Of a stretch of 64,000 nt of DNA, positions 1 to 64,000 are shown piece after piece (within the stretch, counting starts at the first letter, position 1; each line of letters starts with the position of its first letter). Position numbers and translations under genes: made by a program. The notes under the pieces are model-generated. The model saw only the letters and a program-made list of their open reading frames with translations. It did no database searches and was not told the DNA's origin. The stretch covers positions 1 to 64,000 of the forward strand of contig JADGPK010000007.1 in the NCBI GenBank assembly GCA_017882445.1, written 5' to 3'. Source of the stretch: Solirubrobacteraceae bacterium. GTDB lineage: Bacteria; Actinomycetota; Thermoleophilia; Solirubrobacterales; Solirubrobacteraceae.

Positions 1-61
1 CGAGGCCGCCGAGATGGTCGTCGCTCTGGCGGCCGGGCACAGCGTGGGAGCGCCGGCCTGA
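1..61 (+). CDS. sucC: Succinyl-CoA ligase beta subunit, 3' end only
   Basis: Only the last 19 codons are present, ending ...HSVGAPA-stop. The TGA stop shares its A with the ATG of sucD (TGATG). This overlap and the position directly before sucD are the standard arrangement of the two subunits of succinyl-CoA synthetase in the TCA cycle. The identification rests mainly on this context because so little protein is visible. Confidence 0.75.
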
Positions 62-957
62 TGTCGGTCCTCATCGACGAGACCACACGGCTGGCCGTCG
101 CGGGCATCACCGGGCGCGAGGGCACCTTCCACACGCTCAACAACCGCCGCTACGGCACCAACGTCGTCGGCGGCGTCACGCCCGGCAAGGGCGGCCAGGA
201 CGTCGAGGGCATCCCCGTGTTCGACAGCTGGGAGCAGGCCGTCGCGGAGGTCCAGCCGAACACCGCCATGATCTTCGTGCCGCCGAGGTTCGCCGCCGAT
301 TCGATCCTAGAGGCCGCCGCCGCGGGCGTCGAGCTGGTCATCGCGATCACCGAGGGCATCCCGGCGCACGACGAGCTGCGCGTCTACAACACGCTCAAGC
401 GCGACCACCCGGGCACGCGGCTGGTCGGCCCGAACTGTCCGGGGATCCTCTCGCCGGGCAAGGCCAACGTGGGGATCATCCCCGCATCGTTCTTCGAGGC
501 CGGGAACGTGGGCGTGGTGTCGCGCTCGGGGACGCTCACCTACCAGATCGGCAACGAGATCGCGCAGGCCGGGTTCGGCTGCAGCACGATCGTGGGCATC
601 GGCGGCGACCCCGTGCCGGGCTCATCGTTCGTCGATGTGCTCGAGCTGTTCGAGGCCGACGATCAGACCGAGCTGGTCGTGCTCTCGGGCGAGATCGGCG
701 GCTCGGCGGAGGAGGAGGCCGCGGAGTACATCGCCGAGCACATGAGCAAGCCCGTGGTGGCCTACATCGCCGGCTTCACCGCCCCGGCGGGCAAGCAGAT
801 GGGCCACGCGGGAGCGATCGTGTCGGGCACCGCGGGAACGGCCGCGGCGAAGGCGCAGGCGCTTGAAGACAGGGGCGTGCGCGTCGGTCGCACCCCCACC
901 GAGGCCGCCATGATCGCGGTCGAGGTCCTGGGCGGCACGGCCGTCAGCTCCGCCTGA
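61..957 (+). CDS. sucD: Succinyl-CoA ligase alpha subunit
   Basis: Catalyses succinyl-CoA + NDP + Pi to succinate + NTP + CoA with the beta subunit. The 298 aa length is normal for the family. The N-terminal CoA-binding Rossmann domain has the [10 protein letters not shown] loop (about residues 15-24), and the ligase domain follows. The phosphohistidine loop GHAGAIVSG is intact, with the active-site His at residue 249. The start overlaps the sucC stop by one base, so translation is coupled. The gene ends 37 bases before the next promoter, and no terminator is obvious. Confidence 0.97.
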
Positions 958-981
958 CCCAAAGCAACGGGCGGCGGCCGA

Positions 982-987
982 TAGGCT
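982..987 (+). promoter_or_regulatory. -10 box TAGGCT, leaderless type
   Basis: TAGGCT lies 7 bases before the GTG at 995. With a transcription start 6-8 bases downstream of the -10 box, the mRNA would begin at the start codon. This supports the long N-terminal form of the aminotransferase. Confidence 0.55.
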
Positions 988-994
988 AGGTCCC

Positions 995-2551
995 GTGGAC
1001 CCCGACGTAGCCAGGACGCTGGAGGAGCTCGAGCGGAAGATCCTCGAGCTCGAGCGCACACTGAGCTCGATGAGCCGCCGCGAGGAGATGGCGGGCGGCT
1101 ACGGCGGATCGCAGGTGACCGCCCCACCAGTCCCCGTCCCCTCCGATCCGCCGGCGACCTCCAGCTGGAGCCGGATCGTCGACGAGGCGATCGAGCGGGA
1201 GCCGGCGGCCCGCCAGAGCAGCCCACCCGCGCCCAGCGCCGCTGGACATGCAGCGAGTGCCCAGCCGCCCCCCGTCCAGCCGCCCCCTGCGCCGCGGCCT
1301 GCACCGCCGCTGCCCGGCGAGCAGCAGCGAACGCCACTCGCTCCCACGCCGCCCCGCCCGGACGAGATGCTGCGCTTCCGCGACCGGCTGGAGCGGGCGG
1401 CCCAGGATCTGACACATGACTACGACGAGCTGCTCGGACGCCTAAGCTACGCCGCTGTGCCAAAGTCGGCAGGCCCCACGATCTCCTTCTCGCGCGGCGC
1501 TCCATCGCTCGACATCGTCGACGTGGTGGGTCTGCGCGACGCAGCGGTGCGCGCATTCGAGAGCGACCCGGCGGGCACGACCGCGTACGGGACGTCGGTG
1601 GGCTATCCGCGGCTGCGCAGCTGGATCGCGGACCGCCACGGCGTGGAGCCCGAGCGCGTGCTCGTGACGAACGGGTCGATGCAGGCGGACGCGTTCCTGT
1701 TCGAGCACCTGGTGCGTCCGGGAGACGACGTGATCGTCGAGCGTCCCTCCTACGACCGCACCCTGCTTTCGCTGCGCCAGCGGGGAGCTCGCCTGCACGC
1801 GGTGGAGCTGGAGCCCGACGGCATCGACACGGACGCGCTGGGGCGCCTGCTCGCGACCGGCGGCGTGCAGCCCAAGCTCGCCCACATCATCCCCAACTTC
1901 CAGAACCCCGCCGGCTACACGCTTTCGCTGCACAAGCGCCACGCGCTGCTCGACCTCGCGGTCAGGCACGGCTTCGTGGTGTTCGAGGACGACCCCTATG
2001 TGGCGCTGCGCTTCAGCGGCGAGACGCTGCCGACGATGCTGTCGATGAACCCGGACAGAGTGGTGTACGCGTCGTCGTTCTCAAAGACGGTCTGCCCAGG
2101 GGTCCGCGTCGGCTACCTGGTGGGTCCGCACGAGCTGATCGCAGCGGTGGCGCAGCTGGCGACCAACACGTACATCTCGCCCAGCATGGTCGCCCAGTCG
2201 ATCGTGTATGAGTTCTGCGCCTCCGGCGCGATCGACCGCTCGATCGAAACGGTCAAGGCGGCGCTGTCCGAGCGCGCACGAGCGCTCAGCGACGCGCTGC
2301 GCCGCGAGCTGGCCGAGGCGGAGTTCGTGGCGCCGCAGGGCGGCTACTTCATGTGGGTGACGCTGCCGCAGGGCACCGACGTGCACGCTCTGCACGAGGC
2401 CGCCGCCGAACGTGGCGTGTCGTTTGTGAAGGGCACCGACTTCCTGCTGGACGGAGGCGAGAACACCCTGCGCCTCGCCTACTCCGGCGTCACGCCCGAG
2501 CAGATCGACTTAGGTGTCGCGCGGCTTGCCGAAGCGTTCCGCTCGCTCTAA
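995..2551 (+). CDS. PLP-dependent aminotransferase (class I/II, 2-aminoadipate/MocR-type fold) with long N-terminal extension
   Basis: Residues from about 150 onward are a complete fold-type I aminotransferase: the N-P-A-G substrate loop in NFQNPAGYTL, the Asp-containing FEDDPY, and SSFSKTVCPG with the PLP Schiff-base lysine near residue 364. The family resembles LysN and the enzyme half of MocR regulators, but no GntR helix-turn-helix precedes it. The first 130 or so residues are unusual: a short coiled-coil (LEELERKILELERTL) followed by a Pro/Ala-rich linker. The GTG start is supported by a -10 box 7 bases upstream. The 3' end overlaps the convergent DtxR gene by 4 bases. Substrate unknown. 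Confidence 0.85.
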   Translation: MDPDVARTLEELERKILELERTLSSMSRREEMAGGYGGSQVTAPPVPVPSDPPATSSWSRIVDEAIEREPAARQSSPPAPSAAGHAASAQPPPVQPPPAPRPAPPLPGEQQRTPLAPTPPRPDEMLRFRDRLERAAQDLTHDYDELLGRLSYAAVPKSAGPTISFSRGAPSLDIVDVVGLRDAAVRAFESDPAGTTAYGTSVGYPRLRSWIADRHGVEPERVLVTNGSMQADAFLFEHLVRPGDDVIVERPSYDRTLLSLRQRGARLHAVELEPDGIDTDALGRLLATGGVQPKLAHIIPNFQNPAGYTLSLHKRHALLDLAVRHGFVVFEDDPYVALRFSGETLPTMLSMNPDRVVYASSFSKTVCPGVRVGYLVGPHELIAAVAQLATNTYISPSMVAQSIVYEFCASGAIDRSIETVKAALSERARALSDALRRELAEAEFVAPQGGYFMWVTLPQGTDVHALHEAAAERGVSFVKGTDFLLDGGENTLRLAYSGVTPEQIDLGVARLAEAFRSL

Positions 2552-3270
2552 CGGCCGTAGCGCTGTCCGAGCACCAGCTGCTCCGGCAGGGCGGTGCGCT
2601 CGGGCGGCGATGGGTCGGCGATGACCGAGACGGTCTCGGCGACGCTCGGGGTGAGCGTCAGCAGCGTCCCGTCGGCGGCGCGCACGGCGACGTGCTCGGA
2701 GTCGCGCTCGGCGAGCACGCCGTCGAGGCCAGGCTCGACGCCGGCGGCCTTGAGGTAGTGCAGCAGGTCCTCGGCCTCGTTCTCGAAGCGCAGGATGCGC
2801 ACGGAGGCCCCGAGCTCGACGTCGGCGAGCGGCACGCCGGCCAGGCGCGCGCCGGCGACGATCGGATGGCCGTGCGGGCACGTCTTGGCGTCACCGATCG
2901 CCGCGAGCATGCGCTCTTCGAGCACCGGCGACATCGCGTGCTCGAGGCGCTCGGCCTCCTCGTGGACCTCGTCCCAGGGAACCCCGAGGACGTCGGTGAG
3001 GAAGCGCTCGATCAGGCGGTGGCGACGGACGATGTGCTCGGCGTGCTCTGCGCCGCTGGGGGTGAAGGCGATCGCGCGGTCGGCTCCACGGGTGATGTAG
3101 CGGTCGCGCTCGAGCCGCCCGATCATCTCGTGGACGGTCGGTGGGGAGAGCTGCATGGCGCGCGCGACGTTCGCACCGGTCATCGGCAGGCCGGCCTCCT
3201 GCAGCCAGAACAGGATCTGCAGGTACTCCTCCTCGCCGACAGTCGCCGTGGTCACGCGGTCGCCGCTCAC
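2548..3270 (-). CDS. DtxR/MntR-family metal-dependent transcriptional repressor
   Basis: 240 aa with the DtxR layout. The N-terminal winged helix (EEEYLQILFWLQEAGLPMTG to ERDRYITRGADR) is followed by a His/Glu/Cys-rich metal-binding dimerisation domain (EHAEHIVRRHRLIERFL, DEVHEEAERLEHAMSP, CPHGHPI) and a C-terminal FeoA/SH3-like domain. By family it represses iron or manganese uptake genes when metal-loaded. No such target lies nearby, so it probably acts in trans. The GTG start has TAGCAT 7 bases upstream. It converges on the aminotransferase with overlapping stop codons. Confidence 0.9.
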   Translation of the reverse strand: MSGDRVTTATVGEEEYLQILFWLQEAGLPMTGANVARAMQLSPPTVHEMIGRLERDRYITRGADRAIAFTPSGAEHAEHIVRRHRLIERFLTDVLGVPWDEVHEEAERLEHAMSPVLEERMLAAIGDAKTCPHGHPIVAGARLAGVPLADVELGASVRILRFENEAEDLLHYLKAAGVEPGLDGVLAERDSEHVAVRAADGTLLTLTPSVAETVSVIADPSPPERTALPEQLVLGQRYGR

Positions 3271-3277
3271 GGCGGTG

Positions 3278-3283
3278 ATGCTA
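3278..3283 (-). promoter_or_regulatory. -10 box TAGCAT, leaderless type
   Basis: On the minus strand TAGCAT is followed by 7 bases and then the GTG start of the DtxR-family gene at 3270. Confidence 0.55.
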
Positions 3284-3291
3284 GAGGACGC

Positions 3292-4251
3292 TCACGCCGA
3301 GAGCTGGTCGAACGTGCACTCGCTCGGAGCCTTGTCGTCGCGCCAGCGGCGCAGCTTGGCGCCGTGGCGGATCCTTCCGGCCGAGACGTGGTCGAAGTCG
3401 ATCTCCAGGACGAGCTCGGGGCGCAGCCCGATCCACTCGAGATCCTTGCCGGCGCTCCAGCGGCTCGGGTCCGCTGAGCCGCGCTCGCCGGACTCATACG
3501 GCGCCAGAAAGCCGACCAGCCGCTTCTTCTCGGCGGCTGTGAGGCCGGAGCAGTGCCCGACGACACGTAGCTCGGGGCCATCGTAGAGGCCGAGGATGAG
3601 CGCGCCGACGGTGTCGGCCTCCTTGCCGGGACGCCAGCCGACGATGACGGCGTCGATCGTGCGCACGCGCTTGACCTTGGCCATTCCCTTGCGTTCGCCC
3701 GGGCGGTAGGGCGCTGAGCGCTCCTTGGCGATCGCCCCCTCGGCGTGCTCGAGCCAGCGGGCGGCCTCCTTGGCGGTCGCGGCGGTCTCCATCAGCTCGA
3801 CGGGCGAGGAGGCGAAGCCGTCGCGCGCGATGAGGCTCTCCAGCGCGGCGCGCCGCTCGCCGAAGGGGAGCTCGAGCAGCGACTCGTCGTCACGGGCGAG
3901 CAGGTCGAAGGCGACGTAGACGGCGGGCGTCTCGGCGGCCAGGCGCTCGACCCGCGAGACGGCCGGATGGATGCGCTGGCCGAGCGCGTCGAAGTCCTCG
4001 CGGCCGTTCCCGTCGCGGACGACGATCTCGCCGTCGAGCACGTAGCGCCCCTCGGGCAGCGCGAGCTCGGGAAAGTAGCGCCCGAGCGGCTTGCCGTTGC
4101 GCGACTGCAGGAAGATCTCCTCACCGTCGACGAACGCCAGGCAGCGAAAGCCGTCGAGCTTGACCTCATAGGTGTAGTCATCCCCGATCGGCAGCTCTCT
4201 GCGCGAGAGCGCGAGCTGAGGCTTGATGGGTGGCTCGAGCGGAAGGGTCAC
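3292..4251 (-). CDS. ATP-dependent DNA ligase (LigD ligase-domain type, stand-alone)
   Basis: Seals DNA nicks with ATP; probably the ligase of a two-gene NHEJ system. Motif I is EVKLDGFR with the adenylated lysine at residue 31. Motif III-like YVAFDLL, motif IV-like EGAIAKE and the motif V lysines in KVKR are present, followed by a C-terminal OB fold. At 319 aa it matches only the ligase module of LigD: no polymerase or phosphoesterase domain is fused. Its ATG overlaps the stop of the polymerase gene by 4 bases, so the two are co-translated. No ku gene is in the window. Confidence 0.92.
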   Translation of the reverse strand: MTLPLEPPIKPQLALSRRELPIGDDYTYEVKLDGFRCLAFVDGEEIFLQSRNGKPLGRYFPELALPEGRYVLDGEIVVRDGNGREDFDALGQRIHPAVSRVERLAAETPAVYVAFDLLARDDESLLELPFGERRAALESLIARDGFASSPVELMETAATAKEAARWLEHAEGAIAKERSAPYRPGERKGMAKVKRVRTIDAVIVGWRPGKEADTVGALILGLYDGPELRVVGHCSGLTAAEKKRLVGFLAPYESGERGSADPSRWSAGKDLEWIGLRPELVLEIDFDHVSAGRIRHGAKLRRWRDDKAPSECTFDQLSA

Positions 4252-5276
4252 GATTTCTTCCCCTGCGCGGAACGCGCCCGGCTGGGCTGCACACGCGACG
4301 GCTCGTTCTTGCGCTTGCGGAAATGCGGCGGCCAGGGCGCGTCGCCGAGGCCGTCGCGCTCGTCGCGCGCCGCCAGCTCGAGCAGCCCGTCCAGACGGCC
4401 GGGGTGCTCGTCGATGCTCGCGGACGGATCGCCGCGCTCGCGCAGGCGCTCAGGGACTGTCTGCATCCGTAGATCGGCGGGCTCGACGTCGGGGACCTCA
4501 TCCCACTCCAGCGGACACGACACGCGAGCGTCGGGGACCGCTCTGACCGAATAGGCGGAGGCGACGGTGCGATCGCGGGCGTTCTGGTTGTAGTCGATGA
4601 ACACCCCTTTGCGCTCCTCCTTCCACCACCGGCTGGTCGCGCGGCCGGGCATCCGGCGCTCGACCTCGCGCGCGAGCGCGAGCGCGGCTCGGCGCACCTC
4701 TTCGAAGCTCTCGCGCGGCTCGATGCGCACATACACGTGCACGCCCCGCGAGCCGGAGGTCTTGGGAAAGCCGCGCAGGCCGTGCGCCTCGAGCACCTCG
4801 CGCACGCCCAGCGCGACCGCGCGGACCTCCGCGAAGGGAACGCCGGGGCTGGGGTCGAGGTCGACGCGGAGCTCGTCGGGATGGTCGAGGTCGTGGCGGC
4901 GGACGGGCCACGGGTTCCAGTCGATCACGCCGAGGTTGACGCCCCACACCAGGTGCGCTCCGTCGTTGGGGAGGAGCTCGCGGGCGTGACGCCCGCTGGG
5001 GAACGTAACGGTGGCGGTCTCCAGCCAATCGGGCGCGCTGTCGGGCACGCGCTTCTGGAAGAACGGCTCGCCCTGCACCCCGTCGACCCAGCGCTTCATC
5101 ACCGTGGGGCGGTCGCGCAGGTGGCGCACGACCGCCTGCTCGCACTCCAGGTAGTAGTCCACGAGATCCATCTTCGTCAGCCCGACCTCGGGGAAGAACA
5201 CCTTGCCAGGGTTGGACACGCGCACCTCACGGCCGGCGACCTCGATGATGATGTGCTGACCCTTCGGCGCGGCCAT
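4248..5276 (-). CDS. NHEJ DNA polymerase/primase (LigD PolDom)
   Basis: 342 aa archaeo-eukaryotic-primase-type polymerase that fills ends during non-homologous end joining. The start carries the family segment VSNPGKVFFPE. The catalytic metal-binding pair is in ELRVDLDPSPGVPF, and the nucleotide-binding stretch KTSGSRGVHVYVRI follows. In mycobacteria this domain is fused to phosphoesterase and ligase domains in LigD. Here it is a separate gene translationally coupled to the ligase. Only 10 bases separate its ATG from the ATG of the divergent gene at 5287. Confidence 0.92.
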   Translation of the reverse strand: MAAPKGQHIIIEVAGREVRVSNPGKVFFPEVGLTKMDLVDYYLECEQAVVRHLRDRPTVMKRWVDGVQGEPFFQKRVPDSAPDWLETATVTFPSGRHARELLPNDGAHLVWGVNLGVIDWNPWPVRRHDLDHPDELRVDLDPSPGVPFAEVRAVALGVREVLEAHGLRGFPKTSGSRGVHVYVRIEPRESFEEVRRAALALAREVERRMPGRATSRWWKEERKGVFIDYNQNARDRTVASAYSVRAVPDARVSCPLEWDEVPDVEPADLRMQTVPERLRERGDPSASIDEHPGRLDGLLELAARDERDGLGDAPWPPHFRKRKNEPSRVQPSRARSAQGKKS

Positions 5277-5286
5277 TGATGGAAGG

Positions 5287-5796
5287 ATGCCCGATCATGA
5301 GCTCGCGCAACCCACCCCCGCGCGATCGCCGTGCTCCGTCCGGCGGCCGGCGCCCGTGTTGATTCCGCGGCGGCTGCTCGTCGCGGCCGGCTCCTTCGGA
5401 CCGCGGCTGCCCGCCTCTGCGGTCGCGGGAGCGCTCGGCCGGGGCCTGGAGGCGGGCGGGCTGCCCGAGCCGGACCTGTGTGCGCTACCGGAGGTCGACG
5501 AGCACGGTGAGGAGGTGCGCGAGCTGCTCGACGCGCTGGACTTCGACGCGCGCATGCGCAGCGCACGCGCGGTGGTCGTGGCGGCGGCGGGCCTGCGCGA
5601 GTCGACGCTAGCGGGCAGCATGACGTTCGAGATCGCGACCAGGGCCCGCCAGTCGGGCGTGCCCGCCTATGCGGTGACCGACGAGAACCGGCTCGACGCA
5701 TTCGACGCGCGCATCCTGGACCTGCAGGTGATCCTCGAGGCGAGCAGCACGCGAGCGCTCGCGGCCGCGGGCAGGAGGCTGGCGAGCCTGGTGTGA
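5287..5796 (+). CDS. Glycerate-kinase-like C-terminal fragment protein
   Basis: 169 aa. The middle part (FDARMRSARAVVVAAAG, then RESTLAGSMTFEIATRA and a GVPAYAVT segment) resembles the region of glycerate kinases around the FDARLxGADLVxTGEGRLD signature. The key acidic GEGRLD residues are not conserved (AAGLRES here) and most of the kinase is absent. It is therefore either a shortened non-catalytic relative or an independent small protein. Translation may really begin at the in-frame GTG at 5356 (VLIPRRLLVAAGSFG). It lies immediately divergent from the NHEJ polymerase gene. Function not known. Confidence 0.5.
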   Translation: MPDHELAQPTPARSPCSVRRPAPVLIPRRLLVAAGSFGPRLPASAVAGALGRGLEAGGLPEPDLCALPEVDEHGEEVRELLDALDFDARMRSARAVVVAAAGLRESTLAGSMTFEIATRARQSGVPAYAVTDENRLDAFDARILDLQVILEASSTRALAAAGRRLASLV

Positions 5797-5830
5797 GGGA
5801 TGGGGCGTGAGAATCTCCTGTGCTGATCGC

Positions 5831-5836
5831 TAGGCT
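5831..5836 (+). promoter_or_regulatory. -10 box TAGGCT before gpsA
   Basis: TAGGCT lies 9 bases before the ATG of gpsA, so the mRNA would have little or no leader. Confidence 0.45.
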
Positions 5837-5845
5837 CGCTCCCAG

Positions 5846-6967
5846 ATGACCGAGCTCGAGCCCACCGCGAGCCCGGCCGCTCGCGCTCTGCGCGCACGTT
5901 CGCTGCCCACGCCGGGCGCCAGACGGGCGACGGTGATCGGCGCCGGTTCGTTCGGAACCGCCCTGGCGGTCCTGCTCGCGCGGGGCGGCCTGCGCACGAC
6001 GCTGCAGACGCGCACGGCGGAGCAGGCCACGCTGATCGACCGGGAGCGCGAGAATCGCCGCTACCTCCCCGGCGTCGAGCTGCCCGCGCACCTACGCGTC
6101 GAGCCCGCGTCGGCGGGGGTGGCGCGTGCGGACTACGTGTTTCTGGCTGTGCCCTCGCGCGGGCTCGGCGAGGTGATCGATTCGCTCGCTGCGGGCGGCC
6201 TCGGCAGGCGCGCGGCGGTGGTGTCGGTGGCCAAGGGCCTCGTCCCGCCGCAGGGGCTGCCACCGACGAGCGTCCTGAGCGCCACGCTCGGAGCGGATCG
6301 CGTGGCCTGCGTGGGCGGACCCGCCCACGCGCAGGAGATGGTCCACGCGGGCGCGGGTCTGGTGGCGGCGTCGAGCGACGAGGAGCTGGCAAGCTCGCTG
6401 GCGCAGGTGTTCACACGCGCGGGGGTCGTGTGCGAGCAGTCTGATGACCCGGTCGGCGTGGAGCTGGCGGGGGCGGCCAAGAACGCGGCGGCTCTGGCCG
6501 CGGGCGCCACCGAGGCGCAGGGGCTCAACGCGGCGGGCGCGGCCGCCGGACACATCTTCGCCGAGGTGTGGCGCTATGCGGAGGGCCTGGGCGCTCGCCC
6601 GGAGTCGATGATCGGCCTGGCCGGCGCGGGCGACCTGGTGGCCACGGCCCTCGCCCGCGAGAGCCGCAACCGCCGTGCCGGCGAACTGCTCGCCGCGGGC
6701 GTGCCCGCCGCCGAGATACCGGGGCGGATCGGCCAGGCGGTCGAGGCGCTGGAGTCGGTGCCGCTGCTCGCACGCGCGCTCGAGCAGGCGGGCGTCGGCG
6801 CGCCGGTCACGGGCGCCCTGGGCCGGCTGATAGCGGGCGAGCTGCCGTTGAACGACTGGGTGGCGCTCGTGCGCGCAACCGTGCCGCCCCCGGCGCTGTG
6901 GCGCAGGCGCCCCACACCGGGGTTCTGGCGGCGCGTCGGACGCGCCCTGAGCGGAAGGCGATCGTAG
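5846..6967 (+). CDS. gpsA: NAD(P)-dependent glycerol-3-phosphate dehydrogenase
   Basis: Reduces dihydroxyacetone phosphate to sn-glycerol-3-phosphate for phospholipid synthesis. The N-terminal Rossmann domain has GAGSFGTALAVLLARGG (about residues 31-47), and the substrate domain has the catalytic lysine in GAAKNAAALAAG. The 373 aa length is slightly above the family norm because of an extra 28 residues before the Rossmann fold and a basic tail (ALWRRRPTPGFWRR). It is a single gene with its own near-leaderless promoter. Confidence 0.95.
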   Translation: MTELEPTASPAARALRARSLPTPGARRATVIGAGSFGTALAVLLARGGLRTTLQTRTAEQATLIDRERENRRYLPGVELPAHLRVEPASAGVARADYVFLAVPSRGLGEVIDSLAAGGLGRRAAVVSVAKGLVPPQGLPPTSVLSATLGADRVACVGGPAHAQEMVHAGAGLVAASSDEELASSLAQVFTRAGVVCEQSDDPVGVELAGAAKNAAALAAGATEAQGLNAAGAAAGHIFAEVWRYAEGLGARPESMIGLAGAGDLVATALARESRNRRAGELLAAGVPAAEIPGRIGQAVEALESVPLLARALEQAGVGAPVTGALGRLIAGELPLNDWVALVRATVPPPALWRRRPTPGFWRRVGRALSGRRS

Positions 6968-7002
6968 GCGGAAGCGCGCGGCGAGCCGGGGCTCGGCAGA
7001 CA

Positions 7003-7056
7003 GAGAGGCGCTGAGCCGGGAAACCGGGCTCCGCAGGGAGAGGCGCTGAGCCGGGA
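7003..7056 (+). repeat. Two direct copies of a 19-base unit, period 35
   Basis: GAGAGGCGCTGAGCCGGGA occurs at 7003-7021 and again at 7038-7056. The repeat lies between gpsA and the promoter of the CopG-like gene. Its function is unknown; it could be part of the gpsA 3' end or an upstream regulatory element. Confidence 0.7.
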
Positions 7057-7065
7057 GCGGGAGGG

Positions 7066-7092
7066 TTGTGTGACCCCAAAACTGCCGTATAT
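7066..7092 (+). promoter_or_regulatory. Candidate promoter of the CopG-like gene
   Basis: TTGTGT (7066-7071), 16 bases, then TATATC (7088-7093), in an AT-rich island unlike the surroundings. An alternative -10 is TATAAA at 7099-7104, inside the operator spacer. Confidence 0.4.
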
Positions 7093-7121
7093 CCATGGTA
7101 TAAACGCTGTAGCTACCATGG
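7093..7121 (+). promoter_or_regulatory. Operator: CCATGGTA / TACCATGG inverted repeat
   Basis: Perfect 8-base arms at 7093-7100 and 7114-7121, separated by 13 bases. The two arm centres are 21 bp apart, two helical turns, as expected for two RHH dimers bound on one face. It overlaps the candidate promoter of the downstream ribbon-helix-helix gene, so autoregulation is the simplest reading. Confidence 0.65.
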
Positions 7122-7152
7122 AGCACAGCAAATTAAAAAGGAGAACCCAACA

Positions 7153-7437
7153 ATGTCCCCCGTACGCCCGGGAGAAGTGGACCCCGTGAAAGGCCTGTCG
7201 TTGGACCCGGACGTGTTCCTCGAGCAGGAGGCGAGACGCGAAAAGGTGCTCCGCATGCAGGACAAGATCCGCCCGGGCCGCACCACGCCGATCGCGATCC
7301 GCTTCGACCAGTTCACGCTCAAACGGCTGAAGGCATTGGCGGCACTGCGCAACACGGGCTACCAGACGCTGCTGAAGGAGTTCGTGGTCGAGCGGCTGTA
7401 CGAGGAGGAGAAGCGCGAAGGCATCATCGAGTCCTAG
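7153..7437 (+). CDS. CopG/RHH-type antitoxin-like DNA-binding protein, no toxin partner
   Basis: 94 aa small charged protein. The C-terminal half (TPIAIRFDQFTLKRLKAL to LLKEFVVERLYEEE) has the strand-helix-helix pattern of CopG/BrnA-type antitoxins, where a beta strand (IAIRF) contacts DNA. The ATG at 7153 is chosen because AAGGAG lies 10 bases upstream; a longer reading from 7066 would run through the promoter. No toxin gene follows, since the next gene is on the other strand. It probably acts as an autoregulated repressor rather than half of a toxin-antitoxin pair. Confidence 0.7.
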   Translation: MSPVRPGEVDPVKGLSLDPDVFLEQEARREKVLRMQDKIRPGRTTPIAIRFDQFTLKRLKALAALRNTGYQTLLKEFVVERLYEEEKREGIIES

Positions 7438-7493
7438 CGTGCTCGCGGTCGCAGGGTCCGCGGTCGCGGGGCTCGCAGGCGCGACACCCGCTC

Positions 7494-8333
7494 CTACCGG
7501 CCGGAGGACCGCTCGTTGAGCGTGCTGAGCACCGCCTCATAGACCCCCGACCCGTATCCAGCCTCGGTCAGGCGCACGTTCTCGTGGGCGGCGATGGCGG
7601 CTCGCATCGAGGGATCACGCTCGAGGGCATTGGCGACCAGCCAGAAGACGTCGACCTGGGCCGCACAGGCGAGATCCTCGCGCGAGTCGCCCACGGCGAA
7701 CGTCTCCTCGCGGGAGTAGCCGCGCGCCCGGCGGTGGAAGGCGACCGCGGCGGCCTTGGACGCTCCGGCGGGCACGAGATGGTAGCCGCGCACATGCGGG
7801 AGATCGGCCAGCGCGGCGGAGCGCCGGTTGACCACGCCGTTGTCGACGAGCCGCAGGTTCCCGTGCCCGCGCTCGGCCAGCAGGCGGTCCACCTCGACTG
7901 CCTCCACGAGACCGCGGAACAGGTGCGACACCTCGCGCTCGACGTGCCAGGGCTCGTGGTACTCGAGCCGTCCGCTGTAGTGCTCGAGCAGCAGAGCCGG
8001 AGCGCCCGAGCGCTCGATCTGCTCGGCGATGGTCAGCTCCCCGGGCATCAGCTCCCCGGTCAGCCAGTGCTCCTCCCCCTCCAGCACCACACAGGCTCCG
8101 GCCTCGAAGATGAACGAGCTCTGGCCGAGCAGGCGGGAGTCCTCGAACACCTGCGCGCGCCGCCGGCCGGACATCAGGACGACCTCCACGTCGGTGCGCA
8201 GGCACGCCTGCACGGCGCGCACGCCGTCGATCGTCACCGCCCCCTCGCCGTCGTGCAGCAACGACGCGCCACGCCCGAGCAGGGTGCCGTCGAGATCGAC
8301 GTACACGCAGCGCATGCGACCGGGCCCGCTCAC
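7494..8333 (-). CDS. HAD-superfamily phosphatase, probable glucosyl/mannosyl-3-phosphoglycerate phosphatase
   Basis: 279 aa Cof-type HAD hydrolase. Motif I is YVDLDGTLLG (nucleophile Asp), motif II MSGRRRAQ, motif III the Lys of GASKAAAV, and motif IV GDSREDLACA. The GTG start overlaps the stop of gpgS by 4 bases (GTGA), so both proteins are made together. The likely substrate is therefore glucosyl- or mannosyl-3-phosphoglycerate, giving the free glycerate glycoside, a compatible solute. An internal ATG at 8315 just before the catalytic motif is the alternative start. Mycobacterial GpgP is a histidine phosphatase, so this would be a non-homologous equivalent; HAD enzymes of the MpgP family do this job elsewhere. 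Confidence 0.8.
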   Translation of the reverse strand: MSGPGRMRCVYVDLDGTLLGRGASLLHDGEGAVTIDGVRAVQACLRTDVEVVLMSGRRRAQVFEDSRLLGQSSFIFEAGACVVLEGEEHWLTGELMPGELTIAEQIERSGAPALLLEHYSGRLEYHEPWHVEREVSHLFRGLVEAVEVDRLLAERGHGNLRLVDNGVVNRRSAALADLPHVRGYHLVPAGASKAAAVAFHRRARGYSREETFAVGDSREDLACAAQVDVFWLVANALERDPSMRAAIAAHENVRLTEAGYGSGVYEAVLSTLNERSSGR

Positions 8334-9208
8334 GCGACGCTCACGCTCCGAAGCGGCGGGCGTTCCACAGGTCCGCCGCCGAAGCCCTGCAGGCGTCCGT
8401 CTTGCTCCAGACGACGGGCGATCGTCGACAGCACGGTGGCGGCCATCGGCGTGAGCGCAGAGAGCGGCTGGTGGCGGTTGCGGTGCTCCTCGAGATCGAC
8501 CTGCGCGATGGAGTCGAGCCCGACCTTCTGCCAGACGTCGATCAGCATCGCTATCTCCACGCCGTAGCCGGTGACGAACGGCAGCGCCTCGAGCAGCTCG
8601 CGGCGCGCCGCGACCTCGCCGGCCAGCGGCTGGAGCACCCCGGCGAGCTCCGGGTAGAACAGCTCCAGCGCAGGGCGCGCCATCAGGTGGTTGACGCGTC
8701 CCCCGCCGTCACCGCCGGCGACGCCGTCGTTGGCGATCGGCCTGCGGTAGAAGGCCTTGACGAACGACACGCTCTGCTCGCACACGAGCGGGCCGAGCAG
8801 CCCGGTGGCGAAGTGCGCTGAGAAACTCTCGGTGTCGGCGTCCAGGAAGCAGACCAGCTGCCCATCCAGCGCCGACAGCGCCCGCCACATCGCATCGCCC
8901 TTGCCGAGCACGGGCCCGTGCGAGGGCATCAGCTCGGACTCCTGCAGCACGACCGCCCCGGCGCGCTCGGCGATCGCGGCGGTGCCGTCGGCGGAGGCTG
9001 CGTCGACGACGACGACCTCGTCTATCGCTCCGGAATCACGCAGCTCGAGCAGCTCGAGCACGATCTGGCCCACCGTGTGGGCACACTCGCGCGCGGGCAG
9101 GCACACCGACACGCTCTGCTCGCGCTCGGCGGCGATTCGCTCGGCCGGATACAGCGAATGATGGAAGGAGCGGGCTTGCGCCCAGCGCTCGACGGTGCTC
9201 GGGGACAT
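8330..9208 (-). CDS. gpgS: Glucosyl-3-phosphoglycerate synthase, GT81 family (or mannosyl- equivalent)
   Basis: Transfers a hexose from NDP-sugar to 3-phosphoglycerate. The N-terminus WAQARSFHHSLYPAERI is characteristic of GT81. The nucleotide-sugar domain follows, with VVVDAASADGT, LGKGDAMWRALS and the metal-binding DAD in VCFLDADTES. The C-terminal part (VTGYGVEIAMLID, QVDLEEHRNRHQPL) matches the acceptor-binding region. GT81 contains mycobacterial GpgS and the mannosyl enzyme of Rubrobacter xylanophilus, so the donor sugar cannot be told from sequence. The ATG at 9208 gives 292 aa; a longer in-frame reading runs into the divergent helicase gene and is not used. Confidence 0.85.
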   Translation of the reverse strand: MSPSTVERWAQARSFHHSLYPAERIAAEREQSVSVCLPARECAHTVGQIVLELLELRDSGAIDEVVVVDAASADGTAAIAERAGAVVLQESELMPSHGPVLGKGDAMWRALSALDGQLVCFLDADTESFSAHFATGLLGPLVCEQSVSFVKAFYRRPIANDGVAGGDGGGRVNHLMARPALELFYPELAGVLQPLAGEVAARRELLEALPFVTGYGVEIAMLIDVWQKVGLDSIAQVDLEEHRNRHQPLSALTPMAATVLSTIARRLEQDGRLQGFGGGPVERPPLRSVSVA

Positions 9209-9229
9209 CGCCTCTACTATCTCAAGTCC

Positions 9230-11608
9230 TTGGCCCTCGATCGCAGAACCGAGCCGTGGAGCGCGCTGCTGGACGCGGGCCTGAAGGACGGGCGGCTCGT
9301 GCGCGAGGCGCGCGAAGGACCTGGCAGCGCGCGGCTCGTGCAGGCCCCGCCAGAGCTCCATCCCGAAGTGCTCGCGGCGCTCGAGCGCATGGACGTGGGG
9401 CGGCTGTACTCCCACCAGACCGAGGCGGTCCACGCAGCCTGGGAGGGAGCGACGATCGTCACGACGGGCACGGCGTCGGGAAAGTCGATGTGCTTCAACC
9501 TGCCCACCCTCGACGTGCTCTGCAGGGAAGCCCGTGCGCGCGCGCTCTACCTGTATCCGACCAAGGCGCTCGCCCAGGACCAGGCCCGCGCGCTGGCGTC
9601 GTTCGGCCTGACCAAACGCGTGCGACCGGCGATCTACGACGGCGACACCCCCCGGGAGGCGCGCGCGCAGATCCGCAAGAGCGCCAATGTGGTGCTCACC
9701 AACCCGGACATGCTCCACGTGGGCATCCTTCCCAACCACGCGGCCTGGGCGGACCTGTTCGCGAACCTGGCCGTGGTGGTGATCGACGAGGCCCATGTCT
9801 ATCGCGGTGTGTTCGGCTCGCACGTCGCCAACGTGCTGCGCCGGCTGCGCCGCATCGCGGCCGCGTACGGCACCGCGCCGCGCTTCCTGTTGACCTCCGC
9901 CACGATCGCCAACCCCGTCGATCTCGCCGAACGGCTCACCGGCCTACAGGACGTGCGCCTGATCGATGAGGACGGTTCGCCCGCGCCGCAGCGGCGCATC
10001 GCGGTGTGGAACCCGCCCCTGACTGATGAGAGGCTGGGAACGCGCCGCTCGGCGCTCGCCGAGGCGGCCGAGCTGCTCGCGCGGCTCGCGCGCGACGGCG
10101 CACGGACGATCTGCTTCATGAAGTCGCGCAAGGGCGTCGAGGTGCTCAGCCGGCTGGTCAAGCAGGATCTCGAGGGCACCCATCCGGAGCTCGCGGAGCT
10201 CGTTGTGCCCTACCGCGCCGGGTACACCTCCCAGCAGCGGCGCGAGCTCGAGGGCCGCCTCACGCGCGGCGAGCTCCGCGCGGTGATCACCACAGACGCC
10301 CTGGAGCTCGGCATCGACATCGGCGAGCTGGACGCGGCCGTGGTGGTGACGTTCCCGGGGACCGTCGCGTCCCTGCGCCAGATGTGGGGCCGCGCTGGCC
10401 GGCGCGGGCGGGGACTCGCGGTCTTTGTGGCGGGCGAGGACGCGCTCGACCAGTTCTTCTGCCGCCACCCCGAAGAGTTCCTCGACCGGCCGGTCGAGGC
10501 GGCGATCCTCGACCACGAGAGCGCCCTGATCTTCCGCTCGCACCTGCTGTGCGCGGCGCACGAGGGTCCGCTCGACGGCGAGGACGCGGAGTTCCTGGGC
10601 CCGCGCTGGGAGGCCCACGCGGAGCTGCTGGAGAGCGCCGGCGAGCTGCGCCGCCGCGGCGCTGCGGCGCGCACGTATGTGCCGCGTCACCCCGGCGGCT
10701 ACCCGGCCGCGGAGGTCTCGCTGCGCTCGGTCTCGGCCGAGAGCTTTGCGATCGTGGATGTGTCATCGGGCGAGCTGCTCGGCTCGACGGAGGCGGCGCG
10801 AGCCCATTCGACTGTCCACGAGGGCGCCATCTACATGCACCTCGGCCACTCTTACGAGGTGCGCGAGCTCGACCTCGAGCGCCGGCGTGCGCTCGTGGCG
10901 CCCTTCGACGGGGACTGGTACACGCAGCCCAAGCGCGAGACCGACACCGAGATCGTCCGCCTGCTCGATCGGCGCGAGACGCTCGGGGTGACCCTGTCCT
11001 TCGGCGAGGTGAGCGTCACGGACACCGTGCTCGCCTACCAGCGCAGGCGGCTCTCAGACCACGCCCAGGTGGACATCTTCGCGCTCGAGCTGCCGCCCAC
11101 GAGCTTCCCCACGCAGGCGCTGTGGTTCGAGCTGCCGATCGGGCGCACACAGCCCGGACGGCTGGGTCGGGGAGCGGACGAGTCGGCGGGGGAGCAGGCG
11201 GGCGGCCCGGCGGACGCGGTCCCGCTCGAGACGCTGCTGGGCGCGCTGCACGCCACCGAGCACGCCCAGATCGCGGTGCTGCCGCTGATCGCGATGTGCG
11301 ACCGTTGGGACATCGGCGGGCTCTCCACGAACTTCCACCCCCAGACGGGCGTCCCCACGATCTTCCTCTACGACGGCCATCCCGGCGGCATCGGCATAGC
11401 CCACACGGCCTTTGCGCGGTTCGAGGAGCTCTGCCGCGACGCCCACCGCCTGATCGCAGAGTGCCCGTGCCGAAGCGGCTGCCCGTCGTGCGTGCAGTCG
11501 CCCAAGTGCGGCAACCTGAACGAACCCCTGTCCAAGGCGGGCGCGCGCGTGCTACTGGAGGGACTGCTGGCGACCGCCCACGAACCGGCGCTCCCGGCGG
11601 CGCTCTGA
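9230..11608 (+). CDS. DEAD/DEAH-box helicase with DUF1998 (MrfA/YprA type)
   Basis: About 792 aa SF2 DNA helicase. Motif I is TGTASGKSMCFNLP, motif II VIDEAHVYRGVFGSH, motif III LLTSATIANP, and the second RecA domain has TDALELGIDIGELDA and MWGRAGRRGRG. The C-terminal DUF1998 domain ends in a four-Cys cluster (CPCRSGCPSCVQSPKCGNLN). Relatives in Bacillus (MrfA) act in mitomycin-type damage repair. The start is uncertain: TTG 9230 has TACTAT 9 bases upstream, while an in-frame ATG at 9164 would overlap the divergent gpgS. Confidence 0.92.
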   Translation: MALDRRTEPWSALLDAGLKDGRLVREAREGPGSARLVQAPPELHPEVLAALERMDVGRLYSHQTEAVHAAWEGATIVTTGTASGKSMCFNLPTLDVLCREARARALYLYPTKALAQDQARALASFGLTKRVRPAIYDGDTPREARAQIRKSANVVLTNPDMLHVGILPNHAAWADLFANLAVVVIDEAHVYRGVFGSHVANVLRRLRRIAAAYGTAPRFLLTSATIANPVDLAERLTGLQDVRLIDEDGSPAPQRRIAVWNPPLTDERLGTRRSALAEAAELLARLARDGARTICFMKSRKGVEVLSRLVKQDLEGTHPELAELVVPYRAGYTSQQRRELEGRLTRGELRAVITTDALELGIDIGELDAAVVVTFPGTVASLRQMWGRAGRRGRGLAVFVAGEDALDQFFCRHPEEFLDRPVEAAILDHESALIFRSHLLCAAHEGPLDGEDAEFLGPRWEAHAELLESAGELRRRGAAARTYVPRHPGGYPAAEVSLRSVSAESFAIVDVSSGELLGSTEAARAHSTVHEGAIYMHLGHSYEVRELDLERRRALVAPFDGDWYTQPKRETDTEIVRLLDRRETLGVTLSFGEVSVTDTVLAYQRRRLSDHAQVDIFALELPPTSFPTQALWFELPIGRTQPGRLGRGADESAGEQAGGPADAVPLETLLGALHATEHAQIAVLPLIAMCDRWDIGGLSTNFHPQTGVPTIFLYDGHPGGIGIAHTAFARFEELCRDAHRLIAECPCRSGCPSCVQSPKCGNLNEPLSKAGARVLLEGLLATAHEPALPAAL

Positions 11609-11701
11609 ACGCGGTCGCATGTTGTTGAACGAGAGAGCGGGTATCGCGCTGGAATGCTCGAGCGCGCCCCGGGACCACCCATGATCATGCCCAGTGCCCT
11701 G

Positions 11702-13555
11702 ATGAAACCCATCTTCGTCGTGCTGATCGCGTGCATGGCCCTGGCGAGCAACGTCACTGCGGCCGAAGCGCCGCTGAGCCAGACGCTGATCTTCGAAGGC
11801 CCGGGCGGACGGGCGCCGCTGACGCGCTGGACGCTGCGCACGGACCCGACCAACAGCGGCATGTCGCTCGGCTGGGCGCACGGCGGCTTCAGCGGCGCCT
11901 CGGTGAGCGTCCCGAATGTGGCCAACCCCACCCAATACACCGGGGTAGCGGGCGTGCGCAACTACGAAGGCTCGGTGGCGTGGTATCGCACCAGCTTCCG
12001 GGCGCAGCAGGCGGGCACCTATGCCCTGAGCTTCCAGTCGGCGAACTTCCGGGCCAGCGTGTGGGTGGACGGGATCGCGCTCGGCTCGCACACGGGCTCC
12101 TACCTGCCGTTTGAAATGCGCAGGAAGCTGACCCCGGGCATGCATTCGGTGGTCGTGCGCACCGACTGGCGCAACCCCGGCGAGCAGTCGCGCGCCGGCT
12201 TTCACCGCACGTGGTTCAACTGGGGCGGACTGAACGGCGAGGTGGACGTGCGCCCGCTCGGCGAAAGCGAGCTGGCGAGCCCGACCGTGCAGACCACGCT
12301 CACGCCCGACACGCGAGTCGCCGAACAGGCGACGGTGAAGGTGAGCGTGCTGGTTCGCAACTACGGCCACCGCCGCATCATCGTGCCCGAAGGGTCGCTG
12401 CTCCACGGCGCCCAGACGGTCCCGCTGATCTTCGCGGGCGTCGAACTCGCGCACGGCCAGTCGGCCACCGCGACGGCGAGCGCGACGGTCACTGAACCAG
12501 CGCTGTGGTCGCCGGCGAGCCCCAGCCTCTACCAGCTCGAGCTGGCGGTCGGCGGCGAGAGCAGCTATACGGCCCGCATCGGGCTGCGCCAGCTGAGGTG
12601 GCATGGAGGCCGCCTCTACCTCAACGGACGGCTGCTGCGCCTCCACGGCGCGACCGTCCAGGAGGACACGCGCGGACACGGCGACGCGCTGACGCCGGCC
12701 GACCAGAGCGCGATCGTCGCCGAGCTGAAGGCCATCGGCGCGAATGCGGCGCGCGCCCAGCACCCGCTGGACCCGGCGCTGCTCGAACGGCTCGACGCGG
12801 CGGGCATCCTCGTGTGGCAGGGGATCGGACCGGTCGAAGGCGCCGGCAACTGGTACTCGAACAGTCCGCGCCTACTCGCCGACGCCGAGCAGCAGGCGCG
12901 CACGGCGGCTGTGGCGGCGGAGCTGCATCCGTCGATCTTCGCCTGGAACCTCGTCGACGAGGTCGCGGGCAACGGGTTCGACAGCCAGGAGGTCCAGTAC
13001 GTGCGCACGATCTCCCACTGGCTGCACGCCAACGACCCGACCAGGATGGTGGCGGTGGACGTGTGGGGCGATCACCCTCCGGCGCACGCCGGGGCGCTCT
13101 ACTCCGAAGCCGACGCGATCGCCGAGACGGACTACTCGGGCTGGTATGACTCCCCCGGAGACACGCCGGCACAGCTGGCTGCACGGATGCGCGCGCGGCT
13201 GGCGGCGATGGAGCGGACGTTCGCCGGCAAGGTGCTGGTCATCAGCGAGTTCGGCGCCGAATCCAACGGCCTGAACCCACCGAGCGCCCCCGGCGGCTAT
13301 GCCTTCCAGGCGCGGCTGCTGGCCGAGCACGTCGCCGTCTACGAGGCCGACCCGCGCGTCACCGCGATGCTCGTGTGGGTGCTCCGCGACTACCCACTCA
13401 ACCCAACGTTCAACGGCGGCTCGATCCACCACGTGCTCCCGAACGTCAAGCTGATCGAAGGGCTCAACCAGAAGGGCCTGTTCACCTACGCCGGCCAACC
13501 CAAGTCGGCGGTCGTGGTGCTCGCGCGCCTGTTCAAGGCGCTGCCGCAGGTCTGA
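11702..13555 (+). CDS. Secreted glycoside hydrolase family 2 protein (beta-galactosidase/glucuronidase-like)
   Basis: 617 aa. It has a signal peptide at 1-20 or so (KPIFVVLIACMALASNVTAAEA), a jelly-roll sugar-binding domain (WYRTSFRAQQ to FEMRRKLTPG), an Ig-like domain and a TIM barrel. The barrel carries the GH2 catalytic pair: acid/base Glu420 in WNLVDE and nucleophile Glu516 in ISEFGAES. It probably removes terminal beta-linked sugars from polysaccharide outside the membrane. ATG 11702 is preferred over 11654 because it places the signal peptide at the N-terminus. It is a single gene with no transporter beside it. Substrate unknown. Confidence 0.82.
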   Translation: MKPIFVVLIACMALASNVTAAEAPLSQTLIFEGPGGRAPLTRWTLRTDPTNSGMSLGWAHGGFSGASVSVPNVANPTQYTGVAGVRNYEGSVAWYRTSFRAQQAGTYALSFQSANFRASVWVDGIALGSHTGSYLPFEMRRKLTPGMHSVVVRTDWRNPGEQSRAGFHRTWFNWGGLNGEVDVRPLGESELASPTVQTTLTPDTRVAEQATVKVSVLVRNYGHRRIIVPEGSLLHGAQTVPLIFAGVELAHGQSATATASATVTEPALWSPASPSLYQLELAVGGESSYTARIGLRQLRWHGGRLYLNGRLLRLHGATVQEDTRGHGDALTPADQSAIVAELKAIGANAARAQHPLDPALLERLDAAGILVWQGIGPVEGAGNWYSNSPRLLADAEQQARTAAVAAELHPSIFAWNLVDEVAGNGFDSQEVQYVRTISHWLHANDPTRMVAVDVWGDHPPAHAGALYSEADAIAETDYSGWYDSPGDTPAQLAARMRARLAAMERTFAGKVLVISEFGAESNGLNPPSAPGGYAFQARLLAEHVAVYEADPRVTAMLVWVLRDYPLNPTFNGGSIHHVLPNVKLIEGLNQKGLFTYAGQPKSAVVVLARLFKALPQV

Positions 13556-13599
13556 AAGCGCCGTCTCGCGGGCGCTCGGGCATGCGCGCGCGGGCCAGG

Positions 13600-14556
13600 C
13601 TAAGTGCTCACCAGCTGGTAGACGCGCACCCGCCCCACGGAGGTGGGAGCGGGGAACGAGGACACCCGATAGCTCCTCCCCTGGTAACTGATCGAGCCCG
13701 CGCTCGGCAGCCGCGACGGCCCCGGCCACGTGCTGCCCGCGAGCTGGCGGGCGCCGGCCCGGATGTAGATGAGGCCGCCGGTGAGGGTCCTCGTCAGTTT
13801 GATGTAGCTCGCGAAGCTCGCCGGTGAGAGCTTGAAGCGCCGCGATATCAGTTGAGCGGCGCGCGCGAGCTCGGCGCTCCTGATCGCGGCGCAGCTCTTG
13901 ACCGACAGCGAGCCGGGCACCGGCACGAGCAGCGAGACGCGCACGGGACCTGCAGGGAAGGAGCGGGCGCTGAAGGAGAACGCCTCGTAGAGGACGTGCC
14001 GGTAGGTGACCGGACCGTGCTGGGGGATGTTCGGCGGGCCGGGCGCGAGCAGCCCTTCGACGGGCACCCCCCGGGAGCCCACCCGCATGACCAGCGGCAC
14101 GCCGAGGAAGCGTGTCACGAGCTTGACGTATCCGAGGTCGTCCTGGACCGAGAGGACGTAGCGGCCGATCGAGCGGCCGTGGAGCCGCAGGGTGCCGCCG
14201 ACGGGCGCGAGTACGTAGGGGCCGCCGACGTCGGCGAGCACGGTGGAGCCGCTGATGACGCGCAGGCGCACCGCGTGTGTGTGCGAGTACACGAGGCGTG
14301 TGACTGCGGCGTTGACCGCTGTGCGATCGTGGCTCGCGACGGCGCTCAGCAGCGGGGCATAGCTCTCCACCTGGCGCTGGTCGCTGCGCGTCTCAGACCC
14401 GGCGAGCTCACTGGCGTAGATTCGCGTGGCTACCATTCCGGCGGCCCGGGCGAGCACCTCGGGCGCGGCCGGCCCACACACCGTGCTGGCGGGACCCGGC
14501 GCGGCCAGTGTGGCCAGCAGGGTCGCGGTCGCGGTCACGGCGCGTGGGCTCACCAC
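13600..14556 (-). CDS. Secreted protein with Cache-like sensory domain
   Basis: 318 aa with a short signal-like N-terminus (MVSPRAVTATATLLATLAAPGPAS). The centre (AAVTRLVYSHTHAVRLRVISG to YVLSVQDDLGYVKLVTRFLG) has the strand and turn pattern of extracytoplasmic Cache/PDC ligand-binding domains. A second, looser copy follows in the C-terminal third. Unlike usual Cache sensors it has no transmembrane anchor plus kinase or chemotaxis module, so it would be a free or periplasm-like binding protein. It lies 10 bases from fumC on the same strand and may be read with it. Assignment tentative. Confidence 0.5.
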   Translation of the reverse strand: MVSPRAVTATATLLATLAAPGPASTVCGPAAPEVLARAAGMVATRIYASELAGSETRSDQRQVESYAPLLSAVASHDRTAVNAAVTRLVYSHTHAVRLRVISGSTVLADVGGPYVLAPVGGTLRLHGRSIGRYVLSVQDDLGYVKLVTRFLGVPLVMRVGSRGVPVEGLLAPGPPNIPQHGPVTYRHVLYEAFSFSARSFPAGPVRVSLLVPVPGSLSVKSCAAIRSAELARAAQLISRRFKLSPASFASYIKLTRTLTGGLIYIRAGARQLAGSTWPGPSRLPSAGSISYQGRSYRVSSFPAPTSVGRVRVYQLVST

Positions 14557-14565
14557 GACAGACGC

Positions 14566-15891
14566 CTACCCCTTGTTGCCCCGCGCGATTCTCCGGAGGT
14601 CGATCGTCTCGTCATACAGCTTGGCGTCGACGCCCTCCTCGATGGCGACCTCGCGCAGAGGACGCCCGGAGGCGGTGGCCTTCTTGACGATGACCGCTGC
14701 CTTGTCGTAGCCGATCGCGCCGTTCAGCGCGGTGGCGACGGCCAGGGTCGCCCCGGCGGAGGCCTGCGCGCCGGCCTTGTTGACCTGGATGCCGTCGACG
14801 CACTTCTCGGCGAAGACGCGCGACGCGGCGCTCAGCAGGTGCAGCGACTGCAGCAGGTTGCGGGCGATCAGGGGGATGCGAACGTTGAGCTCGAATTGAC
14901 CCTGCAGCCCGCCGACGGTGATGGCGGCGTCGTTGCCGATCACCTGCGCTGAGACCTGCAGGACGACCTCGGGGATCACGGGGTTGACCTTGCCGGGCAT
15001 GATCGAGGAGCCCTTCTGCAGCTCGGGCAGGAAGATCTCGCCGATGCCGGCGCGGGGGCCGGAGCCCATCAGGGCGAGGTCGCCGGCGATCTTGGTCAGC
15101 GACACGGCGAGCACCTTCAGCGCGCCGGAGAGCTCGACGAGCGCGTCACGGTTGGCCTGCGCCTCGAACGGGTCAAGCGGCGCGGCGATCTGTTTGAGGC
15201 CGGACTGCTTCTTCAGGCGCGCGCGAACCTTCTCGGCGAACCTGGGGTGGGTGTTCAGGCCGTTGCCCGTCGCGGTGCCGCCGAGCGGGATCTGCCCGAC
15301 GTGCACCAGCGCGCCCTGCACGCGCTCCTGGCCGAGGGCGAGCTGCGCGGCGTAGCCGGAGAACTCCTGGCCGAGGGTCACGGGCACGGCGTCCATCAGG
15401 TGGGTGCGCCCGGCCTTGACCACGTTGTGGAAGCTATTGGCCTTTTTCGAGAACGAGCGCTCGAGCTGCTTGAGCGCGGGCAGCAGCTCGTTCTGGGCGA
15501 CGTCGAGCGCGGCGAGGTGCACGGCGGAGGGGAAGACGTCGTTGGAGGACTGTCCCATGTTGACGTGGTCGTTGGGGTGCACGCCGTCACCGGCCAGCCG
15601 ACTGATGACCTCGTTGGCGTTCATGTTCGTCGAGGTGCCCGAGCCGGTCTGGAAGACATCGATCGGGAACTGGCCGTCGTGCTTGCCCGCGGCGATCTCG
15701 GCGGCAGCCTTCTCGATGCGGGAGGCGCTGCGTTTGGAGAGCAGTCCGAGCTCGCCGTTGACGGCGGCGGCGGCGCCCTTCAGGCGGGCCAGCCAGTGGA
15801 TCACCGACACGGGCACGGTCTCGCCGGAGATCGGGAAGTTCTCGACGGCCTTGGCGGTCTCCCCGCCCCACAGCTGCTTATCGCTTGGCAT
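14566..15891 (-). CDS. fumC: Fumarate hydratase class II
   Basis: Interconverts fumarate and L-malate in the TCA cycle. The 441 aa protein has the family signature GSSIMPGKVNPVIPE (catalytic serine loop), the GSGTSTNMNANEVI substrate segment and the GQSSNDVFPSA region, all intact. A strong ribosome site, AGGAG, lies 6 bases before the ATG. The next gene downstream on the strand starts 10 bases after the stop. Confidence 0.97.
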   Translation of the reverse strand: MPSDKQLWGGETAKAVENFPISGETVPVSVIHWLARLKGAAAAVNGELGLLSKRSASRIEKAAAEIAAGKHDGQFPIDVFQTGSGTSTNMNANEVISRLAGDGVHPNDHVNMGQSSNDVFPSAVHLAALDVAQNELLPALKQLERSFSKKANSFHNVVKAGRTHLMDAVPVTLGQEFSGYAAQLALGQERVQGALVHVGQIPLGGTATGNGLNTHPRFAEKVRARLKKQSGLKQIAAPLDPFEAQANRDALVELSGALKVLAVSLTKIAGDLALMGSGPRAGIGEIFLPELQKGSSIMPGKVNPVIPEVVLQVSAQVIGNDAAITVGGLQGQFELNVRIPLIARNLLQSLHLLSAASRVFAEKCVDGIQVNKAGAQASAGATLAVATALNGAIGYDKAAVIVKKATASGRPLREVAIEEGVDAKLYDETIDLRRIARGNKG

Positions 15892-15989
15892 TTGGTCTCC
15901 TCGTCACAAGGGCAGTGCTACGTGGAAAGGCTCCCGACCGCGGCGCGGCGCGCACGTGGTGTTCCACCGGGACCTTTGGGGGCTGAACC

Positions 15990-16829
15990 CTACCCGCAGA
16001 ACGCGGCGAGCTCGCGGGCGAGGCCCACGGGGTCGTCGTAGGCCATCAGGAAGCCGGTGCTCTGCAGCACGCGCAGCTGCCCGCGGGGCAGCGCTTTCAG
16101 CGCCTCTTCGGCGGTGGCCAGCGGGTGCAGCCGATCCTGATCGGCCCACAAGAGGAGCACGGGCATGTCCAGGCGCGGATACTGCTCGAGCAGATGCGTC
16201 TGTGCGCCGCGCGGCCAGCTGCGCGCGCACTTGGCCCAGGATCGAGCGAGGCTGGAGTTGCCGGGAACGTCGGCGAAGGCGTGGCGGAACAGGTCGGTCG
16301 CGGCGAGGTTCGAGCGAGCGGACAGGCCGAGGCCGCGCTCGGGCGTGAACACAGCGCGGGCGGCGTGGGAGAGCAGCCTGTCCAGCCCGGGGACTGCGGC
16401 GGCCTGGGTCGCGAGCTGCCAGGCCATGCGCTTGCCCGGGTAGGTCGGCGGGGCGTGCAGGCGGTTGGGCATGAGGACCATGCGGGCGGGCCGGCAATGC
16501 CCGTTCAGGGCGGCGTGCAGGAGGATCTCGGCACCGGCGTCGTGGCCGGCGAGGAGCGGTTTGGGCCCGAGCACCTCGGCGGCGAACCCGCCGAGGACCT
16601 CGGCGAACCAGTCGAGCGTGTAGGGGTGGCGCGGACGGTCCTCCGAGTCGCCGTGAAGCGGCAGGTCGGGGAGCACGACGCGGAAGCGATCGGCGAGATG
16701 CTCGACGACGGGCTCCCACTCCTTGTGGGAGAGCAGCCCGGAGTGCAGCAGCGCGAGCCCAGGACCGGCGCCGAGCTCTCGGTAGGCCACGCGGGCGCCG
16801 TCGGGGTGGTGGTAGAGGCGTAGGCGCAC
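15990..16829 (-). CDS. Alpha/beta hydrolase
   Basis: 279 aa alpha/beta-hydrolase fold. The HSG oxyanion region is in GLALLHSGLLSHKEW. The nucleophile elbow is degenerate: LLAGHDAGAE has Asp at the usual Ser position (GxDxG, as in haloalkane dehalogenases and epoxide hydrolases). The acid Asp in LLWADQDRLHP is present, and the expected base His near the C-terminus is not clear (FLMAYDDPVGLA). The GTG at 16829 is chosen because TACGAT lies 6 bases upstream. It is divergent from the phosphoesterase with overlapping promoters. Substrate unknown. Confidence 0.75.
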   Translation of the reverse strand: MRLRLYHHPDGARVAYRELGAGPGLALLHSGLLSHKEWEPVVEHLADRFRVVLPDLPLHGDSEDRPRHPYTLDWFAEVLGGFAAEVLGPKPLLAGHDAGAEILLHAALNGHCRPARMVLMPNRLHAPPTYPGKRMAWQLATQAAAVPGLDRLLSHAARAVFTPERGLGLSARSNLAATDLFRHAFADVPGNSSLARSWAKCARSWPRGAQTHLLEQYPRLDMPVLLLWADQDRLHPLATAEEALKALPRGQLRVLQSTGFLMAYDDPVGLARELAAFCG

Positions 16830-16835
16830 GGCTCC

Positions 16836-16845
16836 ATCGTAGGAT
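16836..16845. promoter_or_regulatory. Back-to-back -10 boxes (bidirectional promoter)
   Basis: The minus-strand TACGAT (16841-16836) and plus-strand TAGGAT (16840-16845) share two bases. Each points to one of the divergent genes at 16829 and 16861, so a single melted region may serve both. Confidence 0.45.
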
Positions 16846-16860
16846 CGAAGCGAGCTCACC

Positions 16861-17823
16861 GTGCCCGCCCGCCGCCCATCCATTTCGCCGCGCCGCTCTG
16901 CGGTCGTGATGGCGTGCGCGCTGATTGCGGGGCTGGCGGTGATCGCCGGATGCGGGCGGACCGGTCCGGGGACGGCGCTGTCGCTGGGCCCGCCGGCGGC
17001 GCTCCCCACCTCGCACGACTCGCATGTGGTGGTGCTGCTGATGGAGAACGCGGAGTACGGGGAAGTGATCGGCAGCTCCTCGGCTCCCTACGTCAACGCG
17101 CTCGCCCGCCGCTACGGCCTGGCGACGCAGAGCTTCGCGATCACCCACCCCTCGCTACCGAACTACCTGGCGCTGACGGGCGGATCGACCCATGGGATCA
17201 CCTCCGACTGCACCGGCTGCGTGGTCTCGGCGACGAACATCGTCGATGAGCTCGAAGGCGCGGGGATCTCCTGGCGCGCGTACCTCGAGGACGTGCCCCG
17301 GCCGTGTTTCGGGGGGGCACAGGCGGGCGGGTATGCGAAGAAGCACAACCCGTTCGCCTACTACACGGACATCGCGCGCTCCCCACGGCGCTGCGAGCGA
17401 CTCGTCGGCTTTCAACGGCTCGCCGGGGATCTGCGCGCAGGGCGTCTGCCGACCTACGTGTGGATCTCGCCGAACCTGTGCGATGACGGCCACGACTGCG
17501 GCGTGGCGGCGGGAGACAGGTTCCTCGCTCGCACGGTCCCGGCGCTGCTGCGCGAGCTCGGGCCGCACGGCTTCCTGGTGCTGAGCTGGGATGAGGGGAG
17601 CTCTGACGACGGCTGCTGCGGGCGCGCCGCCGGGGGCCGGGTGGCGACGATCGTGGCCGGCCCGGAGGTGCGTCGTGGGGCGCGCGAGGACACGCCGGTG
17701 GACCACTTCGGGGTGCTGGGGACGATCGAGCAAGCACTCGGACTGACGCCGCTGGGCGGCGCGGCTGATCCGCGGAGCGGTCGCCTGAGCGGGCTGTTCG
17801 CTCGAGCTCCGCGGCTGCGCTGA
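16861..17823 (+). CDS. Lipoprotein phosphoesterase (acid phosphatase/phospholipase C-like family)
   Basis: 320 aa. A signal peptide with lipobox (LAVIAGCG, Cys near residue 31) predicts an exported lipoprotein. The core matches the PF04185-type phosphoesterase fold: VVLLMENAEYGEVIG, the nucleophile region ITHPSLPNYLALTGG, ISPNLCDDGHDC, and the metal-binding LSWDEG and DHFGVL. Related enzymes release phosphate from extracellular esters. The GTG start is the first in frame after the shared promoter at 16840. Confidence 0.82.
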   Translation: MPARRPSISPRRSAVVMACALIAGLAVIAGCGRTGPGTALSLGPPAALPTSHDSHVVVLLMENAEYGEVIGSSSAPYVNALARRYGLATQSFAITHPSLPNYLALTGGSTHGITSDCTGCVVSATNIVDELEGAGISWRAYLEDVPRPCFGGAQAGGYAKKHNPFAYYTDIARSPRRCERLVGFQRLAGDLRAGRLPTYVWISPNLCDDGHDCGVAAGDRFLARTVPALLRELGPHGFLVLSWDEGSSDDGCCGRAAGGRVATIVAGPEVRRGAREDTPVDHFGVLGTIEQALGLTPLGGAADPRSGRLSGLFARAPRLR

Positions 17824-17890
17824 GATCGAGGCCGTGCTCGGGGCCGGCGCGGGCGACGCTCGGCGAGGGCTCGGCGTGTGAGCGCGCACC

Positions 17891-17896
17891 TACAAT
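17891..17896 (+). promoter_or_regulatory. -10 box TACAAT of ileS
   Basis: TACAAT lies 10 bases before GTG 17907. The upstream ATG at 17895 overlaps the box itself and is therefore not a usable start. Confidence 0.5.
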
Positions 17897-17906
17897 GGGC
17901 CGCCCC

Positions 17907-20900
17907 GTGAGCGACCGTCCAGCACACCCGTTGATGCCCCGCCACGAGGTCGACCCTCGCCAGGAGCTGCCGGCGCTCGAGCTGGAGGTCCTCGAGCGCT
18001 GGCGCGAGCGGGACGTGTTCGCGGAGTCGCTGCGGATGCGGGCGGGCGCGAAGCAGTGGGTGTTCTACGAGGGGCCGCCGACGGCAAACGGCCCGCCGGG
18101 ATCCCACCACGTGCTGTCGCGGGTGTTCAAGGACATCTACCCGCGCTTCCAGACGATGCGCGGCTTCCGCGTGGAGCGCAAGGGCGGCTGGGACTGCCAC
18201 GGCCTGCCGGTGGAGATCGCGGTGGAACAGAAGCTGGGGATCTCCTCGAAGGCGGAGATCGAGGAGAAGATCGGGATCGAGCGCTTCAACGCGGAGTGCC
18301 GCGCGTCGGTGTTCACGTTCCTGCAGGAGTGGGACCGACTGACAGAACGGATCGGGTTCTGGCTGGACCTGGAGAACGCCTACCGGACGCTCGATGAGAG
18401 CTACATCGAGTCGGTGTGGTGGGCGCTGGCGCAGATCGACGGGCGGGGGCTGCTGTATGAGGGCCACAAGGTCGTGCCGTACTGCCCGCGCTGTGAGACG
18501 ACGCTGTCCTCCCACGAGGTGGCGCTGGGCTATCGCGACGTGGTCGATCCGAGCGTCTTCTTGAAGCTGCCCGTGAGCGGCGGCGAGGATCGGCTGCTCG
18601 TATGGACGACCACCCCGTGGACGCTGCCCGGCAACGTGGCGGTGGCGGTCTCGCCCACGGCCAGGTACGCGAGAGTGCGGGTCGCGGATGAGATATTCGT
18701 GCTCGCCGACGCGCGCGTGCAGCCGGTGCTCGGTGAGCGCAGCGAGGTCCTCGAGCGGTTCACGGGCTCCGAGCTGGTCGAGCGCTACGGGCACTATCGC
18801 GGTCCTATCTTCAACCTGAACGACCGCAGGCCTGGCGGTCTGCCGATCCTGGCGGACGCCTTCGTGACGACGGAGGACGGCACGGGAATCGTGCATCTGG
18901 CGCCGGCGTTCGGTGAGGACGACTACCGCGTGGCGGCGGCCTCGTCGCAGGTGCCGTTCGACCCCACGCAGGCGCACACGCTGTACAACCCCGTCAGGCC
19001 CGACGGCACCTACGACGCTCGCGTGCTCGATCGTCACGGCGACTCCTACGAGGGTCGCTTCGTGAAGGACCCGGCGCTGACCGACGAGCTGATCGCGGAC
19101 CTGCGCGAGCGCGGGCTCCTGCTGGAGGTTCGCGACTACGAGCACTCATATCCGCACTGCTGGCGCTGCGGCACGCCGCTGCTGTACTACGCGAAACCTT
19201 CGTGGTACATCGCCACCTCGAAGCTGCGCGATGAGTTGCTGGCGGCCAACGAGACGGTGGGCTGGCACCCGCAGCACGTCAAGCACGGGCGTTTCGGGGA
19301 CTGGCTGCAGAACAACGTCGACTGGGCGCTCTCACGCGAGCGCTACTGGGGCACGCCGCTGCCTGTGTGGCGCTGCGCGCGCGGGCACGTCCACGTGATC
19401 GGCTCCTTCGCGGAGCTCGAGGAGCGCTCGGGGTCGGCGCTGGAGGACCACCACCGCCCGTATGTGGACGCGCTGGAGTTCCCCTGTCGGCACGACGAGG
19501 GCGAGGGGGCGTGCGGGCAGCCGATGAGACGCGTGCCGGAGGTGATCGACGTGTGGTTCGACTCGGGCGCGATGCCGTTTGCCCAGCACCACTTCCCGTT
19601 TGAGAACGAGGCGGTCTTCGAGGAGAGCTTCCCGGCGGACTTCATCTGCGAGGCGCAGGACCAGACGCGCGGCTGGTTCTACTCGCTGCTGGCGGTGGCC
19701 ACGCTGCTGTCGCAGCCGGCGCCGTACAGGAACGTGGTCTGCCTCGGCCTGATCCTCGACGAGGAGGGCCAGAAGATGTCCAAGTCCAAAGGCAACACGG
19801 TGGAGCCGTGGCAGGTGCTCGACACGTATGGCGCGGATGCGTTTCGCTGGTACTTCTTCACCTCCAAGCAGCCGTGGGACGGATACCGCTTCTCGGCGGA
19901 GACGATCGGCGAGGGGGTGCGCCTGTTCCTCAAGCAGCTGTGGTCGACGTACTACTTCTACGTCCTCTACGCCCACGCGTCGGCGGACGAGCTGACGGGG
20001 TCACCGGCGAAGGCGCCGGACGGCGCCGATCGCGACCTGGACCGCTGGGCGCTGTCGCGCACCGCGGGCACGGCCGAGCTGGTGGCCGAGCGCCTGGACG
20101 CCTACGACGCGACGTCGGCGGGAAGGGCGATCGCGGGCCTGGTGGACGAGCTGTCCAACTGGTACGTGCGCCGCTCACGCAGGCGCTTCTGGGACGGCGA
20201 GACGGCGGCGTTCGAGACGCTCCGCACGTGCCTGCTGACGGTGGCCAAGCTGCTCGCGCCCTTCTGCCCGTTCATCGCGGATGAGATCTATGAGAACCTC
20301 GACGGCACGCTGGCCAGCGTGCACCTGTGCGACTTCCCCAAGGGAGCGGATGTGGCGGCGCGCGATGAGGAGCTGGAGCGGGCGATGGCGCTGGCGCGCG
20401 AGACGGTCCGCCTCGGGCTGGGGGCGCGCGGGAAGGCCAAGATCAAGGTGCGCCAGCCGCTCGGCGAGGCGGTCGTGGTGGCGGACGGCCGCGAGCGCGA
20501 GGCGATCGAACGCCTGGCGGACGTGGTGCGCGAGGAGCTGAACGTCAGGACGGTCCGGTTCGTCGCGGCGGCTGATGAGCTGGGCAGCTACGAGGTCAAG
20601 GCCAACTACCGCACGCTGGGACCGCGGTTCGGCAAGGGCATGCCGCTCGCCGCGGAGGCGATCGCGGCGCTGGACCCCGCGCACGTGGCGCAGGTGCTGC
20701 GAGACGGTGGCCAGATCGGAATAGCGGTGGCGGGCAAGGAGCACACGCTGACGGCCGAGGAGCTGATCCTCACGATGCGCGCGCCCGAGGGCTACAGCGT
20801 CGAGCGCGAGGGCGCCCACGCGGTGGCGCTCGACCTGGCGATCGACGAGGCGCTGCTCGCGGAGGGCCGCTCACGCGAGATCGTGCACGCCGTGCAGAAC

Positions 20901-21149
20901 GCGCGCAAGGGCGCGGGCCTGCAGGTCGAGGACCGGATCGATCTGGCGCTGGGAGGCGACGAGGCGCTGCTCGCGGCGGCCGATGCGCACCGCGACTACC
21001 TGGTGGGCGAGACGCTCGCGCTGGCGCTCGAGCTCGGAGACGGAACGGGGACGAGCTCCGCCACGATGGACCACTCAGAGCAGGCCGAGATCGACGGCCT
21101 GCGTCTGAGCATCAGCCTGCGCGTCGCGCGGCCCACATCCTCAGGCTAG
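17907..21149 (+). CDS. ileS: Isoleucyl-tRNA synthetase with GXHH signature
   Basis: Charges tRNA-Ile. 1080 aa from the GTG at 17907. The catalytic domain has VFYEGPPTANG then PGSHHV: the usual HIGH motif reads G65-S66-H67-H68, a swap of the first and third positions. KMSKSKGN is intact. The editing domain lies at about residues 200-400 (LVWTTTPWTLPGN, DDYRVA) and the anticodon-binding domain is C-terminal. The sequence type is the eukaryote-like IleRS2 group. The last 9 bases overlap the convergent trxA gene. Confidence 0.96.
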   Translation: MSDRPAHPLMPRHEVDPRQELPALELEVLERWRERDVFAESLRMRAGAKQWVFYEGPPTANGPPGSHHVLSRVFKDIYPRFQTMRGFRVERKGGWDCHGLPVEIAVEQKLGISSKAEIEEKIGIERFNAECRASVFTFLQEWDRLTERIGFWLDLENAYRTLDESYIESVWWALAQIDGRGLLYEGHKVVPYCPRCETTLSSHEVALGYRDVVDPSVFLKLPVSGGEDRLLVWTTTPWTLPGNVAVAVSPTARYARVRVADEIFVLADARVQPVLGERSEVLERFTGSELVERYGHYRGPIFNLNDRRPGGLPILADAFVTTEDGTGIVHLAPAFGEDDYRVAAASSQVPFDPTQAHTLYNPVRPDGTYDARVLDRHGDSYEGRFVKDPALTDELIADLRERGLLLEVRDYEHSYPHCWRCGTPLLYYAKPSWYIATSKLRDELLAANETVGWHPQHVKHGRFGDWLQNNVDWALSRERYWGTPLPVWRCARGHVHVIGSFAELEERSGSALEDHHRPYVDALEFPCRHDEGEGACGQPMRRVPEVIDVWFDSGAMPFAQHHFPFENEAVFEESFPADFICEAQDQTRGWFYSLLAVATLLSQPAPYRNVVCLGLILDEEGQKMSKSKGNTVEPWQVLDTYGADAFRWYFFTSKQPWDGYRFSAETIGEGVRLFLKQLWSTYYFYVLYAHASADELTGSPAKAPDGADRDLDRWALSRTAGTAELVAERLDAYDATSAGRAIAGLVDELSNWYVRRSRRRFWDGETAAFETLRTCLLTVAKLLAPFCPFIADEIYENLDGTLASVHLCDFPKGADVAARDEELERAMALARETVRLGLGARGKAKIKVRQPLGEAVVVADGREREAIERLADVVREELNVRTVRFVAAADELGSYEVKANYRTLGPRFGKGMPLAAEAIAALDPAHVAQVLRDGGQIGIAVAGKEHTLTAEELILTMRAPEGYSVEREGAHAVALDLAIDEALLAEGRSREIVHAVQNARKGAGLQVEDRIDLALGGDEALLAAADAHRDYLVGETLALALELGDGTGTSSATMDHSEQAEIDGLRLSISLRVARPTSSG

Positions 21150-21467
21150 GACCGGCTCCAGCTCCTGCTCGAGCTTCTTCTTGGGGTAGGCGCCCACGAC
21201 GGTCTTGACCGGCTGTCCTGCCTTGAAGAGGATCAACGTCGGGATCGAGAGCACCTGGAAGCGGGCGGCGGTCTGCGGGTTCTCGTCGATGTCGAGCTTG
21301 ACGATGCGCAGGTCGGGACGCTCGGCTGCGATCTCCTCGAGGACGGGTGCCACGACGCGGCAGGGACCGCACCACGGAGCCCAGAAATCGACGAGCACGG
21401 GACCCTCGGCCTCGAGGACCTCGGCGTCGAAGTTGTTGTCGGTGATCTGGGTGAGGGTGCCTGGCAT
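21141..21467 (-). CDS. trxA: Thioredoxin
   Basis: 108 aa thioredoxin that reduces protein disulfides, with the redox site WCGPC (Cys33, Cys36) after VLVDFWAPW, and the conserved cis-Pro in SIPTLILFKAG. The ATG at 21467 is chosen over one at 21506 because AAGGAG lies 9 bases upstream of it. A -10 box TATAGT at 21503-21498 gives a short leader. No thioredoxin reductase is adjacent. It overlaps the 3' end of ileS. Confidence 0.96.
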   Translation of the reverse strand: MPGTLTQITDNNFDAEVLEAEGPVLVDFWAPWCGPCRVVAPVLEEIAAERPDLRIVKLDIDENPQTAARFQVLSIPTLILFKAGQPVKTVVGAYPKKKLEQELEPVLA

Positions 21468-21497
21468 TGGGGGGGTCTCCTTGGTCGCTTGCCACTC

Positions 21498-21503
21498 ACT
21501 ATA
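21498..21503 (-). promoter_or_regulatory. -10 box TATAGT of trxA
   Basis: On the minus strand TTTTGTATAGT precedes the trxA leader, which is about 25 bases long and carries AAGGAG. Confidence 0.5.
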
Positions 21504-21543
21504 CAAAATGAAGGAAGGGTCTCCCGGGGTGGTGTAATCAGTT

Positions 21544-21563
21544 TGGCTGGGCAGCCAGTTTTT
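21544..21563 (+). terminator. Small hairpin followed by TTTTT
   Basis: TGGCT (21544-21548), loop GGGC, AGCCA (21553-21557), one G, then five T at 21559-21563. It has the form of an intrinsic terminator on the plus strand, where it could stop read-through from ileS beyond trxA. The stem is short. Confidence 0.4.
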
Positions 21564-21760
21564 CAGTATTGTTCACCCCGTTCCATCCTTGGCCCTCTAG
21601 ACGGGGAGCCCGCTTGTCCCACTTGTCCCGCGGGCTCCCCGTCTGTCTGATCGGCCAGCCTTACGATCTCCTCGGCCGTCCAGATGTGATCCGCGATACC
21701 TGCGGCCATCGCCGGCGCATCGCGGCGGTGCGCCTGGTCGCAGGGCCGTCGGACCCTCAG
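21563..21760 (-). pseudogene. IS-transposase C-terminal remnant
   Basis: The minus strand encodes APAMAAGIADHIWTAEEIV followed by RLADQT. This resembles the C-terminal end of IS1-type transposases (TPAMxAGxxDHxWTxEELL). Nothing upstream in this frame looks like a catalytic DDE domain, so only a tail remains. The downstream part of the frame runs into a perfect hairpin. This is evidence of an old insertion between trxA and the 88-aa gene. Confidence 0.45.
21600..21643. terminator. Perfect 14-bp hairpin with repeated loop
   Basis: Left arm GACGGGGAGCCCGC (21600-21613), right arm GCGGGCTCCCCGTC (21630-21643). The 16-base loop contains TTGTCCC twice. No T-run follows on either strand. It may be a T-less terminator for the minus-strand 88-aa gene, or an inverted repeat left by the insertion sequence. 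Confidence 0.6.
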
Positions 21761-22023
21761 CCGCCCATGCCTTCCACGATTTTCTTCGCTGTCTCGAGCA
21801 TTCCCAGGGCGACCCACGGATACTCCCCGGACCGGACGCGGAGTTCGACGTCGTCGTCTGCCTTGCGAACCTCCACGACCGTTATGACGCGCCCGATCTC
21901 GAAGCTGTCGCCGAACTCGGCTTCGATGGCATCCATCTGCGCAGCCACTTCCTGCATGAGCAGAGCCCTGGGCCCGGGCGAGCCGTCCTCGTGCGCTGCA
22001 CTCTCGTCTGCTTCGCCTGCCAT
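21757..22023 (-). CDS. Small acidic protein of unknown function
   Basis: 88 aa: an acidic N-terminus, then an alternating strand/helix section (FEIGRVITVVEVRKADDDVELRVRSG) and a helical end (LGMLETAKKIVEGMGG). No family recognised. Codon use is like neighbouring genes, so it is probably real. The ATG has a G-rich stretch (GGGGG) about 8 bases upstream. It is followed downstream by the IS remnant and the 14-bp hairpin. Confidence 0.55.
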   Translation of the reverse strand: MAGEADESAAHEDGSPGPRALLMQEVAAQMDAIEAEFGDSFEIGRVITVVEVRKADDDVELRVRSGEYPWVALGMLETAKKIVEGMGG

Positions 22024-22190
22024 GACGTACCCCCGATCGAACAGCTTGAAGAACCCCGCGGGAGATCATGTCATCCCATCGTCGGATCGCGAGGCCGAAG
22101 AGGCAGCAGCGACGGGTCCCGACCCGAATCGCTGGGCAGCCCGCTCCCGGACGCCGGGCGGAGCGCCGTGACCAAAGGCTGTTCGGCCTG

Positions 22191-22910
22191 CTACCTGAAG
22201 CGCAGGCGCGGCACCAGCCACATCGCCTCGACGGCGATGCGCCAGGACATCTTGCTCTCTCCGAGCTGACGGTCGCGGAAGACGATCGGCACCTCGACCA
22301 CGCGAAAGCCCGCCTGGACAGCGCGATAGGTGAGCTCGACCTGGAAGGCGTAGCCGCGCGAGCGCACGCTGTCGAAGTGGATCGCCTCGAGCACCTCGCG
22401 GCGGAAGCACTTGAAGCCGCCCGTGAGGTCGCGCACGCGCAGTCCGAGCACGAGCCGTGCATACGTGGAACCGCCCTCGCTGATGAATCGTCTGAGCATG
22501 CCCCAGTCGCTGACGCCGCCGCCCGGCACGTAGCGGGAGCCGAGCGCGAGATCGGCGCCGTCGTGGACGGCCTGGAGAAGCCGAGCCAGATCGGCGGGGT
22601 CGTGTGAGAAGTCGGAGTCCATCTCAATCACATACCCCGCGCCCCGCTCGAGCGCGTGATGAAAGCCAGCCAGGTATGCGGGCCCGATGCCGTTCTTCTC
22701 GGTGCGATGAAGCACTTCCACCCACTCGTGCTCAGCGGCGAGCTGATCGGCCAGCCTGCCCGTGCCGTCGGGTGAGCCGTCGTCCACGACCAGCACGCGA
22801 AACCCGTCGGCGGCCGCGCCTGCGAGCACCTCGCCCGCGGCCGAGACGATCGCGTTCAGGTTCTCGGCCTCGTTGTACGTGGGCAGTATCAGCCAGGGCT
22901 CACCGGACAT
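22191..22910 (-). CDS. Polyprenol-phosphate mannosyltransferase (Dpm1/Ppm1-like GT2)
   Basis: 239 aa GT2 enzyme. The N-terminus is LILPTYNEAENLNAIV, then VLVVDDGSPDGTGRLAD, EKNGIGPAYLAGFHHAL, the metal-binding EMDSDFSHDP, SRYVPGGGVSDWG and LTGGFKCFRREVL. These are the motifs of dolichol/polyprenol-phosphate mannose synthases. The mannolipid is a donor for lipoglycan or protein O-mannosylation outside the membrane. It lacks the transmembrane Lnt-like domain found in mycobacterial Ppm1. TAGGGT lies 10 bases upstream of the ATG. Confidence 0.9.
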   Translation of the reverse strand: MSGEPWLILPTYNEAENLNAIVSAAGEVLAGAAADGFRVLVVDDGSPDGTGRLADQLAAEHEWVEVLHRTEKNGIGPAYLAGFHHALERGAGYVIEMDSDFSHDPADLARLLQAVHDGADLALGSRYVPGGGVSDWGMLRRFISEGGSTYARLVLGLRVRDLTGGFKCFRREVLEAIHFDSVRSRGYAFQVELTYRAVQAGFRVVEVPIVFRDRQLGESKMSWRIAVEAMWLVPRLRFR

Positions 22911-22979
22911 GGATCGGCGTACCCTAGAGCGTGCCGGAGATTCCCGCAGCCCTCACCCGGCGCCGCGTGACGCCTGGCC

Positions 22980-22985
22980 TACCCT
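22980..22985 (+). promoter_or_regulatory. -10 box TACCCT, leaderless type
   Basis: TACCCT is followed by 7 bases and then GTG at 22993. The ATG at 22987 lies too close to the box to be in the transcript, so the GTG is the likely polX start. Confidence 0.55.
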
Positions 22986-22992
22986 GATGCCC

Positions 22993-24750
22993 GTGGCCGA
23001 GCCCGAGCTGTCGAACACCGCCATCGCCGAAGCGTTCGAGGAGCTGGGCGACCTGTACGAGCTCGACGGCGCCATCGTCCACCGCGTGCTCGCCTACCGC
23101 GCCGCCGCCAAGGCCGTGCGTGAGGCCTCAGTGTCGGTCGCCGCGCTCGCCCGCGAGGGGCGCGCCGTGGAGCTTGCAGGCATCGGCAGGACCCTGCAGG
23201 AGAAGATCCTCACGCTGCTCGACACCGGCACGATCCCCTCGGCGGAGAGGCTGCGCGCGAAGTTCCCCGCGGGCCTGATCGCGATCACCCACCTTCCCGG
23301 CCTGGGACCCAAGCGTGCGCGACTGCTGCACTCCGAGTTGGGGATCGACTCGCCGCACGCCCTGCGCGAGGCCGTGCTCGGCGAGCGCCTGCGCACGGTG
23401 CGGGGTCTCGGCCCGAAGCTCGAAGCGAGCGTCCTCGAGGCGCTCGACGCGATGGAGAGCCGTCCGGCGGGCCGTGCGGCGCCCCGCATCCTGCTCGCAC
23501 GGGCGATCGAAATCGGAGAGGCGCTCGTCGCGGGGCTCGAGCGCCTGGGCGGGACGGGCACGCACGTGCAGCTCGCGGGCTCGATCCGCAGGCAGGCCGA
23601 CACCGTCAAGGACATCGACCTCATCGCCATCACCAGCCGCCCCACCACGCTCGCCAAGAGCCTGGCCAAGCTCGAGGAGATCGAGCGGGTGACCTCGGCC
23701 GGCAAGGCGGGAGCGAAGGGGCGCACTCACTCCGGCATCGGGGTCGACCTGAGGATCGCGGCCCCCGAGCAGCTCGGCAACCTGCTCCAGCACTTCACGG
23801 GCTCGGGCGCGCACAACGCGGCGCTGCGCGAAGCGGCGGTGAGACGTGGCCTGCATGTCTCGGAGTACGGGATCCTCGACGACGCCACCGGGATCAGCCA
23901 CACGTGTAGGACCGAGCAGGAGGTCTACCGCCACCTCGGGCTCGACTACATCGAGCCGGAGCTGCGGGAGAACCGCGGCGAGCTGGAGGCCGCCGGCAGC
24001 GGAGCGCTGCCGCGCCTGATCTGCTCAGAGGACATCCGCGGGGACCTGCACAGCCACACGGTGGCCTCCGACGGGCACAACACGATCGACGAGATGGCGC
24101 TCGCGGCGCGCGAGCGCGGCTATGACTACCTGGCGATCACCGACCACTCGGCGACCCACGGATTCGGCGACGCGGTCTCACCCGAGCAGCTGCGCCGCCA
24201 GATCGGGATGGTGCGGGAGTCCAGCGAGCGCATCGACGGATTCGAGCTGCTGGCCGGCAGCGAGGTCAACATCCTCCCGGACGGCTCGCTCGACTACGAG
24301 GACGAGCTGCTCGAGCAGCTCGACTGGGTCATCGCGAGCGTCCACACCTCCTTCGGGATGAGCGAACAGGCGATGACAGAGCGGATGATCACGGCTATCG
24401 AGCACCCGCTCGTCGACGCGATCGGCCATCCGACGGGCAGACTGATCGAACGCCGCGCCCCCTACCAGATCGACCTCGACGCGGTCTTCGCGGCGGCGGC
24501 GCGGACGGGGACGATGCTCGAGATCAACGCCAACCCTGATCGGCGCGACCTCTCAGACGTGAATGCGCGCGCGGCAGCGCGCGCGGGCGTGCTGATCGTG
24601 ATCGACTCCGACGCCCACCGCACGAGCACCCTTCAGAACATGCGTTGGGGCGTGGCCACGGCGCGCCGCGCCTGGTTGACCAAGGAGCAGGTCGCCAACA
24701 CGCGCTCCTGGCGCCAGCTGCGCGAGCTACGCCAGCAGGCGCGGAAGTAG
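22993..24750 (+). CDS. polX: Family X DNA polymerase with PHP exonuclease domain
   Basis: 585 aa bacterial PolX for base-excision and gap-filling repair. In order: an N-terminal 8-kDa domain with helix-hairpin-helix segments (ELAGIGRTLQEKI, THLPGLGPKRAR, LRTVRGLGPKLEAS), a nucleotidyltransferase domain with GSIRR and the catalytic KDIDLIAI pair, and a C-terminal PHP domain with metal ligands in GDLHSHTVASDG, LAITDHSATHG and VHTSFG. The start is set by the leaderless promoter. The 3' end overlaps the convergent glycosyltransferase gene by 24 bases. Confidence 0.94.
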   Translation: MAEPELSNTAIAEAFEELGDLYELDGAIVHRVLAYRAAAKAVREASVSVAALAREGRAVELAGIGRTLQEKILTLLDTGTIPSAERLRAKFPAGLIAITHLPGLGPKRARLLHSELGIDSPHALREAVLGERLRTVRGLGPKLEASVLEALDAMESRPAGRAAPRILLARAIEIGEALVAGLERLGGTGTHVQLAGSIRRQADTVKDIDLIAITSRPTTLAKSLAKLEEIERVTSAGKAGAKGRTHSGIGVDLRIAAPEQLGNLLQHFTGSGAHNAALREAAVRRGLHVSEYGILDDATGISHTCRTEQEVYRHLGLDYIEPELRENRGELEAAGSGALPRLICSEDIRGDLHSHTVASDGHNTIDEMALAARERGYDYLAITDHSATHGFGDAVSPEQLRRQIGMVRESSERIDGFELLAGSEVNILPDGSLDYEDELLEQLDWVIASVHTSFGMSEQAMTERMITAIEHPLVDAIGHPTGRLIERRAPYQIDLDAVFAAAARTGTMLEINANPDRRDLSDVNARAAARAGVLIVIDSDAHRTSTLQNMRWGVATARRAWLTKEQVANTRSWRQLRELRQQARK

Positions 24751-25767
24751 CTCCCGCGCCACGAGCCTGTCGAGCGCCTCACCGGTGAAGGGCGCGAGCG
24801 CGTCGCGGGCGCGCGTCGCATAGCCGTCCAGGGGGTCGTCCAACGCCAAGCGAAGCGCTCCCGCGAGGTCATCGTCGATCAGACGCGGGTCGAGCTCGAG
24901 CGCGATCGGCAGGGCGACGTAGGGTCCGGGCGCCGGAGTGCTGACCAGCAGGCAGCCGTCGGCGAGCGCCTCCAGCTGGGCGATCCCGTAGTCCTCGCGG
25001 CGTGGCGCGCACACGAACACGCGTGCCCGGCGCACGAGCGCCCGGTACTCCTCGCGGGCAAGCGCGCCGATGACGCGTACCCCCTCCTCCCCGTCCACCT
25101 CGACACCCGCGCGCAGCAGCTCCTGCGCGGAGGCGCCCGCCACGACGAGCTCCTCGGAGGGACCGGAGCGGCGCTCGGCGCGCACCCGCCGCCAGGCGGC
25201 GAGCACCCGGTCCAGGCCCTTCTTCGCGGGGTTCGCCGCGTAGGTGATTGCCGCGATGTCGCGGACGGGCTCGAGCGGACCGGAGCGCTCCACCGAGACG
25301 GGCAGCACGAGCGCACGTCCGCCGCTGCCGGCGGGCGCCGGCGCCTCGCGCAGCCCACCCTCACTCCACGGCAGCAGCAGCGGCGCCTGGCCCAGCCGCC
25401 GGCGCTCGAGCGGACGCTGCCACAGCCCATGGCGACCGGGCCGGTTGCCGGCCGAGGGGGCGTCGAAGCGGATCGCCCCCGGGCGGGGCCACAGGAGCGC
25501 AGCGGTGGTTGAGGAGTACACGATCGCCCGTGGCGGGAAGCGCTCCAGCTCCGCGAGCATCGCTCGCGCCGCGGTCCTGGCCGCGCGCGCCCAGCCGAGG
25601 TCGGTGAGCATCAGCGTGGGGAGCTGCGCGGGCGCCTGGGCGCGGGCTATCGCCACGCTCGCGCCCCCGCGCTGAAGCGAATCCTGAAGCTGCTCGTCGG
25701 CGCTGCGAAGCCCTGCTGTGGAGCCGAGCGAGACGATCAGCACGTCGACCGGACCGGCCGCGCCCAT
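24727..25767 (-). CDS. Glycosyltransferase, GT4/GT-B type
   Basis: 346 aa. The C-terminal half has the GT-B donor domain: AAITYAANPAKKGLDRVLAAW, VRVIGALAREEYRALVRRARVFVCAPRREDYG, then LEALADGCLLVSTPAPGPYVAL, with the acidic residues of an EX7E-type site in EDYGIAQLE. The N-terminal acceptor domain is divergent. It is the last of three minus-strand genes starting with otsB, two bases after the membrane-protein gene. The acceptor is unknown; the context suggests trehalose or envelope glycan metabolism. Confidence 0.8.
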   Translation of the reverse strand: MGAAGPVDVLIVSLGSTAGLRSADEQLQDSLQRGGASVAIARAQAPAQLPTLMLTDLGWARAARTAARAMLAELERFPPRAIVYSSTTAALLWPRPGAIRFDAPSAGNRPGRHGLWQRPLERRRLGQAPLLLPWSEGGLREAPAPAGSGGRALVLPVSVERSGPLEPVRDIAAITYAANPAKKGLDRVLAAWRRVRAERRSGPSEELVVAGASAQELLRAGVEVDGEEGVRVIGALAREEYRALVRRARVFVCAPRREDYGIAQLEALADGCLLVSTPAPGPYVALPIALELDPRLIDDDLAGALRLALDDPLDGYATRARDALAPFTGEALDRLVARELLPRLLA

Positions 25768-25768
25768 C

Positions 25769-26305
25769 TCAGGTCACGGCGCCGTTCACGCGCTCAGGAC
25801 GCAAAGCGGCGAAGCCGGGCGTGCGTAGGAGCGACATGGGCCGTACGGGCGAGGTGCGCCGCACGTAGAAGCAGGCTCCGTCCCGCTCCTCGATCGCCTC
25901 GACCGCCGCGTCCTGATGGCGCCAGGCGAGCGCCCAGATGATCGCGAATCCGGCCGCGATGCCGGGGATCTGGGGAGCGAGAAAGGCCAGGCCGCCGGAG
26001 AGCAGCGTGAACGCCAAGAGCGGCCACAGCCGGTTGATCAGGATCGCGCTCGGGTGATGCTCGGGCAGCGTGGTGCTCGCGCGCGCGCTGGACAAGAGGC
26101 GCGCGATCGGAGGGCTCGTCTGGGCGCGCCTGCCCATCAGCATGCCGACCACGGTCGCGATCAGCCACCAGCCCACCGAGATCGGCACGAGCAGCCCGCT
26201 GGCGTTGGAGTTCGTCCCGGCCGCCAGCACCGTCACAGCCGCCAGTGCGGTGGACGCGCCTGCGCTCAGCAGCACCGTGGTCCTGAGGAAGTCGACGAAG
26301 CGCAC
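25769..26305 (-). CDS. Four-helix membrane protein of unknown function
   Basis: 178 aa. Four hydrophobic segments near residues 12-31, 38-58, 93-112 and 113-127, with a cytoplasmic-looking linker between the second and third, and a soluble C-terminal tail rich in Arg. No family recognised. It starts at GTG 26305, only a few bases after the otsB stop, and is followed by the GT4 gene after one base, so it belongs to that operon. Confidence 0.7.
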   Translation of the reverse strand: MRFVDFLRTTVLLSAGASTALAAVTVLAAGTNSNASGLLVPISVGWWLIATVVGMLMGRRAQTSPPIARLLSSARASTTLPEHHPSAILINRLWPLLAFTLLSGGLAFLAPQIPGIAAGFAIIWALAWRHQDAAVEAIEERDGACFYVRRTSPVRPMSLLRTPGFAALRPERVNGAVT

Positions 26306-26309
26306 GTCG

Positions 26310-27131
26310 CTACAGCAGAGCCTCGAGCAGCTTCCGCACGCCGCCGGGGCCGTCGACCGTCAGGTCCGCCTCGCGCGCCAGGTCGGGAGGCGCTTCATCG
26401 GAAGCCACCGCCACGCACATCGCGCTCGCGAGCGCTCGCGACTCCACCAGCGCGCGCAGTCCGCGGAAAGCGTCGAGGTCGGTCGTGTCGTCGCCCACGT
26501 AGAGCGCCGCGCTCGCCGGCCCGCCGTGCAGGAACGCTTCGATCCCGAGGCCCTTGTCGAACACAACCGGGGGGCGCACCTCGAGCACCTTTCGCCCCCA
26601 GTGGACCGCGAAGCCCTCCTCCTGGGCGCTGCCGGCGATCTGGCGTACCGCCTCGGCGGCTGCCTCCTCGTCGGGGGCGCCGCGCCAGTGGAACGCCGCG
26701 ATTGAATCCTTGTCCTCGCTACGCACCCGCAGCCGCTGGCGCTCGCTGGTGTAGACGCGGGCCGCGAAGTCGCGCACGCGCGCTGTCCACGCCGCGAGAT
26801 CCTCGTCGACCTCCGGGCGGGTGGCCCCCGGGCGCAGGAGTTCGCCGCCATGGTTGCCCAGGTAGGCGATCGTGCCGATCGCGACGATCTGGCGGGCGGT
26901 GCTCGCGCGCCGGCCGCTGACGCAGCCGACCATGCGGTAGCGCTTGGCGATCTCGATCAGCAACGTGCGGGTGGCCTCCGGGACGTGCGCATCGGCGGCG
27001 TGCCGCACGATCGGCGCCAGGGTGCCGTCGATGTCGAGCAGGATGGCAGCGTGGGCGGGGTCTGAGCGGATCGGCTCGAGGGCCTCCACGAGCGTTGCAG
27101 CCGGGGACACGATGTCTAGTATGGCGCTCAT
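26310..27131 (-). CDS. otsB: Trehalose-6-phosphate phosphatase
   Basis: 273 aa HAD phosphatase giving trehalose from trehalose-6-phosphate. Motif I is LLDIDGTLAPIV, followed by CVSGRRASTARQI, the family-specific YLGNHGGELLRPG, the Lys of FDKGLGIEAFL, and GDDTTDLDAFRGL. No otsA is adjacent. The start is uncertain: ATG 27131, or the in-frame GTG 27110, which has CATACT 7 bases before it. The 5' end overlaps the divergent short leader ORF and the TauE promoter. Confidence 0.9.
   Translation of the reverse strand: MSAILDIVSPAATLVEALEPIRSDPAHAAILLDIDGTLAPIVRHAADAHVPEATRTLLIEIAKRYRMVGCVSGRRASTARQIVAIGTIAYLGNHGGELLRPGATRPEVDEDLAAWTARVRDFAARVYTSERQRLRVRSEDKDSIAAFHWRGAPDEEAAAEAVRQIAGSAQEEGFAVHWGRKVLEVRPPVVFDKGLGIEAFLHGGPASAALYVGDDTTDLDAFRGLRALVESRALASAMCVAVASDEAPPDLAREADLTVDGPGGVRKLLEALL
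27117..27122 (+). promoter_or_regulatory. -10 box TAGTAT upstream of the split TauE genes
   Basis: TAGTAT is followed by 7 bases and ATG 27130, which opens a 12-codon reading frame rather than the transporter gene. Confidence 0.45.
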
Positions 27132-27168
27132 GGTGGCCTGCCTGTCCGCTCGTGTTCGTGGTCGCTGA
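27130..27168 (+). CDS. Possible 12-aa leader peptide (MVACLSARVRGR)
   Basis: A leaderless ATG with TAGTAT 7 bases upstream opens a 12-codon frame ending in TGA at 27166-27168. It overlaps the candidate GTG starts of the first TauE half in another frame and ends 28 bases before the internal ATG at 27197. It could couple or control transporter translation. Only position and promoter spacing support it. Confidence 0.3.
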   Translation: MVACLSARVRGR

Positions 27169-27532
27169 AGGGTCGCGCAACCGCTCGCTGAGGCTGATGG
27201 CGATCGGCACGCTGGCGGGCCTGTTCAGCGGCCTGTTCGGCGTGGGTGGTGGCGCCGTGATCGTGCCGCTGCTGGTGCTGTGGCTCGGCTATGAGGAGCG
27301 CGGCGCCACCGCCACATCGCTTGCTGCGATCGTGTTCATCGCCGGTTTCGCGGCGATCGTCCAGGGGTTCTACGGCAACGTCGACGTGCTCGACGCGATG
27401 CTGGTCGGGGTGCCGGCGGTCGCCGGGGTGCTGATCGGGACCTCGCTGCAGCAGCGCCTGCCCGCTCGATCGATCTCGCTGCTGTTCGCCGCCGTGCTCG
27501 TCGCGAGCGCCGTCGAGTTGGTGCTCAGATGA
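27158..27532 (+). CDS. TauE/SafE-type permease, N-terminal half-protein
   Basis: About 124 aa, with the first repeat of the TauE/SafE (sulfite/organosulfonate exporter) fold: IGTLAGLFSGLFGVGGGAVIVPLL, ATATSLAAIVF and FYGNVDVLDAMLVGVPAVAG, about four helices. A normal family member has two such repeats in about 250 aa; here each is its own gene. The start could be GTG 27152, GTG 27158 or ATG 27197 (directly before helix 1). The stop overlaps the second gene by 4 bases. Confidence 0.8.
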   Translation: MVAEGSRNRSLRLMAIGTLAGLFSGLFGVGGGAVIVPLLVLWLGYEERGATATSLAAIVFIAGFAAIVQGFYGNVDVLDAMLVGVPAVAGVLIGTSLQQRLPARSISLLFAAVLVASAVELVLR

Positions 27533-27888
27533 TCGGCGCGATCGCCATCGGCCTTGCCGGGGGCATCGTCGCCGGCCTGCTCGGGGTGGGCGGCGGTGTG
27601 CTGTTCGTCCCCGGTCTCGTGTTCTTCCTGGGTCTCAACCAGCATCACGCCGAGGCGACCTCGCTGCTGGCCATCGTGCCGGTGGCGATCGTGGGGACCT
27701 ACCGCCAGGACCGCTACGGCAACGTGCGCCGCTACGACGCCCTGTCGCTGGGACTCCTGTCGGTGGCGGGAGCCGCCGGGGGCGTCGCGCTCGCGAACTC
27801 GCTGTCGGGCACGTTCCTGCGCGACTCGTTCGCCTGCCTACTGGTGATCGTGGCCGGGCAGCTGGTGCACAGGACGCTGCGCAGCTAG
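27529..27888 (+). CDS. TauE/SafE-type permease, C-terminal half-protein
   Basis: 119 aa, the second four-helix repeat: IAIGLAGGIVAGLLGVGGGVL, EATSLLAIVPVAIVGTYR and GLLSVAGAAGGVALANS. It parallels the upstream gene almost motif for motif (GVGGG, ATSLLAI, YGNVxxxDA), so the two likely form a heterodimeric exporter in the membrane. It starts within an ATGA overlap. TatA follows after 15 bases. The substrate is unknown; sulfite or sulfoacetate-type anions by family. Confidence 0.82.
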   Translation: MIGAIAIGLAGGIVAGLLGVGGGVLFVPGLVFFLGLNQHHAEATSLLAIVPVAIVGTYRQDRYGNVRRYDALSLGLLSVAGAAGGVALANSLSGTFLRDSFACLLVIVAGQLVHRTLRS

Positions 27889-27903
27889 ACTTCGAGAGGA
27901 CGC

Positions 27904-28242
27904 ATGGGACTGGACAACCCACTCCACATCGCATTCCTCGTCGTGATCCTGCTGCTGGTGTTCGGCGCCAGGCGGCTACCGGAGATCGGGCGCTCGCTCG
28001 GTAGCGGCATGCGCGAATTCAAGGACTCGATCAGCGGCGAGACAAAACAACAGCCGACGCTGACCCAGGCCACGCCGCAGCAGCCACCGGTCCCCGTGCA
28101 GCCAGCCGTCCAGGCGCCCGCGCAGCCCGCTCCGCCGCCGGCCGCCCAGCAACAGGCCGCCGAGGCGTTTGGGGCTCCGCCACAGCCACAGCCGCAGCCG
28201 CAGCCGCAGCAGGCTCCGGCCGAGCCCACCCACCAGCCCTAG
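27904..28242 (+). CDS. tatA: Twin-arginine translocase subunit TatA
   Basis: 112 aa. One N-terminal membrane helix (HIAFLVVILLLVFGARRLPEIG) with the typical FGxxRLPEIGRSLG hinge, then an amphipathic helix (GSGMREFKDSIS). It forms the Tat protein-export pore with TatC, which is not in the window. The C-terminal 60 residues are Pro/Gln/Ala-rich with a (PQ)n run near the end, coded by a CAGCCG microrepeat and liable to length variation. GAGAGGA lies 6 bases upstream. It may be co-transcribed with the TauE halves. Confidence 0.92.
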   Translation: MGLDNPLHIAFLVVILLLVFGARRLPEIGRSLGSGMREFKDSISGETKQQPTLTQATPQQPPVPVQPAVQAPAQPAPPPAAQQQAAEAFGAPPQPQPQPQPQQAPAEPTHQP

Positions 28243-28250
28243 GGTCGCGA

Positions 28251-29264
28251 TCAGCCGCGTCGGTGGATCGGCCCCGTGCGGACCGCTTCGAACGCCGCGC
28301 CGGGGACACGCTTGATCTGTTCGAGGTCCTGATCGTTCCAGCGCGGGTCCGGCGCTCCTGTGATGTACCACGAGGAGCCGTTGTCGGCCACGATCAGCCC
28401 GTATCGCTTCAGCGCGCGCAGGATCACGAGCGACTCGCCGTGAAAGCCCGCCAGGCTGTAGCTCGCGCGCAGGCGCAGGCGCAGTCCCATCGGCGGCAGG
28501 CTCGCGTCGGAGCTGTTGGAGGCGAAGTGCGTCGCCGGGTGGATGTAGCCGCGCTGGGTGCGCTGAACGGTCATCCGCAGCGCGTGTTCGATGCGTCCGG
28601 CGCGAACCTCCGGATAGCGGACGAGCAGCGGCATGATCGGCAGGCCGGCCGCGTCAGCCGAGGTCCAGCCTTCTGGACGCAGAGCGTTGCTGCGCAGGTT
28701 GAACACGGCGCCCGAGCCCGCTTCCCAGCCCGCGCCGCGATGCTGCGCCGAGTAGAGCTCATACAGCTTGCAGCTGCCCTGCTGCAGCACGAGCACGTGC
28801 CGGTCGCCCGCTTCCCCGGCCCCCTCCACCGGGGCGCCCGGTGGTATCGGGTACGGCCCGGGCTCGGATTCTTCGCCGAATTCGCTGAACGAGATCGGCA
28901 CGCTCGGCTGGTGAGCGCCCGCGACGGCGTAGGGGATGCCGTAGCTCGGGTTGCGCCCGAAATCCGGGTGCAGATGGCCGCCGAGGCCGATGCTCGCGAT
29001 GTAGCGGGCCGAGTTCGGGTCGACCCGCGCGTGGGATATGTCCCGGTTGAGCGTGTTGCTCGCCGGGAACAGCGGGCAGCCGTACTCGCTGGGACCGGCG
29101 TGCGCGTCCGGGACGGCGTGCGAGCTGGGGACGGCGTGCGCATCCATCTGCAGGCCGGCCGAGGGGGCGGCGAAGCAGGGTAGGAGCAAGCTCCCCGCGA
29201 TCACCGTCCAGGCGACGCCGACGAGGCGACGGCCTGTCCGGAAGGCGGGCGGCGAGGCGCTCAT
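28251..29264 (-). CDS. Secreted protein of unknown function
   Basis: 337 aa with a signal peptide (VGVAWTVIAGSLLLPCFAAPSAG). The rest has a recognisable conserved pattern but no named domain: VLVLQQGSCKLYELYSA, ALRPEGWTSADAAGLPIMPLLVRYPEV, PPMGLRLRLRA and a C-terminal GLIVADNGSSWYITGAPDPRW. A repeated Ala/His/Ser stretch follows the signal peptide (HAVPSSHAVPDAHAG). Similar proteins occur in soil actinobacteria; I know of no assigned role. It converges on tatA, with 8 bases between the stops. Confidence 0.7.
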   Translation of the reverse strand: MSASPPAFRTGRRLVGVAWTVIAGSLLLPCFAAPSAGLQMDAHAVPSSHAVPDAHAGPSEYGCPLFPASNTLNRDISHARVDPNSARYIASIGLGGHLHPDFGRNPSYGIPYAVAGAHQPSVPISFSEFGEESEPGPYPIPPGAPVEGAGEAGDRHVLVLQQGSCKLYELYSAQHRGAGWEAGSGAVFNLRSNALRPEGWTSADAAGLPIMPLLVRYPEVRAGRIEHALRMTVQRTQRGYIHPATHFASNSSDASLPPMGLRLRLRASYSLAGFHGESLVILRALKRYGLIVADNGSSWYITGAPDPRWNDQDLEQIKRVPGAAFEAVRTGPIHRRG

Positions 29265-29342
29265 CGCTCACACGGTAGGCGAGCCCGCGCCCGGCGGGGC
29301 GGGAACTGGACGAACCGCGGCTCGTCATGCCGCCCCAAGCCG

Positions 29343-31142
<1,800 letters not shown>

Positions 31143-31229
31143 CAGTTCCTATCGGCATCGGCGATCGTCCCCTTGACCCCGCATTCGGCCTGAGGAGCAG
31201 GCCTCGCAATCAGGCCTCGCAATCAGGCC

Positions 31230-32186
31230 TCAGGAACCGAAGCCGGGAGCTCCGTGCTCGAGCGCGCCCTTGACCTGGGCGTCGAGCGTGTTCAGGCGGT
31301 ACAGGGCCAGCGCCTCGGGCGAGGCGAAGCGCTGCCCCTGGGCCGCATCGGCTCCGTGGTGGAGGATCACGCAGTGCTCGAGCGCCACGAGGCGCTCGTC
31401 CTTCAGCGTGGGCGGCGCGTGGCCCGCGATCAGGCGCAGCCCCAGCTCGACGTGGCCCAGCAGCCTGCCCTCCCGGCTGCGCTCGATCTCGGCGCCGTAG
31501 GTGTACTCGCGTGTCTTGCCGAGGTCGTGGACGATCGCCGCGCTCACCAGCAGGTCGCGGTCGAGTCGCGTATGCAGCGGGCACAGCTCGAGCGCCATCG
31601 TGGCCACGGCGACCGTGTGCTCGAGCAGGCCGCCGAGGTAGGCGTGGTGGCCGGAGGGCGAGCGGCCCTGCCCGGACGGCCGGGAAGCGGAGCGCGAGAC
31701 GGGCGGCGAGCAGGGAGCGAGGCGGATCGCGGCGCGCAGATCCGCGTCGCCGAGCAGCCGCTCCAGCAGCTGCTTGAGACCCGGGTCGTACACCTCGCGG
31801 GCGAGGTGCTCGAGGAAGCCTTCGAGCTCGTCGAGGTCCCTGTAGGCCGCGGGGAGGAAGCGGGTAGGGTCGGCCTCCGCGCCGTCGGCGCGGGCGATCG
31901 TCTGCAGCTCGATCTGGAGCTCGTCGCGGAAGCGGCCCACCCGCCCGCGCACGCGCACGAGGTCCCCGCGCTCGAAGCGCCCGGCGAGCACGTCGGCGTC
32001 ACGGAAGGCGCGGGCGAGGAGCGTCCCCGTGCTGTCGCGCAGCTCGATCGTGAGATAGGGAGAGCCCACGCGGGATATCTGGCGCTCCTTTCGCGTGCAC
32101 GCGAACACCGCGTCTACCTCCTCGTCGAGGCGCAGCGTTGCTAGCGTCTGGACGTCCTGGATCGGGTCATGCGTGGCGGAGGCCAT
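31230..32186 (-). CDS. OB-fold plus HD-domain 3'-5' exoribonuclease (YhaM family)
   Basis: 318 aa. An N-terminal OB nucleic-acid-binding domain (ISRVGSPYLTIELRDSTG, GDLVRVRGRVGRF) is followed by an HD phosphohydrolase domain with ligands in HHAYLGGLLEHTVAVA, the HD pair in AAIVHDLGKTREY, and LGHVELGL and LEHCVILHHG. YhaM-type enzymes degrade RNA or DNA ends 3'-5'. ATG 32186 is chosen from the family's usual N-terminus. It is divergent from the PAC2 gene with about 25 bases between the starts. Confidence 0.85.
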   Translation of the reverse strand: MASATHDPIQDVQTLATLRLDEEVDAVFACTRKERQISRVGSPYLTIELRDSTGTLLARAFRDADVLAGRFERGDLVRVRGRVGRFRDELQIELQTIARADGAEADPTRFLPAAYRDLDELEGFLEHLAREVYDPGLKQLLERLLGDADLRAAIRLAPCSPPVSRSASRPSGQGRSPSGHHAYLGGLLEHTVAVATMALELCPLHTRLDRDLLVSAAIVHDLGKTREYTYGAEIERSREGRLLGHVELGLRLIAGHAPPTLKDERLVALEHCVILHHGADAAQGQRFASPEALALYRLNTLDAQVKGALEHGAPGFGS

Positions 32187-32198
32187 CGGTCCATCATG

Positions 32199-32204
32199 TA
32201 CGGT
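32199..32204 (+). promoter_or_regulatory. -10 box TACGGT, leaderless type
   Basis: TACGGT, 7 bases, then ATG 32212 of the PAC2 gene. Confidence 0.55.
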
Positions 32205-32211
32205 GGTTCGG

Positions 32212-33084
32212 ATGCAGCCCCTCATATGGGATCGCCGCCCGGATGGCCTCAGGGCACCGGCCATGGTGTGCGCATTCCAGGGCTGGAACGATGCCGGGGA
32301 CGCCGCCTCGAGCGCCGTCTCCTTCCTGGCCTCAGCGCTTGATGCACGCCGCTTTGCCCGGATCGACTCCGAGGAGTTCTACGACTTCCAGGCCAACCGC
32401 CCGTGCATCAACTTCGGCGAGAACGACAAGCGCGAGATCTCATGGCCGACCGTCGAGATCTTCGAAGCCGCCGCCCCACGCGCACCGCGCGACCTCGTGC
32501 TCGTCCAGGGCACCGAGCCGTCGATGCGATGGCGCGCGTTCGGCTCGCACATAGTCGACCTCGCCGAGGCGCTCGGCGTGCAGGTCGTCGTCTCCCTGGG
32601 AGCGCTGCTCGGCGACGTCCCCCACACGCGCCCCGTGGCGATGAGCGGCCACGCCTCAGATCCCGCGTTGCTCGAGCGCCTGGGGATCCAGCCCTCCACC
32701 TACGAGGGACCGACCGGAATCGTGGGCGTGCTGCACACCGCGTGCGCGGACGCGCGGATTCCCTCGGCGAGCCTGTGGGCGGCCGTCCCCCACTATGTAG
32801 CCGCGGCCACCAACCCCAAGGCCGCGCTGGCGCTGCTGCGCAAGGTCGAAGGCCTGATCGGGGTGTCGGTCGACGTGTCGGAGCTCGAAACGGCGGCCGC
32901 GGACTACGAACGTCAGGTCGGCCTCGCCGTGCGGAGCGACCCCGACATCCAGGCGTTCGTCGAACGGCTCGAGCTGGCCACCGACAGCGAGGAGGAGAGC
33001 GCGCACGAGGATGTTCCCTCGGGCGACATCCTCGCCCGAGAATTCCAGCGCTTCCTGCGCCAGCGGGGACGAGAGGGGAAGTAG
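32212..33084 (+). CDS. PAC2 family protein (proteasome-assembly-chaperone-like)
   Basis: 290 aa. The start MQPLIWDRRPDGLRAPAMV and segments CAFQGWNDAGDAASSAVSFL, YDFQANRP, TYEGPTGIVGVLHTAC and SLWAAVPHYVAAATNPKAALALL are typical of the actinobacterial PAC2 (DUF75) family. That fold is shared with eukaryotic proteasome assembly chaperone 2; its bacterial role is unproven. The C-terminus is acidic (DSEEESAHEDVP). The start is set by the leaderless promoter. Confidence 0.85.
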   Translation: MQPLIWDRRPDGLRAPAMVCAFQGWNDAGDAASSAVSFLASALDARRFARIDSEEFYDFQANRPCINFGENDKREISWPTVEIFEAAAPRAPRDLVLVQGTEPSMRWRAFGSHIVDLAEALGVQVVVSLGALLGDVPHTRPVAMSGHASDPALLERLGIQPSTYEGPTGIVGVLHTACADARIPSASLWAAVPHYVAAATNPKAALALLRKVEGLIGVSVDVSELETAAADYERQVGLAVRSDPDIQAFVERLELATDSEEESAHEDVPSGDILAREFQRFLRQRGREGK

Positions 33085-33086
33085 GG

Positions 33087-34769
33087 CTACCCCTCGGCCG
33101 CCGGGCAGATGATGCGGTAGTCGCAGATCGAACAGGCCGCCCGCGAGGGGGTCGGCTCGAACTCCTGGGCGAGGATGCCCTCGCCGACCTCGAGCACGAT
33201 GTCCTTGACCGCTTCAGCATCGCGCTCGTCGGTTCCCACGGGAACCTTGAGGTCATCGAGCACGTAGTAGTAGGCCTGCCGCGATGACTCGAGCTGCCAG
33301 GCTTCGCGCGCGGCCAGCCCGTAGAGGGAGAGCTGCAGGTCGTCCTTCAGCTGCTCGGCGGTCTTCGGTCGCGAGGTCTTGTAGTCGATCAGCTCGTACG
33401 CCGCGTCCGCCCCGTCGCCGAGGCGGTCGACGCGATCGACGCGACCGCGCAGGTGGTGGGGCCCCAGCCGGAAGGCGAACGCGCGCTCGAACCAGACCGG
33501 CTCGGAGTCCTGGTCGCTCAGGCGCGCGTGGTAAAGCGTCAGCGCCACCCGCGCCTTCTCCATCAGCTCGAGCTCGGACGGGGTTTCGCCGATGGCGCTG
33601 CGGCGCCAGACCGCCTCGAGCAGCTCGAGCATCTGCGCCAGCGAGCCGCCGCCCTCGGAGTGGTAGCGCTCGAGCACCTGGTGAACGACGATGCCGAAGC
33701 GCTGATGGACCGTCTGCTCGGTGGGGATGCGCAGGACGCGCGCGAACTTGTACCTCAGCGGGCAGCTGCGGTAGGTCTGGATGTCCGAGGCCGACAGCGC
33801 CAGGCCGATCCCCTTCCGCGGCAGGAACGGACCCAGCGAATGCCCGTCGCGCGGAACGATCGCCTGGACGCGGGAGCGGTCGTCTGAGTCAGCGTCCAGC
33901 AGCGTCCCATCGAGCGTGGAGGTCTGGAAGATCTCGCGCTGCAGCGGCGTCGTGGCGGCGAGCAGGCGCGCATTGATGTCAGACAGGGCGTCCACGAGAC
34001 TCTGCCCGTCGGGACGCTGCAGCAGAGCGGAGAGCTTGAGCAGCTCCAGGTAGCGGACCACCCCGTGGGAGATGTCGAGATCGGTGTCCAGACGGAGCTC
34101 TCCCAGCCGGCCACCGATGCGCGCGACGCTCCCCAGGACCTCCTCGCGCAGCAGCTGCAGCGTGCTCTGCAGGCGGCTCTCCGCGGGCTCGGCATCGGGT
34201 TCGGCCGGCAGGCCGTCGGTGTGCACTTCGGGGATTACCGTCGCCAGGTGGCGGGCGAGGTCGCGGGTGGTGGACTGCGGGCTCGCGCGGACGAAGTCGA
34301 CGGCCAGCCCACGCAGGCGCTCCAGGCTCACGCGCTGCTCGGCGGCGTCCTCGGGTGCGAGCAGCCGGCGCCCGCGCATGCCCAGCCGGTCGATCAGGCG
34401 CCCGAGGAAGAGGTCGGGCGCCACCGAGTCGAGCTCGGCCGCCGCGCTGCGGTGCAGCTCGACGAAGCGCTGTATGCGTTCGCGCGCCTCCGGCGGAACC
34501 TGAGGGGACTCCGTTGCGGCCGTGAGCCCCAGCACGAGGTCGAGCTTGCGCCGGCGTGCGACCTGGATGACCCGCGCGAGGTCGACCTGGCTCAGCTCGA
34601 TCGGCGGTCTGGCCAGCGCGCGCACGACCGCTGCAGCATCCTGCGGGTCGACGAGCAGGCGCATCCACGCGAGCACGTCGCGCACCTCAGCGCGCTTGAG
34701 GAATCCACCGCCGTGCTCCTCGCGCGGCGGGCCTTGCGGGGGCGCGGGCGCGATCTCAGGGCCAGACAC
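33087..34769 (-). CDS. UvrD/RecB-related protein: PD-(D/E)XK nuclease kept, helicase motor missing
   Basis: 560 aa. The C-terminal 250 residues are a RecB/AddB-type nuclease: LSASDIQTYRSCPLRYKFARV, GIVVHQVLERYH, GRVDRVDR, then YELIDYKTSRPK with the catalytic Asp/Lys. A probable 4Fe-4S site is formed by the Cys of SCPLRY and the three Cys of CSICDYRIICP. The N-terminal part (FLKRAEVRDVLAWMRLLVDP) matches a piece of the UvrD 2A/2B region. Walker A, the Walker B box and motifs V-VI (HxAKGLEF, YVAMTRA) are all absent. The GTG start with TATCCT 6 bases upstream suggests an expressed gene, not simple decay. Confidence 0.8.
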   Translation of the reverse strand: MSGPEIAPAPPQGPPREEHGGGFLKRAEVRDVLAWMRLLVDPQDAAAVVRALARPPIELSQVDLARVIQVARRRKLDLVLGLTAATESPQVPPEARERIQRFVELHRSAAAELDSVAPDLFLGRLIDRLGMRGRRLLAPEDAAEQRVSLERLRGLAVDFVRASPQSTTRDLARHLATVIPEVHTDGLPAEPDAEPAESRLQSTLQLLREEVLGSVARIGGRLGELRLDTDLDISHGVVRYLELLKLSALLQRPDGQSLVDALSDINARLLAATTPLQREIFQTSTLDGTLLDADSDDRSRVQAIVPRDGHSLGPFLPRKGIGLALSASDIQTYRSCPLRYKFARVLRIPTEQTVHQRFGIVVHQVLERYHSEGGGSLAQMLELLEAVWRRSAIGETPSELELMEKARVALTLYHARLSDQDSEPVWFERAFAFRLGPHHLRGRVDRVDRLGDGADAAYELIDYKTSRPKTAEQLKDDLQLSLYGLAAREAWQLESSRQAYYYVLDDLKVPVGTDERDAEAVKDIVLEVGEGILAQEFEPTPSRAACSICDYRIICPAAEG

Positions 34770-34775
34770 AACCCA

Positions 34776-34781
34776 AGGATA
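34776..34781 (-). promoter_or_regulatory. -10 box TATCCT, leaderless type
   Basis: On the minus strand TATCCT, 6 bases, then GTG 34769 of the nuclease gene. Confidence 0.5.
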
Positions 34782-34873
34782 CGCGGGGGCGGGCGAGGGC
34801 GGGCGGGAGAGCTCCGGTGGGGCGTGCGGGGACCTCGTGCGCGTGCGCGGGCGGGACCTCATCGTGACCGGGC

Positions 34874-34879
34874 TACGCT
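34874..34879 (+). promoter_or_regulatory. -10 box TACGCT, leaderless type
   Basis: TACGCT, 6 bases, then ATG 34886 of the zincin gene. Confidence 0.5.
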
Positions 34880-34885
34880 CTTGAG

Positions 34886-35998
34886 ATGGATGTCATCGAT
34901 TGGGGAACGGCTCAGCGGATCGGCGAGCTGATTGCCGGCTCGCCGCCGTCCGGGCACGTGCGCGCCGCCTCCGTCGAGCCCCTCGCCCGGGATTTCGCGG
35001 AGCGCGTGAGCGCCTACAGCGGACTCGACCTCCCCGCTGCGCTGCCTGCGCTGGAGGTAGTCGATCGGTCCTCGTGGATCGCCGCCAACCTCAAGACCAT
35101 GCGACCGCTGCTCGCGCCGCTGACCGAACGGATGGACAAGGACACGGGCTTCCTCGCCGGCCCGATGCGGTCGGCCTCGGGCCTGCTGCTCGGCGCGCAG
35201 GTGGGCGCGCTCACCGGCGTGCTCTCCCAGCGGGTGCTCGGGCAGTACGACGTAGCGCTGCTCGATGACTCGGCGGCTCCGCGGCTTCTGCTGCTCGGAC
35301 CCAACCTCGCCCAGGCGGCGCGCAACCTGGGAGTCGACCGCGACGAGCTCGTCCTGTGGGTGACGATCCACGAGATCACCCACGCGGTCCAGTTCTCCGG
35401 CGCGCCCTGGCTGCGCGGGCACCTCGGCGGGATGCTCAAAGAGCTGATCGACGGCCTGCAGGTGACCGTCTCCGGCCGGCCCTCGCTGATCGGGCGGCTG
35501 GGCGGGCTGGTTCCCGATCCGGGCGAGCTGCGCAACATCGTCGAGCTCGCCCGCGGAGGACAGCTGCTGCGCCTGACGCTGGGCGAGGATCGCTGGAAGC
35601 TCGTGGAGCGCATGCAGGCGGCGATGTCGCTGATCGAGGGGCACGCCGAGCACACGATGGATGTCGTCGGAGCCGACACGCTGCCATCGCTCACGCGCCT
35701 GCGCGCCGCGATGAACCGTCGTCGCAGCGGGCGCGGTCTTCCATGGCGGGTGCTCGAGCGCCTGCTCGGGCTCGAGCTGAAGCTCCGCCAGTACGAGACG
35801 GGACGCCGCTTCTGCGACGCGGTCGTCAACGACAGCGGTCCACGGGCGCTCACCCGCGCGTGGAGTGGCCCCGAGGCGCTGCCGAGCCCCGGCGAGCTCG
35901 AACAGCCGGCACTCTGGATCGCCCGCATGCAGGCCGCTGACAGCGATTGGCCATCCCCGGCGAACGGCCGAACGCATGTTCCTCCTGTTACAAGCTGA
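34886..35998 (+). CDS. Zinc-dependent metalloprotease-like protein (PF10103, F420-associated family)
   Basis: 370 aa. The zincin helix is VTIHEITHAVQF, with H162, E163 and H166 as the zinc ligands and general base. The family block TGFLAGPMRSASGLLLGAQVGAL and LSQRVLGQYDVALL precede it, and a third-ligand candidate is in LIEGHAEHTMDVVG. In actinobacteria this family often co-occurs with coenzyme F420 genes, but none are here. It lacks a signal peptide, so is probably cytoplasmic. Activity unproven. Confidence 0.88.
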   Translation: MDVIDWGTAQRIGELIAGSPPSGHVRAASVEPLARDFAERVSAYSGLDLPAALPALEVVDRSSWIAANLKTMRPLLAPLTERMDKDTGFLAGPMRSASGLLLGAQVGALTGVLSQRVLGQYDVALLDDSAAPRLLLLGPNLAQAARNLGVDRDELVLWVTIHEITHAVQFSGAPWLRGHLGGMLKELIDGLQVTVSGRPSLIGRLGGLVPDPGELRNIVELARGGQLLRLTLGEDRWKLVERMQAAMSLIEGHAEHTMDVVGADTLPSLTRLRAAMNRRRSGRGLPWRVLERLLGLELKLRQYETGRRFCDAVVNDSGPRALTRAWSGPEALPSPGELEQPALWIARMQAADSDWPSPANGRTHVPPVTS

Positions 35999-36015
35999 GC
36001 CGGCGTGACGGCCAG

Positions 36016-36172
36016 TTGCTACAGGCTTTTCGCGTCGTGCTAGGATCGCGGCGTAACGAACTTCTTTCAGTGGGTTACAAACAGGTGTTCGGTCGCTGAC
36101 GGAGACCATCGAGCACCCGAACAAAGCGACCACATACCCGTCCCTCGCAGCCGGCGAGGAGCCGACAGGAGG
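36016..36172 (+). promoter_or_regulatory. Promoter and structured 5' leader of the phasin-like gene
   Basis: TTGCTA (36016-36021) and an extended -10 TGCTAGGAT (box 36041-36046) open a leader of about 130 bases. In it GTTCGG (36087-36092) can pair with CCGAAC (36117-36122), and GGTCGCT (36091-36097) with AGCGACC (36125-36131). The two stems share GG, so they exclude each other. A third hairpin, CCTCGC/GCGAGG, lies at 36143-36159 just before the GGAGG ribosome site. Confidence 0.5.
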
Positions 36173-36183
36173 ACAAACTTCAC

Positions 36184-36759
36184 ATGCCTACCGCCAACAC
36201 CACATCACCCAAAGCCTCAAAACCCCGCGCCAAAGCGGTCAAACGGGCTTCCGCCAAAACATCGACGACCCGCGGTGCGACGCAGGCAAAAGCCAGGCGC
36301 GCCAAAGGCGCTCGCACGCAGGCCGGGTCGGCGGCCCGCCAGACACAGACCGCCACGCGTGACACCGCTGGCGCGTTTGGCGACTACGCCGAGCGCGCTG
36401 TGCTAATTCCCGTCGGCGCCGCCCTCATCGCCCGCGACCGTGTGGTCGAGAGCGTGACCGACACCTTCTCGAGCTACTCCTCGACGACCAAGGCACAGGC
36501 GCAGCTGCGCCGCTTCGAGCGCCGCGGCGTCACCGCCCGCAAAAGGCTCGAGCGCGAGGTCCGCAAAGCCCGCGTGCGCGTCGAGCGTGAACTGCGTCAG
36601 CGTCGCCGCGTGATCGAGAGCACCGTGAGCGACCTCGAGGACCGCCGTGAAGCGTTCACGAAGAACGGCTCCGAGCTTGCCAACAAGGTTCCCGAGTTCG
36701 CCAACCGCGTTCCCGAGTTCGCCAACAAGGTTCAGGAGCGCATCCTCAGCCTGGTCTGA
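36184..36759 (+). CDS. Lysine/alanine-rich, phasin- or HbhA-like coiled-coil protein
   Basis: 191 aa. The N-terminal 60 residues are Lys/Ala/Thr-rich (SPKASKPRAKAVKRASAK), like a histone-H1 or HU tail. A hydrophobic helix pair (AERAVLIPVGAALIARDRV) follows, then a long basic coiled coil (RRFERRGVTARKRLEREVRK). The C-terminus has three near-identical heptads: ANKVPEF, ANRVPEF, ANKVQER. This layout recalls phasins and mycobacterial heparin-binding hemagglutinin, which coat storage bodies or surfaces, and also nucleoid proteins. Strong RBS (GGAGG), long leader and strong terminator suggest high expression. Role unproven. Confidence 0.65.
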   Translation: MPTANTTSPKASKPRAKAVKRASAKTSTTRGATQAKARRAKGARTQAGSAARQTQTATRDTAGAFGDYAERAVLIPVGAALIARDRVVESVTDTFSSYSSTTKAQAQLRRFERRGVTARKRLEREVRKARVRVERELRQRRRVIESTVSDLEDRREAFTKNGSELANKVPEFANRVPEFANKVQERILSLV

Positions 36760-36823
36760 TCAAGACCCTTCCCCCGCCCGGTCCGGAGAGGCCGGGGCAC
36801 CGCCGCCAAGGCGGTCATCGGGA

Positions 36824-36850
36824 AAGTCTGCCGGCCTCATATCCCGCCGG
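36824..36850 (+). other. 3' UTR hairpin
   Basis: TGCCGGC and GCCGGCA flank a 10-base loop in the stretch between the phasin-like stop and its terminator. A second small stem CCGCC/GGCGG precedes it. Probably a structured 3' UTR that stabilises the mRNA. Confidence 0.4.
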
Positions 36851-36875
36851 CAGTTGTAGCACCCTCTCCTCCCTC

Positions 36876-36913
36876 GACCCGCGGGCGGCCCCCACCGCCC
36901 GCGGGTCATTTTT
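36876..36913 (+). terminator. Strong intrinsic terminator
   Basis: A 13-base perfect stem, GACCCGCGGGCGG (36876-36888) with CCGCCCGCGGGTC (36895-36907), a 6-base loop, then ATTTTT (T-run 36909-36913). It ends the phasin-like transcript. Confidence 0.92.
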
Positions 36914-36926
36914 GTCGGCTTGCGTT

Positions 36927-37050
36927 CCGAGCGGCGCACGCGCCGCTCGGCCTGGCGGCACATGTGCCGCCAGGAGCGGGTCGCACATGTGCGCCCCGGG
37001 CAGTGCCGCATGCGGCACTGCCTTCCAGCCATCCCGGCCGCACATGTGCG
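36927..37050. repeat. Cluster of five palindromes
   Basis: A: CCGAGCGGCG-CACG-CGCCGCTCGG (36927-36950). B: perfect 24-base palindrome 36951-36974, core GCACATGTGC. C: CGCACATGTGCG (36982-36993). D: perfect 24-base palindrome 36999-37022, core GCCGCATGCGGC. E: CGCACATGTGCG (37039-37050). C and E with flanks are inverted copies sharing GGGTCGCACATGTGCG. Centres are 24, 25, 23 and 34 bp apart. The block fills the space between the phasin terminator and the mrp -10 box and encodes no convincing protein. Confidence 0.85.
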
Positions 37051-37083
37051 ACCCGGGCCGGACCGTTTGCGGCACCGGCTGCC

Positions 37084-37089
37084 TACAAT
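37084..37089 (+). promoter_or_regulatory. -10 box TACAAT of mrp, leaderless type
   Basis: TACAAT, 7 bases, then GTG 37097. The ATG at 37088 lies inside the box and is not used. Confidence 0.6.
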
Positions 37090-37096
37090 GGAGGGC

Positions 37097-38266
37097 GTGA
37101 CCAACCGGGATGAGATCCTCAAGGCGCTCGAGGTGGTGATCGACCCGGAGCTGCACCGCTCGATCGTCGAGCTCGACATGGTGCGCTCCATCGACATCAG
37201 CCCCAACGGGGTGGTCGACGTGACGGTGTCGCTGACGACGCCTGGCTGCCCGATCAAGGGCCACTTCCAGGCCACCGTCGCCGACGCCGCCTCCGCGCTC
37301 GAGGGCGTCACGCATGTGAACGTCTACTTCGACGTGCTCACCGACACCCAGAAGGCGACCCTGCAGCAGAAGCTGGGACGCGCCAGCCTGCCCGAGGGCG
37401 CGCTCGCACAGGTCGCAAACGTCATTTGCGTCGGCTCGGGCAAGGGCGGCGTCGGCAAGTCGACGCTGACCGCCAACATCGCCGCGGCCCTCGCCGGGGA
37501 AGGCAAGCGGGTGGGCATCCTCGACGCCGACGTCTGGGGCTACTCCATCCCACGCATGTACGGCCTCGGGGCCACCCGCCCGCCGGTCTCGGCGGAGCGC
37601 AAGATCATTCCGCTCGAGGCCCATGGCGTGAAGGTCATGTCGATCGGCTTCTTCGTGGAGGAGGACGCCGCCGTGGTCTGGCGCGGGCCGATGCTGCACA
37701 AGGCGCTCACCCAGTTTCTGCAGGACGTCGCATGGGGCGCTCTCGACTACCTGCTCGTCGACCTGCCGCCGGGGACCGGGGACGTCTCGATGACGCTCGC
37801 GCAACTGCTTCCCCAGGCGCAGTTCCTGATCGTGACCACGCCACAGCAGACCGCCCAGAAGGTCGCGCGCCGCTCAGCGCACATGGCGCAGAAGGTCTCG
37901 CTCGAGATCTGCGGGGTTGTCGAGAACATGTCCAGCTTCACAACGCCGTCGGGCGAGCGCTTCACGATCTTCGGCGAGGGTGGCGGCCAGGAGCTCGCAG
38001 ACGAGCTCGACGTTCCGCTGCTCGGCAAGGTGCCGCTGACGATGCCGCTGCGCGAGCAGGCCGACGGCGGCCTCCCGCTGGTGATCGAGGACCCCGACGA
38101 CCCCGCCGCCCAGGCGATCCGCCACCTGGCGCGTGGGCTGCTCGCCATGACACCCCTCGAGCTTCCCGTCCTCGAGCCGGTCGAAGCGAGCCCCTCCGGG
38201 CGGACGGGCTCTCATCAGCCAGACGAGAGCCGGAAACCCGTGGGCATGTCGCTGCCGATGGCCTGA
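37097..38266 (+). CDS. mrp: Mrp/ApbC-type Fe-S carrier P-loop ATPase
   Basis: 389 aa. An N-terminal MIP18/DUF59 domain (LKALEVVIDPELHRSIVELDM, TTPGCPIKGHF) is fused to the ParA-like ATPase with GSGKGGVGKSTLTANIA, DADVWGYSIPRM, LLVDLPPGTGDVSM and GVVENMSSF. The CxxC that binds the transferred cluster in many Mrp proteins is missing (TTPSGERF there), as I recall also for other actinobacterial Mrp. Its role is assembly or transfer of Fe-S clusters in the cytoplasm. The tail beyond VPLTMPLREQ is non-conserved. It stands directly downstream of the palindrome cluster. Confidence 0.93.
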   Translation: MTNRDEILKALEVVIDPELHRSIVELDMVRSIDISPNGVVDVTVSLTTPGCPIKGHFQATVADAASALEGVTHVNVYFDVLTDTQKATLQQKLGRASLPEGALAQVANVICVGSGKGGVGKSTLTANIAAALAGEGKRVGILDADVWGYSIPRMYGLGATRPPVSAERKIIPLEAHGVKVMSIGFFVEEDAAVVWRGPMLHKALTQFLQDVAWGALDYLLVDLPPGTGDVSMTLAQLLPQAQFLIVTTPQQTAQKVARRSAHMAQKVSLEICGVVENMSSFTTPSGERFTIFGEGGGQELADELDVPLLGKVPLTMPLREQADGGLPLVIEDPDDPAAQAIRHLARGLLAMTPLELPVLEPVEASPSGRTGSHQPDESRKPVGMSLPMA

Positions 38267-38366
38267 ACCGCAGGCCGTCGCGAGCAGTGACATGCCCTTC
38301 CTGGAAGCGCGGGCCATCGGGCCCTGCGCGGGCGAACCGTCGCGGCCCGACCCGATCACCGACCGC

Positions 38367-38394
38367 TTGACAAGCGCGTCCCACCTGAGAGGAT
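38367..38394 (+). promoter_or_regulatory. Promoter of the lysS-kamDE operon
   Basis: Consensus -35 TTGACA (38367-38372), 16-base spacer, -10 GAGGAT (38389-38394). The ATG of lysS lies 10 bases after the -10 box. The operon therefore starts here and is not simply read from mrp. Confidence 0.6.
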
Positions 38395-38404
38395 CGTCTT
38401 CGAA

Positions 38405-39955
38405 ATGCCAGTACAGGATCAACCGCAGGAGCAGGACGAGCGCCCGCCGGATACACCGGATGAGGCGCTTGACGGCGACGCCGACAACGGCGCGGCGGAA
38501 TTCGACGAACGCCGAGCCAAGATGGAACGGCTGCGGGCGCAGGGGATCGATCCCTATCCGCCCGTCAGCCTGCCGGACCGCACGCTGATCGCCCAGGTGC
38601 TCGCCGCGCACGATCCCGGCGCGCTGGAGGCCGGCGAGCACCGCGAGCTTCGCTACCAGATCGCCGGCCGCCTGATCTCCCGCAGGGTGCACGGCAAGAC
38701 CGCGTTTCTGGACGTGCGCGACCTGTCCGGCTCGATCCAGGTCGTCGTCCGCGTGGACGCGCTCGGGGAGGAGACCTACAACCGCGTCCTCGGCCTCGAC
38801 ATCGGAGACATCGTCGGCGTCGTGGGCTGCGTCTACGTCACCCAGCGGGGCCAGCTCGCACTCGCGGTGCTCGAGTGCACGTTGCTGACCAAGACCCTGC
38901 GTCCGCCGCCGGACAAGCACCACGGGCTCGGCGACACCGGCACGCGCTACCGCTACCGCGAGCTGGACCTGATGGCCAACGAGGAGACGCGCGAGCTGTT
39001 CGTGACCCGCTACAAGATCGTCTACGCGATCCGCGAATGGCTGAACGAACGCAACTTCGTCGAGGTCGAAACGCCGGCGCTGCAGTCGCTGGCGGGCGGT
39101 GCCGGGTCGCGGCCGTTCACGACCCACCACAACGCGCTCAACCGCGACCTCTACCTGCGCATCTCCGTCGAGCTGTTCCTCAACCGCTGCATCGTGGGCG
39201 GCATGGAGAACGTCTACGACATGGGCAAGGTGTTCCGCAACGAGGGCATCTCCCACAAGCACAGCCCCGAGTTCACGATCATCGAGTTCATGATGGCCTA
39301 CGCGGACTACAACGACGTGGCGACCGCGACCGAAGAGATGTTCCGCGACGTCGCCCAGCGGGTGCTCGGCCGGACCGTCATCAAACGGGGCGGTGAAGAC
39401 ATCGACCTGGCCAAGCCGTGGCGGCGGGTCACGATGCGCGAGATCATCCTCGAGCGTTTCGGCCTGGACTTCATGGAGTCGACCCGCGATGAGCTCGCCG
39501 AGGTGCTCGACGGGCCCCTCGACGAGGCGGCCACGTGGGCGGAGGTCGTGGCGGACATCTACTCGGAGAAAATCGAGCACACGATCAACCAGCCGACGCA
39601 CGTGTTCGACTTCCCGCTGGAGCCGTTCCCGATCACCAAGCGCCACGCCGTGCACCCCGAGCTCGGCGAGCATTTCGACGCTGTCATCGGCGGCATCGAG
39701 CTCGTCTCAGGCGACACAGAGCTCAACGACCCCGTCGACCAGTGGCAGCGCTTCGTCGACCAGCGTAAGCGGCGCTTGATCGACGACGAGGATGTACCCC
39801 ACCCCAACGACGAGGAGTACGCGCGGGCGATCGAGTACGGCTACTCCCCGACCGCCGGCGGCGGCATGGGGGTGGACCGCCTGGTGATGATCCTCACCGA
39901 ACGCGACACCCTGCGCGAGGTCATCCCCTTTCCGATCGTCAGGGACCTGCAATGA
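38405..39955 (+). CDS. lysS: Lysyl-tRNA synthetase, class II
   Basis: 516 aa. The N-terminal OB anticodon domain (YQIAGRLISRRVHGKTAFLDVRD) is followed by the class II core: motif 2 GKVFRNEGISHKHSPEFT and motif 3 GGGMGVDRLVM. These are complete, with the anticodon domain, so this is a real LysRS and not a PoxA/EpmA-type paralogue. The first 30 residues are acidic and non-conserved. Its stop overlaps the kamD start by 4 bases (ATGA), tying charging of lysine to a lysine-isomerising enzyme in one operon. Confidence 0.96.
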   Translation: MPVQDQPQEQDERPPDTPDEALDGDADNGAAEFDERRAKMERLRAQGIDPYPPVSLPDRTLIAQVLAAHDPGALEAGEHRELRYQIAGRLISRRVHGKTAFLDVRDLSGSIQVVVRVDALGEETYNRVLGLDIGDIVGVVGCVYVTQRGQLALAVLECTLLTKTLRPPPDKHHGLGDTGTRYRYRELDLMANEETRELFVTRYKIVYAIREWLNERNFVEVETPALQSLAGGAGSRPFTTHHNALNRDLYLRISVELFLNRCIVGGMENVYDMGKVFRNEGISHKHSPEFTIIEFMMAYADYNDVATATEEMFRDVAQRVLGRTVIKRGGEDIDLAKPWRRVTMREIILERFGLDFMESTRDELAEVLDGPLDEAATWAEVVADIYSEKIEHTINQPTHVFDFPLEPFPITKRHAVHPELGEHFDAVIGGIELVSGDTELNDPVDQWQRFVDQRKRRLIDDEDVPHPNDEEYARAIEYGYSPTAGGGMGVDRLVMILTERDTLREVIPFPIVRDLQ

Positions 39956-41508
39956 GCAAGCTGGACCTCGATCCGGGTGTGGTCGCTGCCTGCCGGCAGG
40001 CAGCCACGCGGATCGCCGAGCAGGTGGCCGAGCAGATCGCGGGCCGCACGACGTTGTCGGTCGAGCGCAGCGTCACGCGGCTGCTGGGCGTCGACGGCGC
40101 GAACGCCCTGGAGGTGCCGCTGCCGAACGTGCTCGTGGACCACGTCCACGAGCGGGGCGGCCTCGGCCGCGGGATCGCCTACTGGCTCGGCAACGCGATG
40201 ATCCAGACGACCAGCTCCCCCCAGCAGCTGGCCGAGGCGGTCAGCGCCGGAGAGCTCGATCTCCTCGCTCTGCAGGAGGCCGAGGAGCCCGCGATCCACG
40301 AGCGCGTCACGAGCGAGTGTGCGGCGCGCCTGCGCGAGATCGCACAGCGCTTCGACGAGCGCCGTGCGATGCGCGAGCGCCTGGGCGATGGGGCCGCACC
40401 GCTTCGCTACGTACTGACCGCGACCGGAGACGTGTACGAGGATGTGGTGCACGCCAGGGCCGTCGCCGAAGGGGGCGGGGACATCGTCGCGGTGATCCGC
40501 TCGACCGCCCAGAGCCTGCTCGACTACGTGCCCTACGGCCCCACCACCGAGGGCTACGGCGGCACGTTCGCCACGCAGGCGAACTTCCGCATCATGCGCG
40601 AGGCGATGGACGAGTGGTCAGAGCAGCACGGGCGCTACGTGCGTCTGTCGAGCTTCTGCTCGGGCCTGTGCATGTCGGAGATCGCCGCGATGGGCGCGTG
40701 GGAGGGCTTCGACAACATGGTCAACGACGCCCTCTACGGGATCCTCTATCGCGACATCAACATCGTCCGCGGCCTGATCGATCAGCGGATCTCGCGGATG
40801 ATCAACGGCTACTTCGGCGTGGTGATCAACACCGGCGAGGACAACTACCTGCGCACCGCCGACGCGATCGAGGCTGCGCCGTCGGTGACGGCCTCGCAGT
40901 TCATCAACCACCAGCTCGCCCTCGATTCGGGCGTCCCGGACTCCCAGATCGGGCTCGGCGACGCGTTCGAGATCGACGTGCCGGTGAAGAACGGCCTGCT
41001 GTACGAGTGGGCGCAGGCGCAGCTCACGCGCGAGCTGTTCCCCGACTGTCCCGTCAAGTACATGCCTCCAACCAGGCACATGGACGGCAACCTCTTCCGC
41101 ACGCATGCCGCCGACACGCTGTTCAACCTCGTCACGATCGCCACCGGCCAGGGCATCCAGACGATCGGGGTGCCGACAGAGGGGATCTTCACCCCCCACA
41201 TCCACGACCGCGTCCTCGGCCTGCAGAACGTGGGCTACGTCTTCAACGCCGCGCACGATTTGGGCGAGGAGATCGAGTTCAAGCGCGGCGGGATCATCCA
41301 GACCAGGGCGCAGCAGGTGCTCGCGGGAGCCCACGAGCTGCTCGAGCGGATCGCCCAGACTGGCCTCTTCGGAGCGATCGAGGACGCGACGTTCGGCGAC
41401 GTCAGCCGCAAGCAGGACGAGGGCCGCGGCATCGAGGGGATCGTCAGCACCGAGCCCGGATACTTCAACCCGTTCGTCGAGCTGATGCGCGAGGCCAGCT
41501 ATGCCTAG
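39952..41508 (+). CDS. kamD: Lysine 5,6-aminomutase alpha subunit
   Basis: 518 aa, the usual length. With KamE it moves the terminal amino group of D-lysine or L-beta-lysine from C6 to C5, using adenosylcobalamin and PLP. The conserved TIM-barrel blocks are present: LDYVPYGPTTEGYGGTFATQ, SSFCSGLCMSEIAAMGAWE, INTGEDNYLRTADA and PVKYMPPTRHMDGNLFRTHA. It is translationally coupled to lysS upstream and overlaps kamE by 8 bases downstream. No other lysine-fermentation genes (kdd, kce, kamA) are in the window. Confidence 0.93.
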   Translation: MSKLDLDPGVVAACRQAATRIAEQVAEQIAGRTTLSVERSVTRLLGVDGANALEVPLPNVLVDHVHERGGLGRGIAYWLGNAMIQTTSSPQQLAEAVSAGELDLLALQEAEEPAIHERVTSECAARLREIAQRFDERRAMRERLGDGAAPLRYVLTATGDVYEDVVHARAVAEGGGDIVAVIRSTAQSLLDYVPYGPTTEGYGGTFATQANFRIMREAMDEWSEQHGRYVRLSSFCSGLCMSEIAAMGAWEGFDNMVNDALYGILYRDINIVRGLIDQRISRMINGYFGVVINTGEDNYLRTADAIEAAPSVTASQFINHQLALDSGVPDSQIGLGDAFEIDVPVKNGLLYEWAQAQLTRELFPDCPVKYMPPTRHMDGNLFRTHAADTLFNLVTIATGQGIQTIGVPTEGIFTPHIHDRVLGLQNVGYVFNAAHDLGEEIEFKRGGIIQTRAQQVLAGAHELLERIAQTGLFGAIEDATFGDVSRKQDEGRGIEGIVSTEPGYFNPFVELMREASYA

Positions 41509-42259
41509 GGAGGTGGACCACAGGGCGGTGAGGCCGTACGCCGACCACCTCGGCGACGGCCTCGTGCAGATGAGCTTCACGCTGCCCGTTCCCTACTCGC
41601 TGGCCGCGCGCAAGGCGGCGCTCGAGCTGGCCGCGAAGATGGGCTTCCAGGAGCCGGAGGTGATCCACTACGAGCAGCTGACCGAGGGCTACACCTACTT
41701 CGTGATGTACGGGCGCTGCGTTCAGAGCGTCGACTTCGACGCGCTGCAGGGCGAGGGCTTCGACATCGAGTACATGACCGAGGACGAGATCGAGCGCTTC
41801 GCCGAAGAGCACCTCGGCCGCAACGTCGTGGTTGTCGGCGCGAGCACCGGCTCGGACACCCACAGCGTGGGGATCGACGCGATGCTCAACCTCAAGGGCT
41901 ACCACGGCCACCACGGCCTCGAGGGCTACCGCTTCTTCAAGACCTACAACCTCGGCAGCCAGGTGCCCAACAGCGTGCTGCTGGCCAAGGCGATCGAGGT
42001 CGGCGCGGACGCGATCCTCGTCTCCCAGACGGTCACCCAGCAGAACCTCCACGTGCAGAACTTGACCGAGCTCGTCGAGATGGTCGAGGCGGAGGGCCGC
42101 CGGGGGGACATGATCCTCGCGTGCGGAGGGCCGCGCGTATCCAACGAGCTGGCCAAGGAGCTCGGCTATGACGCGGGCTTCTCCAAGGGCACCGAACCCC
42201 ACCACCTCGCGACGTTCATCGTGCGGGAGCTCGCCGCGCGGGTAGCCGCGACCGGCTGA
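41501..42259 (+). CDS. kamE: Lysine 5,6-aminomutase beta (cobalamin-binding) subunit
   Basis: 252 aa. The base-off B12 motif DTHSVG (DxHxxG) is in GASTGSDTHSVGIDAML, and the Rossmann fold follows. The lysine in the following NLKGY segment is the likely PLP-attachment residue by position. Further conserved blocks: TYNLGSQVPN, LVSQTVTQQN and LACGGPRVSNELAKELGYDAG. It forms the active enzyme with KamD. The gene is followed after 8 bases by the P-loop gene. Confidence 0.94.
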   Translation: MPREVDHRAVRPYADHLGDGLVQMSFTLPVPYSLAARKAALELAAKMGFQEPEVIHYEQLTEGYTYFVMYGRCVQSVDFDALQGEGFDIEYMTEDEIERFAEEHLGRNVVVVGASTGSDTHSVGIDAMLNLKGYHGHHGLEGYRFFKTYNLGSQVPNSVLLAKAIEVGADAILVSQTVTQQNLHVQNLTELVEMVEAEGRRGDMILACGGPRVSNELAKELGYDAGFSKGTEPHHLATFIVRELAARVAATG

Positions 42260-42267
42260 ACTTCTCG

Positions 42268-43338
42268 GTGCTCAGCGATCTGACCGCCTCGGCCGAGCGA
42301 CTCGCGCTGGTCGGGCTCGCCAAGAACACGGGCAAGACCGAGGCGCTCGCTGCGCTGCTGCGCGAGCTGCAAGCCAACGGCCGGTGCGTGGGGGTGACCT
42401 CGGTGGGGCGCGACGGCGAGGAGCGCGACGTGATCGACTTCCGCATCGAGAAGCCACGCGTGGTCCTGCCCGCGGGGAGCCTCGTGGCGACCACCGACGA
42501 GCTGCTGAGCGCGAGCGGCCTCCCCCACGTGCTGCTCGAGCAGACCGACGTGCGCACCCCGCTCGGGCGGGTGCTGATCGCGCGACTGCGGGGTCCCGGC
42601 GCGGTCGAGGTCGCGGGTCCGAGCGGCGCCGAGCAGGTGCGCGCGGTGAGCGACGCGATGCTCTCCCACGGCGCCGAGCAGGTGCTGATCGACGGCGCGA
42701 TCGACCGGCGCGCCGCATCCTCGCCGGACGTGGCCGACGGCCTCGTGATGTCGACCGGAGCGGTGCTCGGCGAAGACATCGCGGAGGTCGTCTCGCGGAC
42801 CCGCGACGCGGTCGAGCTCGTACGGCTTCAGACCGTCGAGGAGTCCACGGAGACCGGCCTGCGCCTGCGCATGCTCGCCGCACAGGACGGGGGCCGGGCC
42901 AACCTGCTCGTGGGCTCCGAGCAGGAGCCAGTGACGCTGCCGCCGCGCTTTGCCCTCTCCAGCGACGCCACCCAGATCGCCGAGGTGCTGGACGCGAGCC
43001 CGACGGCACAGTGGCTGATTCTCGCTGGGGCGCTGCCTGACCGCCTCCTGCGCGAGCTCTTAGAGGCCACCCGGCGGCGCCGACGCGAGCTCACGCTCGT
43101 CGTGGCCGATCCCACCAGGGTCTTCCTGGCCGAGCGGGGGATCGACTGGTACCGTCGCCAGGGCATCGCGGTGCAGTCCCTGCGCCCGATCGAGCTGCTC
43201 GCGCTGACGGTCAACCCGCTGGCGCCGCAGTCACATCGCTTCGACTCCGCCCGGCTGCGGGCACTGCTGGCCGAGGCGATCCCCGACGTTCCGATCTTCG
43301 ACGTGCTGCACCCGGAGTATCAGGGCTCACGGCCCTAG
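42268..43338 (+). CDS. P-loop protein co-transcribed with lysine 5,6-aminomutase
   Basis: 356 aa from GTG 42268. Walker A is GLAKNTGKTEALAALL close to the N-terminus, followed by CVGVTSVGRDGE, LLEQTDVRTPLGRVL and a Walker-B-like VLIDGAIDRRAA. The C-terminal half (TLVVADPTRVFLAERGIDWYRRQG, then LLALTVNPLAPQSHRF) is not a domain I can name. B12 mutases lose cofactor and need ATP-driven reactivases; the position suggests such a chaperone, but it is not visibly like known KamB/KamC reactivases. Function therefore unproven. Confidence 0.75.
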   Translation: MLSDLTASAERLALVGLAKNTGKTEALAALLRELQANGRCVGVTSVGRDGEERDVIDFRIEKPRVVLPAGSLVATTDELLSASGLPHVLLEQTDVRTPLGRVLIARLRGPGAVEVAGPSGAEQVRAVSDAMLSHGAEQVLIDGAIDRRAASSPDVADGLVMSTGAVLGEDIAEVVSRTRDAVELVRLQTVEESTETGLRLRMLAAQDGGRANLLVGSEQEPVTLPPRFALSSDATQIAEVLDASPTAQWLILAGALPDRLLRELLEATRRRRRELTLVVADPTRVFLAERGIDWYRRQGIAVQSLRPIELLALTVNPLAPQSHRFDSARLRALLAEAIPDVPIFDVLHPEYQGSRP

Positions 43339-43366
43339 GTCCGAGCCGCAGCTCGCAGCACCTGCC

Positions 43367-43633
43367 CTAGCGGGTGTTGGCGAAGTAGTCGGCGTTGATC
43401 TGCGTGTACTTGGCCCACTCCTCCGGGAGCTGGTCCTCGGCGAAGCACGCGTCCACCGGGCAGGCCTCGACGCAGGCGTCGCAGTCGATGCACTCCTCGG
43501 GATCGATGTAGAGCATCTCGGCCGGGTCGTATCCGGGCTCATCAGGTGTCGGGTGGATGCAGTCCACGGGGCACACCTCGACACAGGAGTTGTCCTTGGT
43601 GCCAATGCACGGCTCGGCGATCACGTAGGCCAT
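43367..43633 (-). CDS. fdxA: Ferredoxin, 7Fe type
   Basis: 88 aa with two cluster motifs: Cys9, Cys17, Cys21 and Cys25 in the CIGTKDNSCVEVCPVDC segment, and CIDCDACVEACP. The spacing of the first motif (C-x7-C-x3-CP) is that of 3Fe-4S/4Fe-4S ferredoxins such as FdxA of mycobacteria. It is a cytoplasmic electron carrier. It converges on the lysS-kam operon, ending 28 bases from its last stop, and is divergent from the SDR gene. Confidence 0.93.
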   Translation of the reverse strand: MAYVIAEPCIGTKDNSCVEVCPVDCIHPTPDEPGYDPAEMLYIDPEECIDCDACVEACPVDACFAEDQLPEEWAKYTQINADYFANTR

Positions 43634-43682
43634 TTGCTTCTTTCTTTGGTTCGATTTGCGGGGGTTCCCCTCGGGAGACGCA

Positions 43683-43688
43683 TATTGT
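43683..43688 (+). promoter_or_regulatory. -10 box TATTGT, leaderless type
   Basis: TATTGT, 7 bases, then ATG 43696 of the SDR gene. Confidence 0.55.
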
Positions 43689-43695
43689 ACGAGTC

Positions 43696-44577
43696 ATGCT
43701 GCTGCTTACGGGCGCGACCGGCCTGTTGGGCTCCACGCTGCTGCGCCGTCTGCTCTCCGAAGGGACTCCCGTCCGCTGTCTGGTGCGCGACCCGCGGCGG
43801 CTGGGAGCCCAGCGCGTGCGTGTGCAGATAGCGCTCGGCGACCTCGCGGACCCCCCCTCCTTCCGCAACGCGCTGCGCGGCGTGCAGACGGTCGTGCACC
43901 TCGCTGCCGCGATCCGCGACCAGCCGCAGGGCTCGATCGAGGAGCTGAACGGCATCGCCACCTGGCGGATGGTGCAGGCGGCGCAGCGTCAGGGCGTGGA
44001 GCGCTTCGTGTTCTTCTCCGCGCTGGGTGCCTCGACGTACCACCGCACGCGCTGCCTGCGCGCCAAGGCGCTCGCCGAGCAGGCGGTGCGCGAAGCGAAC
44101 CTGCGCTCGGTGGTGTTTGCCCCCTCGATCATCTATGCCCCCGGCGACCCCTGGCTGACGCTGCTCGAACGCCTGGCGCTGCTCCCCGTCATGCCGGTCT
44201 CCGGGCGCGGGCGCGCTCTCTTCCAGCCCATCTGGGCCGAGGACGTGGCCGACTGCATCGTGGCGACGCTTCGCGGGGACGCAGCGGAGCCTCACACGCG
44301 CCACGAGCTCGGCGGGCCAGAGACGCTCAGCCACAGCGAGATCGTGCGCATCGTGCTGCGCTCGCAGGGACGCAGAAGGGCGCTGGTGCACGTGCCCACC
44401 CCGATCGTCTCGCGCGGGCTGCGCATGCTCGAGCGGACCCTCGGGCCCGGGGCGTTCGCCACCTGGGACGAAGCCGAGCTGATGGAGGTCTCGATGACCT
44501 CGGTCCGCGGCGCCGCCGACGCCGAAGCGCTCGGGGTCAAACCACAGCGGATGGCCGCCGTGCTCGGGTCCGGCTGA
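43696..44577 (+). CDS. NAD(P)-binding SDR, NDUFA9/NmrA-like atypical epimerase
   Basis: 293 aa. The nucleotide-binding site is at the very N-terminus (LLLTGATGLLGSTLLRRLL), then VRCLVRDPRRL, VVHLAAAIRD and FVFFSALGASTYHRT, where the usual YxxxK is altered. Such proteins act in quinone or respiratory complex assembly or as unspecialised reductases. The start is fixed by the leaderless promoter; longer readings enter the ferredoxin gene. Confidence 0.82.
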   Translation: MLLLTGATGLLGSTLLRRLLSEGTPVRCLVRDPRRLGAQRVRVQIALGDLADPPSFRNALRGVQTVVHLAAAIRDQPQGSIEELNGIATWRMVQAAQRQGVERFVFFSALGASTYHRTRCLRAKALAEQAVREANLRSVVFAPSIIYAPGDPWLTLLERLALLPVMPVSGRGRALFQPIWAEDVADCIVATLRGDAAEPHTRHELGGPETLSHSEIVRIVLRSQGRRRALVHVPTPIVSRGLRMLERTLGPGAFATWDEAELMEVSMTSVRGAADAEALGVKPQRMAAVLGSG

Positions 44578-44600
44578 GCATCCCTCCGCCGGCGTCCAGC

Positions 44601-46052
44601 TCAGTCGAGCAGCGCCTGCGCGATGGCCGGCCGGCGCTCTGCCCACGGAAGCGCCATTTCCAGCTGCGCGGCGAGCGCCAGCAGCGCTCCCTCGCCCGCG
44701 GGGCGACCGACGAGCTGCACTGCGAGCGGCAGCCCGTCCTCGCCCTCGTACAGCGGCAGGGAGATACCGGGCTGCCCGGTGGCGTTGATCACCGGGGTGA
44801 ACGGCGTGAACAGGCCTGAGCGCGTGAACGTCTCCATCGGTTCCGGGGCGGCCGTGTCGAGCGTGCCCAGCGGCAGCGGACGCTCAGCCAGCGCGGGCGT
44901 GAGCAGCGCGTCGTAGGGGGCGAGGAAGGTGACCAGGCGGCGGGCGTAGGCCTGCAACTGCACAGCGGCGCCCATGCCCTGGACGGCGTTCATCTTCTGA
45001 ATCATCGAGTAGATCGCCCAGCTCATCGGCTCCATGTCATCAGATGAGATCCCGTCCACCCCGCGTCCGGCGACCATGCCGGAGTACGCGATCGAGAGGG
45101 CGATGTGGGTGGAGAACACCGCGCCGAACAGCTCTCGCAGGCCGTCCTCCTGCCACGGCGGGTCGACCTCCTCGACCTCGTGTCCGAGCGAGCGCAGCAG
45201 CTCAGACGCATCGGAGACGGCCCGCGCGCACAAGGGGTCGACGGTCGCCTCGGGGACCGGCGGCAGCGTCGTGGCCGCGATCCTCAGCCTGCCAGGGTCC
45301 CGTCCGGCACTGTGCGCAAACGGCTCTGAAGGGTCGGGCGCCCAGGTGGCGTCGCCGGGCTCATAGCCCGCGAGGACATCGAGGATCGCTGCCGTGTCGG
45401 CGACGGTGCGCGTGAGCATGCCGTCGATCCCGAGCGAGGAGTCGCCGAGTTCCGGCGCCGCTGAGATGCGCCCGCGGCTGGGCTTCAGGCCCACCAGGCC
45501 GCAGCAGGCGGCGGGGATGCGGACAGAGCCCCCGCCGTCGTTGCCGTGCGCCACCGGCAGCATGCCGCTGGCCACGGCCGCCGCCGCGCCGCCGGAGGAG
45601 CCGCCGCTCGTGCGCTGTAGATCCCAGGGGTTGCGGGTGGGACCGAAGATGCGCGCCTCGCTCGTCGGCAGGATCCCGTACTCGGGCAGCGTGGTGGTGC
45701 CCACGATCACGAAGCCGGCCTGCTTCAGGCGACGGGTGATGTTGTGGTCGTAGTCGCACATGTTCTCGGCCATCAGCGAGCAGCCGTAGGTCAGGCGCAG
45801 GCCCTGCACCGGCCGGTTGTTCTTGATCGCGATCGGCACCCCCGCGAAGGGACGCTCGTCGCCCGGCCTCACCGCATCGGCCGTGGCCAGCGCCCGCTCG
45901 GAGTCGACGTCGACGAAGGCGTTCAGGGCGGGGTTGAGCTCCTCGATCCGCTCGAGCGAGGTCTCCACGAGCTCCCGCGATGAGATCTCCCCCGAGCGCA
46001 CCATCTCAGCGAGCTCGATCGCGGGACGAAACATCAGATCGCTGTCGGACAC
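44601..46052 (-). CDS. Amidase (amidase-signature family)
   Basis: 483 aa. The catalytic Lys is in GVPIAIKNNRP (usually followed by Asp), the cis-Ser/Ser pair is in QRTSGGSSGGAAAAVASG, then DGGGSVRIPAACCGLVGLKPSRGR. The enzyme hydrolyses an amide; the substrate cannot be told, and it is not GatA since no gatB/gatC are present. The GTG at 46052 is chosen because AGGAGG lies 5 bases upstream. Confidence 0.9.
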   Translation of the reverse strand: MSDSDLMFRPAIELAEMVRSGEISSRELVETSLERIEELNPALNAFVDVDSERALATADAVRPGDERPFAGVPIAIKNNRPVQGLRLTYGCSLMAENMCDYDHNITRRLKQAGFVIVGTTTLPEYGILPTSEARIFGPTRNPWDLQRTSGGSSGGAAAAVASGMLPVAHGNDGGGSVRIPAACCGLVGLKPSRGRISAAPELGDSSLGIDGMLTRTVADTAAILDVLAGYEPGDATWAPDPSEPFAHSAGRDPGRLRIAATTLPPVPEATVDPLCARAVSDASELLRSLGHEVEEVDPPWQEDGLRELFGAVFSTHIALSIAYSGMVAGRGVDGISSDDMEPMSWAIYSMIQKMNAVQGMGAAVQLQAYARRLVTFLAPYDALLTPALAERPLPLGTLDTAAPEPMETFTRSGLFTPFTPVINATGQPGISLPLYEGEDGLPLAVQLVGRPAGEGALLALAAQLEMALPWAERRPAIAQALLD

Positions 46053-46200
46053 GGCTCCTCCTGAAGGGTGGTCGGCGGGCAAGCGGGCGAGCGTGCGTCC
46101 ATTGAACTGGAGCCTACTCGCGCGGGCATTCCTGCGACGATGTACGCCTGCCCACAAGGCAGCCCACCCCGTCAAGCATCAAGCTCAGAAAGCGAGTGCC

Positions 46201-47295
46201 ATGAGCGCGGTTCAGTCAGCAGTAGAGGTCCAGTCGGGCCTTGAAGGCGTCGTCGCCTTCGCCACCGAGATCGCCGAGCCCGACAAAGAGGGTGGCGCGC
46301 TGCGCTATCGCGGCGTCGACATCGAGAATCTGGTCGGCGTCGTCCCCTACGAGCAGGTCTGGGGCCTGCTGGTGGACGGCCGTTTCAAACCCGGGCTTCC
46401 GCCCGCCGAACCGCACGCGCTCACCGTGCGCTCGGGCGACCACCGCGTGGACGTCCAGGCGGCGCTGGCGATGCTCGCGCCCGAGTGGGGCTTCAGCCCG
46501 CTGATCGACATCACCGACGAGGAGGCCCGCGACAACCTCGCGCGCGCCTCGGTCATGGCCCTGTCCTTCGTCGCACAGTCCGCGCGCGAAGCCGGCCAGC
46601 CGCCGGTGCCCCAGTCAGAGGTCGATCTGGGACGCACGATCCCCGAGCGCTTCCTGATCCGCTGGCGGGGGGAGGCCAACCCCGACCACGTGAAGGCGAT
46701 CGACGCCTACTGGATCTCGGCCGCCGAGCACGGCATGAACGCCTCGACGTTCACCGCGCGGGTCGTCGCCTCCACGGGCGCCGACTGCGCAGCGGCGATG
46801 TCAGCCGCGGTGGGCGCGCTCTCGGGTCCGCTGCACGGCGGGGCGCCCTCGCGCGTGCTGAAGATGCTCGACGAAGTCGAAGAGACCGGCAACGCCGAGC
46901 AGTGGGTCTCAGATGCGCTGGACCGCGGAGATCGCCTGATGGGCTTCGGACACCGCATCTATCGCGCCGAAGACCCCCGCGCGCGGGTGCTGCGCCAGAC
47001 CTGCCGGGAGCTCGGCTCGCCGCGCTTTCAGGCCGCCGAGGCCCTGGAGAAGGCGGCGCTGGCGGAGCTCCACGCGCGCAGGCCCGACCGCGTGCTCGCC
47101 ACCAACGTCGAGTTCTGGTCCGCGGTGATCCTCGACCTCGCCGAAGTCCCGCCGGACCTGTTCACGCCGATGTTCACCTGCGCACGCGTGGCCGGCTGGT
47201 CGGCTCACATCCTCGAGCAGAAGCGCGAGGCCAAGCTGATCCGACCGACCGCCAAGTACGTGGGCGAGGGTCCCCGGCCGGTGGAGGCGGTGTAG
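46201..47295 (+). CDS. Citrate synthase (short, CitA/citrate synthase 2 type)
   Basis: 364 aa. It condenses oxaloacetate and acetyl-CoA. Conserved blocks: ALRYRGVDIENLV, SAAEHGMNASTFTARVVASTG with the first catalytic His, GPLHGGAPSRVLKML with the second, and GFGHRIYRAEDPRARVL. The length fits the second, shorter citrate synthase of actinobacteria. ATG 46201 is preceded by a weak purine-rich site; longer readings enter the divergent amidase gene. Confidence 0.94.
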   Translation: MSAVQSAVEVQSGLEGVVAFATEIAEPDKEGGALRYRGVDIENLVGVVPYEQVWGLLVDGRFKPGLPPAEPHALTVRSGDHRVDVQAALAMLAPEWGFSPLIDITDEEARDNLARASVMALSFVAQSAREAGQPPVPQSEVDLGRTIPERFLIRWRGEANPDHVKAIDAYWISAAEHGMNASTFTARVVASTGADCAAAMSAAVGALSGPLHGGAPSRVLKMLDEVEETGNAEQWVSDALDRGDRLMGFGHRIYRAEDPRARVLRQTCRELGSPRFQAAEALEKAALAELHARRPDRVLATNVEFWSAVILDLAEVPPDLFTPMFTCARVAGWSAHILEQKREAKLIRPTAKYVGEGPRPVEAV

Positions 47296-47310
47296 GGGAC
47301 TAGCGTCGGG

Positions 47311-48960
47311 TCAGTCGCCGGCGGTCCGTTGCGTGGCGTGTTCGTCGGCGCTAGTCCCGTGAGACTCCGACTCCGCCGTCGGCGTACCTGTACGCTCGAC
47401 GTGGGTTGCGAACTGGTGGTCCGACTGCCGGCTCGCGCCCACATGTGGCTCGTTCGCGACGCGCTGCAGTTCCCGTTCATAGTCAAAGCCGTCGATCGAA
47501 TCCGGGACTGAGGCTGCGGGTGGCGAGGCGCGCCTCTCCTCTAGTGGCTCAGAAGGCATGGCGAGTACCCGCGCGAGCAGCGATCCGCCCGACTCCCTTA
47601 CGCGGCAGGTGCCGGCTAGCAGTTCGGTGATGGCGTCATCGATGTCCTTCGCCAGCAGCTCTACGTCGGGCAGCGCCTCCCGGTCTGCATACACCCCGAT
47701 GCAGGCCTGGTCGTGCACCGTCACCATGCCCACGGAGACCGTATGGTGGTCGGCCAACGGGACCATGGGGTAGACGGCCCGTAGCGGACAGCCGAGCATG
47801 TACATCGGCTCTGACGGTCCGGGGATGTTCGACACGACGAGGTTGAACGCGCGGGGGCCCGCGAACAGCCGAGACAATGTTTGCTGCACTGTGACGGGCG
47901 TATAGGAAGCGGTTTTCAGGACGAGATCTGAGCCTTCGGGCTGACCCTCTCGCTTAGCACGGCTCATCGCCGTGTGGACCTGATAGAGCCGCCCGACGGG
48001 GTCTGGCTCCTGGCACGGCAGCTCCGCGAAGACGAAGGAGATGTGGTTGCCCATGATCTCTCCGGGCTGGCGGATGTTGACGGGCACCATGACCTTGAGC
48101 TCAACGGGCTCCTCTCCCCGACGCAGCAGGTAGGTCCGTATCCCACCGGCAACCGCAGCAAGCACCACATCGTTGATCGTCGTCCCGTACGCAGCCTTGA
48201 TGGTGCGTAGATCCTCGAGCGGGCGCAGAGCTGTCGCCAGCCGTCGCAATGGTGAGAGCGCTTCGTTCAGGAGGCTGGCCGGCGCAGGCCGCAGGAGGTG
48301 ATCGACCGCCCGAACCGCGCGCAGCGCACCCATCACCGTGTCTCGCACCGTCGTGTGCGGCGTGGCGACGGCGCGCCGCACGTAGCGCACGAGATCCACC
48401 TGATCGCCGATCAGGTCGCGCAGACCGCGGGCGAGCAGCCACTCTGCCCCCGGCTCGGACTCGGCCTTCCATTGCTCCGGCGTCGGCTCGATCGGGGTGG
48501 ATGTGGGGTCGAGTATGAGCGAGGCCAGCTCGAGTGCCGCCATCCCATCGATCATGCAGTGATGAGCCTTTCCAACCAGGGCGAACTCCCGGTCCGCCTC
48601 GTTCTGGTAGATCCAGATCTCCCACAGGGGACGGTCCCGACGCAGCGGGATCGACATCACCTCGTCCGCGAGATCGTCCAGCGAGCCGTTCGCCCAGTAG
48701 ACGTGGCGGTCAATCGAGAACGCCGGATCGTCGATCCACTCGGGCGCGTTGACTCCTAGGGGCACAGCCGCGAGCTTCTGGCGGTACCGCGGCGCACGGC
48801 TGATTCGCCTCTCGATGTGATCGCGAAGCTCGCGGAAACTCGGCACCACCTGCTCCGCGCTGGCAGCGAATTCGGCGACCCAACCCACGTGCATGTGTGC
48901 GGTCGGGGTCTCGACCGAGAGGAACGAGGCGTCGAGCGCGGATAGGCGCGGGCTGGTCAT
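47311..48960 (-). CDS. Wax ester synthase/diacylglycerol acyltransferase (WS/DGAT)
   Basis: 549 aa. The start MTSPRLSALDASFL is typical. The catalytic HHxxxDG is KAHHCMIDGMAALE (His133, His134, Asp138). Further conserved segments: PLWEIWIY, GTTINDVVLAAVAGGIRTYL, NLVVSNIPGPSEPMYMLG and a C-terminal VSVGMVTVHDQACIGVYADRE. It esterifies acyl-CoA to fatty alcohol or diacylglycerol for storage lipid. It has an extra 90-residue hydrophilic tail (SLLARVLAMPSE onward). The ATG overlaps the stop of the acyl-reductase gene (ATGA), which would supply the alcohol. Confidence 0.93.
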   Translation of the reverse strand: MTSPRLSALDASFLSVETPTAHMHVGWVAEFAASAEQVVPSFRELRDHIERRISRAPRYRQKLAAVPLGVNAPEWIDDPAFSIDRHVYWANGSLDDLADEVMSIPLRRDRPLWEIWIYQNEADREFALVGKAHHCMIDGMAALELASLILDPTSTPIEPTPEQWKAESEPGAEWLLARGLRDLIGDQVDLVRYVRRAVATPHTTVRDTVMGALRAVRAVDHLLRPAPASLLNEALSPLRRLATALRPLEDLRTIKAAYGTTINDVVLAAVAGGIRTYLLRRGEEPVELKVMVPVNIRQPGEIMGNHISFVFAELPCQEPDPVGRLYQVHTAMSRAKREGQPEGSDLVLKTASYTPVTVQQTLSRLFAGPRAFNLVVSNIPGPSEPMYMLGCPLRAVYPMVPLADHHTVSVGMVTVHDQACIGVYADREALPDVELLAKDIDDAITELLAGTCRVRESGGSLLARVLAMPSEPLEERRASPPAASVPDSIDGFDYERELQRVANEPHVGASRQSDHQFATHVERTGTPTAESESHGTSADEHATQRTAGD

Positions 48961-50189
48961 TTCACGAGCACCGCAGGCAGCTGGTGGGGCGCCGCCCGGG
49001 GAGGCGGATCGTGTGTAACGGGCATCTGTCGACTCGGGGGCGCGGCGTGTCCCATCGCCGTCGCCCGCGTGATCCGGCGTCGGCCCCATTGGCTGGCGAT
49101 CGCAAAGCGAACCAGCCGATCGAAGTACGACTCGAGGCTCGGTGTCGCGATCCCCTCGCCCCGCAGCGCGACCCGCGCGCGACGATCATCGAAGTGCACT
49201 CGCATCGCGAAGTACGGGAAGTAGACCTCGCTTCGCCGCAGCGCCAGTCGCACCCGCTCGTCCTGGGCGCCCCTCAGCAGCATCGGATGCACCACCCTGT
49301 GATACACGGATGGGTCGACCAGCCACGGCTCGCGGCGTCTGAAGAACCTCGTCGCGAGCTCGATCAGTTGGCCCACGCTGCTCGATTGCGTGCCGGCCGT
49401 CAGATGAAACGTCGCGCCCTCCGCCTGGGGGATGCGACTCAGTGCAAACACCGCGTCCGCCACGTAGTCGACTGGAACGACATCGACAGGGGCCTCGTGG
49501 CGACCCGGAAGTGCGACATAGGTGCCGCGGGAGAACACGCGCAGCGGCCAGTACAGGACGTTGAACGAACCCGTCCAGCCGCTGTGCTGCTCGCCGACGA
49601 TCATGCTCGGCCGGAAGATCGTGATGGGAAGCTCATCCCGCGAGCGGTGGACCAGGCACTCGGCCTCGAACTTCGACTGCTCGTAGCTGTTGCGAAACCT
49701 CTGGCCGCGATCGAGGTCATCCTCGCTGAAGCACCCGGCCTGCTCGCCGGCCACATAGGCGGTCGAGATGTAGGACATCCGCCGCAACCTGCCGCGAACA
49801 TTGCAACGCTCGGCAAACTCGAGCACTCGCCTCGTGCCGTCGACGTTGATCACGCGGGCCTGCTCGAGCGGCTGCTCGAATGACACGGCGGCGGCACAGT
49901 GCACGATCTCGGTGACCCGCTCCGCGAGCCGGTCGATGCTTGACGCGATCCCCATTCCGATCTGCGTCACGTCACCCCGCAGCGCGACCACCCGATCGGC
50001 GTACCGGTGGACCGGCCCGAACAGCTCGAGCAGGGTGTGCTGTATGCGCCGGTAGGCCTCGTGGCCGTCAGCGCCTCGGACGAGCGCATAGATCCGACGA
50101 TCGGTCTGCTCCAGGTAGCGGGCGAGCAGCTCCATGCCCAGGAAGCCGGTGGCTCCCGTCAAGAACACTGCACCCTCAGTCTCGTCCAC
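48957..50189 (-). CDS. Fatty acyl reductase / thioester-reductase-like SDR (NAD_binding_4)
   Basis: 410 aa extended SDR. TGATGFLGMELL at the start binds NAD(P)H, IVHCAAAVSFEQPLEQA and MSYISTAYVAGEQAG carry the conserved Ser, and the catalytic Tyr/Lys pair is SYEQSKFEAE. FRPSMIVGEQHSGW matches alcohol-forming acyl-CoA reductases (male-sterility family). The predicted product is a fatty alcohol or aldehyde for the coupled WS/DGAT. GTG 50189 is chosen since GGGGGGAG lies 4 bases upstream; an ATG at 50222 is the alternative. The last 35 residues are Pro/Arg-rich and not conserved. Confidence 0.85.
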   Translation of the reverse strand: MDETEGAVFLTGATGFLGMELLARYLEQTDRRIYALVRGADGHEAYRRIQHTLLELFGPVHRYADRVVALRGDVTQIGMGIASSIDRLAERVTEIVHCAAAVSFEQPLEQARVINVDGTRRVLEFAERCNVRGRLRRMSYISTAYVAGEQAGCFSEDDLDRGQRFRNSYEQSKFEAECLVHRSRDELPITIFRPSMIVGEQHSGWTGSFNVLYWPLRVFSRGTYVALPGRHEAPVDVVPVDYVADAVFALSRIPQAEGATFHLTAGTQSSSVGQLIELATRFFRRREPWLVDPSVYHRVVHPMLLRGAQDERVRLALRRSEVYFPYFAMRVHFDDRRARVALRGEGIATPSLESYFDRLVRFAIASQWGRRRITRATAMGHAAPPSRQMPVTHDPPPRAAPHQLPAVLVK

Positions 50190-50383
50190 AAACTCCCCCC
50201 AGCTTGCCCGCCCGAACAGCATCAACCACGCACCGGACACAACCGCTGCGCGGAGCGATCATGCCGCCCGCGGGCCTGCATCGCGCGGACGCAATCCGCA
50301 ATCTCCGGTCGAATCCTGGCCAGCGGTCGCACCTGCTCTGCAACACCGGCTAGAACGCGCGGCACAGAACAGCTCTCGCGGCG

Positions 50384-50429
50384 CTCTGCAAGCAGGAGGC
50401 CACCGGTTCGATCCCGGCTGGCTCCACGA
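50384..50429 (+). tRNA. Partial tRNA-Ala (3' fragment), probable attachment-site remnant
   Basis: CTCTGCAAGCAGGAGG, GGTTCGATCC and GGCTCCA match the anticodon-loop-to-acceptor half of tRNA-Ala(UGC). The 5' half is absent: no GGAGCC-type 5' acceptor strand or D-arm lies 75 bases upstream, and the T-stem has one mismatch. Encoded CCA is not intact (ACGA). A lone 3' half of a tRNA gene is what integration of an element at a tRNA leaves behind. Not a functional tRNA. Confidence 0.65.
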
Positions 50430-50527
50430 TTCTGTTGTGGTGTGAACCTGGCCCCGAGGAAACGAGGTCGGGGGTTTGCGCTTCTTGACCTCTTGGCCGT
50501 AGAGTCGTCCGTCCGACCCCCGCTATT
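50430..50527. other. Non-coding stretch between tRNA fragment and LexA-type box
   Basis: Holds one hairpin, CCCCGA...TCGGGG (around 50452-50473, also CCTCGTTTCCTCG-like on the other strand), and no supported gene. Together with 50223-50383, where I see no gene either, it forms a gap of about 410 bases. Confidence 0.5.
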
Positions 50528-50539
50528 GAACATATGTTC
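50528..50539. promoter_or_regulatory. LexA-type SOS box GAACATATGTTC
   Basis: Perfect 12-base palindrome with the actinobacterial/Gram-positive SOS consensus GAAC-N4-GTTC, followed by G. It lies 95 bases before the secreted DUF4232 gene; no recognisable DNA-damage gene is on either side. Confidence 0.55.
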
Positions 50540-50633
50540 GTATCGATGATTTTCCCCCATGAGCTCGCATCGTCGATTCTGCCCGGCGGCGGTCGGTGGA
50601 GCGAGCCCCGCCAAGAAAGGTCGGTCACGTCCG

Positions 50634-51179
50634 ATGAAACAGGCACGTAGGCACCCCCAGCTCAAGTGGTTCAGCACCCTGGTGGCGACTGGAGCCACAC
50701 TGCTCGCGGCGGCTGCAGTCCTGGCTTGTGCATCTGTCCCCGCGGTGGCCGCTACGCAGGGCTGCACGACCTCAGGACTGGATATCTGGTTCAACAACGA
50801 AGCCGGCGGCGGGACCGCGGGCAGCATCTACTACAAGATCGAGTTCACGAACCTCTCCGGACACGCCTGCGGTGTCCGCGGCTTCCCGGGCGTCTCTGCG
50901 AGAGACCTTCGCGGCCGCAAGCTTGGGAGGGCCGCCGGTCGCGACACCACGCAGCGATCGGGTCTGGTCGTTCTTGCCGCAGGCGCCACCGCCGCGGCAA
51001 CGCTTCGCATCGTCGAGGCGGGCAACTTCCCATCCGCGAGCTGCCACCACGTTACGGCTGCAGGGCTGCGCGTCTTCCCGCCGGGACAGACCACCTCACG
51101 GTTCGTCCCGTTCCCCTTCCAAACCTGCTCGCGGACGGGGCCCGCTGTCCTGGCCGTCCGCGCGCTCACGAAAGCGTAG
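50634..51179 (+). CDS. Secreted DUF4232 protein
   Basis: 181 aa. Signal peptide (WFSTLVATGATLLAAAAVLACASVPAVAA), then a domain with the DUF4232 pattern: KIEFTNLSGHACGVRGFPGVSARD, GLVVLAAGATAAATLRIVEAG, and paired Cys (CTTS, HACGV, ASCHHV, FQTCSR) probably forming two disulfides outside the cell. Function of the family is unknown. ATG 50634 is preferred because AAGAAAGG lies about 12 bases upstream; ATG 50559 would add 25 residues before the signal peptide. Confidence 0.78.
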   Translation: MKQARRHPQLKWFSTLVATGATLLAAAAVLACASVPAVAATQGCTTSGLDIWFNNEAGGGTAGSIYYKIEFTNLSGHACGVRGFPGVSARDLRGRKLGRAAGRDTTQRSGLVVLAAGATAAATLRIVEAGNFPSASCHHVTAAGLRVFPPGQTTSRFVPFPFQTCSRTGPAVLAVRALTKA

Positions 51180-51335
51180 GACTACCTGGACATGAAGCGC
51201 GTTCGGCCGAGCGCTTGACGAGGTGTGCGGCTCACGCCAAAAGCAATTGCACCGAACAATGCCGGGGAAAGCGCGCCCGCGTTGCGGTGGCAGAGCTCGC
51301 TAGCGGATGAGCGGCTTTCCGCATCCCAAAAGGCC

Positions 51336-51362
51336 GAGGGCCCGGCATCCTGCCGGGCCCTC
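51336..51362 (-). terminator. Terminator of groEL
   Basis: Perfect 12-base stem GAGGGCCCGGCA (51336-51347) / TGCCGGGCCCTC (51351-51362) with a 3-base loop. On the minus strand it is followed by GGCCTTTTGG, so it ends the groES-groEL transcript; it may also block the plus-strand DUF4232 gene. Confidence 0.85.
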
Positions 51363-51435
51363 GTAGTACTCATCGGCAGCACGCCACGCCGCCTACAGCC
51401 CTGCAGACAGCGCCACGCGCTGCCCAGAGACCTGA

Positions 51436-53073
<1,638 letters not shown>

Positions 53074-53083
53074 TCAGATCTCC

Positions 53084-53374
53084 TTAGGACTCGACGCGGG
53101 CGAGGACATCGGACTCGCGCAGCACGAGCAGATCCTCCCCGTCGACCTTGATCTCGGTCCCGCCGTACTTGCTGTAGAGGACCTCGTCGCCCTTCTTGAC
53201 ATCCAGCGGGATGCGCTTGCCGTCCTCGTCGAGCTTGCCGTCGCCGACTGCGAGGACCTTGCCCTTCTGGGGCTTCTCCTTGGCGGTCTCGGGGAGGACG
53301 ATGCCACTGGCGGTGGTCAGCTCCTCCTCGATCGCCTGCACGATCAGTCGATCGCCCAGGGGCTTGAGCTTCAT
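53084..53374 (-). CDS. groES: Co-chaperonin GroES (10 kDa)
   Basis: 96 aa: [13 protein letters not shown], the mobile loop [19 protein letters not shown], then the [15 protein letters not shown] strand. It caps GroEL. ATG 53374 is chosen for the GGAGG 10 bases upstream and the family's usual N-terminus; upstream codons run into the CIRCE-bearing leader. Confidence 0.97.
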
Positions 53375-53445
53375 TTTGAAAAACCTCCATCTAGAGAATG
53401 CGACCGGTGGCTCGCGGCCTTCTTTCGGGGGCGGAGCCACCTCTT

Positions 53446-53472
53446 TTGGCACTCTCATGGGGAGAGTGCCAA
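53446..53472 (-). promoter_or_regulatory. CIRCE operator (HrcA site)
   Basis: TTGGCACTC-N9-GAGTGCCAA, a perfect 9-9-9 inverted repeat that differs from the consensus TTAGCACTC by one base per arm. It starts about 10 bases after the -10 box, so HrcA bound here would block groES-groEL transcription until heat shock. hrcA is not in the window. Confidence 0.95.
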
Positions 53473-53482
53473 CGACACGCTC

Positions 53483-53488
53483 AATATA
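53483..53488 (-). promoter_or_regulatory. -10 box TATATT of groES-groEL
   Basis: Minus-strand TATATT in an AT-rich patch directly upstream of CIRCE. The -35 is weak (CTGGAT, 17 bases away). Confidence 0.5.
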
Positions 53489-53607
53489 TAGAAGATCCGG
53501 CCGCGATCCAGGGTAGATTGGCAGTCGAGCGGGAGGACCGCCGGAAGATATGGGCGCAGAGGCCGACGTGCAGGCCCCGCGGGCGCGCCGCGAGGGCGGC
53601 TGCGCGC

Positions 53608-54006
53608 CTAGTTCTGCGCGCCGCCGAAGCCCTTGATCGCCTCGGTCATCCCCGTGGGGTTGTCGAGGATCTGCGAGAAGCGCACGACCGTGACGGTGTC
53701 CTGGCTCGAGACTGCGCGGCCGTAGATCTGTTCGAGGAAGTTGATCAGCTCCTCCTGACGGCGGAACTCGGGGTTGTCGTGCTTGATGTCGCGCGGAGAC
53801 AGGTCCGCCAGCTTCATCACGTCGACGTTGTCGATCACCGCTTCGAAGATCCGTTCGCGCGGGGAGTACTGATACCCGATCGTCACCAGCACCGACTGGT
53901 TCTTGCGGTACTTGCCCGACTTGTCGCCCAGGCGGATCGTGGCCGTCTTGCGACCCCGCTTGAGCTCGTCGGCAAAGATCGTCGAGTAGAAGTTGAGGAC
54001 CTGCAT
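53608..54006 (-). CDS. ASCH-domain protein
   Basis: 132 aa. The ASCH (PUA-like) fold opens with [26 protein letters not shown]. The RKTxTIR segment matches the Lys/Thr active-site region of the YqfB N4-acetylcytidine amidohydrolases, and [16 protein letters not shown] follows. It may bind RNA or hydrolyse a modified nucleoside. It is the last gene of the Crp-Nudix-ASCH unit, 13 bases after the Nudix stop. ATG 54006 has TAGCCT 10 bases upstream, so it may also be transcribed alone. Confidence 0.75.
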
Positions 54007-54019
54007 CGCGCCCGCCAGG

Positions 54020-54493
54020 CTATCGGTCTTTGTCCAGATAGGCCAGCGCGAGCACGACCATCTCGCGCTCGGCGGTGTGGCTGAGGGCCGTTTCGGCCTC
54101 TTGCAGGCTGATCCAGCGGACCTCCTCGACCTCGTCGTCGTGGTCCTCGATATCGCCCTCGACGTAGTCGAACAGGAAGAAGCACACCGTCTTTCCGATC
54201 GTGCGCCCGTCGCGCCTGTACCAGTAGCGCGACTCGCCCAGCTCACTGACCGGCGCGGCCACGATGCCCGTCTCCTCGCGCACCTCGCGCACGGCCGCTG
54301 CGATCGGCGTCTCCCCAGGGTCCACGTGGCCCTTTGGCAGCGCCAGCACGCGCGAGCCGTCAACGGCGCGGCGGGTGGGAACGATGACGGCGACCTTCCC
54401 GCCGCGCACCACGACCCCGCCGGCGGAGAACTCGCGGGCCTCTTTGCGGCGCGAGCCGGTGCGCGGACGCTTCGAGGAGGATCTAGAAGACAT
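54020..54493 (-). CDS. Nudix hydrolase
   Basis: 157 aa with a complete Nudix box, GHVDPGETPIAAAVREVREETGI, which cleaves nucleoside-diphosphate-linked substrates. Substrate unknown; LALPKGHVDPG resembles diadenosine-polyphosphate/MutT-type members. A Ser/Arg-rich N-terminus of 20 residues precedes the domain. It overlaps the Crp gene by 11 bases, so is translated from the same mRNA. Confidence 0.92.
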   Translation of the reverse strand: MSSRSSSKRPRTGSRRKEAREFSAGGVVVRGGKVAVIVPTRRAVDGSRVLALPKGHVDPGETPIAAAVREVREETGIVAAPVSELGESRYWYRRDGRTIGKTVCFFLFDYVEGDIEDHDDEVEEVRWISLQEAETALSHTAEREMVVLALAYLDKDR

Positions 54494-55184
54494 ATTGCTT
54501 GAGCGCCTGCGCGTCGTGGACGGTCAGGCGACCCCTGCCCTGCGAGATCACCCCGGCGCGCTCGAGCACAGCGAGGAAGCGGCTGGCCGACTCGCGCGAG
54601 GAGCCCGCAAGCTGCGCGAGGTCCGCCTGCGTGGCGGTGACCAGCACGTCGGCGCTGTCCTTGCCCGCTGCGATCTCCTGCTCGACCAGCTCGCTGAGGA
54701 CGACCGCGACCCGGCTCTGCACCGTCTGGAAGGACTGGCGCGAGAGGCGCTCGTTCATCTCGCGCAGGCGTCTGCCGAGCGCTATCACGAGTCGGGGGGC
54801 TATCGCGGGGTGTTCGCCCATCAGCCTGCGCATGTCCGGCCCCAGCACGCCCACGACGCTGGTCGTCTCGATCGCTTCAACGGTCGCCGAACGACGCTCG
54901 TCCTCGAACATCGCGAGCTCGCCGAAGATGTCCCCCGGACCAAAGGTGGCCAGGGTGATCGTGCGCCCGTCGCCGTGCGTGCGCACAGCTCGGGCGTGCC
55001 CCTCGCGGACGATGTAGCAGGTGTCGCTCGAGTCGCCCTTGCGAAAGACGACCTCTCCGGGCTCGAATCCTCGCGGGACCGCCACCTCGGCGATCCGCTC
55101 CAGATCGACGGTCTCGAGCGTGGAGAAGGCCGGCACACGACCGAGCAGCTCGACGACGTCCGCTGAGCGTGTTGCCCCCATCAT
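54483..55184 (-). CDS. Crp/Fnr-family transcriptional regulator
   Basis: 233 aa. N-terminal cyclic-nucleotide-type beta-roll (FEPGEVVFRKGDSSDTCYIVREG, then FGPGDIFGELAMFEDERRSATVEA, where the GELA-x-RSA pattern fits the cNMP pocket). A dimer helix and a winged HTH follow (TQADLAQLAGSSRESASRFLAVLERAGVI). It lacks the Cys set of Fnr, so it is more likely a Crp. It heads an operon with a Nudix and an ASCH protein. ATG 55184 or 55181; longer starts are possible. Confidence 0.92.
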   Translation of the reverse strand: MMGATRSADVVELLGRVPAFSTLETVDLERIAEVAVPRGFEPGEVVFRKGDSSDTCYIVREGHARAVRTHGDGRTITLATFGPGDIFGELAMFEDERRSATVEAIETTSVVGVLGPDMRRLMGEHPAIAPRLVIALGRRLREMNERLSRQSFQTVQSRVAVVLSELVEQEIAAGKDSADVLVTATQADLAQLAGSSRESASRFLAVLERAGVISQGRGRLTVHDAQALKQYVF

Positions 55185-55246
55185 GCAGGGAATACCACAA
55201 CCGGCTTTGACGGACATGGGCGGCGCGCGCAGTGGCCGAGCGGCGC

Positions 55247-55252
55247 TATCGT
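55247..55252 (+). promoter_or_regulatory. -10 box TATCGT, leaderless type
   Basis: TATCGT, 7 bases, then ATG 55260. Confidence 0.55.
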
Positions 55253-55259
55253 CAGAGCG

Positions 55260-55802
55260 ATGCCCTGGGCAAAGCGCGCAATTCTCCTCGTCGCCATGGC
55301 AGCCATCTCGGCGCTGGCGGCGACGCCCGCGCTCGCCGCGTCCTCGTCATCTGAAAATCCGAAGGCGGGAATCGACGCCCACGCGCTGTTCACGTCTCGC
55401 CAGCTGTGGGCCACGATCGACGTCTGCAGCCCGACCGACCAGCCCGACACGGTCGGCATCCGCGGCTCGATGCCCGCCGACGGCCACGCAAACGACAAGA
55501 TGTACATGAGCTTCCGGCTGCAGTACCTGGATGCGACCAACCGCTGGGTGGACCTCCTCAGCGGCGCGGCGCCCGACTTCGTCGCTGTGGGCAGGGCCTC
55601 CGCGCGCCAGGGCGGGCGGAGCTTCCAGCTCGTACCCGTCGCCGGCAAGCCGGCGGTCACGCTGCGCGGGGTCGTGGACTTCCAGTGGCGGCGCGGCAGG
55701 ACCGTCCTTGAGAGGGCAGCGCGGCCCACCACCCCCGCCCGCAAGAGCCTCGCGGGCGCGGACCCGGCCGGGTACAGCGCGGCTACGTGCCTGATCGGCT
55801 GA
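55260..55802 (+). CDS. Secreted protein of unknown function
   Basis: 180 aa with a clear signal peptide (KRAILLVAMAAISALAATPALAA). The mature part (LWATIDVCSPTDQPDTVGIRGSMPADG, then KMYMSFRLQYLDATNRWVDL) looks like an all-beta domain with a Pro/Arg tail. No family recognised. The start is fixed by the leaderless promoter. The last 20 bases overlap the convergent GDPD gene. Confidence 0.7.
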   Translation: MPWAKRAILLVAMAAISALAATPALAASSSSENPKAGIDAHALFTSRQLWATIDVCSPTDQPDTVGIRGSMPADGHANDKMYMSFRLQYLDATNRWVDLLSGAAPDFVAVGRASARQGGRSFQLVPVAGKPAVTLRGVVDFQWRRGRTVLERAARPTTPARKSLAGADPAGYSAATCLIG

Positions 55803-56511
55803 ACAGCCGCGGGTCGTTGGTGATGATGCCGTCGACGCCCATGGCGCTCAGCTTGGCGATCATCGGCGCGTCGTCGACCGTCCAGACGTAGAGTTCGCCG
55901 CCGCCCTCGGCCACGGCGCGGACGAGCGCTGCGGTCACGACGCGCCAGTGCGCCATGATCGCGTCGAAGCGCCCCTCCAACAGGGCCTTGCGGGCGCGGC
56001 GGGGGAGCGTGGCTCGATAGCAGGTGAGCATCGCCAACGCCGGGATCGCCGTCAGCATGTCGGTGGTGTAGTCGCGGCGCACTCGCGGGACCGACCAGCC
56101 GAGGCGCAGCTTGGGCTCGGCCCTACGGATCTGGGCGAGGCCCGACGGGAACATGCCGCTGACGAGCGTGCGTCCCACGAGATCGAGGTCGCGCAGGGAC
56201 CGCAGTACGCGCAGCTCATAGCCGGGCAGCTTGATGTCGACGTCGAAGTGCAGTCCGGCGAAGGCCTCGCCCGACAGATGCACGAGGGCCTGCTCGAAGC
56301 TCAGCGGCGTGCGCGAGTGCATGTCCTCGTAGTCGTGCGCCACGAGCAGGCGCCCGCTGCCGTCGGGGTGCTCGCTGAGGACGTCGAGCTCGATCATGTC
56401 CACGTCGTGGCGCAGCGCGGCGTCGAAGGACGCGAGCGTGTTGCCAGGCTCGATGTGGTGGGCCCCCTTGTGACCCACGCGGCGCGGGCGGCCTAGCGAC
56501 GGCTCGATCAT
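55783..56511 (-). CDS. Glycerophosphodiester phosphodiesterase
   Basis: 242 aa GDPD-fold enzyme that hydrolyses glycerophosphodiesters to glycerol-3-phosphate and an alcohol. GHKGAHHIEPGNTLASFDAAL matches the GHRG..PENT signature, IELDVLSEHPDG supplies the Glu/Asp metal ligands, and LLVAHDYEDMHSRT the second His. The C-terminal LYVWTVDDAPMIAKLSAMGVDGIITNDP is typical. No signal peptide, so cytoplasmic. It starts 71 bases after the double TetR gene on the same strand and could be its target. Confidence 0.9.
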   Translation of the reverse strand: MIEPSLGRPRRVGHKGAHHIEPGNTLASFDAALRHDVDMIELDVLSEHPDGSGRLLVAHDYEDMHSRTPLSFEQALVHLSGEAFAGLHFDVDIKLPGYELRVLRSLRDLDLVGRTLVSGMFPSGLAQIRRAEPKLRLGWSVPRVRRDYTTDMLTAIPALAMLTCYRATLPRRARKALLEGRFDAIMAHWRVVTAALVRAVAEGGGELYVWTVDDAPMIAKLSAMGVDGIITNDPRLFSRSGT

Positions 56512-56582
56512 CCCCACCAACGATCGCAGAGTCCCGGCTCGGGCGCCAAGGGTGCCACCGCGCGCCCGCGGGGCGAGCGGGT

Positions 56583-57902
56583 TCAGAGCACGCCGAGCGG
56601 CCTGCGCGCCCCCGCGATCGTCTCGATGGCGGCCTTCGGGCCCACATAGGGCGCGAGAACTGTGAACGCGAGCTGATCGACCACCAAGGGCAGGAGGCGC
56701 AGGCGGTCGTTGGCCACGTACGTTGCGATCATCACCCAGACCGCTCCGGTGACCGCTTGCAGGGCCACCGCGGGACCACGCTGCGGGGCGGGGCCCTCCT
56801 CGACGAGCAGCTTGGTCAATGCCTCCACCGGCCTTGTCATCCGGTCGATCATTGCGGGACCCACTTCGAACAGATCGATGAACGCGATCCGCAGGAGCGC
56901 CTGGTGGGCGACGAGGTGCTCGACGAACGCGGCGATCGCGCGGTGGACGCCTTCCGGCCAGGAGCCCGCGTTCTGAAGGCTCGGCCTGACCGAGTCGACG
57001 GCTTCCTGGACGAATTCGTCCAGAACGGTCAGGAAGCACTCCTGCTTGTTGGCGAAATGCCTGTGGAAGGCCTCCGTGGAGGTGCCCGCGAACTGGGCGA
57101 TCTGCGCATCGGTCAGGCTGTTGTAGCCGGAATCGAGCGTCAGGTGCACGACCGCGCCGAGCAGCCGAGCGCGCCTGTCGTCACGCGCGAGGAACGACGC
57201 GGGTGCGGGCGGCACGTGCCGCGGCCTTGCCGGGCCGATGAGGCCCAGCTGGGCGGCTGCGGGGGTACGGTAGGACCAGATCCACTCGAGCACCTCGTCG
57301 CTCAGCGTGTGCAGGTCGCGTTCGCGCTGCTCGAGCATGTGCATGAAGAGCACGTGGCGAACGCCCCCGACGACCGCACGGGACGTCAGCTTCGGGAACC
57401 CCATCTCCTCGGGCGCCGTCCTGAAGGCGCCCGCCACCAGGCGCTCGAAGGCGAAACCCCCGAGCTGCAGGCGCTCACGCGCCTTGCCTGGAATCCCGAG
57501 CGCGTCCACGAGCACGAGGCGCGGGCCCTTGGGGGACGCGGCGACCTCGTCGAGCAGCGCCTTGCAGGCCGCGTGGAGACGGTTGACCCAGCCGCGCTCG
57601 CGCGCCCAGGCCGCGAGCATGCGCTTGCGTGCTTCGGCCATGACGACGTCGTAGGTCTCAAGGAAGCACTGCTCCTTGTTGGCGAACTGCTCGTAGAAGG
57701 CACGACGCGAGACGCCCGCGAGGCCGATCACGTGGGCCACGGTCGTGTCGTGGTAGCCCCACTGGGATACCGACTCGATCATCGCGCCGTAGAGACGCGT
57801 CCGCTGGTTGCGCTCGACGTCCACCCTGTCCATGCCGTACGGTCCACGCGGCAGTCTCCGGTACAGCGGCGCGAGCGGTTCGATCGTTCGGCTGACCCCC
57901 AC
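56583..57902 (-). CDS. Double TetR regulator (two tandem TetR units in one chain)
   Basis: 439 aa. The first HTH (RTRLYGAMIESVSQWGYHDTTVAHVIGLAGVSRRAFYEQFANKEQCFL) is followed by a ligand domain of about 160 residues. A second HTH (LLGAVVHLTLDSGYNSLTDAQIAQFAGTSTEAFHRHFANKQECFLTV) then has its own ligand domain. Normal TetR proteins are about 200 aa and bind as homodimers; this chain may act as an internal dimer on an asymmetric site. GTG 57902 has TATGTT 8 bases upstream, with a 10-base palindrome GTTCTAGAAC between them. Confidence 0.9.
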   Translation of the reverse strand: MGVSRTIEPLAPLYRRLPRGPYGMDRVDVERNQRTRLYGAMIESVSQWGYHDTTVAHVIGLAGVSRRAFYEQFANKEQCFLETYDVVMAEARKRMLAAWARERGWVNRLHAACKALLDEVAASPKGPRLVLVDALGIPGKARERLQLGGFAFERLVAGAFRTAPEEMGFPKLTSRAVVGGVRHVLFMHMLEQRERDLHTLSDEVLEWIWSYRTPAAAQLGLIGPARPRHVPPAPASFLARDDRRARLLGAVVHLTLDSGYNSLTDAQIAQFAGTSTEAFHRHFANKQECFLTVLDEFVQEAVDSVRPSLQNAGSWPEGVHRAIAAFVEHLVAHQALLRIAFIDLFEVGPAMIDRMTRPVEALTKLLVEEGPAPQRGPAVALQAVTGAVWVMIATYVANDRLRLLPLVVDQLAFTVLAPYVGPKAAIETIAGARRPLGVL

Positions 57903-57903
57903 G

Positions 57904-57916
57904 GTTCTAGAACATA
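57904..57916 (-). promoter_or_regulatory. Promoter -10 TATGTT with palindrome GTTCTAGAAC
   Basis: The -10 box (57916-57911) and palindrome (57904-57913) overlap and abut the GTG of the double TetR gene, an ideal place for autorepression. The surrounding 40 bases are AT-rich compared with the region. Confidence 0.55.
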
Positions 57917-57995
57917 GATTACTTGAAAGTCGAGATCAAGGGCGCGATCTCCGCGTGCCGCGACGCGCACGATCGCCGGCGGCGTGCGGCGCTCT

Positions 57996-62678
<4,683 letters not shown>

Positions 62679-62684
62679 CCCCGG

Positions 62685-62690
62685 AGGCTA
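62685..62690 (-). promoter_or_regulatory. -10 box TAGCCT, leaderless type
   Basis: On the minus strand TAGCCT, 6 bases, then GTG 62678 of lhr. Confidence 0.5.
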
Positions 62691-62779
62691 GCGCCGATCC
62701 GCCGCCCGCTGCACGCCTCCGGCTGCCTCCGCCGCCGCGCCGGGGCGCCCATCCTCACCGCTGGTTCGACTGGACAGCG

Positions 62780-63787
62780 TCAGGGCTGCAGCGGGCGCCC
62801 GTACTGGCGCTCGTAGTAGGACCGGTAGTCGCCCGAGCGAATCGGCTCCCACCACCACGAGTTGTCCCGGTACCACGCCACCGTCTGCTCCAGCCCCTCG
62901 CTGAAGCGCACGCGCGGGCACCAGCCGAGCGCGCGAACCTTCTCCGAGGAGAGCGAGTAGCGGCGGTCGTGGCCGGGCCGGTCTGACACGTGCTCGACCT
63001 GCGACTCGGCTGCCCCGGTCAGCTCGACGATCCGACTGACGACGGCCATGTTGGCCTCCTCGTCGGGACCGCCCGCGTTGTACACCTCGCCCGGCTCGCC
63101 GTGTTCGAGCACGTGACCGATCGCGGCGGCGAAGTCGGTGGAGTGGATCCAGTTGCGTACCTGCATCCCATCCCCGTACACCGGCAGGGAGTCTCCGTGC
63201 AGGGCGTTGAGGATCATCAGCGGGATCAGCTTCTCCGGGTACTGGTACGGGCCATAGTTGTTTGAGCCGCGGCAGATCACCGCGGGCAGGCCGAACGTGT
63301 GAAAGTAGCTCTGCACGAGCAGGTCGGCGCCCGCCTTGGTGGCCGAGTAGGGGGAGGAGGGAGCCAGCGGGCTCTCCTCGGTGAACGTCCCCTGCTCGAT
63401 CGAGCCGTAGACCTCGTCGGTCGAGACCTGGACGTAGCGCAGCTCCCGCTCGCGGGCTGCGTCCAGCAGCACGTAGGTGCCGAGCGCGTGCGTCGAGACG
63501 AACGCGTCCGGCTCGGCGATCGAGCGATCCACGTGGGTCTCGGCCGCGAAGTTCACGATCGCCTGCGGCGCAGCCGCCTCGATGGCCGTGGCGACCCCCT
63601 CGCGGTCCTCGATCGCCCCGCGCATGAAGCGGAAGCGTCGATCCTCGGCGAAGTCGTGGAAGTTCTCCTCGCGACCCGCGTAGGTGAGCTTGTCCAGGAC
63701 GGTCACCTCGTCGCCGTGCTCGCGCAGGCGTTGGCGGGCGAAGGTGGAGCCGATGAAACCGGCGCCGCCGCAGACCAGGAGTTTCAT
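62780..63787 (-). CDS. rmlB: dTDP-glucose 4,6-dehydratase
   Basis: 335 aa extended SDR, second step of dTDP-L-rhamnose synthesis. GGAGFIGSTFARQ binds NAD, FAAETHVDRSIAEP and STDEVYGSIEQGTFTEESPL carry the catalytic Asp/Glu, and the YxxxK is PYSATKAGAD, followed by ICRGSNNYGPYQYPEKLIPL. The ATG at 63787 overlaps the stop of rmlD (ATGA). Longer readings enter rmlD and are not used. Confidence 0.96.
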   Translation of the reverse strand: MKLLVCGGAGFIGSTFARQRLREHGDEVTVLDKLTYAGREENFHDFAEDRRFRFMRGAIEDREGVATAIEAAAPQAIVNFAAETHVDRSIAEPDAFVSTHALGTYVLLDAARERELRYVQVSTDEVYGSIEQGTFTEESPLAPSSPYSATKAGADLLVQSYFHTFGLPAVICRGSNNYGPYQYPEKLIPLMILNALHGDSLPVYGDGMQVRNWIHSTDFAAAIGHVLEHGEPGEVYNAGGPDEEANMAVVSRIVELTGAAESQVEHVSDRPGHDRRYSLSSEKVRALGWCPRVRFSEGLEQTVAWYRDNSWWWEPIRSGDYRSYYERQYGRPLQP

Positions 63788-64000
63788 ACGCGCATCATCC
63801 CAGCGCGCGCCGCAAGATACCCCGCGAGCCCGTCCTGCCAGGGTGGAAGCGGCAGGACGTCTTCGCGTTCGGACTCGAGCGCCGACCACGCGGGGCGGGG
63901 CGCCGGGCGCGCCATCTGGGCCGTGGTCGCCTCCTCGACACGACAGTCCAGCTCGGCCTGACGGAAGATCTCGCCCGCGAAGCCGTTCCACGAGACGTGG
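63784..64000 (-). CDS. rmlD: dTDP-4-dehydrorhamnose reductase, C-terminal end (cut by window edge)
   Basis: The minus strand from the window end reads HVSWNGFAGEIFRQAELD, then an APRPAWSALESER block and LPPWQDGLAGYLAARAG before the stop. This matches the RmlD C-terminus (FAREIFRQAGLD, RPAPRPAYSVL, LPPWQEGL). It is the final step of dTDP-rhamnose synthesis. Its TGA overlaps the rmlB ATG, so the order is rmlD-rmlB with the other rml genes presumably beyond the edge. Confidence 0.85.
   Translation of the reverse strand, partial: HVSWNGFAGEIFRQAELDCRVEEATTAQMARPAPRPAWSALESEREDVLPLPPWQDGLAGYLAARAGMMRV

Follow-up and report, generated by a model that had tools for sequence, protein, structure and literature searches.

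What is a lysyl-tRNA synthetase (LysRS) gene doing in one operon with both subunits of lysine 5,6-aminomutase and a Walker-A protein in a soil bacterium of the Solirubrobacteraceae? The locus lies in a 64,000-nucleotide stretch of contig JADGPK010000007.1 (the window), and the genome holding it (G000) is represented by an assembly of 3.27 Mb in 234 contigs that is 95% complete. According to one report, 5,6-aminomutase converts D-lysine to 2,5-diaminohexanoate and L-beta-lysine to 3,5-diaminohexanoate (PMC3958899). The answer favored here, to which we assign a probability of roughly 0.55, is that the operon makes a lysine isomer through KamD and KamE (KamDE) and that LysS-K, a LysRS paralog distinct from the housekeeping enzyme, activates this isomer and passes it on.

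The genes of the operon are listed in Table 1. lysS-K and kamD overlap by 4 bases, kamD and kamE overlap by 8 bases, and kamB begins 8 bases past the kamE stop, as had been read from the sequence originally. The promoter proposed directly ahead of lysS-K (TTGACA-16-GAGGAT) is present, and its CGCTTGACAA and AGGATCGT parts are invariant in 9/9 aligned upstream regions, the alignment covering nine of 14 genus kamD loci; this identity indicates that the promoter-like element is real. It was not called by a consensus scan, which found no promoter ahead of lysS-K (0 found, 0.4 expected), because GAGGAT matches only 3/6 positions of TATAAT. In the aligned regions the start codon follows the conserved promoter parts by about 10 to 15 bases, a distance which suggests that the operon mRNA may be nearly leaderless. 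Values of pN/pS were 0.18-0.37 for lysS-K, 0.19-0.42 for kamD, 0.16-0.47 for kamE, and 0.40-0.61 for kamB (11 comparisons each, covering 11 of the 13 other genus loci, with two second copies left out), and by this measure all four operon genes are judged to be under purifying selection.

Table 1. Features of the lysS-K operon, in window coordinates.
Feature	Position	Strand	Description
Promoter-like element TTGACA-16-GAGGAT	TTGACA 38367-38372, GAGGAT 38389-38394	+	ATG of lysS-K 11 bases on
lysS-K	38405..39955	+	Class II LysRS paralog, 516 aa, OB-fold anticodon domain, remodelled amino-acid pocket
kamD	39952..41508	+	Lysine 5,6-aminomutase alpha subunit, 518 aa
kamE	41501..42259	+	Lysine 5,6-aminomutase beta subunit, 252 aa
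kamB	42268..43338	+	Walker-A protein, 356 aa; GTG start at 42268

KamD, of which G000 has one copy only, scores 786 bits against NF052384 (cut-off 600) and 733 bits against PF09043, and its residues 2-513 align with the solved 5,6-aminomutase alpha chains 8t0v, 9q1a, and 1xrs. KamE reaches 350 bits against NF052385 (cut-off 280); it carries a DxHxxG motif, which we take to be the B12-binding motif, as DTHSVG, with a lysine 11 residues past that histidine that is presumably the PLP lysine, both being conserved relative to 9q1a. Alignment of the two proteins with D-lysine 5,6-aminomutases of solved structure extends over their length, and by the curated cut-offs both are classed as members of the known lysine 5,6-aminomutase families. 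The downstream Walker-A motif, also noted originally, is present as GLAKNTGKT. No Pfam family matched its protein, which scores 301 bits (cut-off 210) against NF052386, the NCBIfam KamB family (“lysine 5,6-aminomutase reactivase subunit”); a new reactivase family is thereby ruled out, and the suggestion that the P-loop protein might be a new type of reactivase gives way to a family already named. KamC, the partner of KamB, was matched in 0/13 genomes, in a search where 12/14 controls matched below cut-off through MutS kin. The only feature of KamB that appears unusual here is thus that no KamC is detectable alongside it.

The lysine fermentation cluster kamABCDE-kdd-kce-kal (e.g., at loci L048, L050, and L052) shares homologous KamD, KamE, and KamB with the window operon. 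At the fermenter locus L048, kamA, kdd, kamB, and kamC lie beside kamD, whereas the window operon has a LysRS paralog, no KamA, KDD, or KamC was found, and its KamD belongs to a separate clade. KamA exceeded its cut-off in 0/5 genomes, with three weak matches, as against 8/14 controls. KDD had no match in G000 and only weak partial matches, at 31% identity, in 2/11 genomes. A single BKACE gene of G000 (C133) is nearest to the KCE family, with 240 bits where the KCE cut-off is 382; it sits on another contig amid acyl-CoA genes. The original observation that kamA, kdd, and kce are missing near the operon holds for the neighborhood and, for kamA and kdd, for the searched genome too. Fermentation or complete lysine breakdown was rejected for want of matches to KamA (five genomes), KDD (G000), and KamC (13 genomes), and the non-fermentative use first proposed, with beta-lysine on EF-P as its comparison, pointed in the right direction in that no fermentation pathway was found in G000.

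The LysRS of the operon is a second one. LysS-K scores 483 bits against TIGR00499 (cut-off 428), and an ordinary LysRS, 49% identical to it, is encoded elsewhere in G000 (C4:4077-5519) between greA-like and clpC-like genes. This separate gene rules out the window lysS as the housekeeping LysRS gene; the suggested link between lysine supply and isomerization had presumed a housekeeping enzyme and loses its footing, the gene being a second paralog with an altered pocket. When the window LysRS was used as query against 26 genomes and the ordinary type was assigned by identity (45-50%), ordinary-type LysRS was present in 22/24 genomes of the genus and LysS-K in 19/24, that of G017 being an outlier. 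Eighteen of those 19 encode both types. Genome G015 has LysS-K and an N-terminal fragment, with no ordinary LysRS at E 1e-60, and no LysRS of any type was matched in G005. When 399 genomes of the class were searched with a LysS-K profile, scores above 870 bits occurred at 17 places in 14 genomes, all of them, among the matches listed, within the genus.

LysS-K resembles the bacterial class II enzymes LysS and LysU in its whole-length fold, OB domain, and catalytic residues, and differs from them in being a second copy besides the ordinary gene and in the replacement of Y280, N424, and F426 (numbering of Escherichia coli LysU, 1e1o; M296, S435, and D437 in the window protein). These three residues, which we take to contact the lysine side chain in LysU, are invariant in 9/9 ordinary LysRS, LysU among the nine; the window protein departs from this side-chain pocket at all three, with M, S, and D. 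Across 21 LysS-K sequences, position 280 is M in 14 (all KamDE-linked) and L in seq­uences of the aminotransferase type (7/21), while S424 and D426 are found in 21/21, as are the changes A238 to S and K244 to N. The catalytic positions E240, R262, E264, E278, E428, and R480 are retained in 21/21, and positions 279, 234, and 473 also shift with partner type. The outlier of G017 (L169) has E280, S424, S426, and K244 and was kept apart from the 21. The anticodon domain matches PF01336 at residues 85-161; within it R77, F84, and Q95 are retained in 22/22 sequences, and position 134 is mostly Q in place of E (E in 3/21, G in 1/21). An AlphaFold model of LysS-K, built with an alignment of 13 related sequences, had a mean pLDDT of 52.6, too low for the model to be used.

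KamD was found in 13/101 related genomes at 15 places, comprising 12/24 of the genus (G000 counted) and G052, of the same family. lysS-K adjoins kamDE at 14/14 genus kamD loci in three gene orders: lysS-kamD-kamE-kamB at 11 loci, lysS-kamB-kamD-kamE at one (G016), and kamD-kamE-(kamB)-lysS at two second copies, that of G003 with kamB and that of G019 without. Near LysS-K at these second copies lie divergent ArgRS-like, methyltransferase-like, LysA-like, and DapD-like genes. The 14/14 adjacency, which answers the proposed check on gene order in relatives, together with pN/pS of 0.16-0.61 over the four genes, marks the coupling of lysS to kamDE as exceeding chance. Given this adjacency and the absence of KamA, KDD, and KamC matches, neither outcome that had been named as counting against the proposed system, adjacency lost in relatives or a complete kamA/kdd/kce cluster elsewhere in the genome using these subunits, was therefore seen. 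In six genomes lacking kamD (G007, G008, G010, G014, G020, and G022), the gene after lysS-K instead encodes a class III aminotransferase belonging to the diaminobutyrate family (TIGR00709; 403 and 404 bits against a cut-off of 401.6 for the two proteins scanned), and in four of the six the pair occupies one shared locus next to mrp. A tree of 47 LysRS placed the 14 KamDE-linked LysS-K in one clade (96/87) and seven of the aminotransferase type in another (100/97), the latter including L164, which no aminotransferase adjoins; the LysS-K phylogeny, as reconstructed, splits by partner enzyme. A swap of partner with change at position 280 and its neighbors is the pattern expected of a synthetase tuned to the product of its partner. 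The outlier LysS-K of G017 lies beside a VioC/clavaminate-synthase-like oxygenase that scores below the cut-offs of both families.

From these observations we infer what KamDE makes, that LysS-K activates it, and where it goes, as follows. KamD and KamE would shift the lysine amino group from C6 to C5, with the putative ATPase KamB keeping them active. As no lysine 2,3-aminomutase (KamA) was found, they probably act directly on lysine, the D-form being what the known enzyme takes, and probably yield 2,5-diaminohexanoate (delta-methyl-ornithine). LysS-K would turn this product into an adenylate and then hand it to an acceptor. That the same LysRS paralog accompanies a diaminobutyrate-type aminotransferase in sister genomes points to a set of activating enzymes, each suited to the diamino acid that its partner supplies. 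The simplest acceptor would be tRNA-Lys, which is possible because LysS-K has kept its anticodon domain and no further tRNA of Lys type turned up, and a different acceptor may serve instead. G000 carries a single TTT and a single CTT gene for tRNA-Lys and no additional one, and no orphan tRNA was recognized among 45 tRNA-like matches in its 234 contigs (95% complete). A weak tRNA-like match on contig C52 came without an ARAGORN call. As a common acceptor gene, the MprF C-terminal domain occurs as a partial copy in G000 and in 0/13 other genomes, and MprF lipid aminoacylation was ruled out as a shared acceptor on these counts. Activated ornithine and diaminobutyrate tend to cyclize (PMC8001834), and such cyclization of activated delta- and gamma-amino acids speaks against a long-lived aminoacyl-tRNA.

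The same chemistry suggests a different end point, in which LysS-K would be a lactam-forming synthetase whose product is released as a small metabolite, with no tRNA as acceptor. The C5 amine would close a six-membered ring (3-amino-6-methylpiperidin-2-one) and diaminobutyrate a five-membered one, with Asp426 as a possible base, and lactam release would account for the shift of the amine to C5. In the source just cited, LysRS2 makes Orn-AMP, which cyclizes, as does diaminobutyrate, and closure of a six-membered ring is favored about 500:1 over the seven-membered ring of lysine (PMC8001834). The products of both partner enzymes could plausibly close small rings, and the F426D change lies next to the retained E428. 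A pure cyclase would, however, have no need of an anticodon domain with R77, F84, and Q95 retained, and no gene for lactam use or export was seen in the operon; we regard this outcome as unlikely, though a serious competitor to the charging of tRNA. Addition to a protein is a further possible fate: the pairing of a lysine aminomutase with a LysRS paralog follows the logic of EpmA and EpmB, by which EF-P, or some other protein, would receive the isomer from LysS-K (PMC2821294). EpmA is described as having no anticodon domain (PMC2821294), whereas LysS-K has one and, at 172 bits, stays below the EpmA cut-off (287), and attachment to protein is accordingly given very little credence.

Two other explanations would have LysS-K act on lysine, or not act as an activating enzyme at all. 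Self-protection by an altered copy of the target, encoded next to genes for making an analogue, is a familiar arrangement, and LysS-K might be a selective LysRS that charges lysine while excluding the isomer or a toxic metabolite derived from it; a related KamDE does lie within an NRPS cluster (L046). We consider this rather improbable: the presumed lysine side-chain site is replaced non-conservatively in 21/21 sequences, LysS-K also occurs beside the aminotransferase without KamDE, and an ordinary LysRS coexists in 18/19 genomes, so that a resistant copy would give no protection. Alternatively, KamDE and the aminotransferase, both capable of working at the omega-amine of diamino acids, could be alternative first steps of lysine breakdown, with lysS-K as a lysine sensor or passenger. 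The BKACE gene nearest to the KCE family might be counted in favor of such catabolism, but its score falls well under the KCE cut-off and it is placed on another contig amid acyl-CoA genes; the KamA and KDD searches recounted above weigh against it too, and the partner-tracking pocket changes are left unexplained, making it very improbable.

Activation of a KamDE product by LysS-K, the reading preferred here, has partial parallels among known systems. It resembles the EF-P beta-lysylation pathway in that a lysine aminomutase is coupled with a LysRS paralog by which the isomer is activated. EpmB, however, is a radical-SAM 2,3-aminomutase and the window KamDE an unrelated B12-dependent 5,6-aminomutase, and LysS-K differs from EpmA in its anticodon domain, its pocket substitutions, and its score below the EpmA cut-off; the system is therefore EpmA/EpmB-like in logic and not a member. 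In pyrrolysine systems, PylS is a dedicated class II synthetase beside PylBCD, the makers of its lysine-derived amino acid. LysS-K differs in being derived from LysRS, in its chemistry, and in that no special tRNA was found in G000. In the openly licensed literature we found neither a LysRS paralog described together with an aminomutase nor KamDE described within natural-product clusters; what appears new relative to the literature searched is the combination of LysS-K with KamDE and the pocket-changed LysRS family. If the proposal is correct, one and the same cell would hold, beside its ordinary LysRS, a synthetase naturally specific for a lysine isomer, and there would be natural variants in which pocket and partner enzyme differ together. 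The absence of ornithine-like amino acids from the genetic code could then be tested with enzymes evolved for them, which would also be useful points of departure in genetic-code research, and a B12 aminomutase familiar from fermentation would serve amino-acid activation.

The association with activating enzymes extends beyond the genus. In a KamD tree that included eight of the 14 genus KamD, the window protein fell in a clade of 12 sequences (100/100) that also holds Micromonospora matsumotoense, Actinomycetota SZAS-16, G052, and a long-branched Rhodospirillaceae sequence, separate from 11 other actinobacterial sequences (one clade) and from those of Bacillota. The Micromonospora locus reads MbtH-kamD-kamE-kamB with an NRPS and a P450, that of SZAS-16 reads ArgRS-like-kamD-kamE-kamB, and in G052 an ArgRS-like gene is divergent from kamD-kamE-kamB; at the Rhodospirillaceae locus (L049), no LysS-K, ArgRS-like, or KamB match was found beside KamDE. 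An amino-acid-activating enzyme thus accompanies KamDE at 17/18 clade loci (LysS-K at 14, ArgRS-like at two, NRPS with MbtH at one), the Micromonospora NRPS being counted on its domains alone (AMP-binding, PP-binding, and condensation). LysS-K and ArgRS-like genes are both present at two of the 14 genus kamD loci. A broader and more tentative proposal, which we put at somewhat less than even odds, is that LysRS paralogs of Solirubrobacterales have pockets retuned to the diamino acids of swappable partners, 2,5-diaminohexanoate from the B12 aminomutase and diaminobutyrate from the aminotransferase, and would either charge tRNA-Lys with an amino acid that is not part of the genetic code or make lactams. 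KamDE of the same clade would feed ArgRS-like ligases and NRPSs, so that the B12 mutase would have left fermentation for amino-acid building. On plasmid records, KamD occurs in two fermenters only, each below 60% identity.

Lysine 5,6-aminomutase genes (kamDE) occur beyond the window in other settings. In a genome of the same genus (G003), two clusters of kamDE, the reactivase subunit gene kamB and lysS-K, which encodes the pocket-changed LysRS paralog, are arranged tail-to-tail on a single contig and differ in gene order. In Micromonospora matsumotoense, kamDE and kamB lie within an NRPS cluster that may produce a peptide incorporating a lysine isomer. The outlier LysS-K of a second congener (G017) adjoins a VioC/clavaminate-like oxygenase gene, possibly representing a third type of partner for LysS-K.

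Coordinates of the loci discussed
Feature	Locus	Position	Remarks
Paired lysS-K/kamDE/kamB clusters (G003)	L021	4904-14830	both complete; opposite orientations
MbtH-kamD-kamE-kamB in NRPS cluster with P450 (M. matsumotoense)	L046	9630-19522	
Outlier LysS-K and oxygenase neighbour (G017 C30)	L169	6284-10928	E280, S426 in LysS-K
Second pocket-changed LysRS family, 12 genomes	L235-L246	1429-2970 (example L241)	
BKACE gene (G000 C133)	L017	9655-10566	
MprF C-terminal domain, half-length (G000)	L220	C122:2675-3130	over cut-off
tRNA with D-loop insert (G000)	L191	1501-1596 (C104:101841-101936)	minus strand
ArgRS-like protein gene group, recurrent	L121-L130	9143-14364 (example L122)	

The order also contains a second group of LysRS paralogs with an altered pocket. 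In the alignment, all 12 members carry F280 and D428, and positions 424 and 426 are occupied by G or S (E. coli LysU numbering). Most adjoin lgt- and prmC-like genes (named by eye), and in several of these genomes another, lower-scoring LysRS was among the matches listed in the LysS-K profile search.

Elsewhere in the window's genome (G000), the BKACE gene, which is not clearly a KCE, neighbors acyl-CoA dehydrogenase-, carboxylase-, and CoA-transferase-like genes, all three named by eye. The MprF C-terminal domain scored over cut-off in none of the 13 other genomes, and could be a genuine G000 gene or foreign to the bin. The same genome encodes a tRNA with a 25-base, hairpin-containing insert in its D loop; its anticodon, read by eye, is UUC (Glu), which was not seen elsewhere among the called tRNAs of G000. 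The ArgRS-like gene group, with aminodeoxychorismate-synthase-like, chorismate-mutase-like, and P450 genes (functions named by eye), looks like an undescribed natural-product cluster.
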